Origin: Aurantiacibacter spongiae
Lineage (GTDB): Bacteria > Pseudomonadota > Alphaproteobacteria > Sphingomonadales > Sphingomonadaceae
Length of the DNA stretch: 64,000 nucleotides
Direction of reading: 5' to 3'
Assembly: GCF_003815535.1 (NCBI RefSeq)
Contig: NZ_RPFZ01000001.1
Location: 1,736,001-1,800,000 of the forward strand
Under the pieces are notes generated by a model. That model was not told where the DNA came from and did no database searches. It saw nothing but the letters and a program-made list of their open reading frames with translations. Position 1 is the first letter of the stretch; each line of letters opens with the position of its first letter. Made by a program: the position numbers and the translations under genes. This document shows positions 1 to 64,000 of this stretch, one piece after another.

Positions 1-278
1 AGGCCCTGCTGGAAGACAGGCAGGGGGCGATCGGGTTCAACCGCCTCATCACCGATGCGAAGGTCGCCAAGATCAGCGTCGTGGGCATGGGCATGAAAAG
101 TCATGCGGGCGTCGCCGCCACCATGTTCAAGGCGCTGGCCGATCGCGGGATCAACGTACAGGCGATCTCGACCTCGGAAATCAAGGTCAGCGTGCTGATC
201 GACGAGGACGAGACCGAACTGGCGGTGCGCGTGCTGCACACCGCCTACGGCCTCGACGCGGCGGAGATCGCCGCCTAG
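1..278 (+). CDS. lysC: Aspartate kinase, C-terminal ACT region (partial)
   Basis: The reading frame is open from the window edge (codons begin at position 3) to a TAG stop at 276-278, giving about 91 residues. Aspartate kinase phosphorylates aspartate at the head of the lysine, threonine and methionine pathway. The visible part is the second ACT regulatory domain: a [11 protein letters not shown] strand, the [13 protein letters not shown] helix and [18 protein letters not shown], the classic ACT pattern of bacterial aspartokinase. The kinase domain lies upstream of the window. Allosteric control by lysine or threonine is a family property, not visible here. Confidence 0.93.
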
Positions 279-287
279 CGAGCAGGC

Positions 288-1100
288 TCAGTCGGCAGCT
301 TCGGTCTCCTTGCCCTGCGGCTGCGCCATGCGGCGGTGCAGCTTCGCGATGAGCGGGGCGGGGAGGATGTCGGCAACGAGGTATTGCAGCTTGTTCATGA
401 TGCCGCTGACCTCCTTGATCTCGCCCTTGATCAGGGCGTCGTAGCCGTCCTCGGCCACCTTGGCCGGGTCCGCCTTCTTCGACTGGCCGACCGAGGTATC
501 CTCCATGCCGGCCCGTTCGAAGAACGCGGTATCGGTCGCGCCGGGGAGCAGGCAGGTGACGACGAGATCGGTTTCCTTCAATTCGTTGGCGAGGCCCACG
601 CAGAAGTCGTCGATGAAGGCCTTGGTCGAATTGTAAACCAGATTGAACGGTCCCGGCATGTCGCCGACGATCGATCCGGTCACCAGCATGCGCCCGCTGC
701 CCCGCGCCTTCATCCGTCCCCCGATCTTGTGGATGAGGGAGATCGTGCCCGTCACGTTCGTGTCGAGCGCGTGCTTGATCGCGTCCCAGTCCTGATCGAG
801 GAAGGCACCGCCATCGCCATTACCGGCATTGGCGACGAGCACGTCCACGTTCCGGTCGCCGACCGCATCCATCACCGCGGCGATGCCGTCACGGGTGGCG
901 AGGTTGGTCTGCAACGTCTCGACCTCGGCCGCACCGAGCTCCCGGGCGGCGGTTTCGGCCTGTGACAAGTCTTCGTTGGCGACCAGCAACAGCGCGCAGC
1001 CATCCTTCGCTATCAGTTTTGTCAGTTCCAGACCGATGCCGCTGCTCGCACCGGTGACGATGACGAAGCCGGTCAGCTTGTCGACGGGGTTCTTGCTCAT
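288..1100 (-). CDS. Short-chain dehydrogenase/reductase (SDR)
   Basis: A 270-residue cytoplasmic NAD(P)-dependent oxidoreductase. Starting at MSKNPVDKL it shows the Rossmann glycine motif TGASSGIG near residue 20, NAG (VANAGNG) near residue 95, a catalytic serine in VTGSIVG and the YNSTK motif (Tyr-x-x-x-Lys). The same frame stays open far upstream, but that part is antisense-type shadow of the next gene; the chosen ATG overlaps the upstream dehydrogenase stop by 4 bases (ATGA), showing translational coupling. It is the last gene of a three-gene operon with a zinc dehydrogenase and an SRPBCC protein. The substrate cannot be inferred. Confidence 0.92.
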   Translation of the reverse strand: MSKNPVDKLTGFVIVTGASSGIGLELTKLIAKDGCALLLVANEDLSQAETAARELGAAEVETLQTNLATRDGIAAVMDAVGDRNVDVLVANAGNGDGGAFLDQDWDAIKHALDTNVTGTISLIHKIGGRMKARGSGRMLVTGSIVGDMPGPFNLVYNSTKAFIDDFCVGLANELKETDLVVTCLLPGATDTAFFERAGMEDTSVGQSKKADPAKVAEDGYDALIKGEIKEVSGIMNKLQYLVADILPAPLIAKLHRRMAQPQGKETEAAD

Positions 1101-2287
1101 TGTGTCGTCTCCATTCCGGGCTTCAGCACGACCTTCGTCCAGCTGTCCTGCTTTTCCCTGAAATTCTTGTACCCCGTCGCCGCCTCTTCCAGAGGAAGCC
1201 GGTGACTGATGAGGAAGGTGGTATCGAGCGTGCCGTCCTCGATCTTCGAGAGCAGGTCGCCGAGATAGCGCTGGACGTGGGTCTGCCCGGTGCGGACCTG
1301 CAGGCCTTTCTCCATCAGGGCGCCGAGCGGAAACTTGTCGGTCATCCCGCCATAGACGCCAGGAATGGAAACGCGCCCGCCAGGCCGAACCGCAAGGATC
1401 GCCTGTTTGAGCGCCTTTGCCCGGTCCGCACCGATACCGACCGTCTGCTTGGCGATATCGAGCAGGTTGTCGACAGCGAAACCGTGCGCTTCCATGCCGA
1501 CGGCGTCGATGACCGCATCGACCCCGATGCCGCCCGACATTTCCATCAACGCTTCGCGCACGTCGGTATGGCGGAAGTCGATGGTCTCGGCGCCCATCTG
1601 CTTCGCCAGTTCGAGACGGTGCGGGTAGTGATCGATGGCGATGACCTTCGATGCGCCCATGACGATCGCGGACTGGATGGCGAACAGGCCGACGGGGCCG
1701 CAGCCCCAGACAGCGACCGTGTCGTCCGGCTGGATTTCGGCATTTTCCGCTCCCATCCAGCCTGTCGGAAGGATATCGGAAAGGAACAGAACCTTGTCGT
1801 CCTCCAGATGATCCGGAACTGCGATCGGCCCGACATCGGAAAACGGCACACGCACATATTCCGCCTGACCGCCCGAATATCCACCGGTCAGATGCGAATA
1901 CCCGAACAGGCCGGCCATCGGGTGGCCGTAAAGCGTGGCCGACAGGTCCTGTTTCTCGGCGGGGTTGGAGTTCTCGCAGCAACTGAACTGCTCGATCTTG
2001 CAGTGGAAGCAACCACCGCAACTGATGGTGAATGGCACCACCACCCGCTGGCCTTTCTCGAGCGTGCTGTCCGCGCCGACCTCGACGACTTCGCCCATAA
2101 ATTCGTGCCCGAGAATGTCACCGGTCTGCACGGCGGGAATGACACCGTCGTAAAGATGCAGATCGGATCCGCAAATGGCGGTCGAAGTGACCTTGATGAT
2201 GGCATCGCGCGAATTGACGATTTCGGGATCGTCGACGGTTTCGACACGAACGTCCTTGGTGCCGTGGAAGGTAAGGGCTCTCATCAT
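1097..2287 (-). CDS. Zinc-dependent alcohol dehydrogenase (MDR family)
   Basis: A 396-residue medium-chain dehydrogenase, likely cytoplasmic. Catalytic zinc ligands are visible in AICGSDLH and GHEFMGEV; the structural zinc site is SCGGCFHC with a fourth Cys shortly after. The NAD-binding region carries VWGCGPVGLFA. Its length and N-terminal pattern match the glutathione-independent formaldehyde dehydrogenase/threonine dehydrogenase-like branch, but the substrate is not determinable. AGGAG lies 5 bases before the first ATG, and this start overlaps the SRPBCC stop by 4 bases. It is the middle gene of the operon running from 2934 down to 288. Confidence 0.93.
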   Translation of the reverse strand: MMRALTFHGTKDVRVETVDDPEIVNSRDAIIKVTSTAICGSDLHLYDGVIPAVQTGDILGHEFMGEVVEVGADSTLEKGQRVVVPFTISCGGCFHCKIEQFSCCENSNPAEKQDLSATLYGHPMAGLFGYSHLTGGYSGGQAEYVRVPFSDVGPIAVPDHLEDDKVLFLSDILPTGWMGAENAEIQPDDTVAVWGCGPVGLFAIQSAIVMGASKVIAIDHYPHRLELAKQMGAETIDFRHTDVREALMEMSGGIGVDAVIDAVGMEAHGFAVDNLLDIAKQTVGIGADRAKALKQAILAVRPGGRVSIPGVYGGMTDKFPLGALMEKGLQVRTGQTHVQRYLGDLLSKIEDGTLDTTFLISHRLPLEEAATGYKNFREKQDSWTKVVLKPGMETTQ

Positions 2288-2934
2288 GCATTCTCCTGTC
2301 GCGCTGCCCGGGTCTGATCCTTGCGCCGGGCCGAGGTGGCGATTTCACCAGTTTCCATCAGCATCTTGAACCGTTTCAGGTCGTGACGCGCCTGCACCTC
2401 GGGTTCGCGCAAGAAGGCCTTGGCGACGGCGCGGCCAAGTTCGCCGGCCGGCGGATCGTAGGCGACGATCAAACTGACACGCGTTCCGCGATCACCGGGT
2501 GCGTCGCTGAAAGCGACCTTGCCTTCGGTTGATATGTCCGACCCTTCAACGGACCGCCATGCTATGACCTCGTTCTCGCGTTCTTCGGTGATCTCGGTCT
2601 CGACGTCGACGGTTCGCCCTGCGGGGGCGCGAATCGTCCAGACCGCACGATCCTTGCCCTTGGCTTCGACCTGTTCGAGATTTTCCATGAAGGCGGCGAG
2701 GTTCGAGAAGTCACGCCAGAATGCGAACAATTCGGCACGCGGCTTGCGAATGGTTACCGTTCGCCCGATCACATCGAACTGATCGCCCGACCCCTTGCGG
2801 GCGGTATATCCGGGGGCGTCATCCTCCCCCTTCCTGTGCCGGCTGCTCAGAAAGGCTCCGAAGGCGGCCGCTCCTGCTGCAAGACCGAGACCCGCCACGA
2901 GCGCGATGGGTCCTGTGTCCCTGTCCTGGGTCAT
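2284..2934 (-). CDS. SRPBCC family protein with N-terminal membrane segment
   Basis: A 216-residue protein. Residues 10-30 are hydrophobic and glycine/alanine-rich (ALVAGLGLAAGAAAFGAF), a single membrane anchor. The rest matches the polyketide cyclase/START-like SRPBCC fold seen in YndB-like stress proteins: VTIRKPRAELFAFWRDFSNL, then AVWTIRAPAG and a long C-terminal helix. The start is the ATG at 2932-2934, with AGGAGA 6 bases upstream; an in-frame TTG one codon earlier is less likely. It is first in a 4-base-overlap operon with two dehydrogenases. The ligand is unknown. Confidence 0.82.
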   Translation of the reverse strand: MTQDRDTGPIALVAGLGLAAGAAAFGAFLSSRHRKGEDDAPGYTARKGSGDQFDVIGRTVTIRKPRAELFAFWRDFSNLAAFMENLEQVEAKGKDRAVWTIRAPAGRTVDVETEITEERENEVIAWRSVEGSDISTEGKVAFSDAPGDRGTRVSLIVAYDPPAGELGRAVAKAFLREPEVQARHDLKRFKMLMETGEIATSARRKDQTRAARQENA

Positions 2935-3105
2935 CAAGTTTCTCCTGTTGCGTCATAGACATGAAAAACCGATCCTTCCTGCGGTTCCGAAACGGACCGC
3001 GAGGCAGGCCGAGGTGTTCGCTCAAGCGGACCGGCTGCCGTATTCGTGCCTTCCGGCCGCGGCACGTCTTGTCCGTCCCCGGCGGCGCATCTATGCGTTC
3101 GGCGC

Positions 3106-4116
3106 ATGAGCACCTATCCAAAGACGCAGGCCCTGATGGCGCGTGGTCGCGATTTCCTCGGCTCCGACCATGCGATCATGTGTGGAGCGATGAGCTGGGT
3201 ATCGGAACGCAACCTCGTTGCAGCTATCAGCAATGGCGGCGGCTTCGGGGTGATCGCCTGCGGTGCGATGACCCCCGAATTGCTGGACGCCGAAATTACC
3301 GGCACGAAGGCGCTGACCGACCGACCCTTCGGCGTGAACCTCATCACCATGCATCCCGATCTCGGCGACCTGATCGCCATCTGCGTGAAGCATGAAGTCG
3401 GGCATGTCGTTCTGGCCGGCGGAGTGCCCCCGCGTTGCAGCGTCGAAGCGATCAAGCAGAGCGGGGCCAAGGTCGTCGTCTTCGCGCCGACGCTGGCCCT
3501 GGCGAAAAAGCTGCTGCGCTCGGGTGCGGATGCGCTCGTCATCGAGGGGATGGAGGCCGGCGGTCATATCGGTCCGGTATCGACCAGCGTTCTGGCACAG
3601 GAATTCCTGCCCGCGCTGGCGAAGGAACATCTCGTCTTCGTCGCTGGCGGGATCGGTCGCGGGGAAGCGATAGCCGGCTACCTGGAAATGGGCGCGGCCG
3701 GTGTACAGCTGGGAACCCGCTTCGCCTGCGCCAGCGAGAGCATTGCGCATGACAGGTTCAAGCAGGCATTCTTCCGTGCCAACGCGCGCGATGCGGTCGC
3801 TTCGGTCCAGGTCGATGCCCGGCTGCCGGTCATTCCGGTACGCGCGCTGAAGAACAAGGGCACCGAGGAGTTTACTGCAAAACAGCGCGAAGTCGCCGGC
3901 GTTCTCGACCGTGAGGAAATCGCCATGGCCGAGGCGCAGTTGCAGATCGAGCATTACTGGGCCGGGGCGTTACGCCGGGCGGTCATCGACGGTGATACCG
4001 AGAACGGTTCGCTGATGGCCGGTCAGTCGGTCGGAATGGTGAAGGAGGAAGAGCCCGCCGCACAGATAATCGCTCGCCTCATGGAAGAAAGCGAGACGGC
4101 GCTGACGCGGCGGTAG
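3106..4116 (+). CDS. Nitronate monooxygenase / NAD(P)H-dependent flavin oxidoreductase
   Basis: A 336-residue FMN TIM-barrel enzyme of the 2-nitropropane dioxygenase family. Diagnostic segments are CGAMSWVSERNLVAAISNGGGFG near the N-terminus, GTKALTDRPFGVNLI, ALVIEGMEAGGHIG with the catalytic-region His, and FVAGGIGRGEAIAGYLEMGA, then GVQLGTRFACASES at the phosphate-binding end. The frame can extend 20 codons upstream to 3046, but the MSTYPKTQ start fits family length. It is transcribed away from the SRPBCC operon, with a 171-base interval between them. It oxidises alkyl nitronates or serves as an enoyl reductase-like enzyme; which one is not decidable. Confidence 0.93.
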   Translation: MSTYPKTQALMARGRDFLGSDHAIMCGAMSWVSERNLVAAISNGGGFGVIACGAMTPELLDAEITGTKALTDRPFGVNLITMHPDLGDLIAICVKHEVGHVVLAGGVPPRCSVEAIKQSGAKVVVFAPTLALAKKLLRSGADALVIEGMEAGGHIGPVSTSVLAQEFLPALAKEHLVFVAGGIGRGEAIAGYLEMGAAGVQLGTRFACASESIAHDRFKQAFFRANARDAVASVQVDARLPVIPVRALKNKGTEEFTAKQREVAGVLDREEIAMAEAQLQIEHYWAGALRRAVIDGDTENGSLMAGQSVGMVKEEEPAAQIIARLMEESETALTRR

Positions 4117-4132
4117 GCCCTGACTTTCCCGA

Positions 4133-4462
4133 CTAGGAAACCTGGAAATCCACTATCCGTCCATCGCTGCGGAAGGCGCAGCGAAACTGCCGGGAATAGC
4201 GATTGCGTTCCTCGACCGAGCCGTAAACTTCGACGATGTCACGGCTTTGCCGGACATCGGCGATCTGCACCCGGCCGTAGCGCGACGCTTCCCGGCCGCA
4301 CGCCTCGACGGCGGCGCGTTCGAACTGCGAACCGCTGTTCCGGGTGTTTCCGCCGAAGACGCCGCCGAGCAAACCACCGAGCGGGTTGCCGCCATAGCCG
4401 GCGGCGCATCCGCTCAGCAGCATCGAACCGGCGAGCATGGCGGGGACGAGTATCTTCTTCAT
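4133..4462 (-). CDS. Small lipoprotein with glycine-rich linker
   Basis: A 109-residue predicted lipoprotein. The start MKKILVPAMLAG is followed by the lipobox LLSGC at about residues 17-21, so Cys21 would be lipidated. A glycine-rich stretch (GGNPLGGLLGGVFGG) precedes a small folded domain that contains two Cys. GAGGAG sits about 6 bases before this ATG, favouring it over an in-frame ATG 10 codons upstream. The domain resembles proteobacterial proteins of unknown function exported to the envelope. It converges with the nitronate monooxygenase gene. Confidence 0.82.
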   Translation of the reverse strand: MKKILVPAMLAGSMLLSGCAAGYGGNPLGGLLGGVFGGNTRNSGSQFERAAVEACGREASRYGRVQIADVRQSRDIVEVYGSVEERNRYSRQFRCAFRSDGRIVDFQVS

Positions 4463-4517
4463 CAGTGGCTCCTCATTGTCGATCTTCGCCACGTCCCTGC
4501 CGTGCCGAGCTTGCTAA

Positions 4518-4559
4518 ACTACGGTATCGCCTTGCGATTGTTCCTCGGGCAACCGTAGT
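4518..4559. repeat. 8-bp inverted repeat in intergenic region
   Basis: ACTACGGT at 4518-4525 is mirrored exactly by ACCGTAGT at 4552-4559, with a 26-base loop. It lies between the end of the demethylase-like gene and the lipoprotein gene, both on the minus strand. There is no T-run, so it is a weak terminator or operator candidate at best. Confidence 0.35.
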
Positions 4560-4590
4560 CTGCTCGTTCTGACACGGACGCCGCCATACG

Positions 4591-5907
4591 TTAAAGGCGC
4601 GCTTCGACCGTCGCCTTGACCCGCATCTGCCTATGCGGCTCTACACACGCTTTCTCGGTTCCACCCGCTCGCTCGCCCCAGATCAGGTCGAGTTCCACGC
4701 CCTGTGGCACTTCATGATCGACGGTGGCGAGAGAAAACACCGCTTTCCGGTTCCAGTCGTAACTGGCGAGAAAGGACAGTCCGACGGTGTTGCCATCAGC
4801 ATCGTCCAGCGCATCGTACTGGCAATCGGCGTAACCGCCGACCGGAAGGGCGAAGAACTTGTATTGCTCCCCGCCGGGCGCAAGCATCGAGGTCCAAAGC
4901 CGTTTCACGTCCTTCGCCCGCCACCGCATGAGCACGGGCCTGCGCTCTTCGTCGGGATTGCGATCCTTCAAGGTTTCGCAACCAGGAAAGTCGTGATCGA
5001 AACAGACGTGCTTCCCGAACCCCAGTTCCCACGGGTTGCAGTAGTAATCGTCGACGACGTCGCTGACAAAGGAACCGCCCAGCGTAAGCCCGGCTTCGCG
5101 AGAGTCGGCGCGCAGCCATTTGCGAAAATCGACCATCAGCTCGCCGGTATGGATCGCGGGCAGGTAGTTTGGAACCCTTCGACCCGATATGGCCTCGGAT
5201 GCCTGCGCCCTGCGCCCGACGGGCACGAGGCCGAACGATTTTCCAGCCTGCATGATCGCTTCGCGCAGCACGACGCGTTCGGAACGCGGCCCGGCGATTT
5301 CCAGACCCCGGCGACCGCCCCGGTCAATCCGCGCGGCGGTGACGCGCGAGCCACCCACCTTCGCGGCGAGGCTTTGCCGGGACGGCATGCTGCCCAGGTC
5401 ACCGATACCCAGCGCTGCCACGACATCGGCTGCGCGCGGCCCGTGTATCTGAAACCTGGCCTGGCCGGACAGCGCAGGCGTCCTCGCGACCTCGATACCG
5501 CTGGACTGCACGGTCGCACGGTATTCGAGCCAGCTCGCCATGGCGGACCGGCCGGTATAGATGAAGCGATCCTCCGCGAGGCGGCAGATCACTCCGTCGC
5601 CGATGACGCGGCCGTAGAAGTTCGTCGCGACACAATGGCGACCTTCTCCCTCTTTCCAGTTCTGCGACGAGTTGACGATACTTCCCCCGATCAGGGAGGC
5701 CGCATCCGCGCCGGACAGTCGCGTTTCGACAAGCTCGTCCGTCAGGTCGAACAGAGCTGCACTGTGATCCCACGCCCACTGTTCGTCGCGCCAGTTCGAG
5801 AATTCGGCTGGCACTCCCGATGGTGGTGAAGGTTCTTGCCACCTGTTTCGCAACCAGTGGGCGACGTTGCCCGCATCCGCGACGAGGTCATGCAGCGTTT
5901 CGGTCAT
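4591..5907 (-). CDS. GcvT-fold protein, LigM/DesA-like O-demethylase family
   Basis: A 438-residue protein of the aminomethyltransferase (GcvT) fold. The N-terminal segment PAEFSNWRDEQWAWDHSAAL and the following GRVIGDGVICRL, then YRATVQSSGIEV, match the order of blocks in tetrahydrofolate-dependent vanillate/syringate O-demethylases of Sphingobium (LigM, DesA, about 470 residues). The C-terminal half ends with a GcvT C-terminal barrel. The start MTETLHD at 5907 is chosen over an upstream in-frame ATG because it removes a low-complexity leader unlike the family. No other aromatic-degradation gene is adjacent apart from a dienelactone hydrolase transcribed divergently. Substrate is inference. 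Confidence 0.72.
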   Translation of the reverse strand: MTETLHDLVADAGNVAHWLRNRWQEPSPPSGVPAEFSNWRDEQWAWDHSAALFDLTDELVETRLSGADAASLIGGSIVNSSQNWKEGEGRHCVATNFYGRVIGDGVICRLAEDRFIYTGRSAMASWLEYRATVQSSGIEVARTPALSGQARFQIHGPRAADVVAALGIGDLGSMPSRQSLAAKVGGSRVTAARIDRGGRRGLEIAGPRSERVVLREAIMQAGKSFGLVPVGRRAQASEAISGRRVPNYLPAIHTGELMVDFRKWLRADSREAGLTLGGSFVSDVVDDYYCNPWELGFGKHVCFDHDFPGCETLKDRNPDEERRPVLMRWRAKDVKRLWTSMLAPGGEQYKFFALPVGGYADCQYDALDDADGNTVGLSFLASYDWNRKAVFSLATVDHEVPQGVELDLIWGERAGGTEKACVEPHRQMRVKATVEARL

Positions 5908-6094
5908 GATATCGAGGGCCTCATGAAAAGGGGAGCGGGCGGCGGGCAGCGAAGTTCCGCCGGGTCGGGCGGAGTGTTCCGCTGACGAGGCGCCGCGGGC
6001 AGTCCTTCTACGGTTCAAGATGTGGCGCGACCCTTTATTCGAGATAGGTCTCTGCTACCTTGCACCCCACCGGGTAGATTGGAGATTGAACGCG

Positions 6095-6982
6095 ATGTGC
6101 AGCCAGGATCAGCTTCGAGCGATGGGCGTGACAAAGGATGGCGGTTTCAATCGCCGACAGTTTGCGGTGATCGGCGCGCTCGCGGGTGCTGGCAGCACCT
6201 TGGCGGCCTGCGCGCCGATCGCCGGCCCCGGTAGAGGCGAGCTTGTTCAGCAGAACGTGAGTTTCTCGGCCCCCGGCGGGACGTTCGACGGCGTGTTCAT
6301 CCATCCGGCAGAGGGTAGCTGGCCCGCTGTGGTCCTGTGGCCCGATATTGCCGGATTGCGACCGGCCCCGATCGAAATGGGTCGCAGGCTGGCACAGTCG
6401 GGTTATGCCGTTCTGGTCGGCAACCCCTATTACCGGAACGTCGCCGGACAGCAGTTCGCCGACTTCGAGGAGTTTCGCACGGAGAACGGTTTCGAGAAGG
6501 TCGGGCCGTGGCGGGCCGACAATTCCAACGAGAACGTCATGGCGACGACCCGGGCGCTAGTGTCGTGGCTCGACGGGCAGGCGGCCGTCGACGCCAATTC
6601 CGGCATCGGCATCCAGGGGTACTGTATGACCGGGGGGTGGTCCATCATCGGGGCGGCAGCGGTGCCGGGGCGGGTAAAGGCGGCCGCCAGCTTCCACGGC
6701 GGTGGCCTCGTGGGCGATGCGGCGTCGGCGCCCGTCAACCTGCTGGATGACATGGCCAACGGTGCAGGGGCATTGATAGCGATCGCACGAAACGACGATG
6801 CCGACAATCCGGAGGCGAAAACGCTGCTGCGCGATGCGGGCGAGAAGTCCGCAGCCAGTGTCGAGGTGGAGGTCTACGATGGCGACCACGGCTGGACCGT
6901 GCTCGACAGTCCCGCCTATGCCCAGGGCGAGGCGGAGCGCGCATGGACCGCGTTGCTGCGACTTTACCGGGACGAACTCTAA
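6095..6982 (+). CDS. Dienelactone hydrolase family protein with Tat-like leader
   Basis: A 295-residue alpha/beta hydrolase. Near residues 18-40 it has NRRQFAVIGALAGAG followed by STLAACAP, a twin-arginine-like signal with a possible lipobox Cys, so it is probably exported. The nucleophile motif is QGYCMTGG, with the cysteine nucleophile typical of dienelactone hydrolases; the acid and histidine come from the C-terminal part (YDGDHGWTV). GGAG is 10 bases before the ATG at 6095; an upstream ATG at 6020 lacks a ribosome site. It is divergent from the LigM-like gene, suggesting possible co-function in aromatic breakdown, but the export signal argues for a different role. Confidence 0.83.
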   Translation: MCSQDQLRAMGVTKDGGFNRRQFAVIGALAGAGSTLAACAPIAGPGRGELVQQNVSFSAPGGTFDGVFIHPAEGSWPAVVLWPDIAGLRPAPIEMGRRLAQSGYAVLVGNPYYRNVAGQQFADFEEFRTENGFEKVGPWRADNSNENVMATTRALVSWLDGQAAVDANSGIGIQGYCMTGGWSIIGAAAVPGRVKAAASFHGGGLVGDAASAPVNLLDDMANGAGALIAIARNDDADNPEAKTLLRDAGEKSAASVEVEVYDGDHGWTVLDSPAYAQGEAERAWTALLRLYRDEL

Positions 6983-7176
6983 AACCCGTAAGAACGCCTT
7001 GCTTACCCGGGCAGGTTGAGCCGAACTCAGGGCTCACCTTGCTCCGTTTTCCTGTTCGACTCCGGGCTCGGGAACCCGCGGGACCGAAGGATTGTTGAAT
7101 CGGGCAACGTTACGTCTGTCTGCCTCCGGCACCTGATCGCGGCGTTATTCGGAACCAACCAAAGCGGGGACTGACC

Positions 7177-7446
7177 ATGAGACTCCATCATATCGCCACC
7201 ATCGGCCTGGCCGCCGTCACGCTGGGCGCCTGCTCGACCTATGACGACGACTACGAGGAAACCTATGTGGCCGAAGCGCCTCCCGTCGGACCGGGCGCGC
7301 TCGTCGGAACAGTCGCAGCCGATCGTGACGGAAACGGCGTCGTGGACGGTTATTACGATGCGAACGGCAATTACTTCGCCTTCCAGGCCCCGCCGTGTCC
7401 CCCACCGCCGCAGCCCACGGTACAGCCTTACGGGGAACGGGGCTGA
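7177..7446 (+). CDS. Small secreted lipoprotein
   Basis: An 89-residue predicted lipoprotein. MRLHHIATIGLAAVTLGAC gives a short signal peptide with lipobox TLGAC (Cys19). The mature part is acidic (STYDDDYEET), carries a DRDGNGVVDGYYD segment resembling an EF-hand-like calcium loop, and ends in a proline-rich tail. AAGCGGGGA precedes the ATG. It sits 6 bases upstream of the L,D-transpeptidase gene on the same strand, so the two may be cotranscribed. The function is unknown; a calcium-binding envelope protein is conjecture. Confidence 0.72.
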   Translation: MRLHHIATIGLAAVTLGACSTYDDDYEETYVAEAPPVGPGALVGTVAADRDGNGVVDGYYDANGNYFAFQAPPCPPPPQPTVQPYGERG

Positions 7447-7452
7447 CCACGA

Positions 7453-9054
7453 ATGCAAGGTGGGTCGCGCCATTCTTCCGTTAGCCCGGTGAGGCTCGCC
7501 GCTGCAGCGGCGAGCCTCACCTTTCTCGCCGTTCCATGCGCCGCCTCTGCGCAGGCCGAAGCGACGCCGGACACGGCGAGAACCAGTGTGGCCCCTTCGA
7601 ACGATGCCGTCGCGCGGGCGATACGTGCCGAGGCGCGCGGTCGCATCGGCGGTTTCTACGCGGCCCGCGGCTTCTGGCCGCTTTGGGTGGAAAATGGTCG
7701 CCTGTCTTCTGCGGCAGAGGCATTCGTATCGCTGGTCGAGAGCGCCGAGGCCGACGGTTTGCGACCACGCGATTACGATCCCGAAGGACTGGTGCGGCTG
7801 ATCGAGGCGGCTCGCTCCGGCGAGCCGCGTGACCTCGCGCGTGCCGAACTCCGGCTGTCACGTGGCTTCTCGCAGTTCGCCCTGGATATGGCCCGCCCCA
7901 ACCGGGAAACGACCTATTACGACGATGCCGTGCGTCCCGGGAACGAGAGGCCCGAAGAAATCCTTCGCCGTGCTGCGCTCGCGGAAGACTTTACGGCCTA
8001 TATCGCCGGCATCGAATGGATGAGCCCCTATTACGTGGGTTTGCGCAAGGCGCTGATCGACGCCAGCCCCCGAACGGGCGCGGACCGCGCTCCGGCGATC
8101 GTCTATAACGGGCCGCTCCTGCGCGTTGGAGATCAGAACCTTCGTGTGCTGCAATTGCGCCGGAGGCTCGGGCTGCCGGCGGGCGATACCTTCGATACCG
8201 ACTTGCGCGATGCGCTGGCGGACTTCCAGCGCTCGCACGGACTTACTGCCGATGGCGTGCTGGGCCCGCAGACGGTCGCCGCTCTCAACACCGCCGCGGT
8301 TTCGCGACCCGGCAACATCACGACGCTGCGGGAAAATCTCGAGCGGGCGCGCGAATTGCCCGGGCCGTGGACCAAGCATATCGTCGTAAACGCCGCTGCC
8401 GCGCGTCTCGCCTATTTCGACGAAGGCGAAGAGCAGGGTGCAATGAAGGTCGTCGTGGGCACGCCCCAGACCCCCACGCCGATGATGGCCGGAATGCTTC
8501 GGTACGCGACGCTCAATCCTTACTGGAACGTCCCTGTCAATCTCGTGCAAAAGACGATCGCGCCCGCCGTCCTGCGCGGGGCATCGCTTGACGCGATGGG
8601 GTACGAGGCTCTGTCCGACTGGAGCGCGGATGCCCGCGTGATCGATCCCTCGACCGTAGACTGGCGCGCAGCGGCCGCGGGCCGGGCGCAGGTTCGCGTT
8701 CGCGAACTACCGGGTAGCGGGAACGCGATGGGCAGCGTCAAGTATCAGTTTCCCAACGATCAGGGCATCTATCTCCACGATACGGACAATCGCGCGCTGT
8801 TTGCCGAGGATCGGCGCCAGCGAAGCAACGGTTGCGTCCGGCTCGAGGATGCGAGCGAACTCGGGCGCTGGCTGTTCGGTTCGATGCCGGCGGCGGATGG
8901 AAGCGCGCCGGAACAGCACGTCGCCCTGCCCCGGGGCGTTCCGGTTTTCCTCACCTACCTGACCGCTGTGCCGCGCGAAGACGGAACGATTGCCTATTAC
9001 GACGACGTCTATGGCCGGGATGGCGGACGCGCGCGGCTCGCCTCGACCGACTGA
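7453..9054 (+). CDS. L,D-transpeptidase (YcbB/LdtD-like)
   Basis: A 533-residue periplasmic peptidoglycan cross-linking enzyme. A signal peptide (RLAAAAASLTFLAVPCAASA) is followed by the L,D-transpeptidase scaffold domain, a peptidoglycan-binding repeat around residues 220-280 (LRVLQLRRRLGLPAGDTFD and DGVLGPQTVAALN) and the YkuD catalytic domain. The active-site histidine is in GIYLHDTDN and the catalytic cysteine in RSNGCVRLED. These enzymes form 3-3 cross-links and need a signal peptide to reach the periplasm. A perfect 34-base palindrome at 7488-7521 encodes the signal-peptide core. The gene is 6 bases after a lipoprotein gene. Confidence 0.92.
   Translation: MQGGSRHSSVSPVRLAAAAASLTFLAVPCAASAQAEATPDTARTSVAPSNDAVARAIRAEARGRIGGFYAARGFWPLWVENGRLSSAAEAFVSLVESAEADGLRPRDYDPEGLVRLIEAARSGEPRDLARAELRLSRGFSQFALDMARPNRETTYYDDAVRPGNERPEEILRRAALAEDFTAYIAGIEWMSPYYVGLRKALIDASPRTGADRAPAIVYNGPLLRVGDQNLRVLQLRRRLGLPAGDTFDTDLRDALADFQRSHGLTADGVLGPQTVAALNTAAVSRPGNITTLRENLERARELPGPWTKHIVVNAAAARLAYFDEGEEQGAMKVVVGTPQTPTPMMAGMLRYATLNPYWNVPVNLVQKTIAPAVLRGASLDAMGYEALSDWSADARVIDPSTVDWRAAAAGRAQVRVRELPGSGNAMGSVKYQFPNDQGIYLHDTDNRALFAEDRRQRSNGCVRLEDASELGRWLFGSMPAADGSAPEQHVALPRGVPVFLTYLTAVPREDGTIAYYDDVYGRDGGRARLASTD
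7488..7521. repeat. Perfect 34-bp palindrome inside the transpeptidase signal-peptide codons
   Basis: The stretch from 7488 to 7521 is identical to its own reverse complement over all 34 bases (arms GGTGAGGCTCGCCGCTG / CAGCGGCGAGCCTCACC). It begins 42 bases after the lipoprotein stop and 35 bases into the transpeptidase frame. It is followed by CTTTCTC, not a full T-run. It may act as a terminator of the lipoprotein transcript, an mRNA hairpin limiting translation, or a protein-binding site. Confidence 0.8.
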
Positions 9055-9137
9055 TCCTTCGCTGTTGCCAGCCGCCCGGCGAATGGTAGTCTCCTCGGGG
9101 AACATCCGGTCATCAGCCGGCAAGAGGGGAGAGGACT

Positions 9138-10769
9138 GTGGCCGAACGACGGCTGACGCGCAGCTATTGCGACTGGTTCGCCGATGAGGCGATACTCGAT
9201 TGCACCATCGGCGGCCTGCTGAGGAAACAGGCTGGCCGGACCCCCGACGACCACGCGCTCGTCGAGGGACTTTCCGACGGAACGGCCGGGCGACGCTGGA
9301 CCTATGCCGAACTGCTGCACGACGCCGACCGTCTGGCGCGTTCGATGGTGTCTCGATACCGGAAGGGAGAGCGCGTGGCGGTCTGGGCCCCGAATATCCC
9401 GGAATGGGTAATCATCGAATATGCCGCGGCGCTTGCCGGACTGACCCTGGTAACGGTCAATCCCGCCTATCAGAAGCGCGAGCTCGACTACATCCTGCGC
9501 CAGTCCGGCTCCGCGGGACTTTTCCTGATCGAGGAGTTTCGCGGCAATCGGATGGGAGAAATCGCCCGGGGCGTCGCAGGCGGTATTCCTCACCTGCGCG
9601 AAGTGATCGACATGCGCGACGAGGCGGCCTTCTTCGGGGGCGGGGACGAGGCGGCCAGCACCCTTCCCGAAATCGCGACGAGCGACCCGGCGCAGATACA
9701 GTACACATCGGGCACGACCGGCTTTCCCAAGGGCGTGGTCCTGTCGCACCGCAACCTTGCCAACAACGCGCGCCTGTTCGTCGAGAGCGGCGAGTTGGAG
9801 GGCGGGGCGACCATCGGGCTGACGCCGCTGTTCCACACGATGGGCTGTTCCATGTCCGTACTGGGGTCCATGCAGGTCGGCGCGACCTATGTGCCGCTGG
9901 TAGGCTTCGATCCGGACGCCGCGCTTGACCTCATGGAAAGCGAGAAGGTCGTGTGGACGATATCCGTTCCCACCATGGCGATGGCGATGATCGAGGCGCA
10001 GCGAAAACGTCCGCGCGATCTTTCAGCGCTTCGGGTGATCGGCGTCGGCGGGGCGATGGTCGCTCCCGAACTGGTCCGCGCCGCGCGCGAGGTGCTCGGT
10101 GCGGAAATACGCGTCGCCTACGGCCAGACCGAAAGCAGTCCGCTCATAACAACCTGCCGGCCCGGCGACTCGGACGAGGACATCGCCGGCACCATCGGGC
10201 GACCGGCATCAGGTTGCGAGGTAGGGATTTTCGATCCGGAATCGGGTGATGTCCTCCCCTGTGACACGGTCGGGGAGATCCGTGCGCGCAGCTATGCCAC
10301 CATGATAGGCTACAATGACGATCCCGAAGCGACGGCTGCCGCCATCGATGGCGAAGGCTGGCTGCATACCGGTGATCTTGGGCGTATGGACGATCGGGGA
10401 TTCGTCACCATTACCGGCCGCGTGCGCGAAATGATCATCCGCGGCGGTGAGAACCTGTTTCCGGCGGAAATCGAGAATGTCCTGCTCGAACATCCCGATG
10501 TGGCCGAATGCGCGGTAGTCGGCGTGCCGGACGAGCGGTTTGGTGAGGGGGTCGCGGCCTTCGTTCGCACCGTAGACGACCGACCGCTGGACGTGGAAGC
10601 CCTTCGCGCGCATTGCCGGGCCCAGATTTCCGCGCAGAAATGCCCTGCTCACTGGGAGCGGGTGCGGGAATTCCCGCTGACCGGTTCGGGCAAGATCAGG
10701 AAGTTCAAGCTGCGCGAGCAGTGGGAGGCGGAGCATCGTGTCGCACCGCCGCAGGAGGAGGACGCCTGA
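9138..10769 (+). CDS. AMP-dependent acyl-CoA synthetase/ligase
   Basis: A 543-residue cytoplasmic adenylate-forming enzyme that activates a fatty or aromatic acid as its CoA thioester. The P-loop-like motif YTSGTTGFPKG is near residue 190, the A5 motif AYGQTESSP near residue 330, the TGDLG motif near 415 and the GRVREMIIRGGENLFPAEIE hinge near 430; the catalytic Lys is in GSGKIRKFKL at the end. The start is GTG with GGGGAGAGGA upstream. It most resembles the FadD3/cyclohexanecarboxylate-CoA ligase group, but the substrate is not decidable from sequence. Confidence 0.93.
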   Translation: MAERRLTRSYCDWFADEAILDCTIGGLLRKQAGRTPDDHALVEGLSDGTAGRRWTYAELLHDADRLARSMVSRYRKGERVAVWAPNIPEWVIIEYAAALAGLTLVTVNPAYQKRELDYILRQSGSAGLFLIEEFRGNRMGEIARGVAGGIPHLREVIDMRDEAAFFGGGDEAASTLPEIATSDPAQIQYTSGTTGFPKGVVLSHRNLANNARLFVESGELEGGATIGLTPLFHTMGCSMSVLGSMQVGATYVPLVGFDPDAALDLMESEKVVWTISVPTMAMAMIEAQRKRPRDLSALRVIGVGGAMVAPELVRAAREVLGAEIRVAYGQTESSPLITTCRPGDSDEDIAGTIGRPASGCEVGIFDPESGDVLPCDTVGEIRARSYATMIGYNDDPEATAAAIDGEGWLHTGDLGRMDDRGFVTITGRVREMIIRGGENLFPAEIENVLLEHPDVAECAVVGVPDERFGEGVAAFVRTVDDRPLDVEALRAHCRAQISAQKCPAHWERVREFPLTGSGKIRKFKLREQWEAEHRVAPPQEEDA

Positions 10770-10786
10770 ACGCGGGACGGGCAACG

Positions 10787-10963
10787 TCAGTTTCTCGGCG
10801 GTTTGCCCAGAACCTTGCGTCGCCAGGCGCGCAGGCACCACCCCCCGCCCAGTACACCGCCTCCGCACAGGAGGGCGACCGATCCGACGATGACCGTTGC
10901 CGTGCCGAGCGCGCCGGTAATGGCGAGCAGGAAGTGAACGAGAAATTCGACGATCGAGCGCAT
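10787..10963 (-). CDS. Small membrane protein, 58 aa
   Basis: An ATG at 10961-10963, with AGGAGG eight bases upstream, opens a 58-residue frame ending TGA at 10787-10789. The protein begins MRSIVEFLVHFLLAITGALG and has two hydrophobic stretches separated by a short loop (residues 5-30 and 32-43), then a basic tail (RAWRRKVLGKPPRN). It is flanked by the converging acyl-CoA synthetase and lies just upstream of no same-strand partner. The strong ribosome site and hydrophobic, basic-tailed composition support it being real. Function unknown. Confidence 0.6.
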   Translation of the reverse strand: MRSIVEFLVHFLLAITGALGTATVIVGSVALLCGGGVLGGGWCLRAWRRKVLGKPPRN

Positions 10964-11010
10964 CGCTCAACCTCCTGCCACGCAAGCGGTTGCGGCGAAA
11001 GGGTTTCTCC

Positions 11011-12210
11011 TCACCCCTCCATTGCGGCGCGCACGAAATCGACCGTGGCGCGGGTAGCCGTGGCAAATTCGGTGCCGGTCGCCTGAAAACTGCCGAACTG
11101 GCTGAACTGGTCGGGCGTCATGCCGTCGAATTCGTACGCCGCGCGAAAGCTCGGAAGCCTCAACAGCTTTTCGAGGCTTTCCGCATCCGGCTCCCGCCGG
11201 ATCGCATCCGGATCGAGCGGACGAAAGTCGTTCTCCAGTTCCATCAGGCGGGCGATGTAGGAGGGCGGGCAGGTGTAGACCATGCCGCTGCCGGCGAAAT
11301 CCTCGATCTGGCGGCTTACCCACTGCCCGCTTTCGTGCTGCTCGATCCGCAGCGAGCATTGCAGCATTTTCGACGGGTGATCGTTATCCTTCGCCCACCA
11401 GTAGGCGCGCTTCAGCACGGCCTCTTCCCCGTCGCGCATTTCCTTAGTCGACAGGTCTATTCCCCGCGCCTTGGCCTCGGTTGCCCAGTCGCCCTTCTGA
11501 GACAGGCGGCTGGCCATGTGCGTGACGATGGATCGCCAGTTGGAAAGATCGACCGAAGCGGCGCGGGCGCGCTGCAGGCCGGCCGTCACGGCAGCCATGC
11601 AGCGCATGTACTGCGGTACCGCGAAGCTCGAGGTGTTGTTGGTGGCTATACCGCGCGCGGTCAGTTCCTCGATGACTTCGTATCCCGCTTTCGAGCCGGG
11701 AATCTTGACCATCACGTTCGGTCCCTGCGCGGCGATCTGGAGCCCCTCGCGCAGCATTCGCTCGCCGTCCTCGGCAAACCGCGGATCGACCTGCCCGGAC
11801 AGGAAGCCGTACTGTCCTCCCGATGCGTCGTAGACCGGCCGGATCGCTTCCGCACCCGCCTTCACGATATCGAGGTAGAGCTGCCAGTAGACGGCTTCGA
11901 CGTCGAGCGCACGGTCGGATTTCATGATGTCGTGGATGCGCGCCTGCCAGCGCGGCGGATCGACCTGTACGGTCTGCAGGACCAGCGGCGGATTTGTGGT
12001 AACGCCGCGAAAGCCCATCGTTCCCTTCTCGTCGATGGCCTTTTGGTCATAGAACCAGTCGAGCTGCTCTTCCCAGTCGCCGCGCTTGCCCTCCGGCGCG
12101 GCCGCCAGCGTTTCGGCCCGCCAGCTCGGAAATACGAGCGGCGAGCTGTCCCACCAGATTTCGCAGTCGGGATTGGTTCTGGCGAGGCGTTGCAGAACGT
12201 GCGTGGTCAT
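11011..12210 (-). CDS. Transaldolase family protein
   Basis: A 399-residue TIM-barrel protein. The barrel shows GVTTNPPLVLQ near the N-terminus (the T-N-P motif of transaldolases) and the Schiff-base lysine in NVMVKIPGSKAG near residue 170, then GIATNNTSSF. It is longer than typical transaldolase B and lacks adjacent pentose-phosphate genes, so it may act on another aldose or be a divergent member. It is read divergently from the SPFH gene. The role in sugar-phosphate carbon transfer follows from the family; exact substrate unknown. Confidence 0.85.
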   Translation of the reverse strand: MTTHVLQRLARTNPDCEIWWDSSPLVFPSWRAETLAAAPEGKRGDWEEQLDWFYDQKAIDEKGTMGFRGVTTNPPLVLQTVQVDPPRWQARIHDIMKSDRALDVEAVYWQLYLDIVKAGAEAIRPVYDASGGQYGFLSGQVDPRFAEDGERMLREGLQIAAQGPNVMVKIPGSKAGYEVIEELTARGIATNNTSSFAVPQYMRCMAAVTAGLQRARAASVDLSNWRSIVTHMASRLSQKGDWATEAKARGIDLSTKEMRDGEEAVLKRAYWWAKDNDHPSKMLQCSLRIEQHESGQWVSRQIEDFAGSGMVYTCPPSYIARLMELENDFRPLDPDAIRREPDAESLEKLLRLPSFRAAYEFDGMTPDQFSQFGSFQATGTEFATATRATVDFVRAAMEG

Positions 12211-12259
12211 GGTTTCTCTCTCAACATTCGCCGGGAAGGGCGGCTCTCTCGACGCGACC

Positions 12260-12305
12260 CCTCGCCTGCCGCGAAGCTTGCGTCAATCGCGGCAGGCGAG
12301 GTTTT
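12260..12305 (+). terminator. Intrinsic-terminator-like hairpin upstream of the SPFH gene
   Basis: CCTCGCCTGCCGCGA at 12260-12274 pairs perfectly with TCGCGGCAGGCGAGG at 12287-12301, a 15-bp stem with a 12-base loop, followed by TTTT. It is oriented with the SPFH gene but precedes it by about 60 bases, and no plus-strand gene ends just before it. It may be an attenuator in the SPFH leader or end an unannotated short RNA. Confidence 0.7.
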
Positions 12306-12367
12306 CCGCTTTCGCTTGCCCCGGGCCGCCCTTGCTCTAGGATAGTTTCAGATCAACGGAGGATCCC

Positions 12368-13375
12368 ATGGGTTTCGCGGCACTGGCGGCGCTGGTTTTC
12401 GTACTTCTCTTGTTCCTGATGATGGGCGTGCGCGTCGTCAAGCAGGGTTACGTCTATACCATTGAACGGCTGGGCAAGTTCACGCTTTCGGCGGAGCCGG
12501 GCCTGCACCTCATCATTCCGTTCATCGACCGCGTCGGTCACAAGATCAACATGATGGAACAGGTGCTCGACATACCCGGGCAGGAAATCATCACCAAGGA
12601 CAACGCGATGGTCGGCGTGGACGCGGTCGTATTCTTCCAGGTGCTCGATGCCGGCAAGGCCGCGTACGAGGTTTCGGGGCTGCACAATGCCATTCTGGCG
12701 CTCACGACTACGAACCTGCGTACGGTGATGGGAAGCATGGACCTGGACGAGACATTGTCCAAGCGCGACGATATCAATGCCCGTTTGCTGTCCGTGGTCG
12801 ACCATGCGACCTCGCCCTGGGGCATCAAGATCACCCGCGTCGAGATCAAGGATATCCGCCCACCCATAGATATATCCGAGGCGATGGCCCGGCAGATGAA
12901 GGCCGAACGCCTGAAGCGCGCCGAAATCCTCGAAGCGGAAGGCGACAAGTCCAGTGCGATCCTGCGCGCCGAAGGCTCCAAGCAGTCGGCCATCCTCGAG
13001 GCGGAAGGCAAGCGCGAATCCGCATTCCGCAACGCTGAAGCACGCGAACGCGAAGCGGAGGCGGAAGCGGCCGCCACCCGCGCCGTGTCCGAGGCCATTG
13101 CAGAAAGCGGGACGCAAGCTCTCAACTACTTCGTGGCACAGGAATATACCAAGGCGGTCGGAAAGTTCGCCGACAGTCCGAACGCCAAGACAATCCTGTT
13201 TCCGGTCGAGGCCACACAGCTTATCGGGACGCTGGGCGGCATCGGAGAACTTGCGCGGGAAGTCATCGGCGACAAGACCGGCGATGTCGGAACGCCGATC
13301 CCACCACAACGCGAGCGCGCCACGGTCCCGCGTACCCGGACGCGCGACACCGCGACCGAGCGGCAGGAACGATAG
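12368..13375 (+). CDS. SPFH/Band 7 membrane scaffold protein (paraslipin/QmcA-like)
   Basis: A 335-residue protein. One N-terminal membrane segment (FAALAALVFVLLLFLMMGV) is followed by the Band 7 domain: VVKQGYVYTIERLGKF, PGLHLIIPFIDRV and MVGVDAVVFFQVLDAGKAAYEV. Then comes a long alanine/glutamate-rich coiled coil (about residues 170-245, repeated AEGxKxSAIL units) and a basic, threonine-rich tail. SPFH proteins oligomerise into membrane microdomain scaffolds and chaperone FtsH-type proteolysis. The next gene, NfeD, starts immediately after its stop, the classic stomatin-NfeD pairing. Confidence 0.94.
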   Translation: MGFAALAALVFVLLLFLMMGVRVVKQGYVYTIERLGKFTLSAEPGLHLIIPFIDRVGHKINMMEQVLDIPGQEIITKDNAMVGVDAVVFFQVLDAGKAAYEVSGLHNAILALTTTNLRTVMGSMDLDETLSKRDDINARLLSVVDHATSPWGIKITRVEIKDIRPPIDISEAMARQMKAERLKRAEILEAEGDKSSAILRAEGSKQSAILEAEGKRESAFRNAEAREREAEAEAAATRAVSEAIAESGTQALNYFVAQEYTKAVGKFADSPNAKTILFPVEATQLIGTLGGIGELAREVIGDKTGDVGTPIPPQRERATVPRTRTRDTATERQER

Positions 13376-13879
13376 GTGGATTTCGATGGCATCGACGCCA
13401 CCTGGATCTGGGTGACGCTGGGCCTGCTCCTGGCAGGTCTCGAGATGATCGTACCGGGGGTCTACCTGATCTGGATGGCGATGGCGGCCCTTGTCACCGC
13501 GCTTCTGGTATTCGTATCGGCTCCGCCCCTCACGCTGCAGATCATCAGCTTCGTGTTCCTGTCGCTGATCTTCGCTTTCTCGGCGAAGCGCTTCCTCGGT
13601 CGCTCCCCGATCATCAGTTCTGACCCCATGCTCAATCGCAAGGGGGAGCGCCTCGCCGGGGAAATCGGCACGGTCACGCAACCGATCGAACACGGCAGTG
13701 GCCGGGTGAAACTTGGCGACAGCGAATGGCTTGCGCGCGGAGTGGACATGGCGGCGGGAGAACGCGTGCGGGTCAAGGGAACGGAAGGCGCGATCCTTCT
13801 GGTCGAACCGCTTAATCTGCTAGTTGACGAGGGCAGCACGGTAGTTCCCGATGCGAAGGGCAGGCCTTCGCGCGATTGA
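13376..13879 (+). CDS. NfeD family membrane protein
   Basis: A 167-residue protein beginning with GTG directly after the SPFH stop. Residues 8-75 hold three or four membrane segments (ATWIWVTLGLLLAGLEMIV, YLIWMAMAALVTALLVFV, LQIISFVFLSLIFAFSA). The C-terminal half is an OB-fold NfeD domain with GEIGTVTQPI and GRVKLGDSEWLARG. NfeD proteins partner with SPFH proteins; adjacency with zero spacing supports a complex at the inner membrane. Confidence 0.93.
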   Translation: MDFDGIDATWIWVTLGLLLAGLEMIVPGVYLIWMAMAALVTALLVFVSAPPLTLQIISFVFLSLIFAFSAKRFLGRSPIISSDPMLNRKGERLAGEIGTVTQPIEHGSGRVKLGDSEWLARGVDMAAGERVRVKGTEGAILLVEPLNLLVDEGSTVVPDAKGRPSRD

Positions 13880-13943
13880 AGCGAGCGAGTCAGGTAATCG
13901 TGCATCGTCCCTTTCGACACCGCTATCGCAGGCGGCTCCTTCC

Positions 13944-14891
13944 TCACATGGTTGCGCGCTTGTCCGAAAAACGCCCATGCTTGCGATAGCGCACCATCCA
14001 CCGGTCGAGAAACAGGGAAAGCGGTTTCGGGTCGACGCCTAGTTCACCGATCTGCCTGATGTCCGAGCTTGCGACGTTCCCTCGCTTGAGCATCGCAAGC
14101 TGGTCGCCGTTTATCGGAGCCAGCGGCAGCGCGGCGATCATTTTCGCCAGCGGCCCGGGCACCGGCAGGAAGGTGCGGTTGCGATCCTGCCCTTCGGCTA
14201 TCATCCGGTTGATCTGCAACATGGTGAGCCTTTGCGGCCCCGCCGCTTCGTAAACCTTTCCGCCATGCGTCCGCGGATCGGCCAGTGCGTTCCCGATGGC
14301 CTGCGCCAGATCGTCCACCCAGACAGGCTGCATGGGCGAATCGGCACCGAAAACCGGCAGTACCGGCGCCACCTGGATCATGTCCGCGAACATCGGGATC
14401 ATTCCGCCTTCCTCTCCGAACACGACGGAGGGGCGGATGATCGTCGCATCGGGGAAGGCCTCGAGAACAAGGTCCTCGCCCCTGCCCTTCGTAGCGTAAT
14501 AACCGGTGTCGCTTTGGGCATCGGCGCCGATGGCCGATACGTACACGAACCGGCTGGCACCCATCTCGGCTGCCGCGCGCGCCGCGTCGCGCGCGCCGCG
14601 AGCCTGGATAATGCGCTGGTTGGCCCCGAACGTGCCCACCAGATAGACCGCAGCATCCGCCCCGCGCATGCAGGCTTCGATGCTGCTAGCGTTCGTCACG
14701 TCGCAGCGGGCGAACTGCAACTGACCGAGATTGGCGAGCGGCTTGAGCTTGAAGGCCTTTTCCGGCTCGCGCGCGGCGATACGCACGCGGGCACCACGCT
14801 CGAGCAGATCCTGTGCGACATGGGTTCCGATGAAACCGCTGCCGCCGATAAGGACGACGAGCTTGTCTGCGAGCGGGGAAATCTTGGCCAT
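13944..14891 (-). CDS. NAD-dependent epimerase/dehydratase-like protein (NDUFA9-like)
   Basis: A 315-residue atypical SDR. The glycine motif VVLIGGSGFIGTHVAQDLL lies near residue 12. The usual YxxxK appears as YYATKGRGE near residue 145. The C-terminal part carries GGKVYEAAGPQRLTML. The sequence fits the complex I NDUFA9-like family of alphaproteobacteria, which bind NADPH and act in respiratory complex I assembly or quinone-linked steps; this is family knowledge. The start MAKISPLAD at 14891 is chosen because the 59 codons upstream are not conserved-looking. It is the last host gene before the tRNA. Confidence 0.86.
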   Translation of the reverse strand: MAKISPLADKLVVLIGGSGFIGTHVAQDLLERGARVRIAAREPEKAFKLKPLANLGQLQFARCDVTNASSIEACMRGADAAVYLVGTFGANQRIIQARGARDAARAAAEMGASRFVYVSAIGADAQSDTGYYATKGRGEDLVLEAFPDATIIRPSVVFGEEGGMIPMFADMIQVAPVLPVFGADSPMQPVWVDDLAQAIGNALADPRTHGGKVYEAAGPQRLTMLQINRMIAEGQDRNRTFLPVPGPLAKMIAALPLAPINGDQLAMLKRGNVASSDIRQIGELGVDPKPLSLFLDRWMVRYRKHGRFSDKRATM

Positions 14892-15089
14892 GATGCGGTC
14901 CTCGGCGAGCCGTTCGGGTTCGACCGCCCTTGGCACATCGGGACGCGTCCGGGCAATGCCCACGTTTGGCCAACGCGGCAAGAGATTCTTCGCCAACGAG
15001 AAGCGTCCCGCGTTGACACCCTGACAAAGCTGTCCTATCGGCCCGCCCCTACCACGCGGCAGGGACACTGCCCCACCGCGCGATCCGGT

Positions 15090-15176
<87 letters not shown>

Positions 15177-15341
15177 TTTGTTCTTCTCACGTTCTCCCAA
15201 ATAATCTATAAAACCCGCAGAAATCCTAGGGATTTGGCCCTTGGATCGTTCCGGATCGTCCCACCTGTTCTCGGGGGTTCCAGACACTTTTGTGGGCCTT
15301 TTGAGGCCGTTTCGCAAAGGCCCAGATAAAAAGGCCCCCAC

Positions 15342-16565
15342 ATGCCGCTGACAGATACTCGCCTCCGCGCTCTCAAGCCCAAGGATAAGCCATACAAGGT
15401 AACCGATGAGCGCGGCCTCTATGTTGAGGTCACGCCGACCGGCAGCAAGCTTTGGCGGTTCCGATACCGGATCGGCGGTGCGCAAAAGAAACTCTGCATC
15501 GGCAGCTATCCCGACATCAGCCTCAAGCAGGCGCGAGACGCGGCCTACGAGGCGCGACGAGCAGTTGCTTCTGGGGGCGACCCTGCCTTTGAGAAGCGGA
15601 AGCGGAAAATCCGCGCCGAGTTCCTGTCTGCTCAGACGTTCGGAGCAGTCGCGCGTGAGTATATTGAACAGATGATGGTCCAGAATGGCCGCGCCGATGG
15701 CACGATCGTCAAGGCCAACTATTTCCTCGACAAGCTTGCGCCTGCCATCGGGAACCGACCCATCCACGAGATCGAGCCGTTCGAAGTCCTGGCTCCCCTC
15801 AAACGACTGGAAGCCACTGGTAAACACGAGACTGCGAAGAAATGCCGGTCGTTCGCAGGCCGCGTGTTTCGCTACGGTGTTGCTACCACCCGCTGCAAAT
15901 CCGATCCGACCAGTATGCTGAAGGGTGCTCTCGTAACGCCGAGAGCCACGCATTATGCAGCCATCCTCGAGCCCACCGAGCTAGGCGGGCTGTTGCGCGC
16001 AATCGACGACTTCACTGGCTACATGGTGACGAAGTTAGCTTTGCAGATCGCGCCGCATGTGTTCGTGCGCCCCGGCGAACTGCGGCACGCCGAATGGCAT
16101 GAGATCGACCTCGTCGATGGGGTCTGGAAGATTCCTGCCGGCAAAATGAAAGCGCGCAGAGCGCATGCCGTCCCGCTTTCCAAGCAGGTTAGAGGCTATC
16201 TCTCTGATCTGGGCGAGATGCTCGGCCGCGAAGGATATGTTTTCCCATCTGCGCGCAGCTCCAAGCGTCCCATGAGTGAAAACACGCTCAATGCCGCATT
16301 CCGTCGCATGGGATACTCGAAGGAAGAGGTCACCGCGCACGGACTCCGGGCGACAGCATCAACATTCCTGAACGAGTCGGGACTTTGGAATCCGGATGCA
16401 ATCGAGCGTGCCCTGGCACATGGCGACAGCAATGTTGTGCGTGGCATCTACCATCGCGGCAAACATTGGGACGAGCGTGTGCGGATGGCTCAATGGTGGA
16501 GCGACTACCTCGATGAGCTCCGGACAGGAGGAAAGGTCATCCAGGGCAAGTTTGCGAAGGGTTGA
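15342..16565 (+). CDS. int: P4-type tyrosine integrase
   Basis: A 407-residue site-specific recombinase. The N-terminal arm-binding DUF4102 domain shows LRALKPKDKPYKVTDERGL and IGSYPDISLKQARDAA; a core-binding SAM-like domain follows around residues 95-180. The catalytic residues are R in RPGELRHAEW, K in GKMKARRAHAVPL, H-x-x-R in TAHGLRATAST, H in LAHGDSN and the nucleophile Tyr in VRGIYHRG. It inserts and excises the element at the tRNA-Leu 3' end. Full length for the family. The 165-base interval before it is noncoding and could hold arm-type binding sites. Confidence 0.96.
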   Translation: MPLTDTRLRALKPKDKPYKVTDERGLYVEVTPTGSKLWRFRYRIGGAQKKLCIGSYPDISLKQARDAAYEARRAVASGGDPAFEKRKRKIRAEFLSAQTFGAVAREYIEQMMVQNGRADGTIVKANYFLDKLAPAIGNRPIHEIEPFEVLAPLKRLEATGKHETAKKCRSFAGRVFRYGVATTRCKSDPTSMLKGALVTPRATHYAAILEPTELGGLLRAIDDFTGYMVTKLALQIAPHVFVRPGELRHAEWHEIDLVDGVWKIPAGKMKARRAHAVPLSKQVRGYLSDLGEMLGREGYVFPSARSSKRPMSENTLNAAFRRMGYSKEEVTAHGLRATASTFLNESGLWNPDAIERALAHGDSNVVRGIYHRGKHWDERVRMAQWWSDYLDELRTGGKVIQGKFAKG

Positions 16566-16701
16566 TCGAGAGAACGAATTTCTTCTCACCCAATGCAGGA
16601 TTGGAGGCTTAGGATCAGTCCCGCCAGGGACACAGAAGCCAACAAGGCGAACTCAATTCTGATGCCCCAGATTCGAAGCCAATTCCGCATTGTGCCGAGC
16701 C

Positions 16702-16896
16702 TCAGTTCGTCGAGCTTTGGCAGCCAAGCTGATCGAAGCGCTCAGCAACAGTTTTCCAAGTTGCTATGCCTGCATCGTCCCCTTCGTTGGATAGCCGCTG
16801 GATTTGCTGCGCGATATACGCGGTTCCCTCTTCGCCATGGTTCTTTTCGACCCAGAGCGCGACGGCCCACAATTCCTGGTCGCGGTTCAACACCAT
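16702..16896 (-). CDS. Small DUF6961-like protein
   Basis: A 64-residue protein starting MVLNRDQELWAVALWVEK. The RDQELWA opening, a central GDDAGIATWKTV segment and predominantly helical character resemble the DUF6961 family common in sphingomonads and their mobile elements. Its start overlaps the end of the upstream nuclease gene by 10 bases, so it is probably translated from the same mRNA. No function is known; it may be a small accessory of the element. Confidence 0.65.
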   Translation of the reverse strand: MVLNRDQELWAVALWVEKNHGEEGTAYIAQQIQRLSNEGDDAGIATWKTVAERFDQLGCQSSTN

Positions 16897-17438
16897 GGTT
16901 CGCGTCTCCCGGTCCAGGTCCGCGCCAGCCCTTCGCTGACCAGCTGATCGCCGAGCGAGCGGCCGCCGCGCGTTACGACCCGCAGTTTACGGCCGTACTG
17001 ATCCTCATCTCTGCTACCGATGGTTCTGAGTTCAAAGGGTCCGCCATTGAGCAGTTCGACAAGGCGATGCGTCGCGCGCATGCCGAGTTGGTATTCATAG
17101 TCGCAACGTGGCTCGCTGATCTCGGGAGTGTCGATGTCGGCAATGCGGATCTTCACGCCATCGAGCCAGAAAGTATCTCCATCCACGACGCATGTGCGCC
17201 GGATGGATCCGCAGATGTCGAATTCTGGGGTGCTTGCGTGTTGGAATAAAGCCTGAGGCTGCTGATCGTCGTTAGCAAGGCTGGCAACATGGACTGGCCA
17301 GTTGAGTGCCAGCATCCCTCCAGCAAATACGATCGCGAATGCTCCCAGACCCAACGCGATCTCCTTTCTCAGCTTCCGGCGCTTCTGTGCCTTCAACGCC
17401 TTGCGAAAGTCGAACGGTTCACCGGGCGTCTCATTCAC
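16887..17438 (-). CDS. Membrane-anchored thermonuclease family protein
   Basis: A 183-residue protein with an N-terminal anchor (IALGLGAFAIVFAGGMLALNW) and a staphylococcal nuclease-like domain. Active-site equivalents are visible: Arg in VKIRIADIDTPE, Glu in DIDTPEISEP, and Arg in DQYGRKLRVV. Two Cys in the N-terminal part and a C-terminal WC could form disulfides, fitting an envelope location. It lies between the lytic transglycosylase gene and the DUF6961-like gene on the minus strand. Possible role: degrading DNA or RNA outside the cytoplasm; unproven. Such nucleases are frequent passengers of sphingomonad conjugative elements. Confidence 0.88.
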   Translation of the reverse strand: MNETPGEPFDFRKALKAQKRRKLRKEIALGLGAFAIVFAGGMLALNWPVHVASLANDDQQPQALFQHASTPEFDICGSIRRTCVVDGDTFWLDGVKIRIADIDTPEISEPRCDYEYQLGMRATHRLVELLNGGPFELRTIGSRDEDQYGRKLRVVTRGGRSLGDQLVSEGLARTWTGRREPWC

Positions 17439-17502
17439 TAGCGTTGTCCGTCTTCATTCCGGCACATGATTTCAGATAATAGCCGGAAATCAGGCAATTT
17501 CG

Positions 17503-18087
17503 TCAATTGTATGTACCAATTGCTTGCCAACGTCCCAACACAGACCGGACATATTGTGGCGTTTCACCATTCTTCGGAATGCCGCGTGATCGGGAGACGG
17601 CACCTGGGCCCGCATTATAAGCAGCCAAGGCCAGGTGGACAGCGTCGAACCGGTCCAACATATCGCGAAGATACCGGGCGCCACCGTCGATCGATGCAAG
17701 AGGGTCATGACGGTTACGGACGCCCAGTTCTCGCGCCGTGGCCGGCATAAGCTGAGCCAGCCCGGCAGCGCCGGCTGGACTCACAGCCATCGGATTGAAG
17801 CGGGATTCAGCCCAGATGAGAGCCCGAAGCAGGTTGGTCGGAAGCCCGTACCGGCGCTCGGCCTCGGCTATTGCCGCCATATACAGACCCTCCCGGTAGG
17901 ACACGTCCGCTGGCCCGGCTTGGTAGATTGCAGGAAGATATTGCCTTGCCGGCTGCTGGTCCGTCTTCGGTGGAACGATCGCGTGCTCGAACAAGGTGAA
18001 ATCCTGGGCGCGGACTTGCTGAGAGGAGGTCGCGATCATTCCCAAACAGGCGACCGCTATCGCGGTCTGACGATTGAGGCAGGTCAT
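17503..18087 (-). CDS. Lytic transglycosylase (SLT family)
   Basis: A 194-residue periplasmic murein hydrolase. MTCLNRQTAIAVACLGMIA gives a signal peptide ending near QVRAQ. The Slt domain contains LLRALIWAESRFNPMAVSP with the catalytic Glu, GAAGLAQLMPATARELG and AYNAGPGAVSR. It opens peptidoglycan for the conjugation channel, the VirB1/TrbN-like role. GGAG precedes this ATG at 18087; an upstream in-frame start at 18345 would add an unlike leader. It is 65 bases upstream of the nuclease gene and divergent from the primase-like gene. Confidence 0.92.
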   Translation of the reverse strand: MTCLNRQTAIAVACLGMIATSSQQVRAQDFTLFEHAIVPPKTDQQPARQYLPAIYQAGPADVSYREGLYMAAIAEAERRYGLPTNLLRALIWAESRFNPMAVSPAGAAGLAQLMPATARELGVRNRHDPLASIDGGARYLRDMLDRFDAVHLALAAYNAGPGAVSRSRGIPKNGETPQYVRSVLGRWQAIGTYN

Positions 18088-18225
18088 CTCGAGTGGTGCT
18101 CCATTGATTCGAATCGAGATAGAACATAAGGAGAACCTATACCTGTAGGAAAGCAGCGAATGTCTGCCTTCGGGAGAGGAGAGGAACGCTGATGAGGGGG
18201 CCACTTTGCATGCTGAGGAGCTCGC

Positions 18226-19140
18226 ATGTCCCTGTCTGTCCAAACTCATCCCAACCGGTCGCTTGCCGAGACCGCCCGTCGCATTTGCGAATCGCGTGGG
18301 GGCAAATGGTCCGGCACAAAGGGCATGGCCCGCTGCCCTGCGCATGATGACCGAACGCCTTCACTCGGTGTGTCACTCGGCCGACAGGCCATCCTCTTCC
18401 ACTGTTTCGCGGGATGCGATCAGCAGAGCGTGCTGGCTGCTTTGGCGCGTGAAGGTTTCGAGGCACCGGTGCTCTTTTCAGGTTCTGCGACCACCAACGA
18501 ACCCGAATCGACCAGCACCCGCAAACCCTCGGCGGTAGCGCTGAGGATCTGGCGCGATGCACAGCCACTGCGTGCCAGTCCGGCAAAGGCATATCTTGAA
18601 AGCCGCGGCATCCTCGCCGCATCTCCGGCGCTCCGCTTCCATCCACGAACGCCGCTTGGCCCGAAAGGACGGGCCCGCTTTCTGCCCGCCATGATCGCGG
18701 CAGTCAGCCTCGACGAGGGCCCGATCGCCATCCACCGCACGTTCCTGTCTACCGAGGCTTCAGGCAAGGCCGCTTTCGAAAAGCCGAAACGCGCGCTCGG
18801 CGCGCTCGGTGAAGCTGCTGTCCGCCTCTTCGCTCCGGCCTCCGGCAAGCTCGGCCTTGCCGAGGGTATCGAGAGCGCGATGTCGGCCTATGCGCTTTCC
18901 GGCATCCCCGTCTGGGCGACCCTGGGCAATGAGCGCTTCGGCCTCGTCAGCGTGCCTGAGAGCGTGACTGAGCTGCACCTCTTCGTCGATCACGATGCTG
19001 GCGGCGAGCTGGCTGCGTCGCGTAGCCTGGCCGCTTATGCCCGTGATGGGCGGACGATCCAGGTCCGCGAGCCAACCTCCCACGATTCCGATTGGAACGA
19101 CGAACTCACGGCATGGCTGCGCCGCAAAGCGGCGCGTTAG
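18226..19140 (+). CDS. Primase-like zinc finger and TOPRIM protein (DUF7146 type)
   Basis: A 304-residue DNA-processing protein. The N-terminal CHC2-type zinc finger shows ARCPAHDDRTPSLGVS and HCFAGCDQQ. The DUF7146 middle region includes AYLESRGIL and RARFLPAMIAAV. The C-terminal TOPRIM domain has LGLAEGIESAMSAYALSG and LFVDHDAGGE with acidic metal ligands. Such proteins prime synthesis on transferred single-stranded DNA in mobile elements. AGGAG lies six bases before the ATG. A purine-rich run (GGGAGAGGAGAGG near 18172) precedes it and resembles the leaders of later backbone genes. It is the first gene of the DNA-processing block. Confidence 0.87.
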   Translation: MSLSVQTHPNRSLAETARRICESRGGKWSGTKGMARCPAHDDRTPSLGVSLGRQAILFHCFAGCDQQSVLAALAREGFEAPVLFSGSATTNEPESTSTRKPSAVALRIWRDAQPLRASPAKAYLESRGILAASPALRFHPRTPLGPKGRARFLPAMIAAVSLDEGPIAIHRTFLSTEASGKAAFEKPKRALGALGEAAVRLFAPASGKLGLAEGIESAMSAYALSGIPVWATLGNERFGLVSVPESVTELHLFVDHDAGGELAASRSLAAYARDGRTIQVREPTSHDSDWNDELTAWLRRKAAR

Positions 19141-19215
19141 AGGAGAGAAGGCTTCTCGAATTCTTGAACCGGCAGAGGGCGCGTCCCGATGCCCTCATCA
19201 GGAGGACGAATTGCC
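19141..19215 (+). promoter_or_regulatory. Two-hairpin 5' leader of the methyltransferase-helicase gene
   Basis: Directly after the primase-like stop, the purine run AGGAGAG leads to hairpin 1 (GAGAA at 19145-19149 with TTCTC at 19153-19157) and hairpin 2 (GAGGGC at 19175-19180 with GCCCTC at 19191-19196, 10-base loop). ATCAGGAGGA follows immediately and serves as the ribosome site. Similar layouts precede the ParB and ArdC genes. Confidence 0.55.
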
Positions 19216-22200
19216 ATGTTTCAATCAGACCTGTTTCCCGCCGGCGAGCACTTGCCGTCAGAGCCCCTAGCCTACGCCATCGGCACCAGGATTGCCGAGC
19301 TTCTCGGTTCGGGACGTCACCTTTCCCGTGCCGACATTTCCGGTCTGTTCGCCGAAGAGACCGGCGTCATGGACTGGGGAAGCGCCTGGACCATCGACGA
19401 CTACAACAACGCGGTCGAGATCGGCGCACTGCTCTGGCTTCGCGAGTCTTCACGCATCGATCTGACAACAAGCGTGCACGAAGCCGACGCGCGGTTCGAC
19501 TGGCTCGAAGCCGCCTTGCCGCCGCGGCACGTGCGCAGCGAAGCACAGGTCGAACTCCAGCAGTTCTCGACTCCGCCGATGCTGGCCTGGCTGATGGCGA
19601 AGGCCGCAGCAGTCTCTGCGCACGACGCGCTACTCGAACCGTCCGCAGGCATTGGTGCGCTTGCCGTTTGGGCCAGTGTCCAAAACGCTTCATTGACCCT
19701 CAACGAGGTCGATCCGGCAAGACGAGACAGTCTGGGTCACATCTTCCCTTTGGCCACGATCACCGCGCACGACGGCGAACTGATCGCCGACCTGCATCGC
19801 GGCGCGCTCCCATCGGAGGTGCTGATGAACCCGCCATTCGCTCGTAGTCGGGAACGCGGCAAAGACGGTGAGACTGCCAAGCGTCACCTGCGTGGTGCAA
19901 TCCGGGCCGCTGCTAACGGGGCGAGGATCGTCGCCATTATGCCCGAAGGCTTCGATGCTTCCACCTTTTCCCCGGCACACGAGGCTTCATTGCTCCTCGA
20001 TGTTCGCTTGCAGCAGATGTTTCGCCGGACAGGGACGGGGATCGCCGTTCGCCTGGTCGTCATCGATAAAGTGCCTGCTGCGCATCAGCCAGCGATCACT
20101 GGAGATACCTGCGACCTGATCGCGCTCCACGAGCTGCTCAACGCGCTTCCGCCACGCGTACACACCTCCGCCAGCCTCCATCGCCTGCCAATCGGGAAAC
20201 CAGTCTGCCTCGTTGGCAAGACTTCAACGCATCGCGCGCCGGTCCGGCCGGTGGCGCCGTTTGTAGCGACAACACCAGCCACAGCGAATGCGGTCGACCT
20301 GGTCTATTCTGTCCTCGCCGACCCCGCGCCGGTGCCCGAGCAGGCAGGCATCTACCTGCCTTACCGGCCCAGCCGCATTGCGTTCGAAGGCGCGCCGGCC
20401 CATCCCACCCCGCTCGTGGAATCGGTCGCCATGGGTTCGGTCGCGGCGCCGCAGCCGGACGTTAACCCGCGCCTTCCCGCAAATTGGCAGGCTGATGGTC
20501 TCTTGTCCGATGCGCAATGCGAGACACTGGTCTACGCCGCCCAAGCATTTGCTCGCGATCTTCCGGGCCAGTTCAAAGTCAGCCAGGAAGGGACCGCGCT
20601 GGAACTGTCCGAAGACGGGCACGCATTCCGCCAAGGCTTCTTCCTTGGCGACGGAACCGGAGCGGGCAAGGGACGACAGATCGCCGCGGTCATCATGGAC
20701 CGCTGGCTCGCAGGCGAGCGCCGCCATGTCTGGATCACCAAGAACGAGGCGCTGCTTGAAGATGCACGTCGCGACTGGGAAGCGCTTGGCGGGCTGCCGC
20801 TCGATCTCCAGCCACTCTCACGCTGGAAACTCGGCCAGCCCGTAACGATGTCCGAAGGCATTCTCTTCGTCACCTATCCGACGCTGCGCTCGGGCCGCGC
20901 CGAGGATACGCGGTTCGACCAGATCCTTGCCTGGGCGGGAGAGGAATTCGACGGCGTGATCGCCTTCGACGAAGCCCACGCCATGGCCAATGCGCTCGGA
21001 GGCTCTTCAATCCGCGGCAAGGTCAAGGGCTCTGAACAAGGGATGGCGGGCCTCAGGCTGCAGAACCATCTCCCGCGCGCCCGCGTGCTCTACGCGTCTG
21101 CCACTGGTGCCTCGGACATCGCCAATCTCGGCTATACTTCCCGGCTTGGCCTATGGGGACCCGAGACCGCATTCCCGACCCACGAAGCGTTCATGACCGA
21201 GATCCGCGCTGGCGGCGTCGCGGCGATGGAACTCGTCGCCCGCGACCTCAAGGCCCAGGGACTCTACCTCGCCCGAGCGCTGTCCTTCGCCGGGGTCGAG
21301 TACGAGATCCTCGAACACAGTCTGACCGAAGCGCAGGTGCGGATCTACGATGCCTATGCCGAGGCCTGGGCGATCATTCACCGCAACCTCGAAGCCGCGC
21401 TCGAGGCGACCCGTGTGGTTGATGAGGACAGCGGCGATACGCTCAACCGGAATGCCAAGGCGGCAGCGCTTTCGATCTTCGAAGGTACCAAGCAGCGATT
21501 TTTTGCCCAGCTCCTGCTCTCGATGAAGCTGCCCAGCCTGATTCCGGCGATGGAAGCGGCGCTTGGCGAAGAGCATTCGGTAGTCGTGCAGCTGGTTTCG
21601 ACCGCCGAGGCCATGCTCGACCGGCGCCTCGCCGACCTTACCGTGGAAGAACGCGAAGCGCTCGATATCGATCTGTCCCCGCGTGAATATGTCATCGACT
21701 ACCTTGCGAAGAGCTTCCCGGTGCGCCTGATGCAGGTCTTCGCCGACGAGGAAGGCAATCTTCGCTCCGAGGCGATGAGCAACGGGGAGGGCAATCCCGT
21801 TTTCTGCCCGCGCGCCATGGCCGCGCGCGATGCGCTGATCGAACAGCTCTGCGCGCTGCCGCCCATCGCCACAGCGCTCGATGCGATCATCGAACATTTC
21901 GGAACCGACGCGGTGGCCGAAGTCACGGGCCGGACCCGCAGGCTTGTCCTGGGCCGCGATGGTCAACAGCGCCTCGAACGGCGAAGCCCCAGAGCCAATG
22001 TCGCCGAAGCGCAAAGCTTCATGGAAGGAAGCAAGCGGATCCTGGTCTTCTCGGACGCCGGCGGCACGGGTCGATCGTACCATGCCGACCTTGGCTGCAG
22101 AAACCAGCAGCGCCGGGTTCATTTCCTGCTCGAGCCGGGCTGGCGCGCCGACAACGCTATCCAAGGTCTTGGCCGTACCAACCGCACCAACCAGGCCTCG

Positions 22201-23460
22201 GCCCCGCTTTTCCGCCCGGTCACCACAGATGTGAAGGGCGAGCGCCGTTTCATCTCGACCATTGCGCGCAGGCTCGATGCGTTGGGAGCACTGACGCGCG
22301 GCCAGCGCCAGACCGGCGGACAAAATCTGTTCGACCCGGCAGACAATCTCGAAAGCGACTATGCGCGCGATGCGCTCAGCCGCTGGTTTCAGCTGCTCTA
22401 TGACGGCAAGCTCGAAGCCACGAGCTTCGGCCAATTCGTCGAGCGAACCGGCCTCCGTCTCGAAAACCCCGATGGCGGGCTGACCGACAATCTCCCCACC
22501 ATCCAGCGCTGGCTGAACCGCATTCTTGCGCTGCCGATCGCGCTCCAGAACGCCATATTCGACGAATATCTCGGCCTCGTCGAAGCGCGGATCGAAGCTG
22601 CGCGCGAAGCCGGAACGCTCGACCAGGGACTGGAGACCGTAAGGGTCGATCGCTTCACGGTCCTCGCCGATGAACTCCTGCGCACCGATCCCGTGACTGG
22701 AGCCGAGACCCGCCTCGTCTCGCTCGAAGTGACGAGGCACCTTCGGCCTCTGCGATTGCAGCGCCTGGTGCGTATGCACGAGATCGGTAGCCAACACGCA
22801 ATCCCGATGCGCAATGCGCGCTCAGGAACGGTCGCACTGTCGGTTCCTGCCCGGCGCCTCATCGCCGACGACGGCACCGTGATCGAACGTCGGCGCCTGC
22901 TTCGACCGCTCAAGTCAGCGAACTGGACGCTTGAGGCACTCAGCGAAAGCCACTGGGAAGAAATTGGCGTCGCTGCGTTCACCAGCGCATGGCGGACCGA
23001 GGAAGAAGAAGCGGCCAAGTCACCGGTGACCGAGCGCGTCCATCTCGCCACCGGACTTCTGCTTCCGGTCTGGAAGCGCCTTCCCGGCGATCATGTCCGC
23101 GTCACCCGGCTCGTTGCCGAGGACGGCCAGTCGATCATCGGGCGCGATGTGCTCGATGTCGATCTCGCGGCAATTGCCGATACCTTTGGCCTTTGCGGAG
23201 TTACCGGGCCAGCTGCAGAGCAGATCGGCGACCTGGTCCTCGCCAGCGGCAAACCGCTGGGCCTCGCGAGCCACGATCCACTCACCGTGAAACGCTCGCT
23301 GGTCGGCGGCGAGCAGCGCCTTGAACTGACCGGGTTCACGCCCGATCGCCTCGACTGGTACAAGAACAAGGGCTGCTTCACCGAGATCATCCGCTACCGC
23401 ACGCGGCTGTTCGTGCCAGTCTCCGCAGCCGCGTCGATCCTCCCCGCGCTGGCCGCCTGA
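19216..23460 (+). CDS. Methyltransferase plus strawberry-notch-type helicase fusion
   Basis: A 1414-residue two-part protein. Around residues 130-300 is a class I methyltransferase-like domain: LLEPSAGIGALAVWA (SAM binding) and VLMNPPFARS, the NPPF motif of N6-adenine methylases. From about residue 400 comes an SF2 helicase: Walker A GDGTGAGKGRQIAAV, DEAH box VIAFDEAHAMAN, motif VI IQGLGRTNRTNQ, then a strawberry-notch C-terminal helicase domain. These large proteins are backbone genes of sphingomonad and rhizobial conjugative elements, possibly marking and remodelling transferred DNA. The start at 19216 has GGAGGA 9 bases upstream and is preferred over an ATG at 19189. Confidence 0.9.
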   Translation: MFQSDLFPAGEHLPSEPLAYAIGTRIAELLGSGRHLSRADISGLFAEETGVMDWGSAWTIDDYNNAVEIGALLWLRESSRIDLTTSVHEADARFDWLEAALPPRHVRSEAQVELQQFSTPPMLAWLMAKAAAVSAHDALLEPSAGIGALAVWASVQNASLTLNEVDPARRDSLGHIFPLATITAHDGELIADLHRGALPSEVLMNPPFARSRERGKDGETAKRHLRGAIRAAANGARIVAIMPEGFDASTFSPAHEASLLLDVRLQQMFRRTGTGIAVRLVVIDKVPAAHQPAITGDTCDLIALHELLNALPPRVHTSASLHRLPIGKPVCLVGKTSTHRAPVRPVAPFVATTPATANAVDLVYSVLADPAPVPEQAGIYLPYRPSRIAFEGAPAHPTPLVESVAMGSVAAPQPDVNPRLPANWQADGLLSDAQCETLVYAAQAFARDLPGQFKVSQEGTALELSEDGHAFRQGFFLGDGTGAGKGRQIAAVIMDRWLAGERRHVWITKNEALLEDARRDWEALGGLPLDLQPLSRWKLGQPVTMSEGILFVTYPTLRSGRAEDTRFDQILAWAGEEFDGVIAFDEAHAMANALGGSSIRGKVKGSEQGMAGLRLQNHLPRARVLYASATGASDIANLGYTSRLGLWGPETAFPTHEAFMTEIRAGGVAAMELVARDLKAQGLYLARALSFAGVEYEILEHSLTEAQVRIYDAYAEAWAIIHRNLEAALEATRVVDEDSGDTLNRNAKAAALSIFEGTKQRFFAQLLLSMKLPSLIPAMEAALGEEHSVVVQLVSTAEAMLDRRLADLTVEEREALDIDLSPREYVIDYLAKSFPVRLMQVFADEEGNLRSEAMSNGEGNPVFCPRAMAARDALIEQLCALPPIATALDAIIEHFGTDAVAEVTGRTRRLVLGRDGQQRLERRSPRANVAEAQSFMEGSKRILVFSDAGGTGRSYHADLGCRNQQRRVHFLLEPGWRADNAIQGLGRTNRTNQASAPLFRPVTTDVKGERRFISTIARRLDALGALTRGQRQTGGQNLFDPADNLESDYARDALSRWFQLLYDGKLEATSFGQFVERTGLRLENPDGGLTDNLPTIQRWLNRILALPIALQNAIFDEYLGLVEARIEAAREAGTLDQGLETVRVDRFTVLADELLRTDPVTGAETRLVSLEVTRHLRPLRLQRLVRMHEIGSQHAIPMRNARSGTVALSVPARRLIADDGTVIERRRLLRPLKSANWTLEALSESHWEEIGVAAFTSAWRTEEEEAAKSPVTERVHLATGLLLPVWKRLPGDHVRVTRLVAEDGQSIIGRDVLDVDLAAIADTFGLCGVTGPAAEQIGDLVLASGKPLGLASHDPLTVKRSLVGGEQRLELTGFTPDRLDWYKNKGCFTEIIRYRTRLFVPVSAAASILPALAA

Positions 23461-23490
23461 TCCCTCAGTCAGACCCCAATCTCAGAATGA

Positions 23491-23563
23491 GAGTGGAGGG
23501 AGCCTTTGGGCTTGTGGGCCTCGTGATCCTCACCTGCGCCTTCATTCCATCAGGAGAACACCC
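23491..23563 (+). promoter_or_regulatory. Two-hairpin 5' leader of the ParB gene
   Basis: The run GAGTGGAGGGAG is followed by hairpin 1 (AGCC at 23501-23504 with GGCT at 23509-23512) and hairpin 2 (GTGGG at 23514-23518 with CTCAC at 23529-23533, one G-T pair, 10-base loop). After a 15-base spacer comes ATCAGGAGAACACCC and the ATG. The layout matches leaders at 19141 and 34401, with different stem bases. Confidence 0.5.
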
Positions 23564-25537
23564 ATGATCCAGTCGATTCCCTTGAAGAAGCTCGTCCCGA
23601 GCCCGCGCAACGTTCGCAAGTCGAGCGACGTGCTGGCCGACCTCCAGCTGCGGGCAGACATTGCTGCGCGCGGCCTGCTGCAGAACCTCGTCGTGCGCAA
23701 AGGAAAGCGCGGCAAGTTCGAGGTCGAAGCAGGCGGTCGCCGTCTCGCCGCGTTGCAGGCGCTGGCTGAAGAGGGCACATTGTCCGACAACCACGAGGTC
23801 ACCTGCCTCGTCATCGAAGGCGAAGAAAGCGAAGTGCGCGAAGCCAGTCTTGCCGAGAACTTCCAGCGTCTCGCGATGAATCCGGCCGACGAGGCGCAGG
23901 CTTTCGCGGCAATCATCGAGGCAGGCGCCACGACCGAAGACGTGGCGCGCCGCTTTGGCCTCACCGTCCGGTTCGTCGAAGGACGTCTGCGCCTGGCCTC
24001 TCTTGCGCCATGCGTCTTCGAAGCGCTCACCGAAGGAACGATCACGCTCGACATGGCCAAGGCCTATGGCGCGATTTCCGACGTCGAGCGTCAGGCGCAT
24101 GTCTATGCCGAACTGCAGGATGCCTGGTACCAGATCACGCCCGACACGATCCGCCGCATGGTGCTCGATGCCACGGTGCGTGGCTCCGATCCGCGAGCTG
24201 TGCTCGTCGGACGCGATGCCTACCTCGCCGCAGGCGGCCGGATCGAGCGCGAACTGTTCGACGATGATGCCAGCGAGAGCTGGATCGATATCGCGCTGCT
24301 CGAAGACCTCGCACACAAGGCCATGGAACAGGCGGCAAAAAAGACCGCACTCGAATATGGCCTTGCCTGGGTGCGGCCGACGCTTGGCACCTATGTCAGC
24401 CATGACATTGTTGAAGGTCTGGGTCGCTTGCCCTGTGAGCCTGCGCCCATGACCGAACAGGAAGCGCAGGAGCTCGGCGAGCTTGAGGCCGATTACGACC
24501 GCGTCGCCGCGGTGCTGGAAGACGAAGACAGCGACGAGGACGAGGTCGCCAAGGCCGAACAGGAACTCGTGGTGATCGACCGCGCGATGCGCGCGCTCAA
24601 TGATCGGCCGCCGGTACTCGCTGACGAACTGAAACCCGAGGCCGGTGCCTTCCTCGTCCTCTCGCGCAATGGCGAGCCGACATTGGTCCCGCAGTACTAC
24701 ACCCAGACCGAGGTCATCACCGACGAAGGCGTGGTCGAGCCCATTGAAGAGAGCGGTCCGGCGAAGCCCAACGGAAGCTCGTTGTCGCAGCGCCTGCTCG
24801 ACGAATTGGCCATGCAACGCCGCGATATCCTGGCGATCCATCTCGCCAACGATCCGGCACTGGCGCTCGACTTCATGGTCTTCACGCTCGCAGATGCCGA
24901 TGGACATGACTGGCGCGCGAAGAAGGCGTCAACGCTTGTCGGATCGGTAGCGTCCGGCCCGGTCACCGGGTTTGAGGCCAAGGATGCCCCGGCGAGCGAT
25001 GCCCTGGCCGAGTTTGCCGGGTCGCTCGATGAAAGCTGGCGTGCTGGCGAATGCGACGTGGAGCGGTTTGCGAGGTTCCGGGCGCTTTCCGATGAGGCGC
25101 GCTCGGCCTGGCTTGGTCATGTCGTCTCGCGCACACTCGTTGCCAGCCTGGCTTGCGAAGGCGAACGCTCGGTACCGCTGCACGAGGCGCTCGGCTCGTT
25201 CCTCGAAATCGAGACCGCGCATTGGTGGCGTCCCACGGCGAACAACTACTTCGACCGGGTGGCTAAGGCCCGCACGCTCGAGGCGCTCGATGCCGCCGGC
25301 GGTCCCGAACTGGTCAGTCGGTACGCTGCTTCGAAGAAGGCTGAGCTTGCGAGTGCAGCCGAGCGCATCTTCTCCGGTAATTTCATCGGCGAGGCCGACG
25401 TCAAGGAGCGGGCGCAGGCTTGGGTTCCGCCGATCATGCGTTTCGCCAGTTACGAAGAAGTCGAATTGGCTGACCACGACGGAGACGGGGCGGTCAACGC
25501 TGAAGCAACCGATGAGATTGCCGAGCAGGCTGCCTGA
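23564..25537 (+). CDS. ParB/RepB/Spo0J family protein
   Basis: A 657-residue DNA-binding protein. The N-terminal ParB domain shows KLVPSPRNVRKS, ARGLLQNLVVRK and FEVEAGGRRLAALQAL (residues 8-65), followed by an HTH (ATTEDVARRFGLTVRFVEGR, about 125-145). The remaining 450 residues are helical, acidic in places (EDEDSDEDEVAK) and lack a recognised domain. No ParA is adjacent, so segregation is doubtful; large orphan ParB-like proteins in integrative elements may instead organise or regulate element DNA. An intrinsic terminator follows at 25568. It closes the primase-helicase-ParB block. Confidence 0.9.
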   Translation: MIQSIPLKKLVPSPRNVRKSSDVLADLQLRADIAARGLLQNLVVRKGKRGKFEVEAGGRRLAALQALAEEGTLSDNHEVTCLVIEGEESEVREASLAENFQRLAMNPADEAQAFAAIIEAGATTEDVARRFGLTVRFVEGRLRLASLAPCVFEALTEGTITLDMAKAYGAISDVERQAHVYAELQDAWYQITPDTIRRMVLDATVRGSDPRAVLVGRDAYLAAGGRIERELFDDDASESWIDIALLEDLAHKAMEQAAKKTALEYGLAWVRPTLGTYVSHDIVEGLGRLPCEPAPMTEQEAQELGELEADYDRVAAVLEDEDSDEDEVAKAEQELVVIDRAMRALNDRPPVLADELKPEAGAFLVLSRNGEPTLVPQYYTQTEVITDEGVVEPIEESGPAKPNGSSLSQRLLDELAMQRRDILAIHLANDPALALDFMVFTLADADGHDWRAKKASTLVGSVASGPVTGFEAKDAPASDALAEFAGSLDESWRAGECDVERFARFRALSDEARSAWLGHVVSRTLVASLACEGERSVPLHEALGSFLEIETAHWWRPTANNYFDRVAKARTLEALDAAGGPELVSRYAASKKAELASAAERIFSGNFIGEADVKERAQAWVPPIMRFASYEEVELADHDGDGAVNAEATDEIAEQAA

Positions 25538-25567
25538 CCCCTCCTGACAGGTCCAGGTCACTCGGCA

Positions 25568-25601
25568 GGCGGTCCGTCGCTCTCGCGACGGGCCGCCTTT
25601 T
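25568..25601 (+). terminator. Intrinsic terminator after parB
   Basis: GGCGGTCCGTCGC at 25568-25580 pairs with GCGACGGGCCGCC at 25585-25597 (13 bp with one T-G pair, loop TCTC), followed by TTTT. It ends the backbone transcript and marks the left edge of the cargo block. Confidence 0.88.
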
Positions 25602-25865
25602 CGTGTTCTTCCAGTGCGGCGTCCGAAACGATACTTCTGAAAGCGACATTCCTAGTGATGAGGAAGCGTGTCAGTAGTCGCTGACATAGCCGACGTTCCG
25701 GCCGCCGGATGCTCTCCTTAAAAGCCGACGTTTGTTCGGCGAAGCTAGGGAGCGCAAATGGGCTGCTTGCCCGGTCGTTAGCGCCCATTGCGTTCGTTTT
25801 CCGCTCTCGCTTTATCGATGGTGGCCGTTCGGCTAAGGTCGAGGAAGAGGGAAACCCGTCCGCGC
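25602..25865. other. Noncoding left edge of cargo block 1
   Basis: No convincing gene is present. The segment contains repeated degenerate elements, CTGAAAGCGACATTCC near 25636, GCCGACGTTCCGG near 25689 and AAGCCGACGTTTG near 25721, resembling short intergenic repeats common in sphingomonad genomes and echoed near 34271 at the other edge. The promoter of the GHKL-nuclease gene must lie here. A minus-strand frame across it has no coding character. Confidence 0.55.
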
Positions 25866-27812
25866 ATGACCACACTGAATCTCCAGGCAAAACAAGACTT
25901 TCTCGAACGCGACGCGGCGACCCGCGATCCCGTCCGCGCGATCGCCGAGCTCGTCTGGAATGCGCTCGACGCCGACGCGACCAGCATCCAGGTGACGCTG
26001 GAGCGCAATGACCTCGGCGGCCTCGGCGCGATCCGCGTCGTCGACAATGGCTCTGGCATATCGGCTAAGAGCGCTGAGCATGACTTCGGCAACCTTGGCG
26101 ATAGCTGGAAGCGGGACACCCACCGCACCGGCCTTGGCCGCGCCATTCACGGCAAGGAGGGCCGCGGCCGCCTGCGCTTCTACTCGCTCGCGCAGCGGGC
26201 GCGCTGGTTCACGACTACCCGCTCGGAGGAAGGTCTCTCGTCGCGGACGCTAGAGATACACGCAAAGTCGCTCGAGCGCTGCGAGGTGGTCGAGGCCGAG
26301 GCGCCGACGGGCGAGAACACCGGCACGACCGTGCTCCTCACCATGCTCAAGGACACGTTCGACGCGCTTTCGACGCCCGACGCCTACCGGCAGTTCAGCA
26401 CGCTGTTCGCGCCCTATGTCCTGCAATATCCAAACGCCGAAATCTGGTTCAACGGCTTCAAGGTCGATCCCGACGTCACCATCCATCGCTGGCAGGACCT
26501 GCCACCCATGGTCATCCAGCTTCCCGACCGCACGATTGACGACCTCAAGGTGAAGGTCATCGAGTGGAAGTCGGCGAGCGAGACCCGCCAGATCCATTTC
26601 GGCGGCGAGGACGGCATCGTCCTCGGCTCGCAGCCCGCGCACGTCACCGCGCCGGGCTTCGAGTTCTCGGCCTACGCCTACAGCGCCTTCTTCCAGGAGA
26701 TCGCCGACGACAATCTGCTCGAGCTCGATAATCTCGGCGAGCCGAATTTCCTGGCCGTGGTCGGCCACATCCGCGAGGCGCTCGGCGACTATTTCCGGTC
26801 GCGGATGAGCGAGCAATCGCTCGGCGTCATCCAGGAGCTCAAGGACCAAGGCGCCTATCCCTACGAGGGCGAGCCGCGCGACGAGATCGAGCGACGCGAG
26901 CGGCAGGTCTTCGACATCGCGACCTACGCGATCAACTCGCACTCGCGCGACTTCTCGCGGGCCGAGACCCCGCTCAAGCGCATGACGCTGACCCTCCTAA
27001 AGGAGGCGATCAAGCACAACCCCGACGACCTCTCGACCATCCTCCAGGCCGTGGTGAACCTGGGCAAGGCCAAGCAGTCGGAGTTCTCGGCGCTTCTCAA
27101 GAAGACCCAGCTCGGCAACATCATCGGCGCATCAAGCCTCATCTCCGATCGCGTGACGACGCTTGAGGTGCTGAAGGGCATGGTCTTTGACCCCAAGTTC
27201 CGGCGAACCGTCAAGGAGCGCGGCGAGCTCGACGCGCTGGTTCGCGACAACACATGGCTATTTGGCGAGCAGTTCCACATTACCATGGCCGAGAGCGGCC
27301 TGACGAAGGTGATGAACCGCGTCGCGGAGGACCTAGGCGCCAAACGCAAGGGCCGGCGCAAGGTCACTAAGCTCGACGGCAGCACCGGGCGGGTCGATTG
27401 CTTCCTCGGCCGCTCGGTGCCGCATTCCGACGAGGGCAAGCGCGAATACCTTTTGATCGAGCTCAAGCGTCCCTTGCTCAAGCTCGGCCGCAAGGAGCTC
27501 GACCAGGTTGAGGACTATGTAAATGCGATCCGCCAGGAGGTCGAGTTCACCCACACCGACACCAGCTGGAACTTCTTCCTAGTCGCCAGCGAGTTCGAGA
27601 CCGACATTCACAGTCGAATCTATCAGAAGGATCGGCCCCACGGTCTCTTCCTCCACGGCGACAACTTCAAGTTCTGGATCAAGACCTGGGCCGAGGTCGT
27701 ACGCGAGAACGAGGCCCGGCTCCAGTTCGTCCAGAAGAAGCTGCAGGTTGAGGTCTCGGACGAGGAGATCGAGCAGCGCATCGCGGACCTCCGGCAGCTT
27801 GTCGTCAAATAA
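25866..27812 (+). CDS. GHKL ATPase fused to PD-(D/E)XK nuclease domain
   Basis: A 648-residue protein. Residues 20-110 are a GHKL (MutL/HSP90/MORC-like) ATP-binding domain: N-box AIAELVWNALDADAT with Glu28 and Asn32, G1 box VVDNGSGI at 58-65, G2-like region GLGRAIHGKEGRGRLRFYS. A transducer-like middle part follows. The C-terminal part contains WLFGEQFH near residue 475 and a restriction-nuclease core, Asp511 in GRVDCF and Glu532-x-Lys534 in LIELKRP, like Shedu/DUF4263 nucleases. Prokaryotic MORC-type ATPases with nuclease domains are known from restriction-linked loci, so antiphage action is likely. Start at MTTLNLQAK excludes a TTG extension from 25788. Confidence 0.83.
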   Translation: MTTLNLQAKQDFLERDAATRDPVRAIAELVWNALDADATSIQVTLERNDLGGLGAIRVVDNGSGISAKSAEHDFGNLGDSWKRDTHRTGLGRAIHGKEGRGRLRFYSLAQRARWFTTTRSEEGLSSRTLEIHAKSLERCEVVEAEAPTGENTGTTVLLTMLKDTFDALSTPDAYRQFSTLFAPYVLQYPNAEIWFNGFKVDPDVTIHRWQDLPPMVIQLPDRTIDDLKVKVIEWKSASETRQIHFGGEDGIVLGSQPAHVTAPGFEFSAYAYSAFFQEIADDNLLELDNLGEPNFLAVVGHIREALGDYFRSRMSEQSLGVIQELKDQGAYPYEGEPRDEIERRERQVFDIATYAINSHSRDFSRAETPLKRMTLTLLKEAIKHNPDDLSTILQAVVNLGKAKQSEFSALLKKTQLGNIIGASSLISDRVTTLEVLKGMVFDPKFRRTVKERGELDALVRDNTWLFGEQFHITMAESGLTKVMNRVAEDLGAKRKGRRKVTKLDGSTGRVDCFLGRSVPHSDEGKREYLLIELKRPLLKLGRKELDQVEDYVNAIRQEVEFTHTDTSWNFFLVASEFETDIHSRIYQKDRPHGLFLHGDNFKFWIKTWAEVVRENEARLQFVQKKLQVEVSDEEIEQRIADLRQLVVK

Positions 27813-28124
27813 GCTCAACCATATGTAAAACCCAATCCCGCCGACAAAGCTGACGTTTAGCACCTCAGCCCAGCTTGCCAAAAGCTGTTGTTGGTTCATG
27901 TGAAGCCGGTAGGCGGCCATTGGGCCGCGAGCGGACCGTCGGATTTTGGGTGGGAAATTTGGAAAAGCTGCCAACAATTCAGTTGCTCGCTGATGCAGCA
28001 ATGGGCGAAAGGCCCCCAAGAGAAGGCGGGTTCATCCGCACATCCCAAGCGTCGTTCTTTCAATATTGCGAAAATAGCCCGGGCGCGTGTCTATGATCGA
28101 GCAACGGTTTGAACGGAGCCTACA
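27813..28124. other. Intergenic region upstream of protease/nuclease pair
   Basis: No supported gene. It contains degenerate intergenic-repeat-like sequence (AAAGCTGACGTTTAGC near 27847 and GGACCGTCGGATTTTGGG near 27931) that translates into spurious short frames. ACGGAGCC near 28113 is the ribosome site of the following gene. The promoter for the pair at 28125-29688 should lie within it. Confidence 0.5.
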
Positions 28125-28772
28125 ATGTTGGACGGGGTCTACATTCTCGAGACTTTAAGCCCTGAAGATTTCTTTGAGCGCCGGCTCGACGGCCATGCCG
28201 CCAACGAAATCCTGCGGATATTGGGAACCAAGACCGAATATCGCGTGGCTTTCACGCGCAAACTTGCCGAACGTGCGATCCGTGAAGCGGCGAGGCGGAA
28301 ATTCAAGATCTTCCATTTTTCTTCGCACGGGAGCAACACGGGCGTCACGCTCACAAATGGCAAGCGCTTGACTTGGGACAAATTCGTTGAACTCATCGCT
28401 CCAGTTGCGGGCGCGGATCATGCGCTGGTGATGGCGACCTGCGGTGGGGGCGACCGCGAACTCACGAAATCGCTTACCAAGGCCGGCGTGATCTTCGGCT
28501 GGGTGTTCGGCTCGACCGCCGACACCGTCCACTTTTCCGATTCGTGCCTAGCTTGGTCCATTCTCTATAATCGCCTCTATGACCATGGCTTCGAACCTGC
28601 GGCGCTTAAGACCACGCTAAAAGCGATTAACGCCGCCGTCGTCGGTGAATTCGTCTACCGGCGATGGGACGGCAAACGCTATTTACATTTCCCGACAACT
28701 AAGGCCGGAGCCGCCAAAATCCCGAGCGGGTCGCACAAGGTCCCGCGTGCAAGTGGAACCGATCATGGGTAG
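28125..28772 (+). CDS. Caspase/CHAT-like cysteine protease candidate
   Basis: A 215-residue protein with a compact caspase-fold signature. A first strand GVYILETLSP is followed, after a helical region, by KIFHFSSHGSNTGVTL with candidate catalytic His68 and by ADHALVMATCGGG with candidate catalytic Cys106. His in a SHG motif after a hydrophobic strand, and Cys about 40 residues later after a second strand, is the arrangement of CHAT and metacaspase-like proteases. Its stop overlaps the start of the Mrr-like nuclease gene by 8 bases, so the two are translationally coupled. Inferred role: a protease partner in an abortive-infection pair. Not matched to a named system. Confidence 0.62.
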   Translation: MLDGVYILETLSPEDFFERRLDGHAANEILRILGTKTEYRVAFTRKLAERAIREAARRKFKIFHFSSHGSNTGVTLTNGKRLTWDKFVELIAPVAGADHALVMATCGGGDRELTKSLTKAGVIFGWVFGSTADTVHFSDSCLAWSILYNRLYDHGFEPAALKTTLKAINAAVVGEFVYRRWDGKRYLHFPTTKAGAAKIPSGSHKVPRASGTDHG

Positions 28773-29688
28773 TGTTTCGCAATTCTTTCAGCCGCCGCTC
28801 TACTGGCAACAATTCGAGGAGCTCTGCGTCGGCCTGCTTACCGAAACCTATGATGTGCCCAACGCCCAGCAAGTCGGTCGACCTGGCCAGGCGCAAAGTG
28901 GCGTAGACATTTACGGAAGGTCGGCGCGTTTCGGGATGATCGGCATCCAGTGCAAGCGGCTCGCCGAACTGGACGAGAACAACAATCCCTTTCCCGGCGG
29001 GCCCATCAACCGCGCCTTTCTGCGCAAGGAAGCCAATGCGGCGCTCGCCTTCCAGCCCGATCTTAGACTCTGGATCCTAGCGACGACCGTGCGCCGCGAC
29101 ACCCGCGTGCAGGCTTGGGTCGATGAGCTCAACGACGAATGGGACCGTGCCAAGCGTGACCGTATCGCGATCGTATGGACTTGGGATGAGTGCATCTCGG
29201 CGCTCAACAACTATCCCCGGCTCCAGCGCGACTATTACCGCGACGTCATCGGTGTTCGCGCCCCTGCCGACCTTGACGAAATCATTCTCCAGACCTTCGC
29301 CATGGCGTTTCAGCGTCCCGCCTTCGAAATCCCGCTCCACTGCGAATCGCCGACCGAGTTTCTCGATGCGCTCAAGGATACGCAGCGAGCGGTTCGTACT
29401 GGCGAACTCGTCGATCGCGAATCACGCCACGTCATCCGCAAGGCGATCGGGGGCTATCGCGAACTGAGCGACGTCTCCGCGCGCGAGACGCTCGGCGAGA
29501 TCGATCGCTGCCTCCGCCGGCTACGGTCAGCGCTTGAGCAGGGCCTCAAAGATGGCACGATTCAGCGGACCAGCGGATATCTCGACATCCGAGACAGAAG
29601 CCTTGCCGACTACCTCGAAACCCTGCGCGAGTGCTGTGTCGATGACATGAGTCGCGTCCTGGTCAGGGCTGGGCTGCCCCCGATCTAG
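28765..29688 (+). CDS. Mrr-like PD-(D/E)XK nuclease-domain protein
   Basis: A 307-residue protein. The N-terminal 110 residues show a restriction-endonuclease fold of the Mrr_cat type: WQQFEELCVGLL helix with Glu, Asp48 in QSGVDIYG, and Gln62-x-Lys64 in IGIQCKRL. The remaining two thirds are helical (for example the SADLDEI-like region after residue 170) with no recognised domain. ATG at 28765 lies inside the end of the protease gene with GTGGAA upstream; an earlier in-frame ATG at 28645 would fall fully inside that gene. Likely DNA-cleaving effector, possibly gated by the protease. Confidence 0.78.
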   Translation: MGSVSQFFQPPLYWQQFEELCVGLLTETYDVPNAQQVGRPGQAQSGVDIYGRSARFGMIGIQCKRLAELDENNNPFPGGPINRAFLRKEANAALAFQPDLRLWILATTVRRDTRVQAWVDELNDEWDRAKRDRIAIVWTWDECISALNNYPRLQRDYYRDVIGVRAPADLDEIILQTFAMAFQRPAFEIPLHCESPTEFLDALKDTQRAVRTGELVDRESRHVIRKAIGGYRELSDVSARETLGEIDRCLRRLRSALEQGLKDGTIQRTSGYLDIRDRSLADYLETLRECCVDDMSRVLVRAGLPPI

Positions 29689-29707
29689 CTGCCCGCCTAC
29701 GGAATCT

Positions 29708-30229
29708 CTAGCTTAGTTGGATGAAACCTTTGCCATAAGCCAGCGCAAGTCCGACGAACAGGACGGCGGGTGGGAGCAGCCATTTGGCGGCCTTGAACCA
29801 GGTCTCGCCCGCGCGCACGCGGCTCCATTCGGCCTTGAGCAGCACTTGCGACAGAGCAATGATACGGTTCTGATCGCTCATCGGATCGACCCCGTATTCT
29901 TGGGCGAATGCGGCGTCGCGTAAGCGATCGAGCGCCTCGAGTACCGATTTCCACTCTTCCTTCTCGGGGTTCTCGCGAAGACGGATTCGATTCAGTGCTT
30001 CGTCGAAGTCGATAAGGATTTCCGCTTTTTTGTCACAGGCCTGAGTGCGGGCATTGCTGGCAAGGGTGAGGACGCGTGCAAGGTCGCTGCGTTGCGCGTT
30101 GATCCAATCCTGACGAAACTCGGTGGTCTTCTGTTCCTTGCCTAGAACCACGCCGATGAAAGCGGCACTCGCGGCAATCACCGCGGCTCCGACATAGGCT
30201 GCTGCCGTGACCGCCATTCTCCCCCCCAT
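29708..30229 (-). CDS. Two-transmembrane-segment protein of unknown function
   Basis: A 173-residue protein with an N-terminal membrane helix (AAAYVGAAVIAASAAFIGVV) and another near the C-terminus (WLLPPAVLFVGLALAYG). Between them lie about 110 polar helical residues beginning EFRQDWINAQRSDLARVL, a motif seen in many uncharacterised bacterial membrane proteins. A second ATG four codons in is an equally possible start. It converges with the Mrr-like gene, 19 bases apart, and lies downstream of the Gabija genes on the same strand. It could be a membrane effector or an unrelated passenger. Confidence 0.7.
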   Translation of the reverse strand: MGGRMAVTAAAYVGAAVIAASAAFIGVVLGKEQKTTEFRQDWINAQRSDLARVLTLASNARTQACDKKAEILIDFDEALNRIRLRENPEKEEWKSVLEALDRLRDAAFAQEYGVDPMSDQNRIIALSQVLLKAEWSRVRAGETWFKAAKWLLPPAVLFVGLALAYGKGFIQLS

Positions 30230-30401
30230 TCCATCTACAAAATCATTAGTGCAGAGTTAGCGTCGCCAGCATGCTGTAACGACATGGCCGAGCGCTTCGA
30301 ACGCGACCACGACGGCGAGATCTTGGAACGCATTACCCTGTACCCAAGGCTTCGCGCACCGACCACAAATCGGCCGCCAAGCGAAGCGCAGCAAGCTGCG
30401 C

Positions 30402-32165
30402 TCATCCAAGGCCAGCCTCCGCGATGAAGGGGGTTGGCGTGTTCTTCCAGTGAGACTGATCGGACGCTACGACGAGGACTCGCTTGGCTCGGGTCAGCCC
30501 CACATAAAACAGCCGTCGTGCCTCATCATAGGCTTCCTGCGTTGATGTCGAGAAGTGCGGGATACTGCCGTTGTTCATGCAGATCAAAGCGACACCATCG
30601 AATTCGCGCCCCTTGGAATTGTGCAGCGTGATCAGCTTGAGCGCATGCTCGGGATTGGCGAATAGGCCCATATCGGAGATCTGCAGATTCGCGAGATCGA
30701 CCTTGCTGGCCTGCATATCGGATAACATTTCTTCGGCGGAATCGATCAGCGGCTGTTTGGCGTTGCCCGGCAACCATTCCTCGAGTTCGAGATAGTCGCC
30801 CGCCTCGCGGGCGATAGCGCGCAGCCATACGACACCGCCGGGATGTTGGTCGGCAAGTTCGCGAGCGAGATAGATAAGGCCGAGTGCCGCGCGACGCCCC
30901 TGATAGCTGAACATATCATAGCGCGAGTTCCCGGTGAGATCACTGATGAGCCGAAACAGTGCTCGCTCGACACTCGGGAGTCCGAGGTAATTGCCGGCTT
31001 CGGCGCAGGCCCCAAGTTGCTCGGCAAGTCCGGCAAGCAGACGGCGACGCTTATAGGGGCGCGCGCCCGGACCGAAGACCGGGACGTCGAATTCACGGAG
31101 GGCGCGGGCAACGGGGATGAGATGCGTCCACCATGGCGCTAGGATCGCGGCCTTGCCAAGCGGGATGCCAGCATCCTGCAGGGCGGGCAGGAAATGGTCG
31201 GTGATGGCGTCGATCGGCCGGTCGACGTGGACGTAGTTCACTTCCGCCGCGAGCTGGGCTGCATCGCCCGCCGACTGCATCCCCGGCAGGGTGGGGATGA
31301 GTGTTGATGCAGTGCTGACTATCGCCGGCCCGCATCGGAAGTTGCCGGTCAGGGCCGTGTCGCGGTGCGCGTCGATCTGATCGCCGAACTGCTCGGCGAG
31401 TTCGGGGCGAGCGCCGGCAAAGCGCATGATCGACTGGTTCTGGTCACCAACGAGGAAGAAGCGGGTGTGGAGGAAATGCCGGAGCGCTCCAAAGATGGCG
31501 ATCTGGATATCCGTGGTATCCTGGAATTCGTCGATCAGCAGCCAGGCAAAGCGGCTCGCGATACCCCGTCCGACGAACGGGTGCTGTTGGAGAATCTTCC
31601 AAGAATAATAGAGGATCATCGCGAAATCGAGGTGTCCATGGGCGCGGACCCGTTCCCAATAGAGCGCGGCGGATTCGTCCGTGACGATGCCGGTCTCGAT
31701 ACCTTGGCCGCAGGGTTCGCCGTTCACGTCAATGCGAAGCGATTCATAGTCCTCGAACACCTGCCCGGCTGGCATTCGACCGAAGGCATCCTCGACCGCC
31801 GTCACGATCTGCTCGAACAGGCTGTTCTCGCGGGAAAGCACCTGAAACGACGCCGGTACCTCGGGAATCAGCCAGCTATAGGGACGCAGGATGAATTGCA
31901 GGCAGAAAGCGTGGATCGTGGAGATTTCACAGTGGTCCGCGATTGCGTTGTTGCCGTATGTGCGCAACCGGGCCTCGATCTCGTCGACCGCTGCATTGGT
32001 ATAGGTGATGCAGCCGATGAATTGGGGCGTGCCGACGACCTGATCGGCCAGCGTCAGTAGTTTGGCGAGAATGACCCGCGTCTTGCCACTGCCCGGGCAA
32101 GCCGTCAGCAGAAGATTGCCGTCATGTTCGACCGCCTCACGCTGTTCTGGTGTCAGCCGGATCAT
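30402..32165 (-). CDS. gajB: Gabija helicase GajB (UvrD/Rep family)
   Basis: A 587-residue SF1 helicase. Motif I is LLLTACPGSGKTRVI near residue 25, motif II LLIDEFQDTTD, motif IV ALTGNFRC, motif V ITLHNSKGREFDG and motif VI FYVGLTRAKRVL. In Gabija systems GajB senses DNA ends and hydrolyses nucleotides to activate the GajA nuclease complex. The ATG at 32165 overlaps the gajA stop as ATGA; a start 4 codons upstream is possible. A hairpin (AGCGCAG/CTGCGCT, 30385-30402) follows the stop. It is somewhat longer than the Bacillus reference protein. Confidence 0.88.
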   Translation of the reverse strand: MIRLTPEQREAVEHDGNLLLTACPGSGKTRVILAKLLTLADQVVGTPQFIGCITYTNAAVDEIEARLRTYGNNAIADHCEISTIHAFCLQFILRPYSWLIPEVPASFQVLSRENSLFEQIVTAVEDAFGRMPAGQVFEDYESLRIDVNGEPCGQGIETGIVTDESAALYWERVRAHGHLDFAMILYYSWKILQQHPFVGRGIASRFAWLLIDEFQDTTDIQIAIFGALRHFLHTRFFLVGDQNQSIMRFAGARPELAEQFGDQIDAHRDTALTGNFRCGPAIVSTASTLIPTLPGMQSAGDAAQLAAEVNYVHVDRPIDAITDHFLPALQDAGIPLGKAAILAPWWTHLIPVARALREFDVPVFGPGARPYKRRRLLAGLAEQLGACAEAGNYLGLPSVERALFRLISDLTGNSRYDMFSYQGRRAALGLIYLARELADQHPGGVVWLRAIAREAGDYLELEEWLPGNAKQPLIDSAEEMLSDMQASKVDLANLQISDMGLFANPEHALKLITLHNSKGREFDGVALICMNNGSIPHFSTSTQEAYDEARRLFYVGLTRAKRVLVVASDQSHWKNTPTPFIAEAGLG

Positions 32166-33970
32166 TCGGTGAGCCACTCATAGGCCTGCTCGATATAGGG
32201 CGGCAGATCGGACGCGAGATTTGCGTAGCGCGCTGCTATCTGCGCGAAGCGCGCTTTGCCAAAGCGCTTGGCGGTATTGAGCGTGATACGGCCAAGCTCG
32301 ACGCGCAGCGCCGTCTCTTCGGCGAGGCCCAGTCCCCCGAGCGCGAGCGTTGCGAGCCCATTCTCCATCTGCGTAAGGATCTGCGGCGCGCCGAGAGCAC
32401 GAACGGTCTCGATCAGCATCGGCAGGCGCCCGACCGATACCAGTTCACGTTCGAAAGTAGTGGCGCCCGCGAATGTGGACACAAAGTCGCTTTCCAGTGC
32501 CACCAGATCGGGGGCGTCGGTCTCCGGATCGAAGTCCTCGGCGTCGGACGGCTTCATGTCAGCGTCGGCCACGATGGCGCATTTCTTCTCGAGCGAGCCG
32601 GCGCGGAACAGCTTGGCATAGACGTCGAAATGGACGCCATGAATCGCGATAACCGAGATGCCGAGCCGCTCAAGCTTCACGCCGTACACATGCTCGATCA
32701 GCGCCGGGATCAGGAACATCTCGGCTGGCCCTTCCACCAGCATGACCTTGCGGGCGTAGAGCAATGCGCTCTTGGTTGCGTCGAGATAGCGTTCGAGATC
32801 GGCAATCTCTGGCGTGGTCAGCGCCGCATTGAGCGCGAGATTGCCCGCAGCAATGGTCGCGTCGTCGCGCTTGGTGAGCGATACAATGCTGCTCAGCGGA
32901 ACTTGTGAAGTCACTTGGGTACTGTGACTGGTCAGGATGGTCTGCAAGCCGATCGCGCGCAGGGCCGCGATCAGCGAAAATTGCAACTGGGGATGGAGAT
33001 GCGCTTCAGGCTCCTCGATCAGGATCAACTGGCCGGCCGAGCGGTTTAGCGCCATGCGCCGCTGGAGATATTCCATTAGGATCGCGATGTAGAGGATGTT
33101 GTTCATGCCAAGACCGTTGCGGCCGGGTTCGAACGAGGTGAGCGACAGGTCCGACAGAATGATTTTCAGGTTGCGAATGATCGCACGGAAGGTTGCGGCG
33201 GAGAGGCCGAGCGTGGCGTCCATCTCGAACGCGGGGCCAGAGACATCCTTGAACCGCGCGTCGATTGCCCCTGCTATCTCGGCGATAGTCGCCGAGTTCG
33301 CGATTGCCTGATTGGCCTGGTCGAGGATGGCAATCAGGGCATCCTGTTCGACCTGATCGATCTCGAACGCCTCAATGAGGCGGATAAGCGGTGACTGGCG
33401 AGGATTGCGTAGGTCGTTCTCGACATCACGAAGCGCGGGGAGATGAACGAGAAGGTAGGATTGCAGGTCAGCGAAGCGCACGGATTCACCGATCCCTTCT
33501 TCATCCCAGGCAATGTCGGTGAGGTCGATCGCGGGATCACCACCACCGCGGATTTCCCACTGATAGTCCTCAAGTGTCAGCGTCCCGGGTGCGATGTCAC
33601 CACTCGCAAGTTGCTCCCGGACAGCCGGGCGCGGACGGAAGCGGTAGAATATGCGCGCACGATCTGCGGCGGTCTTCCAAGTGCTGACCAGGGCTTCTTC
33701 GTTTACCTTGCCTTCGAACCCTGTCAGCTCAATGCCTATTAGAACCTGGCTTGGCTCGGCAATATCGATCGCGGAGTGGATGTCCTCGCGCAGCAGTGAC
33801 CGAAAGCTCGAGGGCAACATGTTGTCGAGACAGATCTGGATCGCTCGCAGGATAGCGGTCTTACCAGTGTTGTTCTCGCCAATGATGCAGCACAAATCAT
33901 CAGAGACGTTCACGTCAAGCGATGCGAAGGTGCGAAAGTTCTGAATTACGATCCGTGCTACCCGCATCAT
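32162..33970 (-). CDS. gajA: Gabija nuclease GajA (OLD-family ATPase with TOPRIM)
   Basis: A 602-residue protein. The N-terminal ABC-type ATPase has Walker A CIIGENNTGKTAILRA near residue 35, an OLD-family signature in GRNGLGMNN and Walker B LILIEEPEAHLHPQL near residue 335. The C-terminal TOPRIM domain has VMLVEGPAEMFLIPAL and IVADADMKPSD, the acidic metal site of the DNA-nicking centre. Gabija GajA cleaves phage DNA when nucleotides are depleted. ATG at 33970 (or 33967) follows AGGTGGGG; a GTG two codons earlier is less likely. Coupled to gajB by a 4-base overlap. Confidence 0.9.
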   Translation of the reverse strand: MMRVARIVIQNFRTFASLDVNVSDDLCCIIGENNTGKTAILRAIQICLDNMLPSSFRSLLREDIHSAIDIAEPSQVLIGIELTGFEGKVNEEALVSTWKTAADRARIFYRFRPRPAVREQLASGDIAPGTLTLEDYQWEIRGGGDPAIDLTDIAWDEEGIGESVRFADLQSYLLVHLPALRDVENDLRNPRQSPLIRLIEAFEIDQVEQDALIAILDQANQAIANSATIAEIAGAIDARFKDVSGPAFEMDATLGLSAATFRAIIRNLKIILSDLSLTSFEPGRNGLGMNNILYIAILMEYLQRRMALNRSAGQLILIEEPEAHLHPQLQFSLIAALRAIGLQTILTSHSTQVTSQVPLSSIVSLTKRDDATIAAGNLALNAALTTPEIADLERYLDATKSALLYARKVMLVEGPAEMFLIPALIEHVYGVKLERLGISVIAIHGVHFDVYAKLFRAGSLEKKCAIVADADMKPSDAEDFDPETDAPDLVALESDFVSTFAGATTFERELVSVGRLPMLIETVRALGAPQILTQMENGLATLALGGLGLAEETALRVELGRITLNTAKRFGKARFAQIAARYANLASDLPPYIEQAYEWLTE

Positions 33971-34400
33971 CCCCACCTGATTGTTCGGCGGCGAAGTGAT
34001 GCCCCGGTGACATGTGATTGAATCAGGAGCAGCGGCAAGACAAGGGCGTTTGTCAAATTCCTACCGACTTGGATTACTTCTAGGATCCTCTACCTACTCA
34101 GTAAAAGGTCGTAATCTGCCACCGGTCTAGGAGCGCTAGCCGGCGATGCTGCCATAGAAGCACGAAGATCAATCTAGGCACCTAGCTGCTGGCACTGAAC
34201 CTGATTGGAGGCGAGGCGAAGCCGAGACGCAGATTCGCCATCGGGGGGCGTCTGCTATCCCAAGCAGCGCTGCTGAAAGCAGACGTTCCGGACCGTCCAA
34301 CATTTTGGACAGATTGAGCCGAGTGATCCGATGACCACATTCAGGAGATCAGCGGCATCTCTTCTATGGCCGGCGAGAGGGCGCTTAGCGTTCCATTAAA
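33971..34400. other. Noncoding right edge of cargo block 1 with inverted repeat
   Basis: No gene is supported over about 430 bases. It must contain the gajA promoter. An imperfect stem-loop spans 34250-34284: GTCTGCT pairs with AGCAGAC, and the loop contains AGCAGCGCTGCT. It runs into GACGTTCCGG, echoing the motif near 25689 at the left edge of the cargo. Confidence 0.55.
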
Positions 34401-34468
34401 CGAGAGGAGAGGGAGCTTTGCTCGGCCTGAACCGGGGCATGTTCGTCCCGGCGATCAGGAGAACTCCC
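34401..34468 (+). promoter_or_regulatory. Two-hairpin 5' leader of the ArdC gene
   Basis: GAGAGGAGAGGGAG leads to hairpin 1 (GAGC at 34413-34416 with GCTC at 34420-34423, loop TTT) and hairpin 2 (CCGGG at 34432-34436 with CCCGG at 34447-34451, 10-base loop). CGATCAGGAGAACTCCC and the ATG follow. The stem bases differ from the leaders at 19141 and 23491, but loop size and order agree. Confidence 0.52.
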
Positions 34469-35398
34469 ATGACCAAATCCCGCCGCGCTACTTCGACTTC
34501 GCCTGCCCAACGCCTTACCGCAGCCATTATCAAAAAGCTCGAGCAAGGCACCAAACCCTGGGTAAAGCCGTGGCGCGGTGTGCCGGTCTCGCGGCCCTTG
34601 CGCTCCTGCGGGACGCCCTATCGCGGCATGAACACCTTCTGGCTGTGGATGGTGGCCGATGGCTGCGGCTACGACTCGCCTTACTGGATGACCTACCGCC
34701 AGTGTCAGGCGCTCGGCGGACAGGTCCGCAAGGGTGAGAAATCGACCATCGCGATCTTCTACAAGAGTTACATCAAGGAGGTCGAGAACCCCGAAGGTGA
34801 AGCAGACACCGAGAGCCGGCGCGTGCTCAAGGCCTACGCCGTGTTCAACGCTGACCAGTGCGACGGCCTCCCTGCATTCTATCATCCCAAGCCGCTGGTT
34901 GCCGCGCTTGAACCCGAAGGACGCGAAGACCGGCTCGATGCCTTCTTCGGTCAAGTGGGCGCAGACCTGCGCCATCATGGCGCCCAAGCCTATTATGAGC
35001 CGCTGCGCGACCGGGTCACCATGCCGCCAGCCGAACTCTTCGAAGCCTACGACCAGTATTACGCGACGCTCGCGCACGAGCTGTCGCACTGGACGGGTCA
35101 TTCTTCGCGGCTCGACCGCGATCTCAAGAACCGCTTCGGCAGCGACGCCTATGCTGCCGAGGAACTGATCGCAGAACTGTCCTCGGCCATTCTCGGGGCA
35201 GAACTGGGCCTTCCGGTCACCCACCTCGACCATCACGCCAGTTACATCGCATCCTGGCTCAAGATCCTCAAATCGGACGAGCGCGCGATCCTGAGCGCTG
35301 CGGCCAAGGCCGAGGAAGCGGCCAGCCTGCTCCTCGAACTGGGTGGTCACCAATCCAGTGAAAGCGAGGACGACGTCGATCTCGCTGATGCAGCCTGA
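34469..35398 (+). CDS. ardC: ArdC-like antirestriction protein
   Basis: A 309-residue protein. The N-terminal DUF1738/ArdC ssDNA-binding domain spans about residues 12-140 (KLEQGTKPWVKPWRG, PYRGMNTFWLW, GGQVRKGEKSTIAIFYK). The C-terminal zincin-like metalloprotease domain has LAHELSHWTGHSSRLDR with HExxH-like ligands and EELIAELSSA. ArdC-type proteins coat incoming single-stranded DNA and shield it from host restriction. AGGAGA is 6 bases before the ATG at 34469. First gene of the second backbone segment. Confidence 0.93.
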   Translation: MTKSRRATSTSPAQRLTAAIIKKLEQGTKPWVKPWRGVPVSRPLRSCGTPYRGMNTFWLWMVADGCGYDSPYWMTYRQCQALGGQVRKGEKSTIAIFYKSYIKEVENPEGEADTESRRVLKAYAVFNADQCDGLPAFYHPKPLVAALEPEGREDRLDAFFGQVGADLRHHGAQAYYEPLRDRVTMPPAELFEAYDQYYATLAHELSHWTGHSSRLDRDLKNRFGSDAYAAEELIAELSSAILGAELGLPVTHLDHHASYIASWLKILKSDERAILSAAAKAEEAASLLLELGGHQSSESEDDVDLADAA

Positions 35399-35409
35399 GG
35401 AGCAGTGAT

Positions 35410-35850
35410 ATGGGACGTTCCGTCAGCTATCCAACCGGCTCCGTGGTGGCCTTTCGCCTGCTTGATGACGGCGAAGACGACGATATCGACTGGGTCTACG
35501 AGTGCCTCGTCGACGAAGTCATCGTTACCACGAAGGCAGCCTTTCCTTCCTTTCAGCGCTTCGATGGATGGCGCGGCCGCGAAGACCGTATCCTCCTGCG
35601 CAACACCTTCGCCGATTGCGGCATATCGACCTATTGCGGCCTTGCCGCGATCTGGCTCGCCGAACGCGACGATGCCCGGTACTGGGAAGCCGACATCTAC
35701 AACCCACGAACGGCGAGGGCGCGGCACTGGCTTGGCCAGGTCTCGGGTAGGTTCATCGACCTGTTTGGTGAGTTGCGCCTGATCGGTCGGTTCTCAAATG
35801 GCGAAGCGATCTTCGAGCGCTCCCGATCCGCTTGCGTCACCGGGTTCTGA
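35410..35850 (+). CDS. Conserved hypothetical element protein
   Basis: A 146-residue soluble protein, 11 bases after ArdC and so probably in its operon. It is rich in aromatic and acidic residues (DDGEDDDIDWVYECL, WLAERDDARYWEADIY) and contains several Cys. I do not recognise a named family. Its position between ArdC and the SLOG protein suggests a backbone role in element maintenance. No membrane segment or signal peptide is visible. Confidence 0.7.
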   Translation: MGRSVSYPTGSVVAFRLLDDGEDDDIDWVYECLVDEVIVTTKAAFPSFQRFDGWRGREDRILLRNTFADCGISTYCGLAAIWLAERDDARYWEADIYNPRTARARHWLGQVSGRFIDLFGELRLIGRFSNGEAIFERSRSACVTGF

Positions 35851-35906
35851 TCCTGCCTCATCCCTGTCCGCCGGGAGAGGCCCTTGGGCCGGTCGGGGCG
35901 CGCCGC

Positions 35907-35958
35907 AACCTGCGGCCCGTCAGCCCGTGTTTCCCGCGCCAGCCTAGGGCCGCAGGTT
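35907..35958. repeat. 12-bp inverted repeat in the leader of the SLOG gene
   Basis: AACCTGCGGCCC at 35907-35918 is mirrored exactly by GGGCCGCAGGTT at 35947-35958 with a 28-base loop. It lies in a 219-base GC-rich leader before the SLOG gene. There is no T-run. It may fold in the mRNA or bind a regulator. Confidence 0.65.
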
Positions 35959-36069
35959 TCCCGCTACGCGGTGCGTCTCGCCCCTTTTCCCGGCCCTGAT
36001 CGGGCTCCGGCGGACAGGGTCGCGGCAATGGTGCCTCCTCTCCTTGTCCCTGCGATCAGGAGACACCCC

Positions 36070-37005
36070 ATGTACGACAGCTTCATCGACCAGTTGAGCG
36101 GCCTTGACCTTTCAGGCCTCAGCATCAGGCCGGCCCCCTTCAACGCGACTGACTTTCCCTGCGAGGATGCGATCGATCAGACGCTTGGCGCCGTATGGTC
36201 CGACCTCTTCGCGATGTTTTCCGACACGGCCCTGGAAGCAGATGCCGAGGATATTGCCTGGGGTGTGGTCAATCTTTTTCATCGTGCCGCCAGCCGCAAA
36301 TCCGCTCAGCTTGACCGGGCCAGCGACGAGATCCGGGTCCTGCTCGCATCGGCTGATGGCTCCGAGGTACATTCGAGCAATCTGGAGGAGCAGGTCGAAC
36401 GCGCGCAGGCCGCCGAAGCCAGCATGCTGGTCTTCGAGCAGATGCGCGAGGCTGCAGCAGGACTCTACCGTGACGAGACCGGTTCCTCTTGGAAGCCCGT
36501 GTCCGGCTCGCGAACGAGCCATTCGCGAAACCTCACATCGGCCGTGATCGATGCCCGCGATTTCCTTCGCGCACGCGCAGAGAACCGGCGCCATGCCCTG
36601 ATCCCGGAAGGCACTCCAATCGTCTTTGCCGGTGGTCGCCAGAGCTTCGAGAGCGCCGAGGATGCGAAGCGATATGCCGACAACGTCTGGGCAACGCTGG
36701 ACATGGTTCGCGATGTGGTTCCCGATCTCTTCCTCGTCCATGGCGGCGACGGCAAGGGTGCCGATCGCCTCGCCGCCAGCTGGGCTGAACGCCGCGAAGT
36801 GCAGCAGCTGACATATTCGCTCGATCGTCGGCTTGGTGCCCGCGCTGGGTTCAAGCGCAACGAGCAGATGCTCGCGCTCAATCCGCGTTACGTTGTCGCC
36901 TTTCCGGGCAATGGCGTGACCGAACGGCTGGTGATCGATGCCAAGACGCGCCGTATCACCGTGGTCGATCGTCGCGGCCTCTTGGGTACCTCTCCAAGGT
37001 CCTGA
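36070..37005 (+). CDS. DUF2493/SLOG-family protein
   Basis: A 311-residue protein. The C-terminal third is a DUF2493 domain of the SLOG (YpsA-like) nucleotide-binding superfamily: PIVFAGGRQSFESAED, VHGGDGKGADRLAASWAE and RNEQMLALNPRYVVAFPGNG. The N-terminal 180 residues are helical and unassigned. SLOG domains bind nucleotide-derived ligands. The ATG at 36070 has CAGGAGA upstream in a CGATCAGGAGACACCCC context shared with the ArdC start; earlier in-frame starts lie in noncoding leader. Common in this element family. Confidence 0.87.
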   Translation: MYDSFIDQLSGLDLSGLSIRPAPFNATDFPCEDAIDQTLGAVWSDLFAMFSDTALEADAEDIAWGVVNLFHRAASRKSAQLDRASDEIRVLLASADGSEVHSSNLEEQVERAQAAEASMLVFEQMREAAAGLYRDETGSSWKPVSGSRTSHSRNLTSAVIDARDFLRARAENRRHALIPEGTPIVFAGGRQSFESAEDAKRYADNVWATLDMVRDVVPDLFLVHGGDGKGADRLAASWAERREVQQLTYSLDRRLGARAGFKRNEQMLALNPRYVVAFPGNGVTERLVIDAKTRRITVVDRRGLLGTSPRS

Positions 37006-37075
37006 GGGGGGCTTCGTCATCCATATTTGAAATGCCTGGATGTGCATTCGGCACCGACCTGACTAAGGACCGGTC

Positions 37076-37345
37076 ATGCAACTTGACGATCTGCTGCAGC
37101 GCTACTTTGCCACCACCGTCCTCTCCGGGGTTGCTCCCGACACCTTTGCAGCCGGCATCGAGCATTGCCGGGTCGATCTCGGCCTTGAGGAGGACCGGGG
37201 CAAGCGCTTTGCCCTGTGGTCGTTCCTGCACATGTTCGGGTCCGCCCCCGATCTCGATGTGGCGTTCGAGAACGAAGAAGATCGGGAAGCAGCCCGCAAC
37301 TTCATGGATCTGCTGGCGGCATCGGAAGGCGAAGGCGAAGCCTGA
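37076..37345 (+). CDS. Small hypothetical protein
   Basis: An 89-residue acidic helical protein starting MQLDDLLQRYFATTVLSG. It contains AALW-like hydrophobic helices (KRFALWSFLHMFG) and ends in an acidic tail. GGACCGGTC precedes the start, a modest ribosome site. It lies between the SLOG gene and ssb on the same strand in the backbone. A hairpin (37352-37367) follows its stop. No family recognised. Confidence 0.65.
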   Translation: MQLDDLLQRYFATTVLSGVAPDTFAAGIEHCRVDLGLEEDRGKRFALWSFLHMFGSAPDLDVAFENEEDREAARNFMDLLAASEGEGEA

Positions 37346-37351
37346 TTGCAA

Positions 37352-37589
37352 GTGCCGGTCACGGCACCTTCAGACCCGCACCCGATACCCATCCGGCTTT
37401 CTTCGCGAACAGTCCTGAACCAGGTCAGCTGAGGACGGCAACCCGTTCCTTTGACGGCCGTGTTGGCAGCTGCGCTGCCTGCCCGCGCCACCCGTCAGGA
37501 ACAGGTTTCCCTTGGAGCTTCGCCCCTGCGGTGCAGTCCTCCCATGCCCTGCTTCTTCTGGATGTTCGCAAGCCGGAGATGGTCTCCGG
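37352..37589 (+). promoter_or_regulatory. Hairpin-rich leader of ssb
   Basis: The 269-base gap between the small gene and ssb holds three perfect short hairpins: GTGCCG/CGGCAC (37352-37367), GGCAGC/GCTGCC (37465-37479) and CCGGAGA/TCTCCGG (37573-37589). The last is 25 bases before the ssb start. No gene is visible. The first could be a weak terminator; the others suggest a structured leader. Confidence 0.45.
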
Positions 37590-37614
37590 TTTGAGGAACT
37601 GAAGGACTACTATC

Positions 37615-38013
37615 ATGACCAATATCGCAATCCTCACCGGCCGCATCGCCCGCGATCCGGAAACCCGCGAGACCAAGGGCGGCACCAATGTCACCGGGAT
37701 CACCGTCGTCACCGATCGCCCCGCGCGCGACAAGGACGGCAAGACCTACAAGGACGAGAACGGCTACACCGCCAAGGAAAGCGAGTTCCACCGGGTGACC
37801 TGCTTCAACGGCCTCGCCAAGACCGTCGGCCAATACTGCTCCAAGGGCCAGCTGGTATCGGTCCAGGGGCGCATCCACTACACCCAGTGGGAGGACAAGG
37901 ACGGGGTCACGCGCTACGGTACCGAAATCCTCGCCGACAAGGTCGACTTCCTCTCCCGCGGTAGTGGTTCGAGCGACGACAACGACAACACCGACGCTCC
38001 CGAGATCGACTGA
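37615..38013 (+). CDS. ssb: Single-stranded DNA-binding protein
   Basis: A 132-residue OB-fold SSB. MTNIAILTGRIARDPE begins the fold; FHRVTCFNGLAKTVGQYCSKG and LVSVQGRIHYTQWEDKDGV are the conserved SSB blocks. The acidic C-terminal tail (SSDDNDNTDAPEID) is short and lacks the canonical DDxIPF tip, unlike host SSB, as is common for element-encoded copies. It protects the single-stranded transfer intermediate. A strong bidirectional terminator follows. Confidence 0.94.
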   Translation: MTNIAILTGRIARDPETRETKGGTNVTGITVVTDRPARDKDGKTYKDENGYTAKESEFHRVTCFNGLAKTVGQYCSKGQLVSVQGRIHYTQWEDKDGVTRYGTEILADKVDFLSRGSGSSDDNDNTDAPEID

Positions 38014-38038
38014 CATCGATCTCGATCGTTCCCCTTGC

Positions 38039-38072
38039 GAAGAGGCTCTGCCGCAAGCGGCAGGGCCTCTTC
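38039..38072. terminator. Bidirectional terminator between ssb and DUF6437-like gene
   Basis: GAAGAGGCTCTGCCG at 38039-38053 pairs with CGGCAGGGCCTCTTC at 38058-38072 (15 bp including one T-G pair, loop CAAG). Pyrimidine-rich sequence follows on the plus strand. It lies between two converging genes and can serve both. Confidence 0.85.
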
Positions 38073-38080
38073 TTCTGTGG

Positions 38081-38347
38081 TTACTGGGTTCCCGGCGCTG
38101 TATTCGAAGCACGGGTTGCACCGCGCCCAGTCAGTTTCTCGATCGCGGCATCCTCGCCGAGTTTCCCGAGTTCTTCGGCAACCTTCCTCAGACCCTTCTT
38201 CGAGAAGCTTTCGAGGCCGCTTCCCAGGATGATCTCGCCGAGTTCCCTGGCCGCTTGCACTTCAAGTTCGCGTTGTTTGGCGTCGAGCGCCTCGCGGTCC
38301 GCTTCGAGTTTTTGCAGGGCTGCAATCGCGCTCCTGTTTCGGGGCAT
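38081..38347 (-). CDS. Small coiled-coil protein (DUF6437-like)
   Basis: An 88-residue helical protein. Residues 5-45 form a coiled coil (ALQKLEADREALDAKQRELEV), followed by GEIILGSGLESFSKKGLRKV and a basic-acidic tail. The layout resembles DUF6437 proteins and conjugal TraD-like small accessory proteins of sphingomonads. It is the only minus-strand gene in this part of the backbone, sharing a terminator with ssb. Role unknown, perhaps regulatory. Confidence 0.7.
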   Translation of the reverse strand: MPRNRSAIAALQKLEADREALDAKQRELEVQAARELGEIILGSGLESFSKKGLRKVAEELGKLGEDAAIEKLTGRGATRASNTAPGTQ

Positions 38348-38693
38348 GTTACTTATCCTTTTGTCCCCCTCAGATCTGCTCCCCGGTTGTTTTCATGCCC
38401 GCGTCATCGGGGTGTAGGAAAGGCAATTCGCACCCAGCAGGCGTTCGATATTGGGGCGGAGGTGGTGGGTCCTTGCTCACGGTTCTCCCAGCATGATGGC
38501 CTTGCGCCTCCCGCCTCAAGGACAGCGGGGCCCCACCATTTTGCCCGCCACCGGATTGCATCCGGTAGCGAACAAAATCGTTACCCCCACCGCCGCTGGC
38601 GCGGTCGCCCATCCGGGCGATCCCTGACCCGGGATGCACAAGACCATCGCGCGCACCTCCTGTCGTCTCGCGACAGAAATCAGGAGGATTATC
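38348..38693. other. Noncoding region between DUF6437-like gene and small gene
   Basis: No gene is supported. It contains perfect hairpins ACCGGAT/ATCCGGT (38550-38566) and CTGTCG/CGACAG (38660-38676), the second directly before the AGGAGG ribosome site of the next gene. The promoter of the minus-strand gene and of the plus-strand small gene should lie here. Antisense-type frames across it look noncoding. Confidence 0.5.
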
Positions 38694-38915
38694 ATGGCTT
38701 ATTCGATGCATTGCGCCCTTCCGTCACGGAGCTATTTCGAGGCTCTGGAAACAGCCGAGAAGAGAGCGCTGCACAGTTTCTTCGATCAGCACGTTATCGA
38801 GGATGACGAACTCGGGTACTTTGCCCTCGACGAGGGTGACTACAACATCTTGCCAGCGCATCTCGCAGCGCGGGTGGTCCACACGGTCCACGGCGGCATG
38901 CTCGACGAGTTCTGA
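38694..38915 (+). CDS. Small hypothetical protein, 73 aa
   Basis: MAYSMHCALPSRSYFEALE opens a 73-residue helical, acidic protein. AGGAGG lies 7 bases before the ATG at 38694, making this start better than an upstream ATG at 38634. It is followed by a strong terminator. No family is recognised; it lies at the edge of the putative transfer origin region. Confidence 0.65.
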   Translation: MAYSMHCALPSRSYFEALETAEKRALHSFFDQHVIEDDELGYFALDEGDYNILPAHLAARVVHTVHGGMLDEF

Positions 38916-38926
38916 GACTACTGACA

Positions 38927-38960
38927 GGGCGGGAACCGGGAACGGTTCCTGCCCTTTTTT
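38927..38960 (+). terminator. Strong intrinsic terminator
   Basis: GGGCGGGAACC at 38927-38937 pairs with GGTTCCTGCCC at 38944-38954 (11 bp, one G-T pair, loop GGGAAC) followed by six T. It ends the transcript of the small gene and isolates the following noncoding region. Confidence 0.93.
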
Positions 38961-39590
38961 CTTGTTCGCCGGGTAGTCCAATCAAGCACAAGAATCAGGT
39001 TCGGTCGGTTGCTCTGACGGTCGCCCACCGCAATGCGGCGGCGCCCGATAAATGGAGCGGGGCTGTGGACGCACTCTGTCCCGCGCATCTTGCGATGCGC
39101 TCCTGAGGGTGCGGCGTAATTTGTTCTTGGGCCCCGCGCGCACTTGCGAACCGGCACCGGGTCGGGCGGCGGGAAGTTGGGCACGCGACATGCCCCGTTT
39201 GCCTTGCTTCCCACGCGCCCTTGGCCGCTGCCTTTTTCGCAGGTGCTGTCGTTGGCTGGAAGCGTCGAAATGCTCTCGATCTGCATCCGAAGAGGTGCCA
39301 GGCCTGGTTGCTCGCGCTCCATCGTGGAGGTCGGGAATGGTCGTCCTTGATCAATCCCCGTTGCTGACTGGACCACCTCGCGCACTTGGGAACAAGGGAG
39401 CACACCCTACCCCGCGATTTCGGGATTTATCTCTCTGTTATTGCTGAAGAATTTGGTTTTGGGCGGAATCAACCCGTCTGCGAGTAGAGCGGCTTTGCGC
39501 TGATCCGCAGACAACTCACATCCATTTATCACTCTGAAATATTGTCTGAATCTTTCGATTGACTGCGAGTTGTTCACGATTTATTCTCAT
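38961..39590. other. Noncoding region, candidate oriT
   Basis: About 630 bases without a credible gene lie between the terminator and the transfer operon. It contains a perfect hairpin GCGCATC/GATGCGC (39083-39100), two copies of CGCGCACTTGSGAAC (near 39138 and 39374) and CTGCGAGT repeats (39479, 39563) in an AT-richer right part. Position directly upstream of traD and the MobF relaxase makes it the likeliest transfer origin. The nick site cannot be assigned. Confidence 0.45.
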
Positions 39591-39593
39591 CAG

Positions 39594-39641
39594 CACCTTC
39601 CGCAAGGTGAGCCAGGTTCCGTCGGCCCGACAAGGAACCTG
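39594..39641 (+). promoter_or_regulatory. Tandem hairpins masking the ribosome site of the transfer operon
   Basis: Hairpin 1 is CACCTT/AAGGTG (39594-39609, loop CCGC). Hairpin 2 pairs CAGGTTCC (39613-39620) with GGAACCTG (39634-39641) and contains an inner stem GTCG/CGAC (39621-39631). The AAGGAA ribosome site of the gene at 39646 lies in the 3' arm, four bases before the ATG. Translation would need the stem to open, or a protein may bind it. Confidence 0.65.
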
Positions 39642-39645
39642 TTTC

Positions 39646-39978
39646 ATGACCCGACAAGATCGGCTTCAGACATTCGTATCTCTCTCGGTTGGTAACTGGG
39701 TTCGCCAGTGTGCCGCGGACTACGGCGTGAGTGTCAGCGTCTTTATTCGTGACCTCATCGTCGCAGCGTGGCAGCGCGATAACGAGGCGAAAGAACGCCC
39801 CGCAGGGCTCGATCCCGCGCGCCAGGCTATCTTCATTTCGGTGGCGCTCGATGCGCTTCTAGCCAGCCATTCTGACGCGAGTTTGCGCGACCGTACGCAC
39901 GAGGCTTACCGGCGACGCCTCGAGCGTCTTGGCCTCCCCGTCAACGCGAACATGGGAGGCCATTCCCATGAAGCATAA
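39646..39978 (+). CDS. Small putative DNA-binding mobilisation protein
   Basis: A 110-residue protein starting MTRQDRLQTFVSLSVGNWVR. The opening VSLSVGNWVRQCAADYGVSVSVFIRDLIVAAW fits a ribbon-helix-helix-like strand-helix-helix pattern, as in TraY/MobC-type relaxosome proteins; this is inference. Its stop overlaps the traD start by 11 bases. The start at 39646 is set by AAGGAA, itself inside a hairpin; the frame extends to 39559 but without a ribosome site. Likely part of the relaxosome. Confidence 0.68.
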   Translation: MTRQDRLQTFVSLSVGNWVRQCAADYGVSVSVFIRDLIVAAWQRDNEAKERPAGLDPARQAIFISVALDALLASHSDASLRDRTHEAYRRRLERLGLPVNANMGGHSHEA

Positions 39979-42280
39979 TCTCCTGAACTTCACCCGCGGG
40001 AGCCAGCTGCTCGGCCACTTCGGCTTCATGTTTGCAGCCGGCCTGAAGGGGCCTCTAATTGTCACAGGCCTTGTTGCTGTCGGCACCTGCTACTGGGAAG
40101 TGCGGTCGGCTCTGAGTGATCACCAGATCTACCTGGTCTGGATGCACATCTACGCCAGTCTCTATGCCTTCATGGAGTTCGATCCTGCCAAGCTGGTCAA
40201 CCTTGAGTTGCTTGACGGCGAAAGGGTCGGCCTCCCGTTTGGCATCGTTCGCGAGTTCCCGCCGATGCGCGAGGCGGTCGAAGCATTTCGTACGGCAGTG
40301 AAGCAGGGATTGCTGGTCTCGGCGGTACTGCTGATCCCGGCCTTCGTGTTCTTCTGGTGGTTCGCCGAGCGCTTTGGCGGGCGGTCGAAGGAACGAAAAC
40401 ACGAACGCGGTGCAATGCTGGTTTCGCTCGACGAACTCGAAGAAGAAATCGAGCGTCACAACAAGGCATTCAGGGCCGAAGAACTGGGACGCAAGTTCGG
40501 CTGGAAGTGGCGGCTTGCGAGCTCGTCGGCGCTCGCCGAGGCGGGCCATTACCAACCTGCACATCTCGCCGGCGTGAGCTGGCCGTGGCGGCTCGAGCAG
40601 AGCCACGCCATGCTCATCGGTACGACCGGAACCGGAAAGACCGTAGCGCTCACCGAACTCGTTGCCGAAGCACGTGAACGCGGCCAGCGCGCGGTCATTT
40701 TCGACCTGACAGGGGCCTTTATCGAATCCTTTTATGATCCCGCGCGCGACATCATTCTCAATCCTGTTGATGTTCGGTGTCCGCTGTGGAGCGTGTTCAA
40801 CGACTGCACGACGGAAGCTGAGTTTCATGCCGCTGCCGAAGCGCTCGTGCCCCATGACGGAGGTGGTTCAGAACAGTTCTGGGTGCTCGCGGCGCGCATG
40901 TTGTTCGTGGAGATGTGTCTCCATCTTGCCCGTGCCGGCACAGCGACCAACGAGGCCTTGGCTCGGCGGCTGATGACCGCTGACCTGTCCGAAGTGCATA
41001 AGCTGATGCGCGGCACCATGGCCGATCCGCTGACCGCTCCGGAAGCGGCACGCATGGCGGAATCGATCCGCGCAGTGTTCAATGCGAATGCGAAAGTGCT
41101 GAAGCTTTTGCCCTCTACCGGACCGCGCTTTTCGGTCCGCGACTGGGTTAAAGGCGACTGCCAGGCAGGCTCGATCCTGTTCCTCTCTGCCCGCTATGTC
41201 GACATGAGCATCTCCTCGCAATTGCTGACGCTGTGGCTCGACACGGCGATGAATACGCTGATGACGCTCGAGCGCACGCAGGACCTGCGGATGTGGTTTC
41301 TGATCGACGAACTCGGCGCCCTTCACCGACTGCCGGCCCTTGAAAAAGGGCTGCAAACGGCGCGAAATTTTGGCGGGGCGATCGTCACCGGCGTGCATGC
41401 GTTTGCCAAGCTCAAGGAAGTCTACGGCGAGAACATGGCCACGACATTGTCCTCGCTTGCGCGCACCAAACTCATCCTGGCGACGGCCGATCGCGAGACA
41501 GCGACCTGGTGCTCTGATTTCATCGGCCACCGGCAGGTGCGCGACATGGAAGAGGGCTACAGCTACGGGTACAACAATGCGCGCGATGCAGTCAGCCTGA
41601 CGCCCAGGCGGCAGATCGAGCCGTTGCTCCTGCCCGACCAATTCATGAACCTTCCGCGGCTGTCGGCCTACATCAAGTTCCCCGACGGATTTCCCGCTGC
41701 GCCGGTCTCGCTCATTCCGCGCACGCGTGGTCGAATCGCCGAAGGTTTTATCGCCCGCGAGAAACCGCTCATAAAGCCTGCCCAAGGTCCTGCGGCAGCT
41801 ACGCTCCAGGCAAAACCGTGTTCGAAACCGAATGACGAGCATCCCGCTTCGAATGACGACGGTGCCGGTAAGCCTGTCGATTCAAAGCAGCTCAAATTCG
41901 ACCTCGAGGGGCAGCTCCGTGTCGCCGATGAACCGCAAGATCGGCAGGAGCCTGTGCCGCTTGAAAAGCTAAATGCAGGGCGCGCTATTGGTGATCTCGA
42001 TGCCGAAACCCGGTCCGATACGCATCTGGATGCAGGTCCAACGCTACCTCTCGCCGCAGTGCAAACCGGTGAGGATGCACCAGCAATGGGCGCGGAACAG
42101 CATCCGTCCGAACCAGGAACCGCCGGCGATGATGCAGCTGGAAAGGGCGGTTCGACGCCACGAGGCCGGGCGGCGGATAACGGGCGTCAGTCGCTCACGC
42201 CGGTCGAAAAAGACCTGCGCGAAGGCGCGGTCGCAGATCCTCCGGAAAAGGACTTCGGCGAGTTCGAGCCCGACATGTGA
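39968..42280 (+). CDS. traD: Type IV coupling protein TraD
   Basis: A 770-residue inner-membrane ATPase that brings the relaxase-DNA complex to the secretion channel. Two N-terminal membrane helices (near residues 25-45 and 112-132) are followed by the TrwB/TraD ATPase domain: Walker A AMLIGTTGTGKTVAL near residue 220 and Walker B MWFLIDELGALHRLP near residue 445. The C-terminal 180 residues are low complexity, proline- and acid-rich, as in F-type TraD. GGGAGG lies 8 bases before the ATG. Its stop lies 59 bases before the relaxase start chosen here. Confidence 0.95.
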   Translation: MKHNLLNFTRGSQLLGHFGFMFAAGLKGPLIVTGLVAVGTCYWEVRSALSDHQIYLVWMHIYASLYAFMEFDPAKLVNLELLDGERVGLPFGIVREFPPMREAVEAFRTAVKQGLLVSAVLLIPAFVFFWWFAERFGGRSKERKHERGAMLVSLDELEEEIERHNKAFRAEELGRKFGWKWRLASSSALAEAGHYQPAHLAGVSWPWRLEQSHAMLIGTTGTGKTVALTELVAEARERGQRAVIFDLTGAFIESFYDPARDIILNPVDVRCPLWSVFNDCTTEAEFHAAAEALVPHDGGGSEQFWVLAARMLFVEMCLHLARAGTATNEALARRLMTADLSEVHKLMRGTMADPLTAPEAARMAESIRAVFNANAKVLKLLPSTGPRFSVRDWVKGDCQAGSILFLSARYVDMSISSQLLTLWLDTAMNTLMTLERTQDLRMWFLIDELGALHRLPALEKGLQTARNFGGAIVTGVHAFAKLKEVYGENMATTLSSLARTKLILATADRETATWCSDFIGHRQVRDMEEGYSYGYNNARDAVSLTPRRQIEPLLLPDQFMNLPRLSAYIKFPDGFPAAPVSLIPRTRGRIAEGFIAREKPLIKPAQGPAAATLQAKPCSKPNDEHPASNDDGAGKPVDSKQLKFDLEGQLRVADEPQDRQEPVPLEKLNAGRAIGDLDAETRSDTHLDAGPTLPLAAVQTGEDAPAMGAEQHPSEPGTAGDDAAGKGGSTPRGRAADNGRQSLTPVEKDLREGAVADPPEKDFGEFEPDM

Positions 42281-42339
42281 AAGGCAAATGGGGAGGGAAT
42301 TACCTGGCCGCGAGGGGAGCCCGACGAGGATTAGACTGG

Positions 42340-45264
42340 ATGCTTTCCGTCGCCAATGTGCGCTCCCCTTCGGCTGCTGCGAGCTATTTCGCGGCAGACA
42401 ATTACTACACCGGCGCCGATGCCGATCGTTCCGGAACCTGGGTCGGAAAGGGAGCGGAACGTCTTGGTCTGGAGGGGCGCGTCAGCACCGAGCAGTTCGA
42501 TGCCTTGCTGCGGGGAGAACTTCCCGGCGGTATCCAGGTCGGCAACGCGGGCCAGGCCCACAGGCCGGGAACCGACCTCACGTTCTCGCTCCCGAAAAGC
42601 TGGTCGCTGCTCGCGCTGGTGGGCGGCGACCAGCGGATTATCGATGCCTATCGGGATGCCGTCATCGAGACCTTGCGCTGGGCAGAAAAGAACGCGGCGC
42701 AGACCCGGATGGGCAGTCAGGCTGGTTACGGGAAGGTCGCTACAGATAACCTGACGATTGGTCTTTTCCAGCACGACACCAACCGTAACCAGGAGCCAAA
42801 CCTGCATTTTCACGCAGTAGTGGCGAATGTCACGCAAGGCAGCGACGGGAAGTGGCGCGCGCTTCGCAACGACAAACTTTGGTCGTTCAACACGCTGCTC
42901 AACTCGATGACGATGGCTCGCTTTCGTCTGGCAGTCGAGAAGATGTGCTACGAGGCTGGGCCGGTTGGAAAGCATGGCAACTTCGAAGCCGCGAGCATTG
43001 CCCGCGAGCAGGTCATGGCCTTTTCCACGCGGCGCGAAGAAGTCCTAGACGCGGTACGCCAGCTGGGTGAGAACACCCCGAAAACCCGCGACATTGCTGT
43101 GCTCGATACGAGGAAAAGCAAAGCGCCCGTCAGGGACCGGGAAGGCCTTCTCGATGCCTGGCGGCAGAAAGCCGAGGAAGTCGGGATTGACCTTGCCGGT
43201 TTGATCGATGCGTCGCAGATGCGGGCTGCAACGAAGGACATTCCCAGCTCCAAAGAAGCGAGCCTTCTTCAGCGTGGAATTGCGAAGCTGAGAGAGTTCG
43301 CGCAGCGGATCAAGGGCGATCCGGCGGATCTACTGATCCCTGCCCATGTCCTCAAGCAGGATGCACCGACCATCGCGGCCGCGCAGGCTGTTGCTTCCGC
43401 GGTGCGCCATCTCTCGCAGCGCGAGGCAGCCTTTCCCCGTGAGGGATTGCTGAAGGCGGCGCTCGATTTCGGGCTGCCGACGACGGTAGACCACATCGAA
43501 ACCCGTGTGAACGCATTGGTCAGAAGCGGCGCACTCGAGCCCGGCAAAGGCGAACATAAAGGCTGGCTGGCGAGCCGGGAGGCGCTTGACCTTGAAGGCA
43601 CTATTCTCGCGAATGTCGACCAGGGTCGAGGCGCGGTGTCGCCCATCCTGGATCGACCGGACGCCGCGCAGCGGGTTCAGGCTGTGGCCGCACTCAACCA
43701 CGGAATTTCGCTCAACGAAGGGCAGGAGAATGCGGCGAGCCTTGTGCTCTCATCGCGTGACAGGATCGTAGCGATCCAGGGCATGGCCGGGGCGGGCAAA
43801 AGCAGCGTGATGAAGCCGGTTGCCCAGCTGCTCCGAGAGGAAGGCAAGCAGGTGCTGGGGCTCGCGGTGCAGAACACGCTCGTCCAAATGCTCGAGCGCG
43901 ACACCGGCATCCGTTCGATGACCATCGCCCGCTTTCTCGCGCAATGGGGCCGACTTCTGCACGAGCCGGGAAATGCCACGTTGCTGAATGAGGCTCGGAC
44001 CGCGCTCGGAGACCATGTCCTGTTGCTCGACGAGGCATCGATGGTGTCGAACGAGGACAAGGCCAAGCTGGTACGGCTGGCGAACCTAGCCGAAGTCCAT
44101 CGTCTTGTTCTTGTCGGCGACAAGCAACAGCTAGGCGCCGTCGATGCCGGTAAGCCCTTCGACCTCGTCCAACAGGCAGGGATCGCGCGCGCCAAAATGG
44201 ATGTGAATTTGCGCGGCCGCGATCCCGTCTTGCGGCGAGCCCAGGCCGCCGCGCAGGAAGGACGCATCGACGATGCGCTCCGGGCTCTTGCTCCTTCAAC
44301 CATCGAGGCACGCGGGGACAGTGCGATTGTGGCTGCCGAAAAGTGGCTTTCGCTCAGCCCGGCGGATCGGGATCGGACGTCAATCTATGCGTCGGGACGG
44401 GCCTTGAGATCTGCGGTCAACGAAGCTGTCCAGCGCGGACTCAAGGCCAATGGCGAGCTCGGCCCACGATCGGGCCGGCTGACCGTTCATTCGCGGGTGA
44501 ATGTGACACACGAGGAGCTGCGATACCTTCGCACATACCAACCGGGCATGGTCCTCAACTTTCGCTCGCGCGACAGCACCCAGAAACTCTCCAAGGGCGA
44601 CTACACCGTCAAAACCATCGACCATGCGCGCAAGCAGCTCGTGCTTGAGGACAGGAAGGGGGGTCTTCGCAAGTTCAATCCCGCGCGTCTACGCCCCGGC
44701 GCAGACGATAGCCGGCTGTCGCTCTTCGAACGCAAACCGCTGTCCATCATTGGGGGTGACAAGATCCGTTGGACCGACAACGATCATAAGCGCGGGCTTT
44801 TCAACGCCGACCAGGCCAGGATCGTGGCCATCGACGCAAAGGGCGTCTTGGTGGAGACATCAGGGGGGAAGGAGCTCCGCCTGAGCCGCGGCGACCCCAT
44901 GCTCAAACGCATGGACCTCGCCTATGCCCTCAATGCGCATATGGCGCAGGGACTGACCTCGGATCGCGGGATCGCGGTAATGGACAGCCGCGAACGCAAT
45001 CTCGCCAATCGGCAGACCTTCCTGGTTACGGTCACCCGGCTTCGCGACGGCCTTACGCTGATTGTAGACAATGCCGAGAAACTCGGCCGGGCCATCAAGT
45101 CCAACAGCGGCGAGAAAGCTTCGGCTCTTGAAGTAACGCAAAGGCTCAAGGCGGCAGCTGCCAAGGGTCTTTCGCAAGACAAGGATGTCGCCAGCGCTTC
45201 GCCTGCAAGTGACAAGCCCGAACTCACCAAGGAAAGGGTCAAGCCTTTCGAAATCGGGATCTAA
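42340..45264 (+). CDS. traI: MobF conjugative relaxase-helicase TraI
   Basis: A 974-residue relaxase. MLSVANVRSPSAAASYF aligns with F TraI so that Tyr16 and Tyr22-Tyr23 fall at the catalytic tyrosine positions; the metal-binding histidines are in QEPNLHFHAVVANV. The C-terminal RecD-like helicase has Walker A GMAGAGKSSVMKP near residue 490 and LLLDEASMVSNED. The length matches TrwC rather than F TraI. The frame also allows a GTG start at 42277 overlapping the traD stop, but that adds 21 residues before the usual N-terminus. It nicks oriT and unwinds the transferred strand. Confidence 0.96.
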   Translation: MLSVANVRSPSAAASYFAADNYYTGADADRSGTWVGKGAERLGLEGRVSTEQFDALLRGELPGGIQVGNAGQAHRPGTDLTFSLPKSWSLLALVGGDQRIIDAYRDAVIETLRWAEKNAAQTRMGSQAGYGKVATDNLTIGLFQHDTNRNQEPNLHFHAVVANVTQGSDGKWRALRNDKLWSFNTLLNSMTMARFRLAVEKMCYEAGPVGKHGNFEAASIAREQVMAFSTRREEVLDAVRQLGENTPKTRDIAVLDTRKSKAPVRDREGLLDAWRQKAEEVGIDLAGLIDASQMRAATKDIPSSKEASLLQRGIAKLREFAQRIKGDPADLLIPAHVLKQDAPTIAAAQAVASAVRHLSQREAAFPREGLLKAALDFGLPTTVDHIETRVNALVRSGALEPGKGEHKGWLASREALDLEGTILANVDQGRGAVSPILDRPDAAQRVQAVAALNHGISLNEGQENAASLVLSSRDRIVAIQGMAGAGKSSVMKPVAQLLREEGKQVLGLAVQNTLVQMLERDTGIRSMTIARFLAQWGRLLHEPGNATLLNEARTALGDHVLLLDEASMVSNEDKAKLVRLANLAEVHRLVLVGDKQQLGAVDAGKPFDLVQQAGIARAKMDVNLRGRDPVLRRAQAAAQEGRIDDALRALAPSTIEARGDSAIVAAEKWLSLSPADRDRTSIYASGRALRSAVNEAVQRGLKANGELGPRSGRLTVHSRVNVTHEELRYLRTYQPGMVLNFRSRDSTQKLSKGDYTVKTIDHARKQLVLEDRKGGLRKFNPARLRPGADDSRLSLFERKPLSIIGGDKIRWTDNDHKRGLFNADQARIVAIDAKGVLVETSGGKELRLSRGDPMLKRMDLAYALNAHMAQGLTSDRGIAVMDSRERNLANRQTFLVTVTRLRDGLTLIVDNAEKLGRAIKSNSGEKASALEVTQRLKAAAAKGLSQDKDVASASPASDKPELTKERVKPFEIGI

Positions 45265-45278
45265 GCCAAGGGGAGCTC

Positions 45279-45914
45279 CTAAACCGCGCGTCCGAACCAG
45301 ATGACACGCCCGACCACCTGAATTTCGGACCGGTCGACATCGTCCCAGCTGGGGTAGGCCGAATTATCGCTGCTGATGGTGATCTTGCGGCCACCGGGCT
45401 TGAGCGTCACACGTTTGACCACCAGCGCATCGTCGGCGCGCAGGACGTAGATGCCGTCGCGTAGCCGCGAACCCTGGTCCGACGCATCGACCAGCACTTC
45501 ATCGCCATCGCTGAGTGTCGGCTCCATGGAGTCGCCCAGGACGTGGATGATAGAGAGACTGGCGCTCTTTGCCCGGGTCAACCGGCTAAGCCAGCGTTCG
45601 TCGAAACCGAACCGGGTATGGGCGGTCTCGCTTTCGGCAATCGCTCCAAAGCCCGCCGATGCATCGACATTGAGCACGGGTATTTCGATCAACCCGTCAC
45701 GCATGGGTGCAGGCGGTCCGCCAAGCACTTGCTCGTCGACCCCGAAGAAGCTGGCAAGCGTGCGCCGGTCGTCATCGTCCAGCTTTCGCGGCGAGCCGCG
45801 CTTGATGAACTGCTGAATGTAGGACGAGTTTCGTCCGATCATCCGCGAGATCGAGGAATATCCGAGCCGTCGCTGCTGGATCAGGCGATCAAGCTCCTCT
45901 CTGACATGTTCCAT
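45279..45914 (-). CDS. S24-family (LexA/CI-like) repressor
   Basis: A 211-residue regulator. The N-terminal HTH (LGYSSISRMIGRNSSYIQQF) is followed by a self-cleaving S24 peptidase domain: cleavage-region Ala-Gly in DASAGFGA, catalytic Ser in VLGDSMEPTLSDGD and catalytic Lys in DALVVKRVTL. Such proteins hold mobile elements silent until RecA-stimulated autocleavage. It converges with traI and is divergent from a small gene; a LexA-box-like site lies between them. Likely master repressor of element transfer, by analogy with SetR-type systems. Confidence 0.92.
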   Translation of the reverse strand: MEHVREELDRLIQQRRLGYSSISRMIGRNSSYIQQFIKRGSPRKLDDDDRRTLASFFGVDEQVLGGPPAPMRDGLIEIPVLNVDASAGFGAIAESETAHTRFGFDERWLSRLTRAKSASLSIIHVLGDSMEPTLSDGDEVLVDASDQGSRLRDGIYVLRADDALVVKRVTLKPGGRKITISSDNSAYPSWDDVDRSEIQVVGRVIWFGRAV

Positions 45915-45983
45915 CGTGTCGTTCCTTCTGACGGTCTCGGGAGAGAAGGAAATCTCCTAGACTCGATGGAACCTTCCTACTAA

Positions 45984-45998
45984 GAACAAAACAGGAAC
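45984..45998. promoter_or_regulatory. LexA (SOS) box match
   Basis: The plus strand reads GAACAAAACAGGAAC; the minus strand is therefore GTTC-N7-GTTC, the alphaproteobacterial LexA-binding consensus. It lies 70 bases upstream of the S24 repressor start and 29 bases upstream of the small gene at 46027, placing both promoters under possible SOS control. It may be bound by host LexA, by the S24 protein, or both. Confidence 0.62.
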
Positions 45999-46026
45999 AC
46001 AAGGGCGGAGTGAGTCGAGGAAGGCC

Positions 46027-46212
46027 ATGAAATTGCTGGATCGAATTGAGCGTCATTTGAAAGAATCGCACATGTCGGCGACTCGGTTTGGTCGTCGGGC
46101 CGTTGGCGATCCGCGCTTTGTGCTTGATCTGAGGGCTGGTCGCAGGCCGCGCCGCCGAACCGTAGAAAAGTTGGAGCGCTACCTGGCCGAGCACGTAGGA
46201 ATACGAAAATGA
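46027..46212 (+). CDS. Small basic HTH-like protein
   Basis: A 61-residue, strongly basic protein (MKLLDRIERHLKESHMSATRFGRR, then RAGRRPRRRTVEKLERYL). The order of helices fits a short helix-turn-helix of the Cro type. AGGAAGG lies 3-9 bases before the ATG. It is divergent from the S24 repressor across the LexA-box-like site, the usual place for a Cro-like antagonist or activator. Assignment as a regulator is inference. Confidence 0.65.
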   Translation: MKLLDRIERHLKESHMSATRFGRRAVGDPRFVLDLRAGRRPRRRTVEKLERYLAEHVGIRK

Positions 46213-46391
46213 TGGTCGAATGCTCCGCCCGGTGTGCGGTCAGGTCCCAATGTGCGCGTGTGGTCCCAAATTTACAGAGCGAATGATCAATACGCTAGAT
46301 TTTGAGGCTCATTCTTGGACCGAGAGCAACTCTCATATTGCAGGCAGTTTCTGGAATCGGAGCAGTCGAAGTCTTGGGGTACCGACTGGCC

Positions 46392-47711
46392 TTAGACTGC
46401 AATCGGTTGGCCGTCAGCAAGGATGAGTGGTGGTGCGGCTAGGTCATCGCTAAGAAGCCGAGTTGCAGCATGAGTAAGCTGATCTTCGTTGTTCTCCAAC
46501 ACCCCGTCGAGTTCGAAATGATACTCGAATAGCTCAATGGGGAACGACGGTGGCCCGACCTCTCCAAGGCGGATTAGACCCGACGGGCCACCCCGGCGTT
46601 TGGGATAAATTAGCATCGCTTTGCGGCAGTGATAGCTCAGAGAATGAGTTATGATTTGATAGCGGTCTTCTTCCTTGGGTCGGGTCTTGTATTTCACGTC
46701 AGCAACCAGTCTTGGTGCCACCTGATCGTCCGCAAATATCAGAATGTCAGGCATCACCACGAACCTATCGCTGTCGTTCAACAGTGGTTTGGTGAACCCC
46801 TTGAGATTTCCATCCTGGACAAGAATCTGTGCACCGAGTGCATTCAGCTGGCTCCGCAGCACGTTGCGAATATAGGACTCAAAAACGCGGTCCAGATTGA
46901 TCAAATAGGAGGGCAAAGACAGCCTTCGATCAGCGAAATCCAGTACCACGCTCGACCTATTTATCAGTTCGCGAGCGATCCAAATTGCCCTGCTATGGTG
47001 CGGTTTGAACCTCGGCAATTCGGCGAGCGCATCGGCAAACGAGCGTTCAATAGTGCTCCTAGGCGCGTCGGAAACCAATCCGTATGTGCGGATCGTTTCA
47101 GCGAAAACCGTCAACTCATTAGCAAGTGATCGTTGGCCACTTGCCAAGGGAATGGCGCGGCGCAGGGCTGCCTTCAGGATGCGATTTGTCGGATTGTCTA
47201 TCGTGAAATCGAAGCCCTCAACTACGGCTCGCGTGGGTATTCCTCGTCCCCAAAACTGCTGCTCGCTTCGCCGGAAGTTCAGCTTTGGCTTGGGGATGTC
47301 CTCGCGGGAGACGCGCTGATAGTTTCTGTGGGAGCCTTCCTGCCTTATGGCTCTCAATTCGGTCGCGAAACTACGCAAGAGCAGCTCTGGCAGATAACCT
47401 GTCCATGCAGTGAAATCGTAGAGTCGATCCACTCCGACCCTTCGATCTAGGGATTGGTCAGACAGGGCTAACAATCGGGCCAGATTTGATATCGAAAACT
47501 TTGGAGAGATATCGAGTGCCAGACTCTCCGTAACTGGCAATCGTCCGATTACGCCGCCGATTTGCAGGACCATATGATCCCTGCCTTGGGTGACGCGAAC
47601 GAGCGACCGATCGGTAGCGTCAGGTATGAATTTCAGTTCGCCACGGTCATCGAATAGATACTCGTGCGGTATCTCAAGTGAGCTGCGTTCTTGAGCGGGA
47701 AGGACTCTCAC
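46392..47711 (-). CDS. McrC-like nuclease subunit of NTP-dependent restriction system
   Basis: A 439-residue McrC family protein. The N-terminal half carries the McrC domain (ALDISPKFSISNLARLL, DFTAWTGYLPELLLRSF); the C-terminal half has the PD-(D/E)XK core with Asp in FVVMPDILIF and Asp-x-Lys in LVADVKYKTR. In McrBC the C subunit is the nuclease activated by the GTPase ring. It is the last gene of the minus-strand operon, 29 bases after the McrB-like gene. The DNA here is visibly AT-richer than the backbone, suggesting separate acquisition. Confidence 0.9.
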   Translation of the reverse strand: MRVLPAQERSSLEIPHEYLFDDRGELKFIPDATDRSLVRVTQGRDHMVLQIGGVIGRLPVTESLALDISPKFSISNLARLLALSDQSLDRRVGVDRLYDFTAWTGYLPELLLRSFATELRAIRQEGSHRNYQRVSREDIPKPKLNFRRSEQQFWGRGIPTRAVVEGFDFTIDNPTNRILKAALRRAIPLASGQRSLANELTVFAETIRTYGLVSDAPRSTIERSFADALAELPRFKPHHSRAIWIARELINRSSVVLDFADRRLSLPSYLINLDRVFESYIRNVLRSQLNALGAQILVQDGNLKGFTKPLLNDSDRFVVMPDILIFADDQVAPRLVADVKYKTRPKEEDRYQIITHSLSYHCRKAMLIYPKRRGGPSGLIRLGEVGPPSFPIELFEYHFELDGVLENNEDQLTHAATRLLSDDLAAPPLILADGQPIAV

Positions 47712-47740
47712 GTTGCGCGAGTTCTCAGGGCGTTTGGCGG

Positions 47741-49228
47741 CTAGGCATTGGTTTCCTCATTGCCGGTGACTTCGGTCACCGTTTGATCACCCGCGTCGTT
47801 AGCCGCGTCAACTTCGGTTTGGTCGGTTTCGCCTTGATCGGTTTCAGCATTTCCTGCCTCATTGCCAAACATCTCCTCGTACTTCTGCACGATAGCTTCC
47901 CATTTCTCGGGCTCGAATTGCAGCATTCGCTGCACCATAAAGCGGAGGCGAGAGCGCCAAACTTGCTCTACATCTGCTACCGTTCTGAGCCCGAAAAAGT
48001 GGGCATGTCCTACGCCATTCGGGACGGTTGCATTAAGGTTGTCAAAGAGGTGCAAGACCTTTCTCTGCAAGTCTTCCGGCATACCGTTTTCGGTCAACCT
48101 ACGGCGTAGGACGTCCTTGTCGGGGTCAAACTCCACAATTTCAAACCGTCGAAGAAATGCGTCATCCATCTCGCCAACAGATCGATCATAGGGGTTGGCG
48201 GTGGCAATGATTATGAGGTTGGATGGAACGCTGTAGGGTTTGCCCGAATATCCCAAAGTGAAAGTTCGGTCGCGATAATCTGGCTCCACATAAGTCAGCA
48301 TTTCTCCGAAAACCCTGCTTGGATCGCCTCGGGAAATTTCATCAATGACCATGACGTAGTGGTTATCCGCATCGGCGCGGGCTGCGTCGCAAAGCTTCAA
48401 AAAGTGCTTCGGTTTGATCTCATATTTGATGGAGGTCTGATCCGCAGCAAGTGTCGGAGAATAGCCCTCTACAAAGTCGTCATAGGCCATAGAAGGGTGG
48501 AATTGGAGGAACGCGATGCGATTTCCATTTGCACCGGTCAGAGCGTTCGCCACTCTGTGGGCATGCCATGTCTTGCCAGTACCAGGTGAGCCGAGAAAGA
48601 GAAAATTCAGCTCATTTCGCTCGTTGATCGCTCTTTCTACCATTCGCAGAACAGGATCGTCTGCCGATGCTATCCCCCCATTTTGGGGAACCTCATTTTC
48701 TGGGATAAACTCCAGCATATCGAGCAGCTCATCTGCATGAGCGACTAGGTTATCTGAAAGCTCCGGGTAGAGCAGCTTGATCGCGGTTAGGAGGGCACTA
48801 GTGTTTTCGCGGGGATCATCCCGGACTCGCTGGACTGCGTTGTTCCTCGACGATTTGATCCCGATAACAGGGTACTTTGAAAAGTACTTATAAAGTGTCG
48901 CGCTTCGTTCGAGAAAATCGAACTGATCCAAGCTCTTTGGAAACACCGAGATTACGCGAAGGGTGAACGTGCTCTCGTCATTAAACCCTTCCCCGCGATC
49001 CAGGCCGACAATCTTGGCGATCCCGCGAAGCCCCTGCTTCCAAGCGGTTTCCACGCCCTGATTGTTGTCCGAACCTAGATAGATGAAAGCGTAGTCGCCC
49101 TCATCTATGGTTTCCTCGACCTGCTTGCACGTGAACTCGAAGTCGAAAGGCGGCTCGGAAGTTCCGTCCGAAAACCGCCGAATTGTCGGAACGCTATCCT
49201 TTCCCAATCGAACAACAACGAATCCCAT
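47741..49228 (-). CDS. McrB-like AAA+ motor subunit
   Basis: A 495-residue AAA+ protein. The N-terminal 130 residues look like a PUA/EVE- or B3-like DNA-reading domain (EEGDYAFIYLG-type strand, GLRGIAKIVGL, YPVIGIKSSRN). The motor has Walker A GSPGTGKTWHAH, Walker B MVIDEISRGDPSR and IIATANPYDRSVGEMDD. The McrB GTP-specific motif NTAD reads as NPYD, so nucleotide specificity may differ. A 40-residue acidic tail (ETDQGETDQTEVDAAND) is unusual. It is 93 bases after the methyltransferase gene and 29 before mcrC. Confidence 0.88.
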   Translation of the reverse strand: MGFVVVRLGKDSVPTIRRFSDGTSEPPFDFEFTCKQVEETIDEGDYAFIYLGSDNNQGVETAWKQGLRGIAKIVGLDRGEGFNDESTFTLRVISVFPKSLDQFDFLERSATLYKYFSKYPVIGIKSSRNNAVQRVRDDPRENTSALLTAIKLLYPELSDNLVAHADELLDMLEFIPENEVPQNGGIASADDPVLRMVERAINERNELNFLFLGSPGTGKTWHAHRVANALTGANGNRIAFLQFHPSMAYDDFVEGYSPTLAADQTSIKYEIKPKHFLKLCDAARADADNHYVMVIDEISRGDPSRVFGEMLTYVEPDYRDRTFTLGYSGKPYSVPSNLIIIATANPYDRSVGEMDDAFLRRFEIVEFDPDKDVLRRRLTENGMPEDLQRKVLHLFDNLNATVPNGVGHAHFFGLRTVADVEQVWRSRLRFMVQRMLQFEPEKWEAIVQKYEEMFGNEAGNAETDQGETDQTEVDAANDAGDQTVTEVTGNEETNA

Positions 49229-49321
49229 GCAAAGCCCCTCGCTCCCGCCTCATGTCAGGTCAGAACCAAGGAGTTGCAGAACCTTGAGCGCAAATGCAAC
49301 TCAAAGCATTGTAAGGATTGG

Positions 49322-50656
49322 CTAGGCGGCAGCTCGCCTACTGCTCTTGGGAAGGCAAACTCCACTTTCTGGGCCGTATTGCACCATATGGCGCAATGCC
49401 CGATCCATCGGCCCAAAAAGGGTCCGGTTCTGGCTGTCAACTCGACGCAAGATCCCTTCTGCTGCGTTTGCGCTCAAGAAGTATCTTGCGTCAGGAACGA
49501 CCCTCTCGATCACTTCAATAAGCTTCATCTCTGTTGGCCGATTAGGGGCTGGCGGAGCAGCTAAATCCCAACAGTCGTCACCTATGGCGTAGCCGCCAGA
49601 TTGCCATTTGAGCTGCTGCACTGCCCCATCTTCGGAAAGGTGCAATTCGCTCAGTCTCGATTTGCGGAGTGTCCTACCCTTGAAGTCTGGCGCAAGGTTG
49701 ACCGCACTTTTCCAATTTTTGGATCGTGGCTTGGACAGCTCCGCCTTCAATCGCTTAGCGATCCATTGGGCAACAGGCACAGACACCGCGTTCCCGAGTG
49801 CTTTGTACCTGAGACTATCCTCATCTGCTGGACGGATGGGCGACGCACCAGTGTTAGTGGTCCAACCCACTGGGAAACCTTGCAACCCCTCGCATTCTGT
49901 CGGGGTCAGCCGCCGAACAGCATCTTCATAGGAAACATAGGTCCGGCTCCAATCGGTGCCGGTATGCCGTCCCGATGTCGCGGCCAGACAGTATGCGACT
50001 TCCGCAACAATTGCTCCCGAAGAATTGCAGCGGCTGTCCCGGAGGAAGCCGTCACGCACACCTGCTGGTTTACGTCCTGGCTTATTTTCATAAAGAACTT
50101 TGATTGGAAGTTCCGCGGATGTGCGAGAGGCACAAACGAAAACTCTCGGTCGCGACTGAGGCGAACCAAAATAGCGGCTGTTCATCACCCTCCAGGCAAC
50201 AGCGTAACCGAGTGAGGTCAGTTCCTCGACCACCACTCGAAAGTCTTGCCCATTGTGCGAACTGAGAAGTCCGACGACGTTCTCGAGCAGGATCGTGTCC
50301 GGCTTCCGTGATCGCACAAGCTCCAGAAAGCTAAAGAAGAGGCCGCTGTTCTTGCCGGCCAATCCGTCTCTCTTGTTCGACCCCCGCGCAACTGAAACGT
50401 CCTGACAGGGAAATCCTCCACACCATACCTCCGCCTGAGGCAGGTTTGACGGATCAATCTTCGTGATATCGTCGAACAGGGTGACTTGAGGCCAGTGTGA
50501 CGCGAGGACACCTTGGCAGAACGTGTCGATCTCACATTGGGCAGCGGCGGCGAACCCCTCGCGCTCGAGCGCCAAATCGAATCCACCGATGCCTGCGAAG
50601 AACGAATTGAAGGTCCGCTTTCGTTTCGAAACTTTTCCGCTGTCATCCATTTTCAT
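49322..50656 (-). CDS. DNA (cytosine-5) methyltransferase
   Basis: A 444-residue C5-methyltransferase. Motif I is SFFAGIGGFDLALEREGF, motif IV GGFPCQDVSVARG with the catalytic Cys, motif VI LLENVVGLLSS, motif VIII SPQSRPRVFV and motif X KALGNAVSVPVAQW. A target-recognition region lies around residues 200-260. About 130 residues after motif X form a C-terminal extension absent from Dcm, with no recognised domain. The start overlaps the small ribbon-helix-helix gene by 14 bases. Together with McrB- and McrC-like subunits it forms a restriction-modification operon. Confidence 0.95.
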   Translation of the reverse strand: MKMDDSGKVSKRKRTFNSFFAGIGGFDLALEREGFAAAAQCEIDTFCQGVLASHWPQVTLFDDITKIDPSNLPQAEVWCGGFPCQDVSVARGSNKRDGLAGKNSGLFFSFLELVRSRKPDTILLENVVGLLSSHNGQDFRVVVEELTSLGYAVAWRVMNSRYFGSPQSRPRVFVCASRTSAELPIKVLYENKPGRKPAGVRDGFLRDSRCNSSGAIVAEVAYCLAATSGRHTGTDWSRTYVSYEDAVRRLTPTECEGLQGFPVGWTTNTGASPIRPADEDSLRYKALGNAVSVPVAQWIAKRLKAELSKPRSKNWKSAVNLAPDFKGRTLRKSRLSELHLSEDGAVQQLKWQSGGYAIGDDCWDLAAPPAPNRPTEMKLIEVIERVVPDARYFLSANAAEGILRRVDSQNRTLFGPMDRALRHMVQYGPESGVCLPKSSRRAAA

Positions 50657-50828
50657 TATCCCCGGCCTGATGGTCGAGCTTCATCTCAGACTGAAGCGCG
50701 AAGTTTTCGTTCTCTAAATGTTCTCGGATCAGACGGCAAATCAAAGTTGACTTTTTGTACCCGTTTTGATCGCAATACGCTTGGAAGCGCGTGGAATCCG
50801 GTGCCGGCAGAATGACCGATATTCGCAT
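50643..50828 (-). CDS. Small ribbon-helix-helix regulator candidate
   Basis: A 61-residue protein starting MRISVILPAPDSTRFQAY. The strand ISVILPAP followed by two helices (RFQAYCDQNG, STLICRLIREHL) fits the ribbon-helix-helix fold of Arc/CopG regulators. It is the first gene of the methyltransferase-McrBC operon, overlapping the methyltransferase start, and faces an inverted repeat at 50841-50862. It may control operon expression as controller proteins do in type II systems. Confidence 0.68.
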   Translation of the reverse strand: MRISVILPAPDSTRFQAYCDQNGYKKSTLICRLIREHLENENFALQSEMKLDHQAGDNENG

Positions 50829-50840
50829 CGTAGCGTCTCC

Positions 50841-50862
50841 TTATGCGCAGTCGTTAGCATAA
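50841..50862. promoter_or_regulatory. Inverted repeat, candidate operator of the R-M operon
   Basis: TTATGC at 50841-50846 mirrors GCATAA at 50857-50862, with a 10-base spacer, 13 bases upstream of the minus-strand operon start. It is a candidate binding site for the ribbon-helix-helix protein, in the 182-base divergent interval shared with the HNH gene. No other structure is obvious there. Confidence 0.4.
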
Positions 50863-51010
50863 ATGTGCAAAAGTGCGTAGAAAGTCAAATTTTGGCAAGT
50901 CTGAGGTGGACCTTAGGTTTAGGGCTGTGGCCGTCAAAAAGACCCGCTTTGCGCCGATTGTCTCTGACGAGGCGAGCTTGGCTTAAACCTGAGAAACCGG
51001 AAACAATTCA

Positions 51011-51565
51011 ATGAAATATGCTAGCATCGCCCGACACCTCCGCCCCTATCGAATGGTGCGCAAAAGACGTACTACGGTGAATCACATGTTTGCTGCTTCA
51101 ATCGCTCCAAACGATCCATACGAGGTCGATCGAGTTCGTGCGGCGGTGGCTACGCTTGGGAACGATCCTGAAGGTGATTTGGAATGTGCGTACTGCGGCG
51201 ACGATGCGGAGACTTGGGACCACATATTTGCCACTGTGAAAGACAGCCGGTTCAGTGGGCATGGTCACCGAGTTGGAAATCTGCTTCCGTGTTGCAAGCC
51301 TTGCAATTCTAAAAAGGGTAACAAGGCTTGGGAGACATATCTCGCTACGCTCCCCCTCGCCAAAGCGGATTTTAGACGCCGACATGCTCGAATTGAGCGA
51401 TATCTCAGCACATACTCCTCTATCGATCAGATTCAGCTTCGAACTGAAGATCACCGAAGGCTTGACGAAATCCGCGAAACGATCCTCGATCTCATGGCAA
51501 AAGCGGATGTGATTGCTGAACGGATCAGAACACATCTTCAATCTCAGGAGAAAGCAGACGAATAG
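51011..51565 (+). CDS. HNH endonuclease-like protein
   Basis: A 184-residue protein. The HNH core shows zinc-binding Cys pairs CAYCGDD and CCKPCNSKKGNK bracketing ETWDHIFATV and HRVGNLLP, with the catalytic Asp-His and Asn. A basic N-terminal segment (RPYRMVRKRRTTV) and a helical C-terminal tail surround it. It is divergent from the methyltransferase-McrBC operon and may belong to the same module as a nuclease or be an independent passenger. In-frame later starts at residues 15 and 26 are possible. Confidence 0.78.
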   Translation: MKYASIARHLRPYRMVRKRRTTVNHMFAASIAPNDPYEVDRVRAAVATLGNDPEGDLECAYCGDDAETWDHIFATVKDSRFSGHGHRVGNLLPCCKPCNSKKGNKAWETYLATLPLAKADFRRRHARIERYLSTYSSIDQIQLRTEDHRRLDEIRETILDLMAKADVIAERIRTHLQSQEKADE

Positions 51566-51698
51566 TTTTTACCGTCACTTCGGCGGCATTCGGAAGGCAT
51601 CGAAATAATATTTTGTATTGCCTACCCTATTTCTGCTACAGCTTCGATTGCCGCGTGATCGCTAAGGCGCGCAAACTGCTGCGTCCGGGGCGTCGAAT

Positions 51699-53000
51699 CT
51701 ATATGACTTCAGTCCGGAACTGGGCTTTTACTCGCTCTGCGACTTCCACGGGAACGGCCGCTAGGGCTGTGAACTTCTCCCAAAGACCGATTGCGGCTTT
51801 AATTTCTTCAATCATGGCTCTGATCTCGCCTGTCTTTAGGTCACCGAACTTTCCGAAAGTCAGTAGGTCTTCGAGTTCGAAGCCATCGGTCTTCCCGGCA
51901 AGTGACATCTGGTGTTCGTTGGTCCAGTCGCCATCAGGATTGTAGGCGTAGACGACATCGAATGCGGGCGAGAGGCTCCAGCGACCCGCGCTATTCATGA
52001 GGAAGGCAATGTTCTTGGTGTGGTCGTCCTGGTTGCGAATGAAGACATTGAGCAGCGCGCGGCGTACCTGCTCTTTGATCGCCTCGCGGCCGAGACCGAG
52101 CATGCGGATTGTCTCGATCGCCTGCTCGTAGCTGTATGCGCGAGCGAGGTTGAAATCGAAATGGCGCATCGCGCAAAGCGACTGCATGTGGAGCTTCTTG
52201 CCGTCAGGCGTGCGGTCGAAGCGCTGGGTCATGAAATGTGCCCGCCCACCTTCTTCGTGCAGACGAGAGCGAGCCATGTCGATGCCAGCCTCTCGGGCTA
52301 GCAGATAGCAGGCGTATTCAAGCCGGCCGAAGCCCATCGGGTCGGCGAGTTCCTTGTCGGCATTGCCCGACACGCCATCGAATTTGATCAGCCATTGCGT
52401 ATAGCCGGGCCCTGCAGTCAGCTGCCCTGAATGGAATTCTCCGGTCTCCTCATTCCAGGCGAGGACGGCCTTGGCCCGGGCGCCACCAGCAGATGTGCCG
52501 ACGCGCAAGATTTCTTGAAGTGCGCGATGATCATCTTCACCCTTGAGCACACCGGCGAGTTCTTCACGCGCGGCAATGACCCTGTTGGCGAGCTCGACAA
52601 GCGGAGCGATATCGACCGGCCGGCCCTGTTCACGGCGCTCACCGGTAGCAGGCTCGAATTCGAGCGCGCCCATGCCTCGGCGACCGGTATAGCAAAGGCG
52701 CTCGACCGGATCGAAGCTGTCGGCTGTGCGGCCCTGCTCGGCAAGCCAACGGTTGATCAGGGCGTTGCCAAACTTGTCGGGCAGGCTGTCTGCCAGCATG
52801 CCCGGTAGACCTTTGAAGGTCTCGTAATTCAGGGCGGGAAAGTCGTAGACGCCACTTCGCAGGGGCATTGCGAGCGGGGCGACTTCGATACCGCTGCGGC
52901 TGAATTCCGGAGTGTATTCGAAAACCCCGACATCGCGATCCTCATCCCACAGGACGGCGCCGATCTGACGGCCCCAGAGATTGACTACGGCACGCGTCAT
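51699..53000 (-). CDS. hipA: HipA-family toxin kinase
   Basis: A 433-residue serine/threonine kinase toxin. The N-terminal HipA domain holds PLRSGVYDFPALNYETFKG and SLPDKFGNALINRWL. The kinase part has the nucleotide loop GTSAGGARAKAVL, the Lys in YTQWLIKFDG, catalytic motif IRNQDDHTKN and metal Asp in LSPAFDVVYA. HipA phosphorylates glutamyl-tRNA synthetase, stopping translation, in the E. coli example. It overlaps the antitoxin gene by 4 bases. Confidence 0.94.
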   Translation of the reverse strand: MTRAVVNLWGRQIGAVLWDEDRDVGVFEYTPEFSRSGIEVAPLAMPLRSGVYDFPALNYETFKGLPGMLADSLPDKFGNALINRWLAEQGRTADSFDPVERLCYTGRRGMGALEFEPATGERREQGRPVDIAPLVELANRVIAAREELAGVLKGEDDHRALQEILRVGTSAGGARAKAVLAWNEETGEFHSGQLTAGPGYTQWLIKFDGVSGNADKELADPMGFGRLEYACYLLAREAGIDMARSRLHEEGGRAHFMTQRFDRTPDGKKLHMQSLCAMRHFDFNLARAYSYEQAIETIRMLGLGREAIKEQVRRALLNVFIRNQDDHTKNIAFLMNSAGRWSLSPAFDVVYAYNPDGDWTNEHQMSLAGKTDGFELEDLLTFGKFGDLKTGEIRAMIEEIKAAIGLWEKFTALAAVPVEVAERVKAQFRTEVI

Positions 53001-53356
53001 GGGGCCTCGTCACCCCAGCTCCATTCCTCGCCAGCCTCACGTTCAGAAGACTTGCGCACCCTTTGTCGCGCCTTGCCGGTGTCGGACCGGGGATCAAGCG
53101 GGCTCAGCTTGGCGTCCGGCATGACATCCAGAAGGCGGTCTTCAATTTCAAGCGCACGCATGATCCTGGCAAGGCTATCGATGGTCCCGCCATTGCCGGC
53201 TTCCAAGCGGGCGAGCGTTGAACGCGAGATGCCAGCCATTTCCGCAAGATCGGCCTGCTTGAGATTGCGTGATATGCGATATGCTTCGATCTGCTTCCCG
53301 AGGTCGGATAGCAGTACCGAGAGAGGGCGCAGATCTGCTGAATCATAATGTGGCAT
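52997..53356 (-). CDS. hipB: HipB-like XRE antitoxin/repressor
   Basis: A 119-residue protein with an XRE-type HTH: SDLGKQIEAYRISRNLKQADLAEMAGISRSTLARLEAG at residues 14-50, giving a standard antitoxin DNA-binding fold. The C-terminal tail is charged and probably disordered, the usual toxin-binding region. Its stop overlaps the hipA start (ATGA). Likely autoregulates from the repeats at 53354-53469. Confidence 0.92.
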   Translation of the reverse strand: MPHYDSADLRPLSVLLSDLGKQIEAYRISRNLKQADLAEMAGISRSTLARLEAGNGGTIDSLARIMRALEIEDRLLDVMPDAKLSPLDPRSDTGKARQRVRKSSEREAGEEWSWGDEAP

Positions 53357-53469
53357 TATCGAGACATTATCTCCAATATGCAGCGTTGTGTAGCGATTTT
53401 GCGTCTTTACATGAAGGCACTTAATGTGTCAATATCGAGACCTAAATTAGCTTATCACCGATAATGCAT
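53354..53469. promoter_or_regulatory. Repeated ATCGAGAC-type operator sites upstream of hipBA
   Basis: CATTATCGAGAC begins at the hipB start codon (53354), AATATCGAGACC lies at 53431-53442 and the inverted CGATAATGCAT at 53459-53469. The sites share a TATCG core and flank the hipBA promoter and the gene at 53500, fitting HipB operators. The interval is AT-rich and otherwise empty. Confidence 0.5.
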
Positions 53470-53499
53470 CAAAATTGCTACTTTATTTAGGTCGGAGTG

Positions 53500-53709
53500 A
53501 TGGAAATGGATGATGAGAAGGGTCACAATGACGAGACGGACTGGAAGGGCCTACGAGAGATCGACCGTGCCATCTCCGAAAATCGCCTCACGTCCTACTC
53601 ATGGAAGAAGGCCTGGGCTGACCCATGGGGGCGGGTTGGCTTCATTGCATTCGCCATCCTTCTCATAGCATTCATCATCTATGTGGTGATCTACGACTTG
53701 GTGCTTTGA
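53500..53709 (+). CDS. Small single-TM protein
   Basis: A 69-residue protein with an acidic N-terminus (MEMDDEKGHNDETDW) and one C-terminal membrane helix (VGFIAFAILLIAFIIYVVIY). GGAG lies just upstream; a second ATG two codons in has better spacing. It is divergent from hipBA and converges with traG, whose stop is 4 bases away. It may be a tail-anchored partner of the toxin module or of the secretion system; unknown. Confidence 0.62.
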   Translation: MEMDDEKGHNDETDWKGLREIDRAISENRLTSYSWKKAWADPWGRVGFIAFAILLIAFIIYVVIYDLVL

Positions 53710-53713
53710 CCAC

Positions 53714-56416
53714 CTACCATTCCTTTACGTCGTCGGCAGCTTCCTCGCTTGCGCCCGTGGCGCCTTGCGTTTGGCGGTCCAGGTAACCTCGAACGGTACC
53801 AATCCTTCCACGACCCTGCTGGCGAACCCGCTCGACCTCATCCGTGATGTCAGACCGATCCGGAGCGTCGGGCATTGAGGGACCACCCGCAGAACCTACA
53901 GCTCCCCTAGCTCGCACCTGTCCAGCACTCCCGATCCCGGGGCGGCTGACAGGAGCGAAGTCCGGCAATGAAAGGTCGGCTTCGATGTCGTCCTGCAGCC
54001 GATCGGCATAGCTTTCGACAAACCGAGATTGCAGCTGCTGGCCGCGCGCGCTCATCTGGAACTCGATGTCGTCGAAGCGCACCGGCCCGTAATAGTCGCG
54101 ATTGGCTTCCATCTCGGCCATGCCCCATTCGCGATAGGCCTGGCTCAGGTTCAGCGTGCCTGCGGCGCTGTTGGCCTCGTACCAGCTGGCCTGGTTCTCG
54201 AGGCGACTGGCCATCTCTTCGGCCCGACGCGCCTCTCGCGTATAGCTCTCGGCTTCGGTCAGCGATCGGCTGAGACCCGACGAGCTGGTCGATACCTGCG
54301 ATACCGAGCTTGAGCTCGTCTCGCGCAGAAAGCCTTCACGCGTATTCGACCAGTTGCGGCTATCCGAAAGCTGCCGCAGCGTCCCCATGATCCTGCCGCG
54401 ATCTTCCGAGGCGATCCCGATATCGCTGTCCGTCCAAGTCTGATTGCGACCACCCCGCAAACCAGCAGACGCCTGTACCGGCCCCCTTTCTCCCTTCAGA
54501 CCAATTCCAGCGTCACCATTCAAGAACCAAGACACAGTAATGTCGTCGGAGGCGCGCCGGGACAGGCCGAACTGCTGCTGAAGCGTCCTTGAAGCATTGT
54601 CGACTTCACTGAATGCCGTGCCGATGCTGTCGTTCGTGCCGACGCCGCTGACTGTGTCGGAGCTCTGACCCTGGCTGTAGGCATTGCGGATTTCGCTGAA
54701 CCGGGTGAGCGCAGAGCTCGTCGATTGCTGAGCGAGGTTGGCATAGGTCTCGCTCTGCGTCCGGCTCTGGCTCGCCATCGTTCCGAGGCGGCCGGTGAAG
54801 TCCTGCCCCAGCGTCGGCGTGAACGGATAGCTTGAATTCGGGACAGCAGCGAACTCGCCATCGGGGAAGCTGGTGGTTTGCGTGCCGCTGTCGCTGAAAC
54901 CACGCGTCTGTGCCGCGCCATAGGCGATGTTGGGTGCAAGATTGCCCTGCGCAAACTGGCGGGAAAAGACTGTCGAATTGTCGATGTTCGAATTGCCGAG
55001 CGAGACATTGCCGGTGCTCGCTTCGCGCGAGGCTTCCTCGGCTGCGTTCTGGCTCGGGTTGAGATAGCTCGTTGCCTGGCCCGAGATCGACAGCGCACCA
55101 CGTGCCACCCCGCCGGCAAGGAACGGGATCGAGGCGACAAGATAGCCCGCCAAGATGCCGATATCGCTGTTGACGTCGCTCATGCCGGCAAAGGTCGCGA
55201 GGCTGAGGCCTGTGCTGCCGCCAGCGGCGGCGACATCGCCCGCGCCTTTGAACATCAGGATCATGTGCAGGATGACGAAGAGCGGTCCCCACGCCGCAAG
55301 GTAGAAGAAGCCGGTGACGTAACCTCTCAATGCAATGGGTCCGGTCCGCGGCATCAGGAACAGCGGAAACAGGACAGGGAACAGCGCGTAGAACACCACT
55401 GTCAGCACGACATTGAGGATTGGGACCCATTTCATCGCGTTGTGCGCGATCGAGGAATAGGTCCGCTCGGTCTGAATATCGGCCCGGGTCTGCGCGAAGA
55501 CGTCAATGCTGCCGGTGCCGCTCGCCCCGGCAAAACCGTGCATGGCCTGGTTCATGGCATTGATCGTCAGCACCTGACGAAAGATGTCGCTCGCGCTACG
55601 CGAGATGCCGGTGAGATACTGGTAAGCAATCGGCAGGTCCGCCATGAGCTTGGCCTTGGCGAGCGCTTCGGTTTGTCGCGGATAGAGCTGACGCCCCGCG
55701 ACAAGCGTCATCTCGTCAATGAGGCTCGCCCATTGCCCCGAAAGCGCGGTGTAGGCTTCGCGGCAGGTTATTATCGAAGCCGTCACGCTGTCGTCGGCCT
55801 GCCGGGTCAGGAATTTCTGCGCGCGCGCCGCGCTCCCCGGTGCGATCGTCGTCCAGATGTCATCGCTCTCGGACAGCTCCTTCATCGAATAGCGGCCGAG
55901 CAGCAGATCGTAGAACACGCATTGCCGGACATGCTCGTCGAAGTTCGCAGCAAACTCCGGATCGGAAATGCGCAAGCTCCGCGTCGATTCGAGCAGGCGC
56001 GCGCCATAGATCATGCCATTCTTCGAGTAGTTGAGGTCGTCCGGCAGGCCGAATACGAGCTCGGCCGAGCGGGTCAGATAGTCCCCCGCCTGGCTGGTGA
56101 AACTTGCCATCAGGGCAAGCCCGAGCGGGACATTGGCTACCGTTGCCGGTGCAAGACTGGGATTGACCCGGTCGGTCACGTGGACGTCCATGCGCGGCAC
56201 CATCAGGCACATGTAGATGAGCGTCGCACCGAGGAACCAGTTGAGCCAGGCACGCCAGTCCTGGTTGAACGCGACCACGATGACCGCGAGCACCATGCCC
56301 ATCACCAGCGCGACCTGGATCAGGCTCTTGTAGCCGCCCGCACCGGTCCAGGCGGCAACGGCGTTGAGGACATTGACGATATACTCGCCGCCGCCGACCG
56401 TGAAAATCTCGACCAT
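53714..56416 (-). CDS. traG: F-type conjugation protein TraG
   Basis: A 900-residue inner-membrane protein of the mating channel. Membrane helices lie in the first 100 residues (LIQVALVMGMVLAVIVVAF, FLGATLIYMCLMVP) and around 340-440 (VVFYALFPVLFPLFLMP, GFFYLAAWGPLFVILHMILM). The N-terminal TraG domain matches the F family; the C-terminal 450 residues are periplasmic, serine- and glutamine-rich. In F, TraG acts in pilus assembly, mating-pair stabilisation and entry exclusion. It is the last gene of the minus-strand operon, 12 bases after traH. Confidence 0.92.
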   Translation of the reverse strand: MVEIFTVGGGEYIVNVLNAVAAWTGAGGYKSLIQVALVMGMVLAVIVVAFNQDWRAWLNWFLGATLIYMCLMVPRMDVHVTDRVNPSLAPATVANVPLGLALMASFTSQAGDYLTRSAELVFGLPDDLNYSKNGMIYGARLLESTRSLRISDPEFAANFDEHVRQCVFYDLLLGRYSMKELSESDDIWTTIAPGSAARAQKFLTRQADDSVTASIITCREAYTALSGQWASLIDEMTLVAGRQLYPRQTEALAKAKLMADLPIAYQYLTGISRSASDIFRQVLTINAMNQAMHGFAGASGTGSIDVFAQTRADIQTERTYSSIAHNAMKWVPILNVVLTVVFYALFPVLFPLFLMPRTGPIALRGYVTGFFYLAAWGPLFVILHMILMFKGAGDVAAAGGSTGLSLATFAGMSDVNSDIGILAGYLVASIPFLAGGVARGALSISGQATSYLNPSQNAAEEASREASTGNVSLGNSNIDNSTVFSRQFAQGNLAPNIAYGAAQTRGFSDSGTQTTSFPDGEFAAVPNSSYPFTPTLGQDFTGRLGTMASQSRTQSETYANLAQQSTSSALTRFSEIRNAYSQGQSSDTVSGVGTNDSIGTAFSEVDNASRTLQQQFGLSRRASDDITVSWFLNGDAGIGLKGERGPVQASAGLRGGRNQTWTDSDIGIASEDRGRIMGTLRQLSDSRNWSNTREGFLRETSSSSVSQVSTSSSGLSRSLTEAESYTREARRAEEMASRLENQASWYEANSAAGTLNLSQAYREWGMAEMEANRDYYGPVRFDDIEFQMSARGQQLQSRFVESYADRLQDDIEADLSLPDFAPVSRPGIGSAGQVRARGAVGSAGGPSMPDAPDRSDITDEVERVRQQGRGRIGTVRGYLDRQTQGATGASEEAADDVKEW

Positions 56417-56428
56417 GCTGCCTGACCC

Positions 56429-57865
56429 TTATGGAACGATGGAACGGGACTGCATCCCCCGCGACCAGTCGAGCGCGGCGGCCATCGACGGCGACATCGA
56501 GGCGGCGAGCATATTCTCGATCATCGCGGTCTTCTCGATGATCTGCATGATCGCGGAGACCCGCGCCTGTCCGGTGGCTTGCCGCTGGGCGAGGCTAGAG
56601 CGAACCTCGGCGACCTGCGCGCGCCAGATCGCGAGCTTGGCTTCGTCAGCCGCAATGAAACTCGCCATTGAGCGTCCAGCCTCTGCGGTGATGCGTTCAA
56701 GGATGGCATAGAGGAGATCGATGCTGGCGATCTCGGCCAGCGTGTCGCGGTCGTCGGTGGCCATCCCGCGTCCATAGGCCGCCTGCACGGTGAGGATCTT
56801 GTAGAGCGGTACCGATGCCACCTGGAGCAGCTCCTTCTCCTCGTCGCCAATCGCGGTATCGCTGCGAATGGCCTCGACCATGCTGCCGATGAGCCGGGCA
56901 ACGCGCGGCCGGATGGCCTTTGCGTTCGACAGGCTCATCTGCTGGAAAGTCGGGTTGAGGCACTGGTCGGGCTCGTCGCACTGGAACACCCGCACCGACT
57001 GGCCCTGTGTGCCGTCGAGCAGCGCGGTAACCAGCGTCGAGGAGGCGTCACCGGCGAAAGGCACGAATTTGCCCGGCTCGTCGTCGCGGGGCGGCACGTA
57101 TATCACCGTGCCGATCAGCGTCATCGCATATTCAGCAAGATCGCGGTCGAAGGTGCCACCGGGGTTGAAGAAGGCGCTCTGCTTAAGGACATGCCAGGTG
57201 TAGTTGCGCGGCACACCGGGATTGACGTCGGCATAGTCGGCGCCGGCACCCTCGTTGGTCGACGCACGCTGACCGCGCGTACCGCAACCATGCTTGGCAG
57301 CGGCATAGTCGGTGAAGATGCCTTCGGAATTGCCGATTGCTTCGCAGATCGCCTTGTCGGCGAGATCGCCCTTGGGCCACACGCCGCCGACCAGTCCCTG
57401 CGCCATCTCGCAGGAGTTGATCGAGAGATTGTTCATGAGCTGCGCCTTCTGGCTGAACTCCTGCATGATCTTCGAGCATTCGGGGCAGACGGTGTCGATC
57501 GCGAGGCTGAAGGCGAACCCCACCGCATTGTTGGCGACGGCCTTCAAGAGCGCGACCATCTCGCTCGCGTTGATGAAGGAGAACGACCCGGCGAAGATAT
57601 CGATACCGCCGCAACCAGCGCGGGCACGCGGCAGCTGGAGATTGGCGATGTTGGTCGTCTTCTGCGGGAAGCGCGTCCAGACATTGCCGAGGCTGTAATA
57701 GCCCGCCGACTGGCCTTCGAACGCGCTCGGCCCGGTGACATTGGCCGCAGCGCCCATGTTGTCCATGAAACGGTCCATGCTGTCGCCGACGTTTGCGGCG
57801 ACGGGGGACGCGACCATGCCGGCGGCAGCTATGGTGAGCGCCGCATTGCGGATGCTAGTAATCAT
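56429..57865 (-). CDS. traH: F-type conjugation protein TraH
   Basis: A 478-residue periplasmic pilus assembly protein. MITSIRNAALTIAAAGMVA is a signal peptide. The mature part has GYYSLGNVWTRFP, several Cys (GCGGIDIFAGSFSFIN, DTVCPECSKIMQEF) and C-terminal coiled coil, as in F TraH. The start at 57865 overlaps the traF stop by 11 bases; a long upstream extension in this frame is shadow. It works with TraF, TraW and TrbI. Confidence 0.93.
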   Translation of the reverse strand: MITSIRNAALTIAAAGMVASPVAANVGDSMDRFMDNMGAAANVTGPSAFEGQSAGYYSLGNVWTRFPQKTTNIANLQLPRARAGCGGIDIFAGSFSFINASEMVALLKAVANNAVGFAFSLAIDTVCPECSKIMQEFSQKAQLMNNLSINSCEMAQGLVGGVWPKGDLADKAICEAIGNSEGIFTDYAAAKHGCGTRGQRASTNEGAGADYADVNPGVPRNYTWHVLKQSAFFNPGGTFDRDLAEYAMTLIGTVIYVPPRDDEPGKFVPFAGDASSTLVTALLDGTQGQSVRVFQCDEPDQCLNPTFQQMSLSNAKAIRPRVARLIGSMVEAIRSDTAIGDEEKELLQVASVPLYKILTVQAAYGRGMATDDRDTLAEIASIDLLYAILERITAEAGRSMASFIAADEAKLAIWRAQVAEVRSSLAQRQATGQARVSAIMQIIEKTAMIENMLAASMSPSMAAALDWSRGMQSRSIVP

Positions 57866-58685
57866 GTCCGGCTTCCTTCGAGGTGAGGAGGTAGATGCGG
57901 TCCTGCAGCTCGTCGGCCGAGAGCACGCCGTATCCGATCGGGATCGGGCGCCTGGCCACGCTGTCCCACAGCACGAGCGCCGGGGTAATGCCGGGCTCGA
58001 GCCCCATGCGCGGCCGCTGGCCGCTTTCGACCTTGTAGTCGGGGAAGTGCCGGGACGGTCCGCCATCGGTCGAGATCGCCCGGACAGTGATATGCCAGCG
58101 GTCCGCTACCGAGCGCACGATCGGGCTCATCACTTCGCAGGCGCCGCAGGTCTGGGCGAAGAAGTAGAACAGGCCATAGCGCTCGGAAAGCTTGGCCATC
58201 ACGGCATCCCGGTCGGCAGCGCGCGCGTCTTGCCATTGCTTCTTGGCGAGCGCGCCAACCGGTCTCTCTAGCGTGTAGTCGAGCTCGGGATCCTGCCAGA
58301 TCGCGCGCTGCCAGACATCGGAGAACAACGAAGCCCGGTCGAGCTGGGCACGCTGGAAGCGGATATAGGCGGTGACGTTTTCCGGCGTCGGATAGAGGAT
58401 CGCGCGCGCCTTAAGTTCGCGCAATTCTCCCGTGACCGCGTCGAGTTCTTGCGTGGCGGTTGACTGTGCCGGTGGTTGCTCCACCTGCGGCTCCTCTGCC
58501 GGCACCGGCCTGACGCAATAGAACCAGTAGCCGAGCCTGCGCTGTTCGCAGTAGAGGCTGTCTGCCGAGGCAGCTGGCTCTGCCTGGCGCGCTTCCTGGG
58601 CGACTGCCCGAACGGGAAGCAGTGCAGCGAGACACATGGCCAATACTGGGAGCGCCAGCATCAGCAGTGATTGGCGGCGCGTCAT
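57855..58685 (-). CDS. traF: F-type conjugation protein TraF (thioredoxin-like)
   Basis: A 276-residue periplasmic protein. A signal peptide (LLMLALPVLAMCLAALLP) precedes a thioredoxin-like domain whose CXXC site is FFAQTCGACEVMSP near residue 185, with cis-Pro region GITPALVLWD. Many F TraF proteins lack this CXXC; here it is intact, suggesting disulfide isomerase activity for the Cys-rich TraN, TraH and TraU. It overlaps traN by 4 bases and traH by 11. Confidence 0.93.
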   Translation of the reverse strand: MTRRQSLLMLALPVLAMCLAALLPVRAVAQEARQAEPAASADSLYCEQRRLGYWFYCVRPVPAEEPQVEQPPAQSTATQELDAVTGELRELKARAILYPTPENVTAYIRFQRAQLDRASLFSDVWQRAIWQDPELDYTLERPVGALAKKQWQDARAADRDAVMAKLSERYGLFYFFAQTCGACEVMSPIVRSVADRWHITVRAISTDGGPSRHFPDYKVESGQRPRMGLEPGITPALVLWDSVARRPIPIGYGVLSADELQDRIYLLTSKEAGHDY

Positions 58686-60415
58686 TGGCCACTCCTTGCG
58701 TAATAGTCTGCGATTTTCTGCTGGATGAGGATGCTGGTCTCGAGCTCGTCGGGGAGCCGCGCAGCCTCGGTGAACTCGGCATAGACTTCACTGAAATCCA
58801 TCTGGCTGAGGTCGAGCCGGGCGAACTCGTCGAGAGTGAACCCCTCGCACTGCTCTTCCTTGGGCTTGTCCCAGGGCTCGGGCAGCTGGCGCCGGCCCTG
58901 TTCCTGCAGGATTCGCGAGAGCTTGCTCTCGAAGCAGCAGTAGACCTTCTTCTTGGTCAGGCAGACGCCGAGGAACTTGTCCGAGCAATAGGTCCCCACA
59001 TAAGCGCACAGCCCCTGCGCATCGCGTTCGTGGAGCAGCACTTCCTCGCGGCTGCAGCCGAGCGCGACGAGCAGGCTGATGCCGGGGATGAGCGGGAAGC
59101 CCTTGCCCTTGCAGCAGTTGAGCACGCCGAAGACCTTGGAGGAGCAGGTGTTACGCGTGCCGCGGAACAGCGTCAGCGTCTCAGGATCGAACTGGCCGCG
59201 AGCCTCGTCCATCGCATGGAGCGCGGTAACAGCATCCTTGAACTCGTCGTTCGCAGTGCGCTCGATCGTCTCGCAGCTGCCGTCAATGCAATAGACATCG
59301 CCGTCGCAGACATACTGGGTGGAGCTATCGGTACCGGGAAGCGGGCACTCGTAGATGCGCTCCCAGGTCTCGCAGGGGTCTTCGTCGGTAACGCATTCCT
59401 CACGGACAAAGCGGCAGGTTCCCTGGCTTTCGAGGTCGGAGCAGTCGGTCGCCGCTTCGCGGGCGATGCAGGTGTAATTGCGTTGCCATTCCCAGCAGGG
59501 GCGTGTGACAGCGACGCCATCGACCACGCGGGTCTGCGGATCGGTATCGGTGCAGATCTCGGCATCGAGCGTACAATCGCTATTGCCTGCGAGACCTGTG
59601 CACTGGCTTTCGTCCGGGGTCGTCGTGACGGCGGTCGCGGTCGTTATCCGGTAGGGCGTTTGGCCTGCGACCTCTTCGTCGCAAGTCAGCTCGGTTAGCG
59701 GATCACCGGGTTCGGTGCACCACTTGCGCCCGCCGGACCAACCCCACTGCAAGCAAGGACCATTGCGGTGTCCGGTCACCCGGCAAAGAGCGCCCGAGAA
59801 TTCTTCGCAATCCGGCTCACCTGACAGGTTGAAGCTGCCCAATGGGCTGCAAAGGTAATGATATTGCGGTTGCTGGCTGACCCTGGCGACGAGCGGCACC
59901 GTGCATTGGCCTGCCGACTGATCGATCCGTGTGCCCGTATTGCAGGTGGCGGTGTAGGTGCCCGCCGAGCCCGAACCTGGCGGCAGCGGAACGCACGATC
60001 CCTGGCTGCCCGAAATTGCCATGCCGCTGGTGTAGTCGAGCGGCGTCTCGTTGATCGCGAGGCTGCGGGCAATCACGTCCTCGACCTCGTTCGGCTCGAA
60101 CCTTGCGCGATTGGCCATGCTGTCGCGGATCGTCCGCATCGGCGTGCTGGTTGTGGCAGCGCTGCGCCCGCGGGCCTCGATCTGGTCGGGATCGCGCGCA
60201 AGATCCTGCAGGTCGCGCGTCGCTTGCGGATCGAAATTGGGAACGCGCGCCGCGTCGGGATTGGTCGTTGCGGCATCGCGCGCCTCGCCCAGCAGCTCGG
60301 TGGCAAAGTCCTTCCCGTCAGCCCTTGCCGCATCGCGGGTCTGAGCGTGAAGGGAAGCCGCGCTTACGAGGGCGACGAGTGCCGCAAGGAGATTGGCAAG
60401 GGTTCTGCCGGTCAT
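58682..60415 (-). CDS. traN: F-type mating-pair stabilisation protein TraN
   Basis: A 577-residue outer-membrane protein. MTGRTLANLLAALVALVSA is a signal peptide. The mature protein is very Cys-rich (more than 40 Cys, such as CEEFSGALCRVTG and LNCCKGKG), with a conserved C-terminal block GTYCSDKFLGVCLTKKKVYC that is characteristic of TraN. It contacts the recipient surface. The start at 60415 overlaps the trbC stop by 4 bases. Confidence 0.93.
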   Translation of the reverse strand: MTGRTLANLLAALVALVSAASLHAQTRDAARADGKDFATELLGEARDAATTNPDAARVPNFDPQATRDLQDLARDPDQIEARGRSAATTSTPMRTIRDSMANRARFEPNEVEDVIARSLAINETPLDYTSGMAISGSQGSCVPLPPGSGSAGTYTATCNTGTRIDQSAGQCTVPLVARVSQQPQYHYLCSPLGSFNLSGEPDCEEFSGALCRVTGHRNGPCLQWGWSGGRKWCTEPGDPLTELTCDEEVAGQTPYRITTATAVTTTPDESQCTGLAGNSDCTLDAEICTDTDPQTRVVDGVAVTRPCWEWQRNYTCIAREAATDCSDLESQGTCRFVREECVTDEDPCETWERIYECPLPGTDSSTQYVCDGDVYCIDGSCETIERTANDEFKDAVTALHAMDEARGQFDPETLTLFRGTRNTCSSKVFGVLNCCKGKGFPLIPGISLLVALGCSREEVLLHERDAQGLCAYVGTYCSDKFLGVCLTKKKVYCCFESKLSRILQEQGRRQLPEPWDKPKEEQCEGFTLDEFARLDLSQMDFSEVYAEFTEAARLPDELETSILIQQKIADYYARSGQ

Positions 60416-61164
60416 GGCCGTTCCTCCGTGGAGAGCTGGCGCAGGTGGAGGCGGGCAAGCTCGGCGCCCGGACCCTTGCCCGAGGCAAAGGTCTCGAGGA
60501 CTTCGCCTACGCTGATGTTGCCGGCGATACGGTCGTGTGGCGGCACCTCGCTGGTGCAATCGAACCCGTCGCATGGGCTGAACTCGGTGCTCAGCATGAC
60601 GAAGCTCGGTGCGGCCTCGATGTTAAAGGCGCGGAACAGCCTTGGATCAATGCCGAGCGAGCCGGCCGCGTTGCGGGTGCTCCAGATGGCAGCCAGGCGC
60701 TTCTTGAACGCCTCGCTGTTTCCTTCCGGGAAACCGCGCAGCACGGTGACGCCTCCCGCCCTGGTCATGTCATGGACCAGTGCTTTCAGCGCCTCGGGCG
60801 GCATCGACAGGCTGGCAAAGGCAATGAAGCGGGGGGCTCCTCCGAGCGATGCCTTCTCGGCGGCGGCTTGCTCCGCGATCATCGCGTCGAAGTCGAGGAC
60901 GGCGTTTGTCTCGATTGCCTCGATGCTGTCCGCATAGGCTGCGCGATTGGCCTGCGCTTGCGCCTGGATAGTCTGTGCGTCCTCGGTCAGCGCCTCGGCG
61001 CGCTGGCGGACATTGGTGCTGAGCGCCTGCGCATCGTCGGCGTGTTCGGCCGCACGCTCGCGGATCGCTTCGAGATCGATGCCTTCGGGCGCGCTCTGGG
61101 CGAGAGCGAGGCCACCGAGGGTGACGGCAAGGCCGACGGGCAAAAGAAGGAGGTGTTTGGTCAT
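60412..61164 (-). CDS. trbC: F-type conjugation protein TrbC
   Basis: A 250-residue periplasmic protein. MTKHLLLLPVGLAVTLGGLA is a signal peptide; an alanine-rich coiled coil follows (residues 30-100) and the C-terminal domain has FIAFASLSMPPEALKALVHD and GGVTVLRGFPEGN, the hallmark of TrbC-type pilus assembly proteins. FSPCDGFDC adds two Cys. It overlaps traU and traN by 4 bases on each side. Confidence 0.93.
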   Translation of the reverse strand: MTKHLLLLPVGLAVTLGGLALAQSAPEGIDLEAIRERAAEHADDAQALSTNVRQRAEALTEDAQTIQAQAQANRAAYADSIEAIETNAVLDFDAMIAEQAAAEKASLGGAPRFIAFASLSMPPEALKALVHDMTRAGGVTVLRGFPEGNSEAFKKRLAAIWSTRNAAGSLGIDPRLFRAFNIEAAPSFVMLSTEFSPCDGFDCTSEVPPHDRIAGNISVGEVLETFASGKGPGAELARLHLRQLSTEERP

Positions 61165-62174
61165 AGCGCGCAGCAGTTCCGCTTGCGCCAGACGAGGTAT
61201 CCCATGTCTTCTCCGATGGCGGGGATGACCTGTCCGGCCGATTGAAAGGTGGTGGAGGCGCCGATGGGCGGGCAGGCATAACGGCCCGAGGTCGCCGGGT
61301 TGGGGTTGGTGGCCTGGAAGCGGTATTGCTGCTTGCGCATCACCGGCATCAAATATTTGCCGCACAGGCCCTTGGACCCCATCGTCCCCCAGGAGACGAG
61401 TTCGCGGTGGAGCTTGTAGGCAAAGCGCGAGAGCACGAGCCGCGAGGCCTGGACGTGGCCGATCGAGGCCGAGACATTGCCGTTCATCGGATACATCGAC
61501 CCCTGGCAGCCCGCACACCAGAACATCTCGTCGATCGGCAGCTTCGCGGTCGAGGCGACGCAGTCGGCCGCACAAGCGGCGAGCGCCAGCGGGTTGGCAA
61601 ACAGCACGGCTTCGGGGTTGATGATCGCGGTGAGCTCGGAATCCTGCCACAGCGGATCGATCTCGGAGATGTAGAGAATGTCGATCGAGCCCGATTCCAG
61701 GCACAGGAAATCGGCGACGATCTCCATCCAGTAGATCAGCGGATAGGCATACCAGTGGACATGCCAGCTCGAATAATACTGGCTCGCGCCGCCCACCGCC
61801 GATGGACCCGAGATCGAGCGGAAGCCGATATCGAAGCCCGGATCGAGTTTCATGCCGCCGAGGTTCACGAAGCACCACGGCTTCATGCTGACATCGGCAA
61901 GCCGCACGGGTTCCCAGAAGCCCATCGCGATCCCGGGCCTCAGACCGCACAGGCACACCGGCAGGTCGGGGTTGTCGGGATCGGGCCGGCTCGACGGCCA
62001 GATGTCCAGCCCGCCGATCGAGATCGGGAACAGGCACGACCAGCAGATGTCGGTGATCGGGTTGACGAAGCTCCCGGTGCAGCGGCCGGGACCGGCATCG
62101 GCCATGGCAGGCGTTGCGGTGGCGAGACCAAGAATGGCGGCCAGAACGAGCGCCAGCTTTCTTAAGTGCGTCAT
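61161..62174 (-). CDS. traU: F-type conjugation protein TraU
   Basis: A 337-residue periplasmic, Cys-rich protein. A signal peptide (LALVLAAILGLATATPAMA) is followed by TraU hallmarks: CTGSFVNPITDICWSCLFPI, SSWHVHWYAYPLIYWME and MFWCAGCQGSMYPMNG. TraU is needed for DNA transfer rather than pilus growth in F. It overlaps traW and trbC by 4 bases each. Complete length for the family. Confidence 0.95.
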   Translation of the reverse strand: MTHLRKLALVLAAILGLATATPAMADAGPGRCTGSFVNPITDICWSCLFPISIGGLDIWPSSRPDPDNPDLPVCLCGLRPGIAMGFWEPVRLADVSMKPWCFVNLGGMKLDPGFDIGFRSISGPSAVGGASQYYSSWHVHWYAYPLIYWMEIVADFLCLESGSIDILYISEIDPLWQDSELTAIINPEAVLFANPLALAACAADCVASTAKLPIDEMFWCAGCQGSMYPMNGNVSASIGHVQASRLVLSRFAYKLHRELVSWGTMGSKGLCGKYLMPVMRKQQYRFQATNPNPATSGRYACPPIGASTTFQSAGQVIPAIGEDMGYLVWRKRNCCAL

Positions 62175-62809
62175 TGGGCTGCCCTCCTTTTCGGTGGCAG
62201 CGCGATTTCGCTGACCTCGAGCAGGCGGCCCTGCTGGCGCACGCGTGCGGGCACCGACCTGATCCCGAACCTTTCCGTGAGTTTGCCGCCCTGGTCGAAA
62301 TAGAAGCGGCGCTGACGGGCCTTCATCAGCTCGAGCGGCGCGCCCTTCACCAGGATCAGCTTGGCATTGGCGTCCTGCTTGAGCGCCCAGGAGAGCTGGT
62401 CGGGATCGTCGCCGTCGAGGAACAGGAGATCGGCGCGAAGGCCGACGCTGTCGAGCGGATTGACCCTCGTGCCAGCGGCATGGATCAGCTCGCCTTTTGC
62501 CCCGCGGATGTCGGCAGCGAGCGTGATCGTCGGATCGAAGTGCCAGCGTCGGGCTTCGCTGGCCCGGACGATCCCGGCGACGGGGTCGGGCCGGCCCACC
62601 CGTGCGATCGTGCGGCGCTTCAGGTCTTCATTGAGCCGCGCGGTCTCGCCCGAACGTTCCATCTGCGTCAGGCGGGAATGGATCTGTTCGAGGAGGTCGC
62701 GCTCGATCACGGGAAACACCGTGCCGCGCTGGCCATAGTCGCGCGCCAGCGCCTCGGCAGGGCAGAGCAGGACTGCAAGCAGGACCGCAGGGAGGATGAG
62801 CTTGCTCAC
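62171..62809 (-). CDS. traW: F-type conjugation protein TraW
   Basis: A 212-residue periplasmic protein. The GTG start (VSKLILPAVLLAVLL) gives a proper signal peptide and overlaps the S26 peptidase stop as GTGA. The mature part shows RDYGQRGTVFPVIERDLLEQI, LIHAAGTRVNPLDSV and LLFLDGDDPDQLSWAL, all TraW blocks. It partners with TrbC in pilus assembly. An in-frame upstream ATG at 62914 is shadow. Confidence 0.94.
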   Translation of the reverse strand: MSKLILPAVLLAVLLCPAEALARDYGQRGTVFPVIERDLLEQIHSRLTQMERSGETARLNEDLKRRTIARVGRPDPVAGIVRASEARRWHFDPTITLAADIRGAKGELIHAAGTRVNPLDSVGLRADLLFLDGDDPDQLSWALKQDANAKLILVKGAPLELMKARQRRFYFDQGGKLTERFGIRSVPARVRQQGRLLEVSEIALPPKRRAAQ

Positions 62810-63327
62810 AGGATCGCCCTTCCGCTGCCGAGGATCTGGCCGCGGCAGACGAAGCCGATCTCGGCGTAGCGGCTGTCGAGGCCGCGGGGATGGCTGGTCC
62901 CGGTATAGAAGCACCCGTCGGGGATCGGTCCTTCGGGGCCTTCATGAAGCGCAATGCCGAGACGGGTCTCATCGAGCCGCGCCGCGATCTTTTGACCGTT
63001 GATGAAAACCTCGTGGCCACGGTGGCTGACGACATCGCCCGGCACGCCCAGCACCCGCTTGCCGAAGAGCTGCGCGCCTTTCCCGAAATGCGCTTCGACG
63101 AGCTCGCTTGCCGGCGGCTCGAAGAAGATCAGACTGCCGCGCTCGATCCGCGCATGCTTGTCGAGCCAGAACGCCCAGTTGGGCAGGCTCGGGCTGGCAT
63201 TGATGAGCAAGGCATGGTCTTTCGCGAAGGCGTCGACCGCGCCCCATCCGAGGGGCAGCAGCACCAGTCCGGTCAGGACGAGCGGCCGTTTGATCGTGCG
63301 GACAAGACGAGAGGCAAACTGCGTCAC
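62806..63327 (-). CDS. S26 family signal peptidase of the conjugation operon
   Basis: A 173-residue membrane protease. One N-terminal helix (RPLVLTGLVLLPLGWGA) is followed by the S26 core: catalytic Ser in LINASPSLPNWAFW and Lys in GKRVLGVPGDVV. Such TraF/TrhF-type peptidases mature or cyclise pilin. The order trbI-peptidase-traW is typical of SXT-like and sphingomonad F-type systems. It overlaps trbI and traW by 4 bases each. Confidence 0.9.
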   Translation of the reverse strand: MTQFASRLVRTIKRPLVLTGLVLLPLGWGAVDAFAKDHALLINASPSLPNWAFWLDKHARIERGSLIFFEPPASELVEAHFGKGAQLFGKRVLGVPGDVVSHRGHEVFINGQKIAARLDETRLGIALHEGPEGPIPDGCFYTGTSHPRGLDSRYAEIGFVCRGQILGSGRAIL

Positions 63328-63710
63328 TGACCGCCTCCCTGCCCAAGCTGGCGGGCGATCCGTGCGCGCAGTTCATCGGTAGCATCGGGGGCATCGCCCG
63401 CGAGCACCGCTTCGCCGACCAGCACCACGCGGCCATCGGCCCCCATTTCTGCAACGGCACGCTCGGACGCCTGGAGGAAGGCGAGCACGCGCGCCTGACT
63501 GGCTTCGGGATCCTGCTCTGCTCGCGCTTCGGCATCGACGAAAGCCGCGATGGTTTCGGCAAGCCGGACGGTGACGATCTGCTGGCGCGGCTCGGACAGC
63601 TCGCGGCTGACCCAGGCCGTCCAGAGCAGCGCGGCCACGAGCGCGAGCACGCCGAGAATTCTGAGCAAAAGCGGGCGATTGAGGGATGGTAATCTGCGTG
63701 TGTCAGTCAC
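63324..63710 (-). CDS. trbI: F-type conjugation protein TrbI
   Basis: A 128-residue protein with one N-terminal membrane helix (LLRILGVLALVAALLWTAWV) and a periplasmic part beginning QQIVTVRLAETIAAFVDAEA, characteristic of F-type TrbI, which influences pilus length. It overlaps the peptidase gene by 4 bases and the upstream gene by 8. Complete. Confidence 0.88.
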   Translation of the reverse strand: MTDTRRLPSLNRPLLLRILGVLALVAALLWTAWVSRELSEPRQQIVTVRLAETIAAFVDAEARAEQDPEASQARVLAFLQASERAVAEMGADGRVVLVGEAVLAGDAPDATDELRARIARQLGQGGGQ

Positions 63711-64000
63711 GGTTCGCCTCCCGGGCCGGATGGTTGTCGAGATCGGCCGCGAGCCGCTTCAGGAAGCGCGGCATGCGAACCAGCGTCACCGCGCCAGCGA
63801 GGACGAGGAAGCAGCCCTTGAGGTCCTGGCTGAACAGACTGCGACGCAGGCCGTCGGCTTCAAGGTAGCGGTCCGACAGATTGGCGAGCTGGGTGAAGAG
63901 GCCGCCAAGGTCCCAGCCTGCAACGAACAGGAACAGCGCGAGCGGCAATCCCAGCACGATCAGCAGCGAAGTCGCGGCAAAGCGCGCGGTCTCGATGAGG
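63703..64000 (-). CDS. Small membrane protein of the conjugation operon (partial)
   Basis: The frame is open from the window end to a stop at 63703, about 98 residues visible; a GTG at 63957 could also start it, but coding continues upstream without a stop. It has two hydrophobic segments (SLLIVLGLPLALFLFVAGW and GCFLVLAGAVTLVRM). It sits where TraC-proximal small proteins lie in F-type operons. No family is recognised; the 5' end is outside the window. Confidence 0.6.
   Translation of the reverse strand, partial: LIETARFAATSLLIVLGLPLALFLFVAGWDLGGLFTQLANLSDRYLEADGLRRSLFSQDLKGCFLVLAGAVTLVRMPRFLKRLAADLDNHPAREANRD

What the first reader, a model, noticed from the sequence alone, without database searches (positions are those of the whole stretch)
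28125..29688. Overlapping caspase/CHAT-like protease and Mrr-like nuclease genes: candidate new defence pair
A 215-residue protein with His68 (SSHG) and Cys106 (ATCGGG) in caspase-like order is translated in coupling (8-base overlap) with a 307-residue protein carrying a D...QxK Mrr-type nuclease core and an unassigned helical C-terminus. I know no named two-gene system of this composition. A plausible model is proteolytic release of a dormant nuclease.
Basis: partly seen in the sequence, partly recalled or inferred. Interest (0 to 1): 0.75.

Follow-up and report, generated by a model that had tools for sequence, protein, structure and literature searches.

The report
Minimal caspase paired with Mrr-type nuclease
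A mobile DNA element in a bacterium carries, inside an anti-virus gene cluster, a very small caspase-like protease gene next to a gene for a likely DNA-cutting enzyme; the same pair recurs in related bacteria and resembles, without belonging to, a recently described bacterial system in which a caspase switches on a nuclease.

Summary
ORF1 (28125-28772, 215 aa) and ORF2 (28765-29688, 307 aa) overlap by 8 bases, with H68, C106, D48 and QxK(62-64) as stated. ORF1 is a caspase-fold protein: H68 and C106 are identical in 21 of 21 aligned family members, and the nearest solved structures are SAVED-CHAT, caspases and MALT1. ORF2 has an Mrr-type nuclease motif and a conserved helical C-terminus. Both genes are under purifying selection. 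An ORF2 homologue directly follows ORF1 in 5 of 8 non-redundant close loci (four intact, in one family; the fifth, in Mesorhizobium, is frame-disrupted). The overlap is not conserved. Partners swap: close ORF1 relatives precede a HEPN-like or an unassigned 370-aa gene, a distant one overlaps another nuclease-like gene, and ORF2 relatives occur without any caspase. The nearest published system is Canu (Science 2025: caspase plus gated MBL-fold pro-nuclease): same logic and gene order, different nuclease fold and caspase architecture; ORF2 shows no insertion confined to caspase-linked copies. Verdict: a real defence-island module, a new variant of the protease-nuclease kind. Proteolytic control of the nuclease is likeliest but unproven.

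The parts
28125..28772 (+). ORF1: minimal caspase/CHAT-fold protease-like protein, 215 aa, His68/Cys106; residues 194-215 are a locus-specific tail
28765..29688 (+). ORF2: Mrr-type nuclease-like protein (D48, Q62-x-K64) with a conserved helical C-terminal domain (about residues 165-307), 307 aa
28765..28772 (+). 8-base overlap of ORF1 and ORF2; not conserved in L002, L003, L006
29708..30229 (-). Small protein with apparent membrane segments (my reading), 173 aa, convergent neighbour; also convergent next to the pair in L002 (77%) and about 2 kb from an ORF1-like fragment in L078 (41%); possible accessory, role untested
25866..27812 (+). Upstream GHKL-ATPase gene with a nuclease-like C-terminus (weakly BbrUII/MutL-like); island neighbour, no homologue in the flanks held for the other loci
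30402..32177 (-). Gabija GajB (UvrD-like helicase), island neighbour
   Evidence: PDLC00130, 1080.6 bits
32162..33976 (-). Gabija GajA (OLD-type ATPase/TOPRIM), island neighbour
   Evidence: PDLC00092, 1139.9 bits

Best explanation
ORF1 and ORF2 form a two-gene anti-phage (abortive-type) module. Shown by sequence: a minimal caspase-fold protease gene with an invariant His-Cys dyad, directly followed by an Mrr-type nuclease-like gene with an intact D...QxK motif, kept together under purifying selection, mostly among defence-type genes. Inferred: infection activates the protease (sensor unknown), which cuts or otherwise controls ORF2; ORF2 then cleaves DNA and stops phage replication, probably at the cost of the cell. 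The closest working analogue is Canu, reached here with a nuclease of another fold.
For: Caspase fold: AF2 model (pLDDT 67, pTM 0.68); the first 11 Foldseek hits are SAVED-CHAT, caspases, CED-3 and MALT1 (best E 6.2e-6; 6 hits with E<=0.001); a family profile finds one PDB sequence at E<=10, the CHAT protein 8tl0 (E 0.0014), with H and C aligned, and also finds TPR-CHAT-type proteins L019 and L020 (E 5.6e-6, 1.9e-5; type by my reading). Weak Pfam hits to CHAT, C14, C25 and C13 among family members. Dyad identical in 21 of 21. Nuclease: Mrr_cat E 0.0045, below cutoff; the N-terminal half matches N-terminal parts of long open frames in other genomes. Linkage: ORF2 homologue directly downstream of ORF1 homologue in window, L002, L003, L006, L004, 5 of 8 non-redundant close loci, while most flanking genes differ. 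Parallel dN of the two genes in all 6 pairs of loci compared (e.g. 0.100/0.102, 0.227/0.232). Defence context: Gabija, Mrr-nSTAND3 gene beside L003 and L006, a weakly GHKL/NOV_C gene beside L004. A distant relative overlaps a different nuclease-like gene by 4 bases, within 5 kb of DUF4917 and TIR genes. Precedent: Canu, caspase upstream, pro-nuclease downstream.
Against: No experiment. ORF2 has no loop or insertion that relatives without a caspase neighbour (L036, L037, L038) lack. ORF2 relatives occur without an ORF1 homologue: L036-L040, and of 15 of 398 phylum genomes with an ORF2-profile match only the window's own has an ORF1 homologue in the stretch fetched (0 of the other 14; most of these match one domain only). 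ORF1 relatives occur without ORF2: L005, L053/L076, L077 and the distant ones read. L004, the only pair outside the family, is frame-disrupted in both genes. The paired loci are related lineages, not independent origins. L002 has no evident defence neighbour. The ORF2 model gave no significant PDB match (Avs4 prob 0.92, E 0.044). ORF1 has no recognisable sensor or oligomerisation domain.
Confidence: 0.42

Rival explanations
1. ORF1 is itself the effector (a toxic caspase-like protease) and the second gene is a changeable sensor, regulator or second effector; in this locus the Mrr protein senses phage DNA through its nuclease and C-terminal domains.
For: Close ORF1 relatives have unrelated second genes: Mrr-type, a 370-aa protein (L053, L076), a HEPN-like protein (L077). 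The 370-aa family sits directly behind HipA-type genes (L083, L084) and an abortive-infection gene (L082) in 3 of 4 plasmid loci opened, of 26 records with a match, so that gene pairs with toxin-type first genes. Four enterobacterial ORF1-like loci have a divergent HTH gene and no nuclease directly beside them.
Against: ORF2 keeps the full D...QxK motif, which a pure sensor would not need; the Canu caspase acts on a nuclease.
Confidence: 0.22
2. The two genes are independent defence genes that travel together in islands; ORF2 is an autonomous Mrr-type restriction-like nuclease with its own sensor domain.
For: ORF2 relatives of 29-40% identity are full-length genes without an ORF1 homologue in Agrobacterium, Rhizobium, Aliarcobacter and Erwinia plasmids (in Aliarcobacter L039 a 92-aa gene precedes on the same strand); a 60% relative has a different first gene (L036); spacing varies.
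Against: Order, strand and adjacency are kept in 5 loci with mostly different flanks, and the dN values run in parallel.
Confidence: 0.24
3. ORF1 restrains ORF2: the protease degrades or clips the nuclease in uninfected cells, and infection blocks the protease, as in a toxin-antitoxin pair.
For: A controlling gene first and a toxic gene second is the usual antitoxin-toxin order (recalled, from no call). Partner swapping is common in toxin-antitoxin operons (recalled).
Against: The nuclease occurs without an ORF1 homologue on several plasmids, so it does not need this restraint; the Canu caspase works by activation.
Confidence: 0.1

Closest known systems
Canu (KaeCanABC), caspase-nuclease defence system, PMC12799240 (seen: abstract, sections 4, 8, 9 and figure legends)
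   Same: Caspase-family protease gene upstream, nuclease gene downstream, defence-island setting, protease control of a DNase (shown for Canu, inferred here).
   Different: Canu nuclease is MBL-fold with gating insertions; here it is Mrr-type, with no insertion confined to caspase-linked copies. CanA has an Ig-like fold and Canu loci carry TPR/Ig domains and other genes; ORF1 is a bare 215-aa domain. I had no CanB sequence to search with.
HamM/Avs1a-type nucleases with trypsin-like proteases (same paper)
   Same: Protease-nuclease pairing that moves between defence systems.
   Different: Trypsin-like protease fused to a defence protein; MBL-fold nuclease gene upstream.
SAVED-CHAT protease (PDB 8tl0)
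   Same: Closest solved relative of ORF1 by both sequence profile and fold.
   Different: ORF1 is too short for a SAVED domain, and I saw no CRISPR or cyclase gene beside the loci read.
Mrr-type N-terminal domains of large defence proteins (e.g. Avs4, 8dgf; Mrr-nSTAND3 gene of L003)
   Same: Related N-terminal nuclease-type domain.
   Different: In ORF2 the domain is followed by a short helical domain, not by a STAND ATPase.
First-gene plus ORF2 homologue in Rhizobium brockwellii (L036)
   Same: ORF2 homologue (60%) as second gene with a 4-base overlap.
   Different: First gene is a 267-aa protein with only a weak AbiV match (E 0.049), not a protease.

Membership tests
Caspase/CHAT superfamily (clan CD) | His then Cys catalytic dyad after core strands | tested here: met
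   H68 and C106 in 21 of 21 aligned members; strands E62-66 and E96-104 precede them in the AF2 model
Caspase/CHAT superfamily (clan CD) | Caspase fold | tested here: met
   first 11 Foldseek hits SAVED-CHAT, caspases, CED-3, MALT1; 6 with E<=0.001; but model pLDDT 67, TM to query 0.42-0.57, rmsd 5-10 A
Caspase/CHAT superfamily (clan CD) | Pfam CHAT or Peptidase_C14 above gathering score | tested here: not met
   CHAT 13.6 bits (cutoff 24), C14 12.9 (cutoff 21.4)
Caspase/CHAT superfamily (clan CD) | Proteolytic activity | not testable with these tools
   none
Mrr-type PD-(D/E)XK nucleases | D...QxK motif | tested here: met
   D48, Q62, K64 kept in 9 of 11 aligned members (window, L002, L003, L006, L036-L040); L031/L032 lack K
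Mrr-type PD-(D/E)XK nucleases | Mrr_cat above gathering score | tested here: not met
   17.5 bits (cutoff 21)
Mrr-type PD-(D/E)XK nucleases | PD-(D/E)XK fold in the model | tested here: inconclusive
   no Foldseek hit with E<=0.001; Avs4 prob 0.92 E 0.044, viral RNA polymerase chains prob 0.97 E 0.11, viral terminase nuclease and SfsA lower
Canu | Caspase gene directly upstream of a nuclease gene | tested here: met
Canu | MBL-fold nuclease | tested here: not met
   no MBL family among Pfam hits up to E 1; Mrr-type motif
Canu | Active-site-gating insertions in the nuclease | tested here: inconclusive
   a low-confidence loop follows QxK (pLDDT under 50 at 69-78); it is shared with caspase-less L036-L038, shorter in L040 and L031/L032
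Canu | Ig-like or TPR domain with the caspase | tested here: not met
   ORF1 is 215 aa and the caspase-like region fills residues 1-190; no other domain
Canu | CanB-type partner gene | not tested
   no CanB sequence at hand
Canu | Anti-phage activity needing both active sites | not testable with these tools
   none
Gabija (neighbouring system) | GajA and GajB full-length models | tested here: met

The most novel reading that the evidence does not exclude
A family of minimal, sensor-less caspases serves as a plug-in initiator protease for unrelated nuclease-type effectors (Mrr-type, another PD-(D/E)XK type, HEPN), so that bacteria have reached the caspase-to-nuclease cascade several times with different nuclease folds, independently of Canu's MBL pro-nuclease.
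Probability: 0.2. Interest if true: 0.78.

Novelty: new variant of a known kind. Interest (0 to 1): 0.52.

Why it matters
Canu showed that a bacterial caspase can switch on a nuclease. A second caspase-nuclease pairing with an unrelated nuclease fold, and with swappable partners, would make protease-gated nucleic-acid destruction a recurrent design rather than one lineage's invention. The proteins are small (215 and 307 aa), which makes the pair convenient for testing how a bare caspase is triggered and whether nuclease control needs a gating insertion.

Tried and rejected
Rejected: (1) chance ORFs - excluded by homologues and selection. (2) ThiN, NADPH-dependent FMN reductase and Cmr3 hits to ORF1 - weak and contradicted by fold and dyad. 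(3) A caspase-Mrr fusion in L004 (533-aa ORF) - a frame artefact: the ORF1 match is split at residue 171 and the ORF2 match at about residues 40-72. (4) Overlap as evidence of a pair - not conserved. (5) The 370-aa gene of L053/L076 as a nuclease - only an IVEAKG motif, no Pfam or NCBIfam hit up to E 1, so not counted as one. (6) Phage carriage - no ORF1 match in 50,697 phage records and none by viral-contig scans with ORF1 and two distant relatives or ORF2; one ORF2 relative in the phage collection lies on a 582-kb Salmonella record. (7) More copies of the two alternative pairs: the L060 nuclease-like gene was found only in its own genome (1 of 4) and on no plasmid, the L077 HEPN-like gene only in its own (1 of 100); both pairs rest on single loci.

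The 8 close loci are window, L002, L003, L004, L005, L006, L053/L076 and L077. Of 26 plasmid records with the 370-aa family I opened 4; of 48 plasmid records with ORF2 matches I opened 10.

Full report
Setting. The window is G000:C1:1736001-1800000 of a 2.86-Mb, two-contig genome. A tRNA-Leu (15090-15176) is followed by a tyrosine-integrase-like gene (15342-16565), and the region further contains ParB-, SSB-, ArdC- and coupling-protein-like genes (my reading of the translations, not scanned), that is, probably an integrative conjugative element. Its cargo from 25.8 to 34.0 kb is a defence island: a GHKL-ATPase gene with a nuclease-like C-terminus, the reported pair, a small protein with apparent membrane segments, and a Gabija system (GajB 1080.6 bits, GajA 1139.9 bits).

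Observation. Both genes exist exactly as reported. The 8-base overlap is real but local: in L002, L003 and L006 ORF1 ends 64, 68 and 72 bp before ORF2 (coordinates), and the ORF1 tail that creates the overlap (about residues 194-215) has pLDDT under 50.

ORF1 is a caspase-fold protein. Single-sequence searches are weak: Pfam CHAT E 0.045 and C14 E 0.088, both under cutoff; a single-sequence search of PDB chains gave nothing relevant. Of six distant family members scanned, four gave weak CHAT hits (P0007, L007, L008, L016), L008 also C25, L018 C13, and L015 no peptidase hit (that these families belong to clan CD is recalled); unrelated weak hits appear beside them. A 10-sequence profile searched against all PDB sequences returned one sequence at E<=10, the CHAT protein 8tl0, with both catalytic residues aligned (E 0.0014); an earlier profile also found two TPR-CHAT-type proteins in genomes (L019, L020; E 5.6e-6 and 1.9e-5). 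An AF2 model from 5 sequences (pLDDT 67, pTM 0.68) gave SAVED-CHAT, caspase-4, caspase-8, CED-3, MALT1 and caspase-7 as the first 11 Foldseek hits (best E 6.2e-6; TM to query 0.42-0.57; from rank 12 on other alpha/beta folds mix in). H68, G73 and C106 are identical in 21 of 21 aligned members, window included. The model is of modest confidence, so the fold rests on the agreement of these lines.

ORF2 has an Mrr-type nuclease motif. Mrr_cat E 0.0045 is under cutoff. D48, Q62 and K64 are kept in 9 of 11 aligned members, down to 29% identity; L031/L032, which share the C-terminal domain behind a different Mrr-like domain, lack the lysine. L031 matches a candidate defence model, PDC-M58A (E 1.7e-5). 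The N-terminal half of ORF2 matches an unassigned phage family, phrog_8991 (E 1.4e-14), and N-terminal parts of long open frames elsewhere. The AF2 model (pLDDT 75, pTM 0.57) gave no significant PDB match; Avs4 (prob 0.92, E 0.044) and two viral RNA-polymerase chains (prob 0.97, E 0.11) were the best-rated by probability.

Occurrence. ORF1-type matches are rare: 5 of 396 genomes of the order, 7 of 398 of the phylum, 7 of 385 of the class, 6 of 201 of one genus; the first three tallies include the window's own genome, the second and third include weak CHAT-protein matches, the fourth includes two genomes already found. Of 8 non-redundant close loci (54% identity or more), 5 have the ORF2 homologue directly downstream (window, Sphingomonas sp. 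YR710 L002, S. pruni L003, S. oligoaromativorans L006, Mesorhizobium sangaii L004). One has a 370-aa unassigned gene with a 3-base gap followed by a DUF900 hydrolase gene (L053/L076), one a 435-aa gene with a HEPN-like RNQCAH motif (motif recalled; weak sub-cutoff Cas13e match at that place; no Pfam hit; L077), one an integrase-like gene (L005). In L004 both genes are frame-disrupted, so intact pairs are known here only from one family. Flanks of the five pairs share only the small membrane protein (window/L002) and an Mrr-nSTAND3 gene (L003/L006). Defence-type neighbours are evident at window, L003, L006 and (weakly) L004, not at L002. dN runs in parallel for the two genes across the six pairs of loci compared (0.100/0.102, 0.227/0.232, 0.209/0.235, 0.207/0.236, 0.193/0.244, 0.039/0.026); dS is saturated except for L003-L006, where omega is 0.074 and 0.071.

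Partners swap. None of the distant ORF1 relatives I fetched has an ORF2 homologue in the stretch held, but one (P0007, L047/L060) overlaps by 4 bases a 274-aa gene with a PD-(D/E)XK-like motif (my reading) and a weak NOV_C match (E 0.15), within 5 kb of DUF4917 and TIR genes. Its dyad is kept but G69 is alanine. Relatives of a Salmonella 4-kb-plasmid copy are in 6 of 5426 E. coli genomes; the three loci I opened lie between dinD and yicC (L068, L069) or yicL (L067), two with a tyrosine recombinase in the same interval. These four have a divergent HTH gene and no nuclease directly beside them. ORF2 homologues occur as second gene behind a weakly AbiV-like gene (L036, 60%), behind a 92-aa gene (L039), or alone (L037, L038, L040). 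In the phylum sample 15 of 398 genomes match the ORF2 profile, most in one domain; none of the other 14 has an ORF1 homologue in the stretch fetched. The 370-aa family of L053 sits directly behind HipA-type genes (L083, L084) or an abortive-infection gene (L082), but not in L085, in the 4 of 26 plasmid records opened.

Comparison with what is known. Paper searches found no caspase plus Mrr two-gene system; the library lacks most subscription journals, so this is not proof of absence. For most listed papers I saw the listing only; of PMC13092281 and PMC7159879 and PMC11417357 I saw passages or word counts. In PMC7159879 caspase-superfamily domains of another conflict system are said to go with neighbouring alpha/beta-hydrolase genes, which recalls the DUF900 gene of L053. 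PADLOC-DB 2.0.0 of 2023 gives no model for ORF2 and only a weak Cmr3 match (E 0.012) for ORF1. The nearest system is Canu (PMC12799240; abstract, sections 4, 8, 9 and legends): a caspase (CanA, MALT1-like with an Ig-like fold) with CanB activates a downstream MBL-fold pro-nuclease, CanC. Gene order and logic agree. Nuclease fold and caspase architecture do not. The paper itself proposes that more such partnerships can be found.

Mechanism. I favour protease-controlled nuclease activity (0.42). For: conserved linkage with both active sites intact, and the Canu precedent. Against: ORF2 has no segment that caspase-less relatives lack; the loop after QxK (residues 65-82, pLDDT under 50 at 69-78) is shared with L036-L038, so it is either a general feature or not a protease site. 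The rivals are ORF1 as effector with changeable second genes (0.22), independent genes in one island (0.24) and restraint of the nuclease by the protease (0.10).

Verdict. A real, recurrent module of defence islands; a new variant of the protease-nuclease kind; interest 0.52. The bolder reading, a plug-in minimal caspase with interchangeable nuclease effectors, is not excluded (0.2), but of its three nuclease-type pairings two rest on single loci.

Noticed in passing
window 25866-27812 (+): GHKL-ATPase gene with a C-terminal LIELKRP nuclease-like region, weakly like BbrUII/HgiDII; a candidate single-gene defence or restriction protein.
   Followed up: partly
window 29708-30229 (-): Small protein with apparent membrane segments at both ends; relatives sit beside the pair in L002 and about 2 kb from an ORF1-like fragment in L078.
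   Followed up: partly
window 15090-16565: tRNA-Leu followed by a tyrosine-integrase-like gene: probable attachment end of an integrative conjugative element.
   Followed up: no
L053 8439-9551, L082 4001-5128, L083 3989-5113, L084 4037-5113: A 370-aa family of unknown function (IVEAKG motif read in L053) is the second gene behind caspase-like, abortive-infection or HipA-type genes.
   Followed up: partly
L053 9729-11207: DUF900 alpha/beta-hydrolase gene third in the caspase-like gene's row.
   Followed up: no
L060 7841-14193: Caspase-like gene overlapping a PD-(D/E)XK-like gene by 4 bases, near DUF4917 and TIR genes: a second, unrelated caspase-nuclease arrangement.
   Followed up: partly
L066 803-1387; L067, L068, L069 at about 9001-9585: Enterobacterial caspase-like gene with a divergent HTH gene, on a 4-kb plasmid and in a chromosomal interval next to dinD (6 of 5426 E. 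coli genomes; three loci opened).
   Followed up: partly
L031 973-1914, L032 931-1938: The ORF2 C-terminal domain behind an Mrr-like domain whose QCK is replaced by QCA/QCV; the L031 protein matches candidate defence model PDC-M58A.
   Followed up: no
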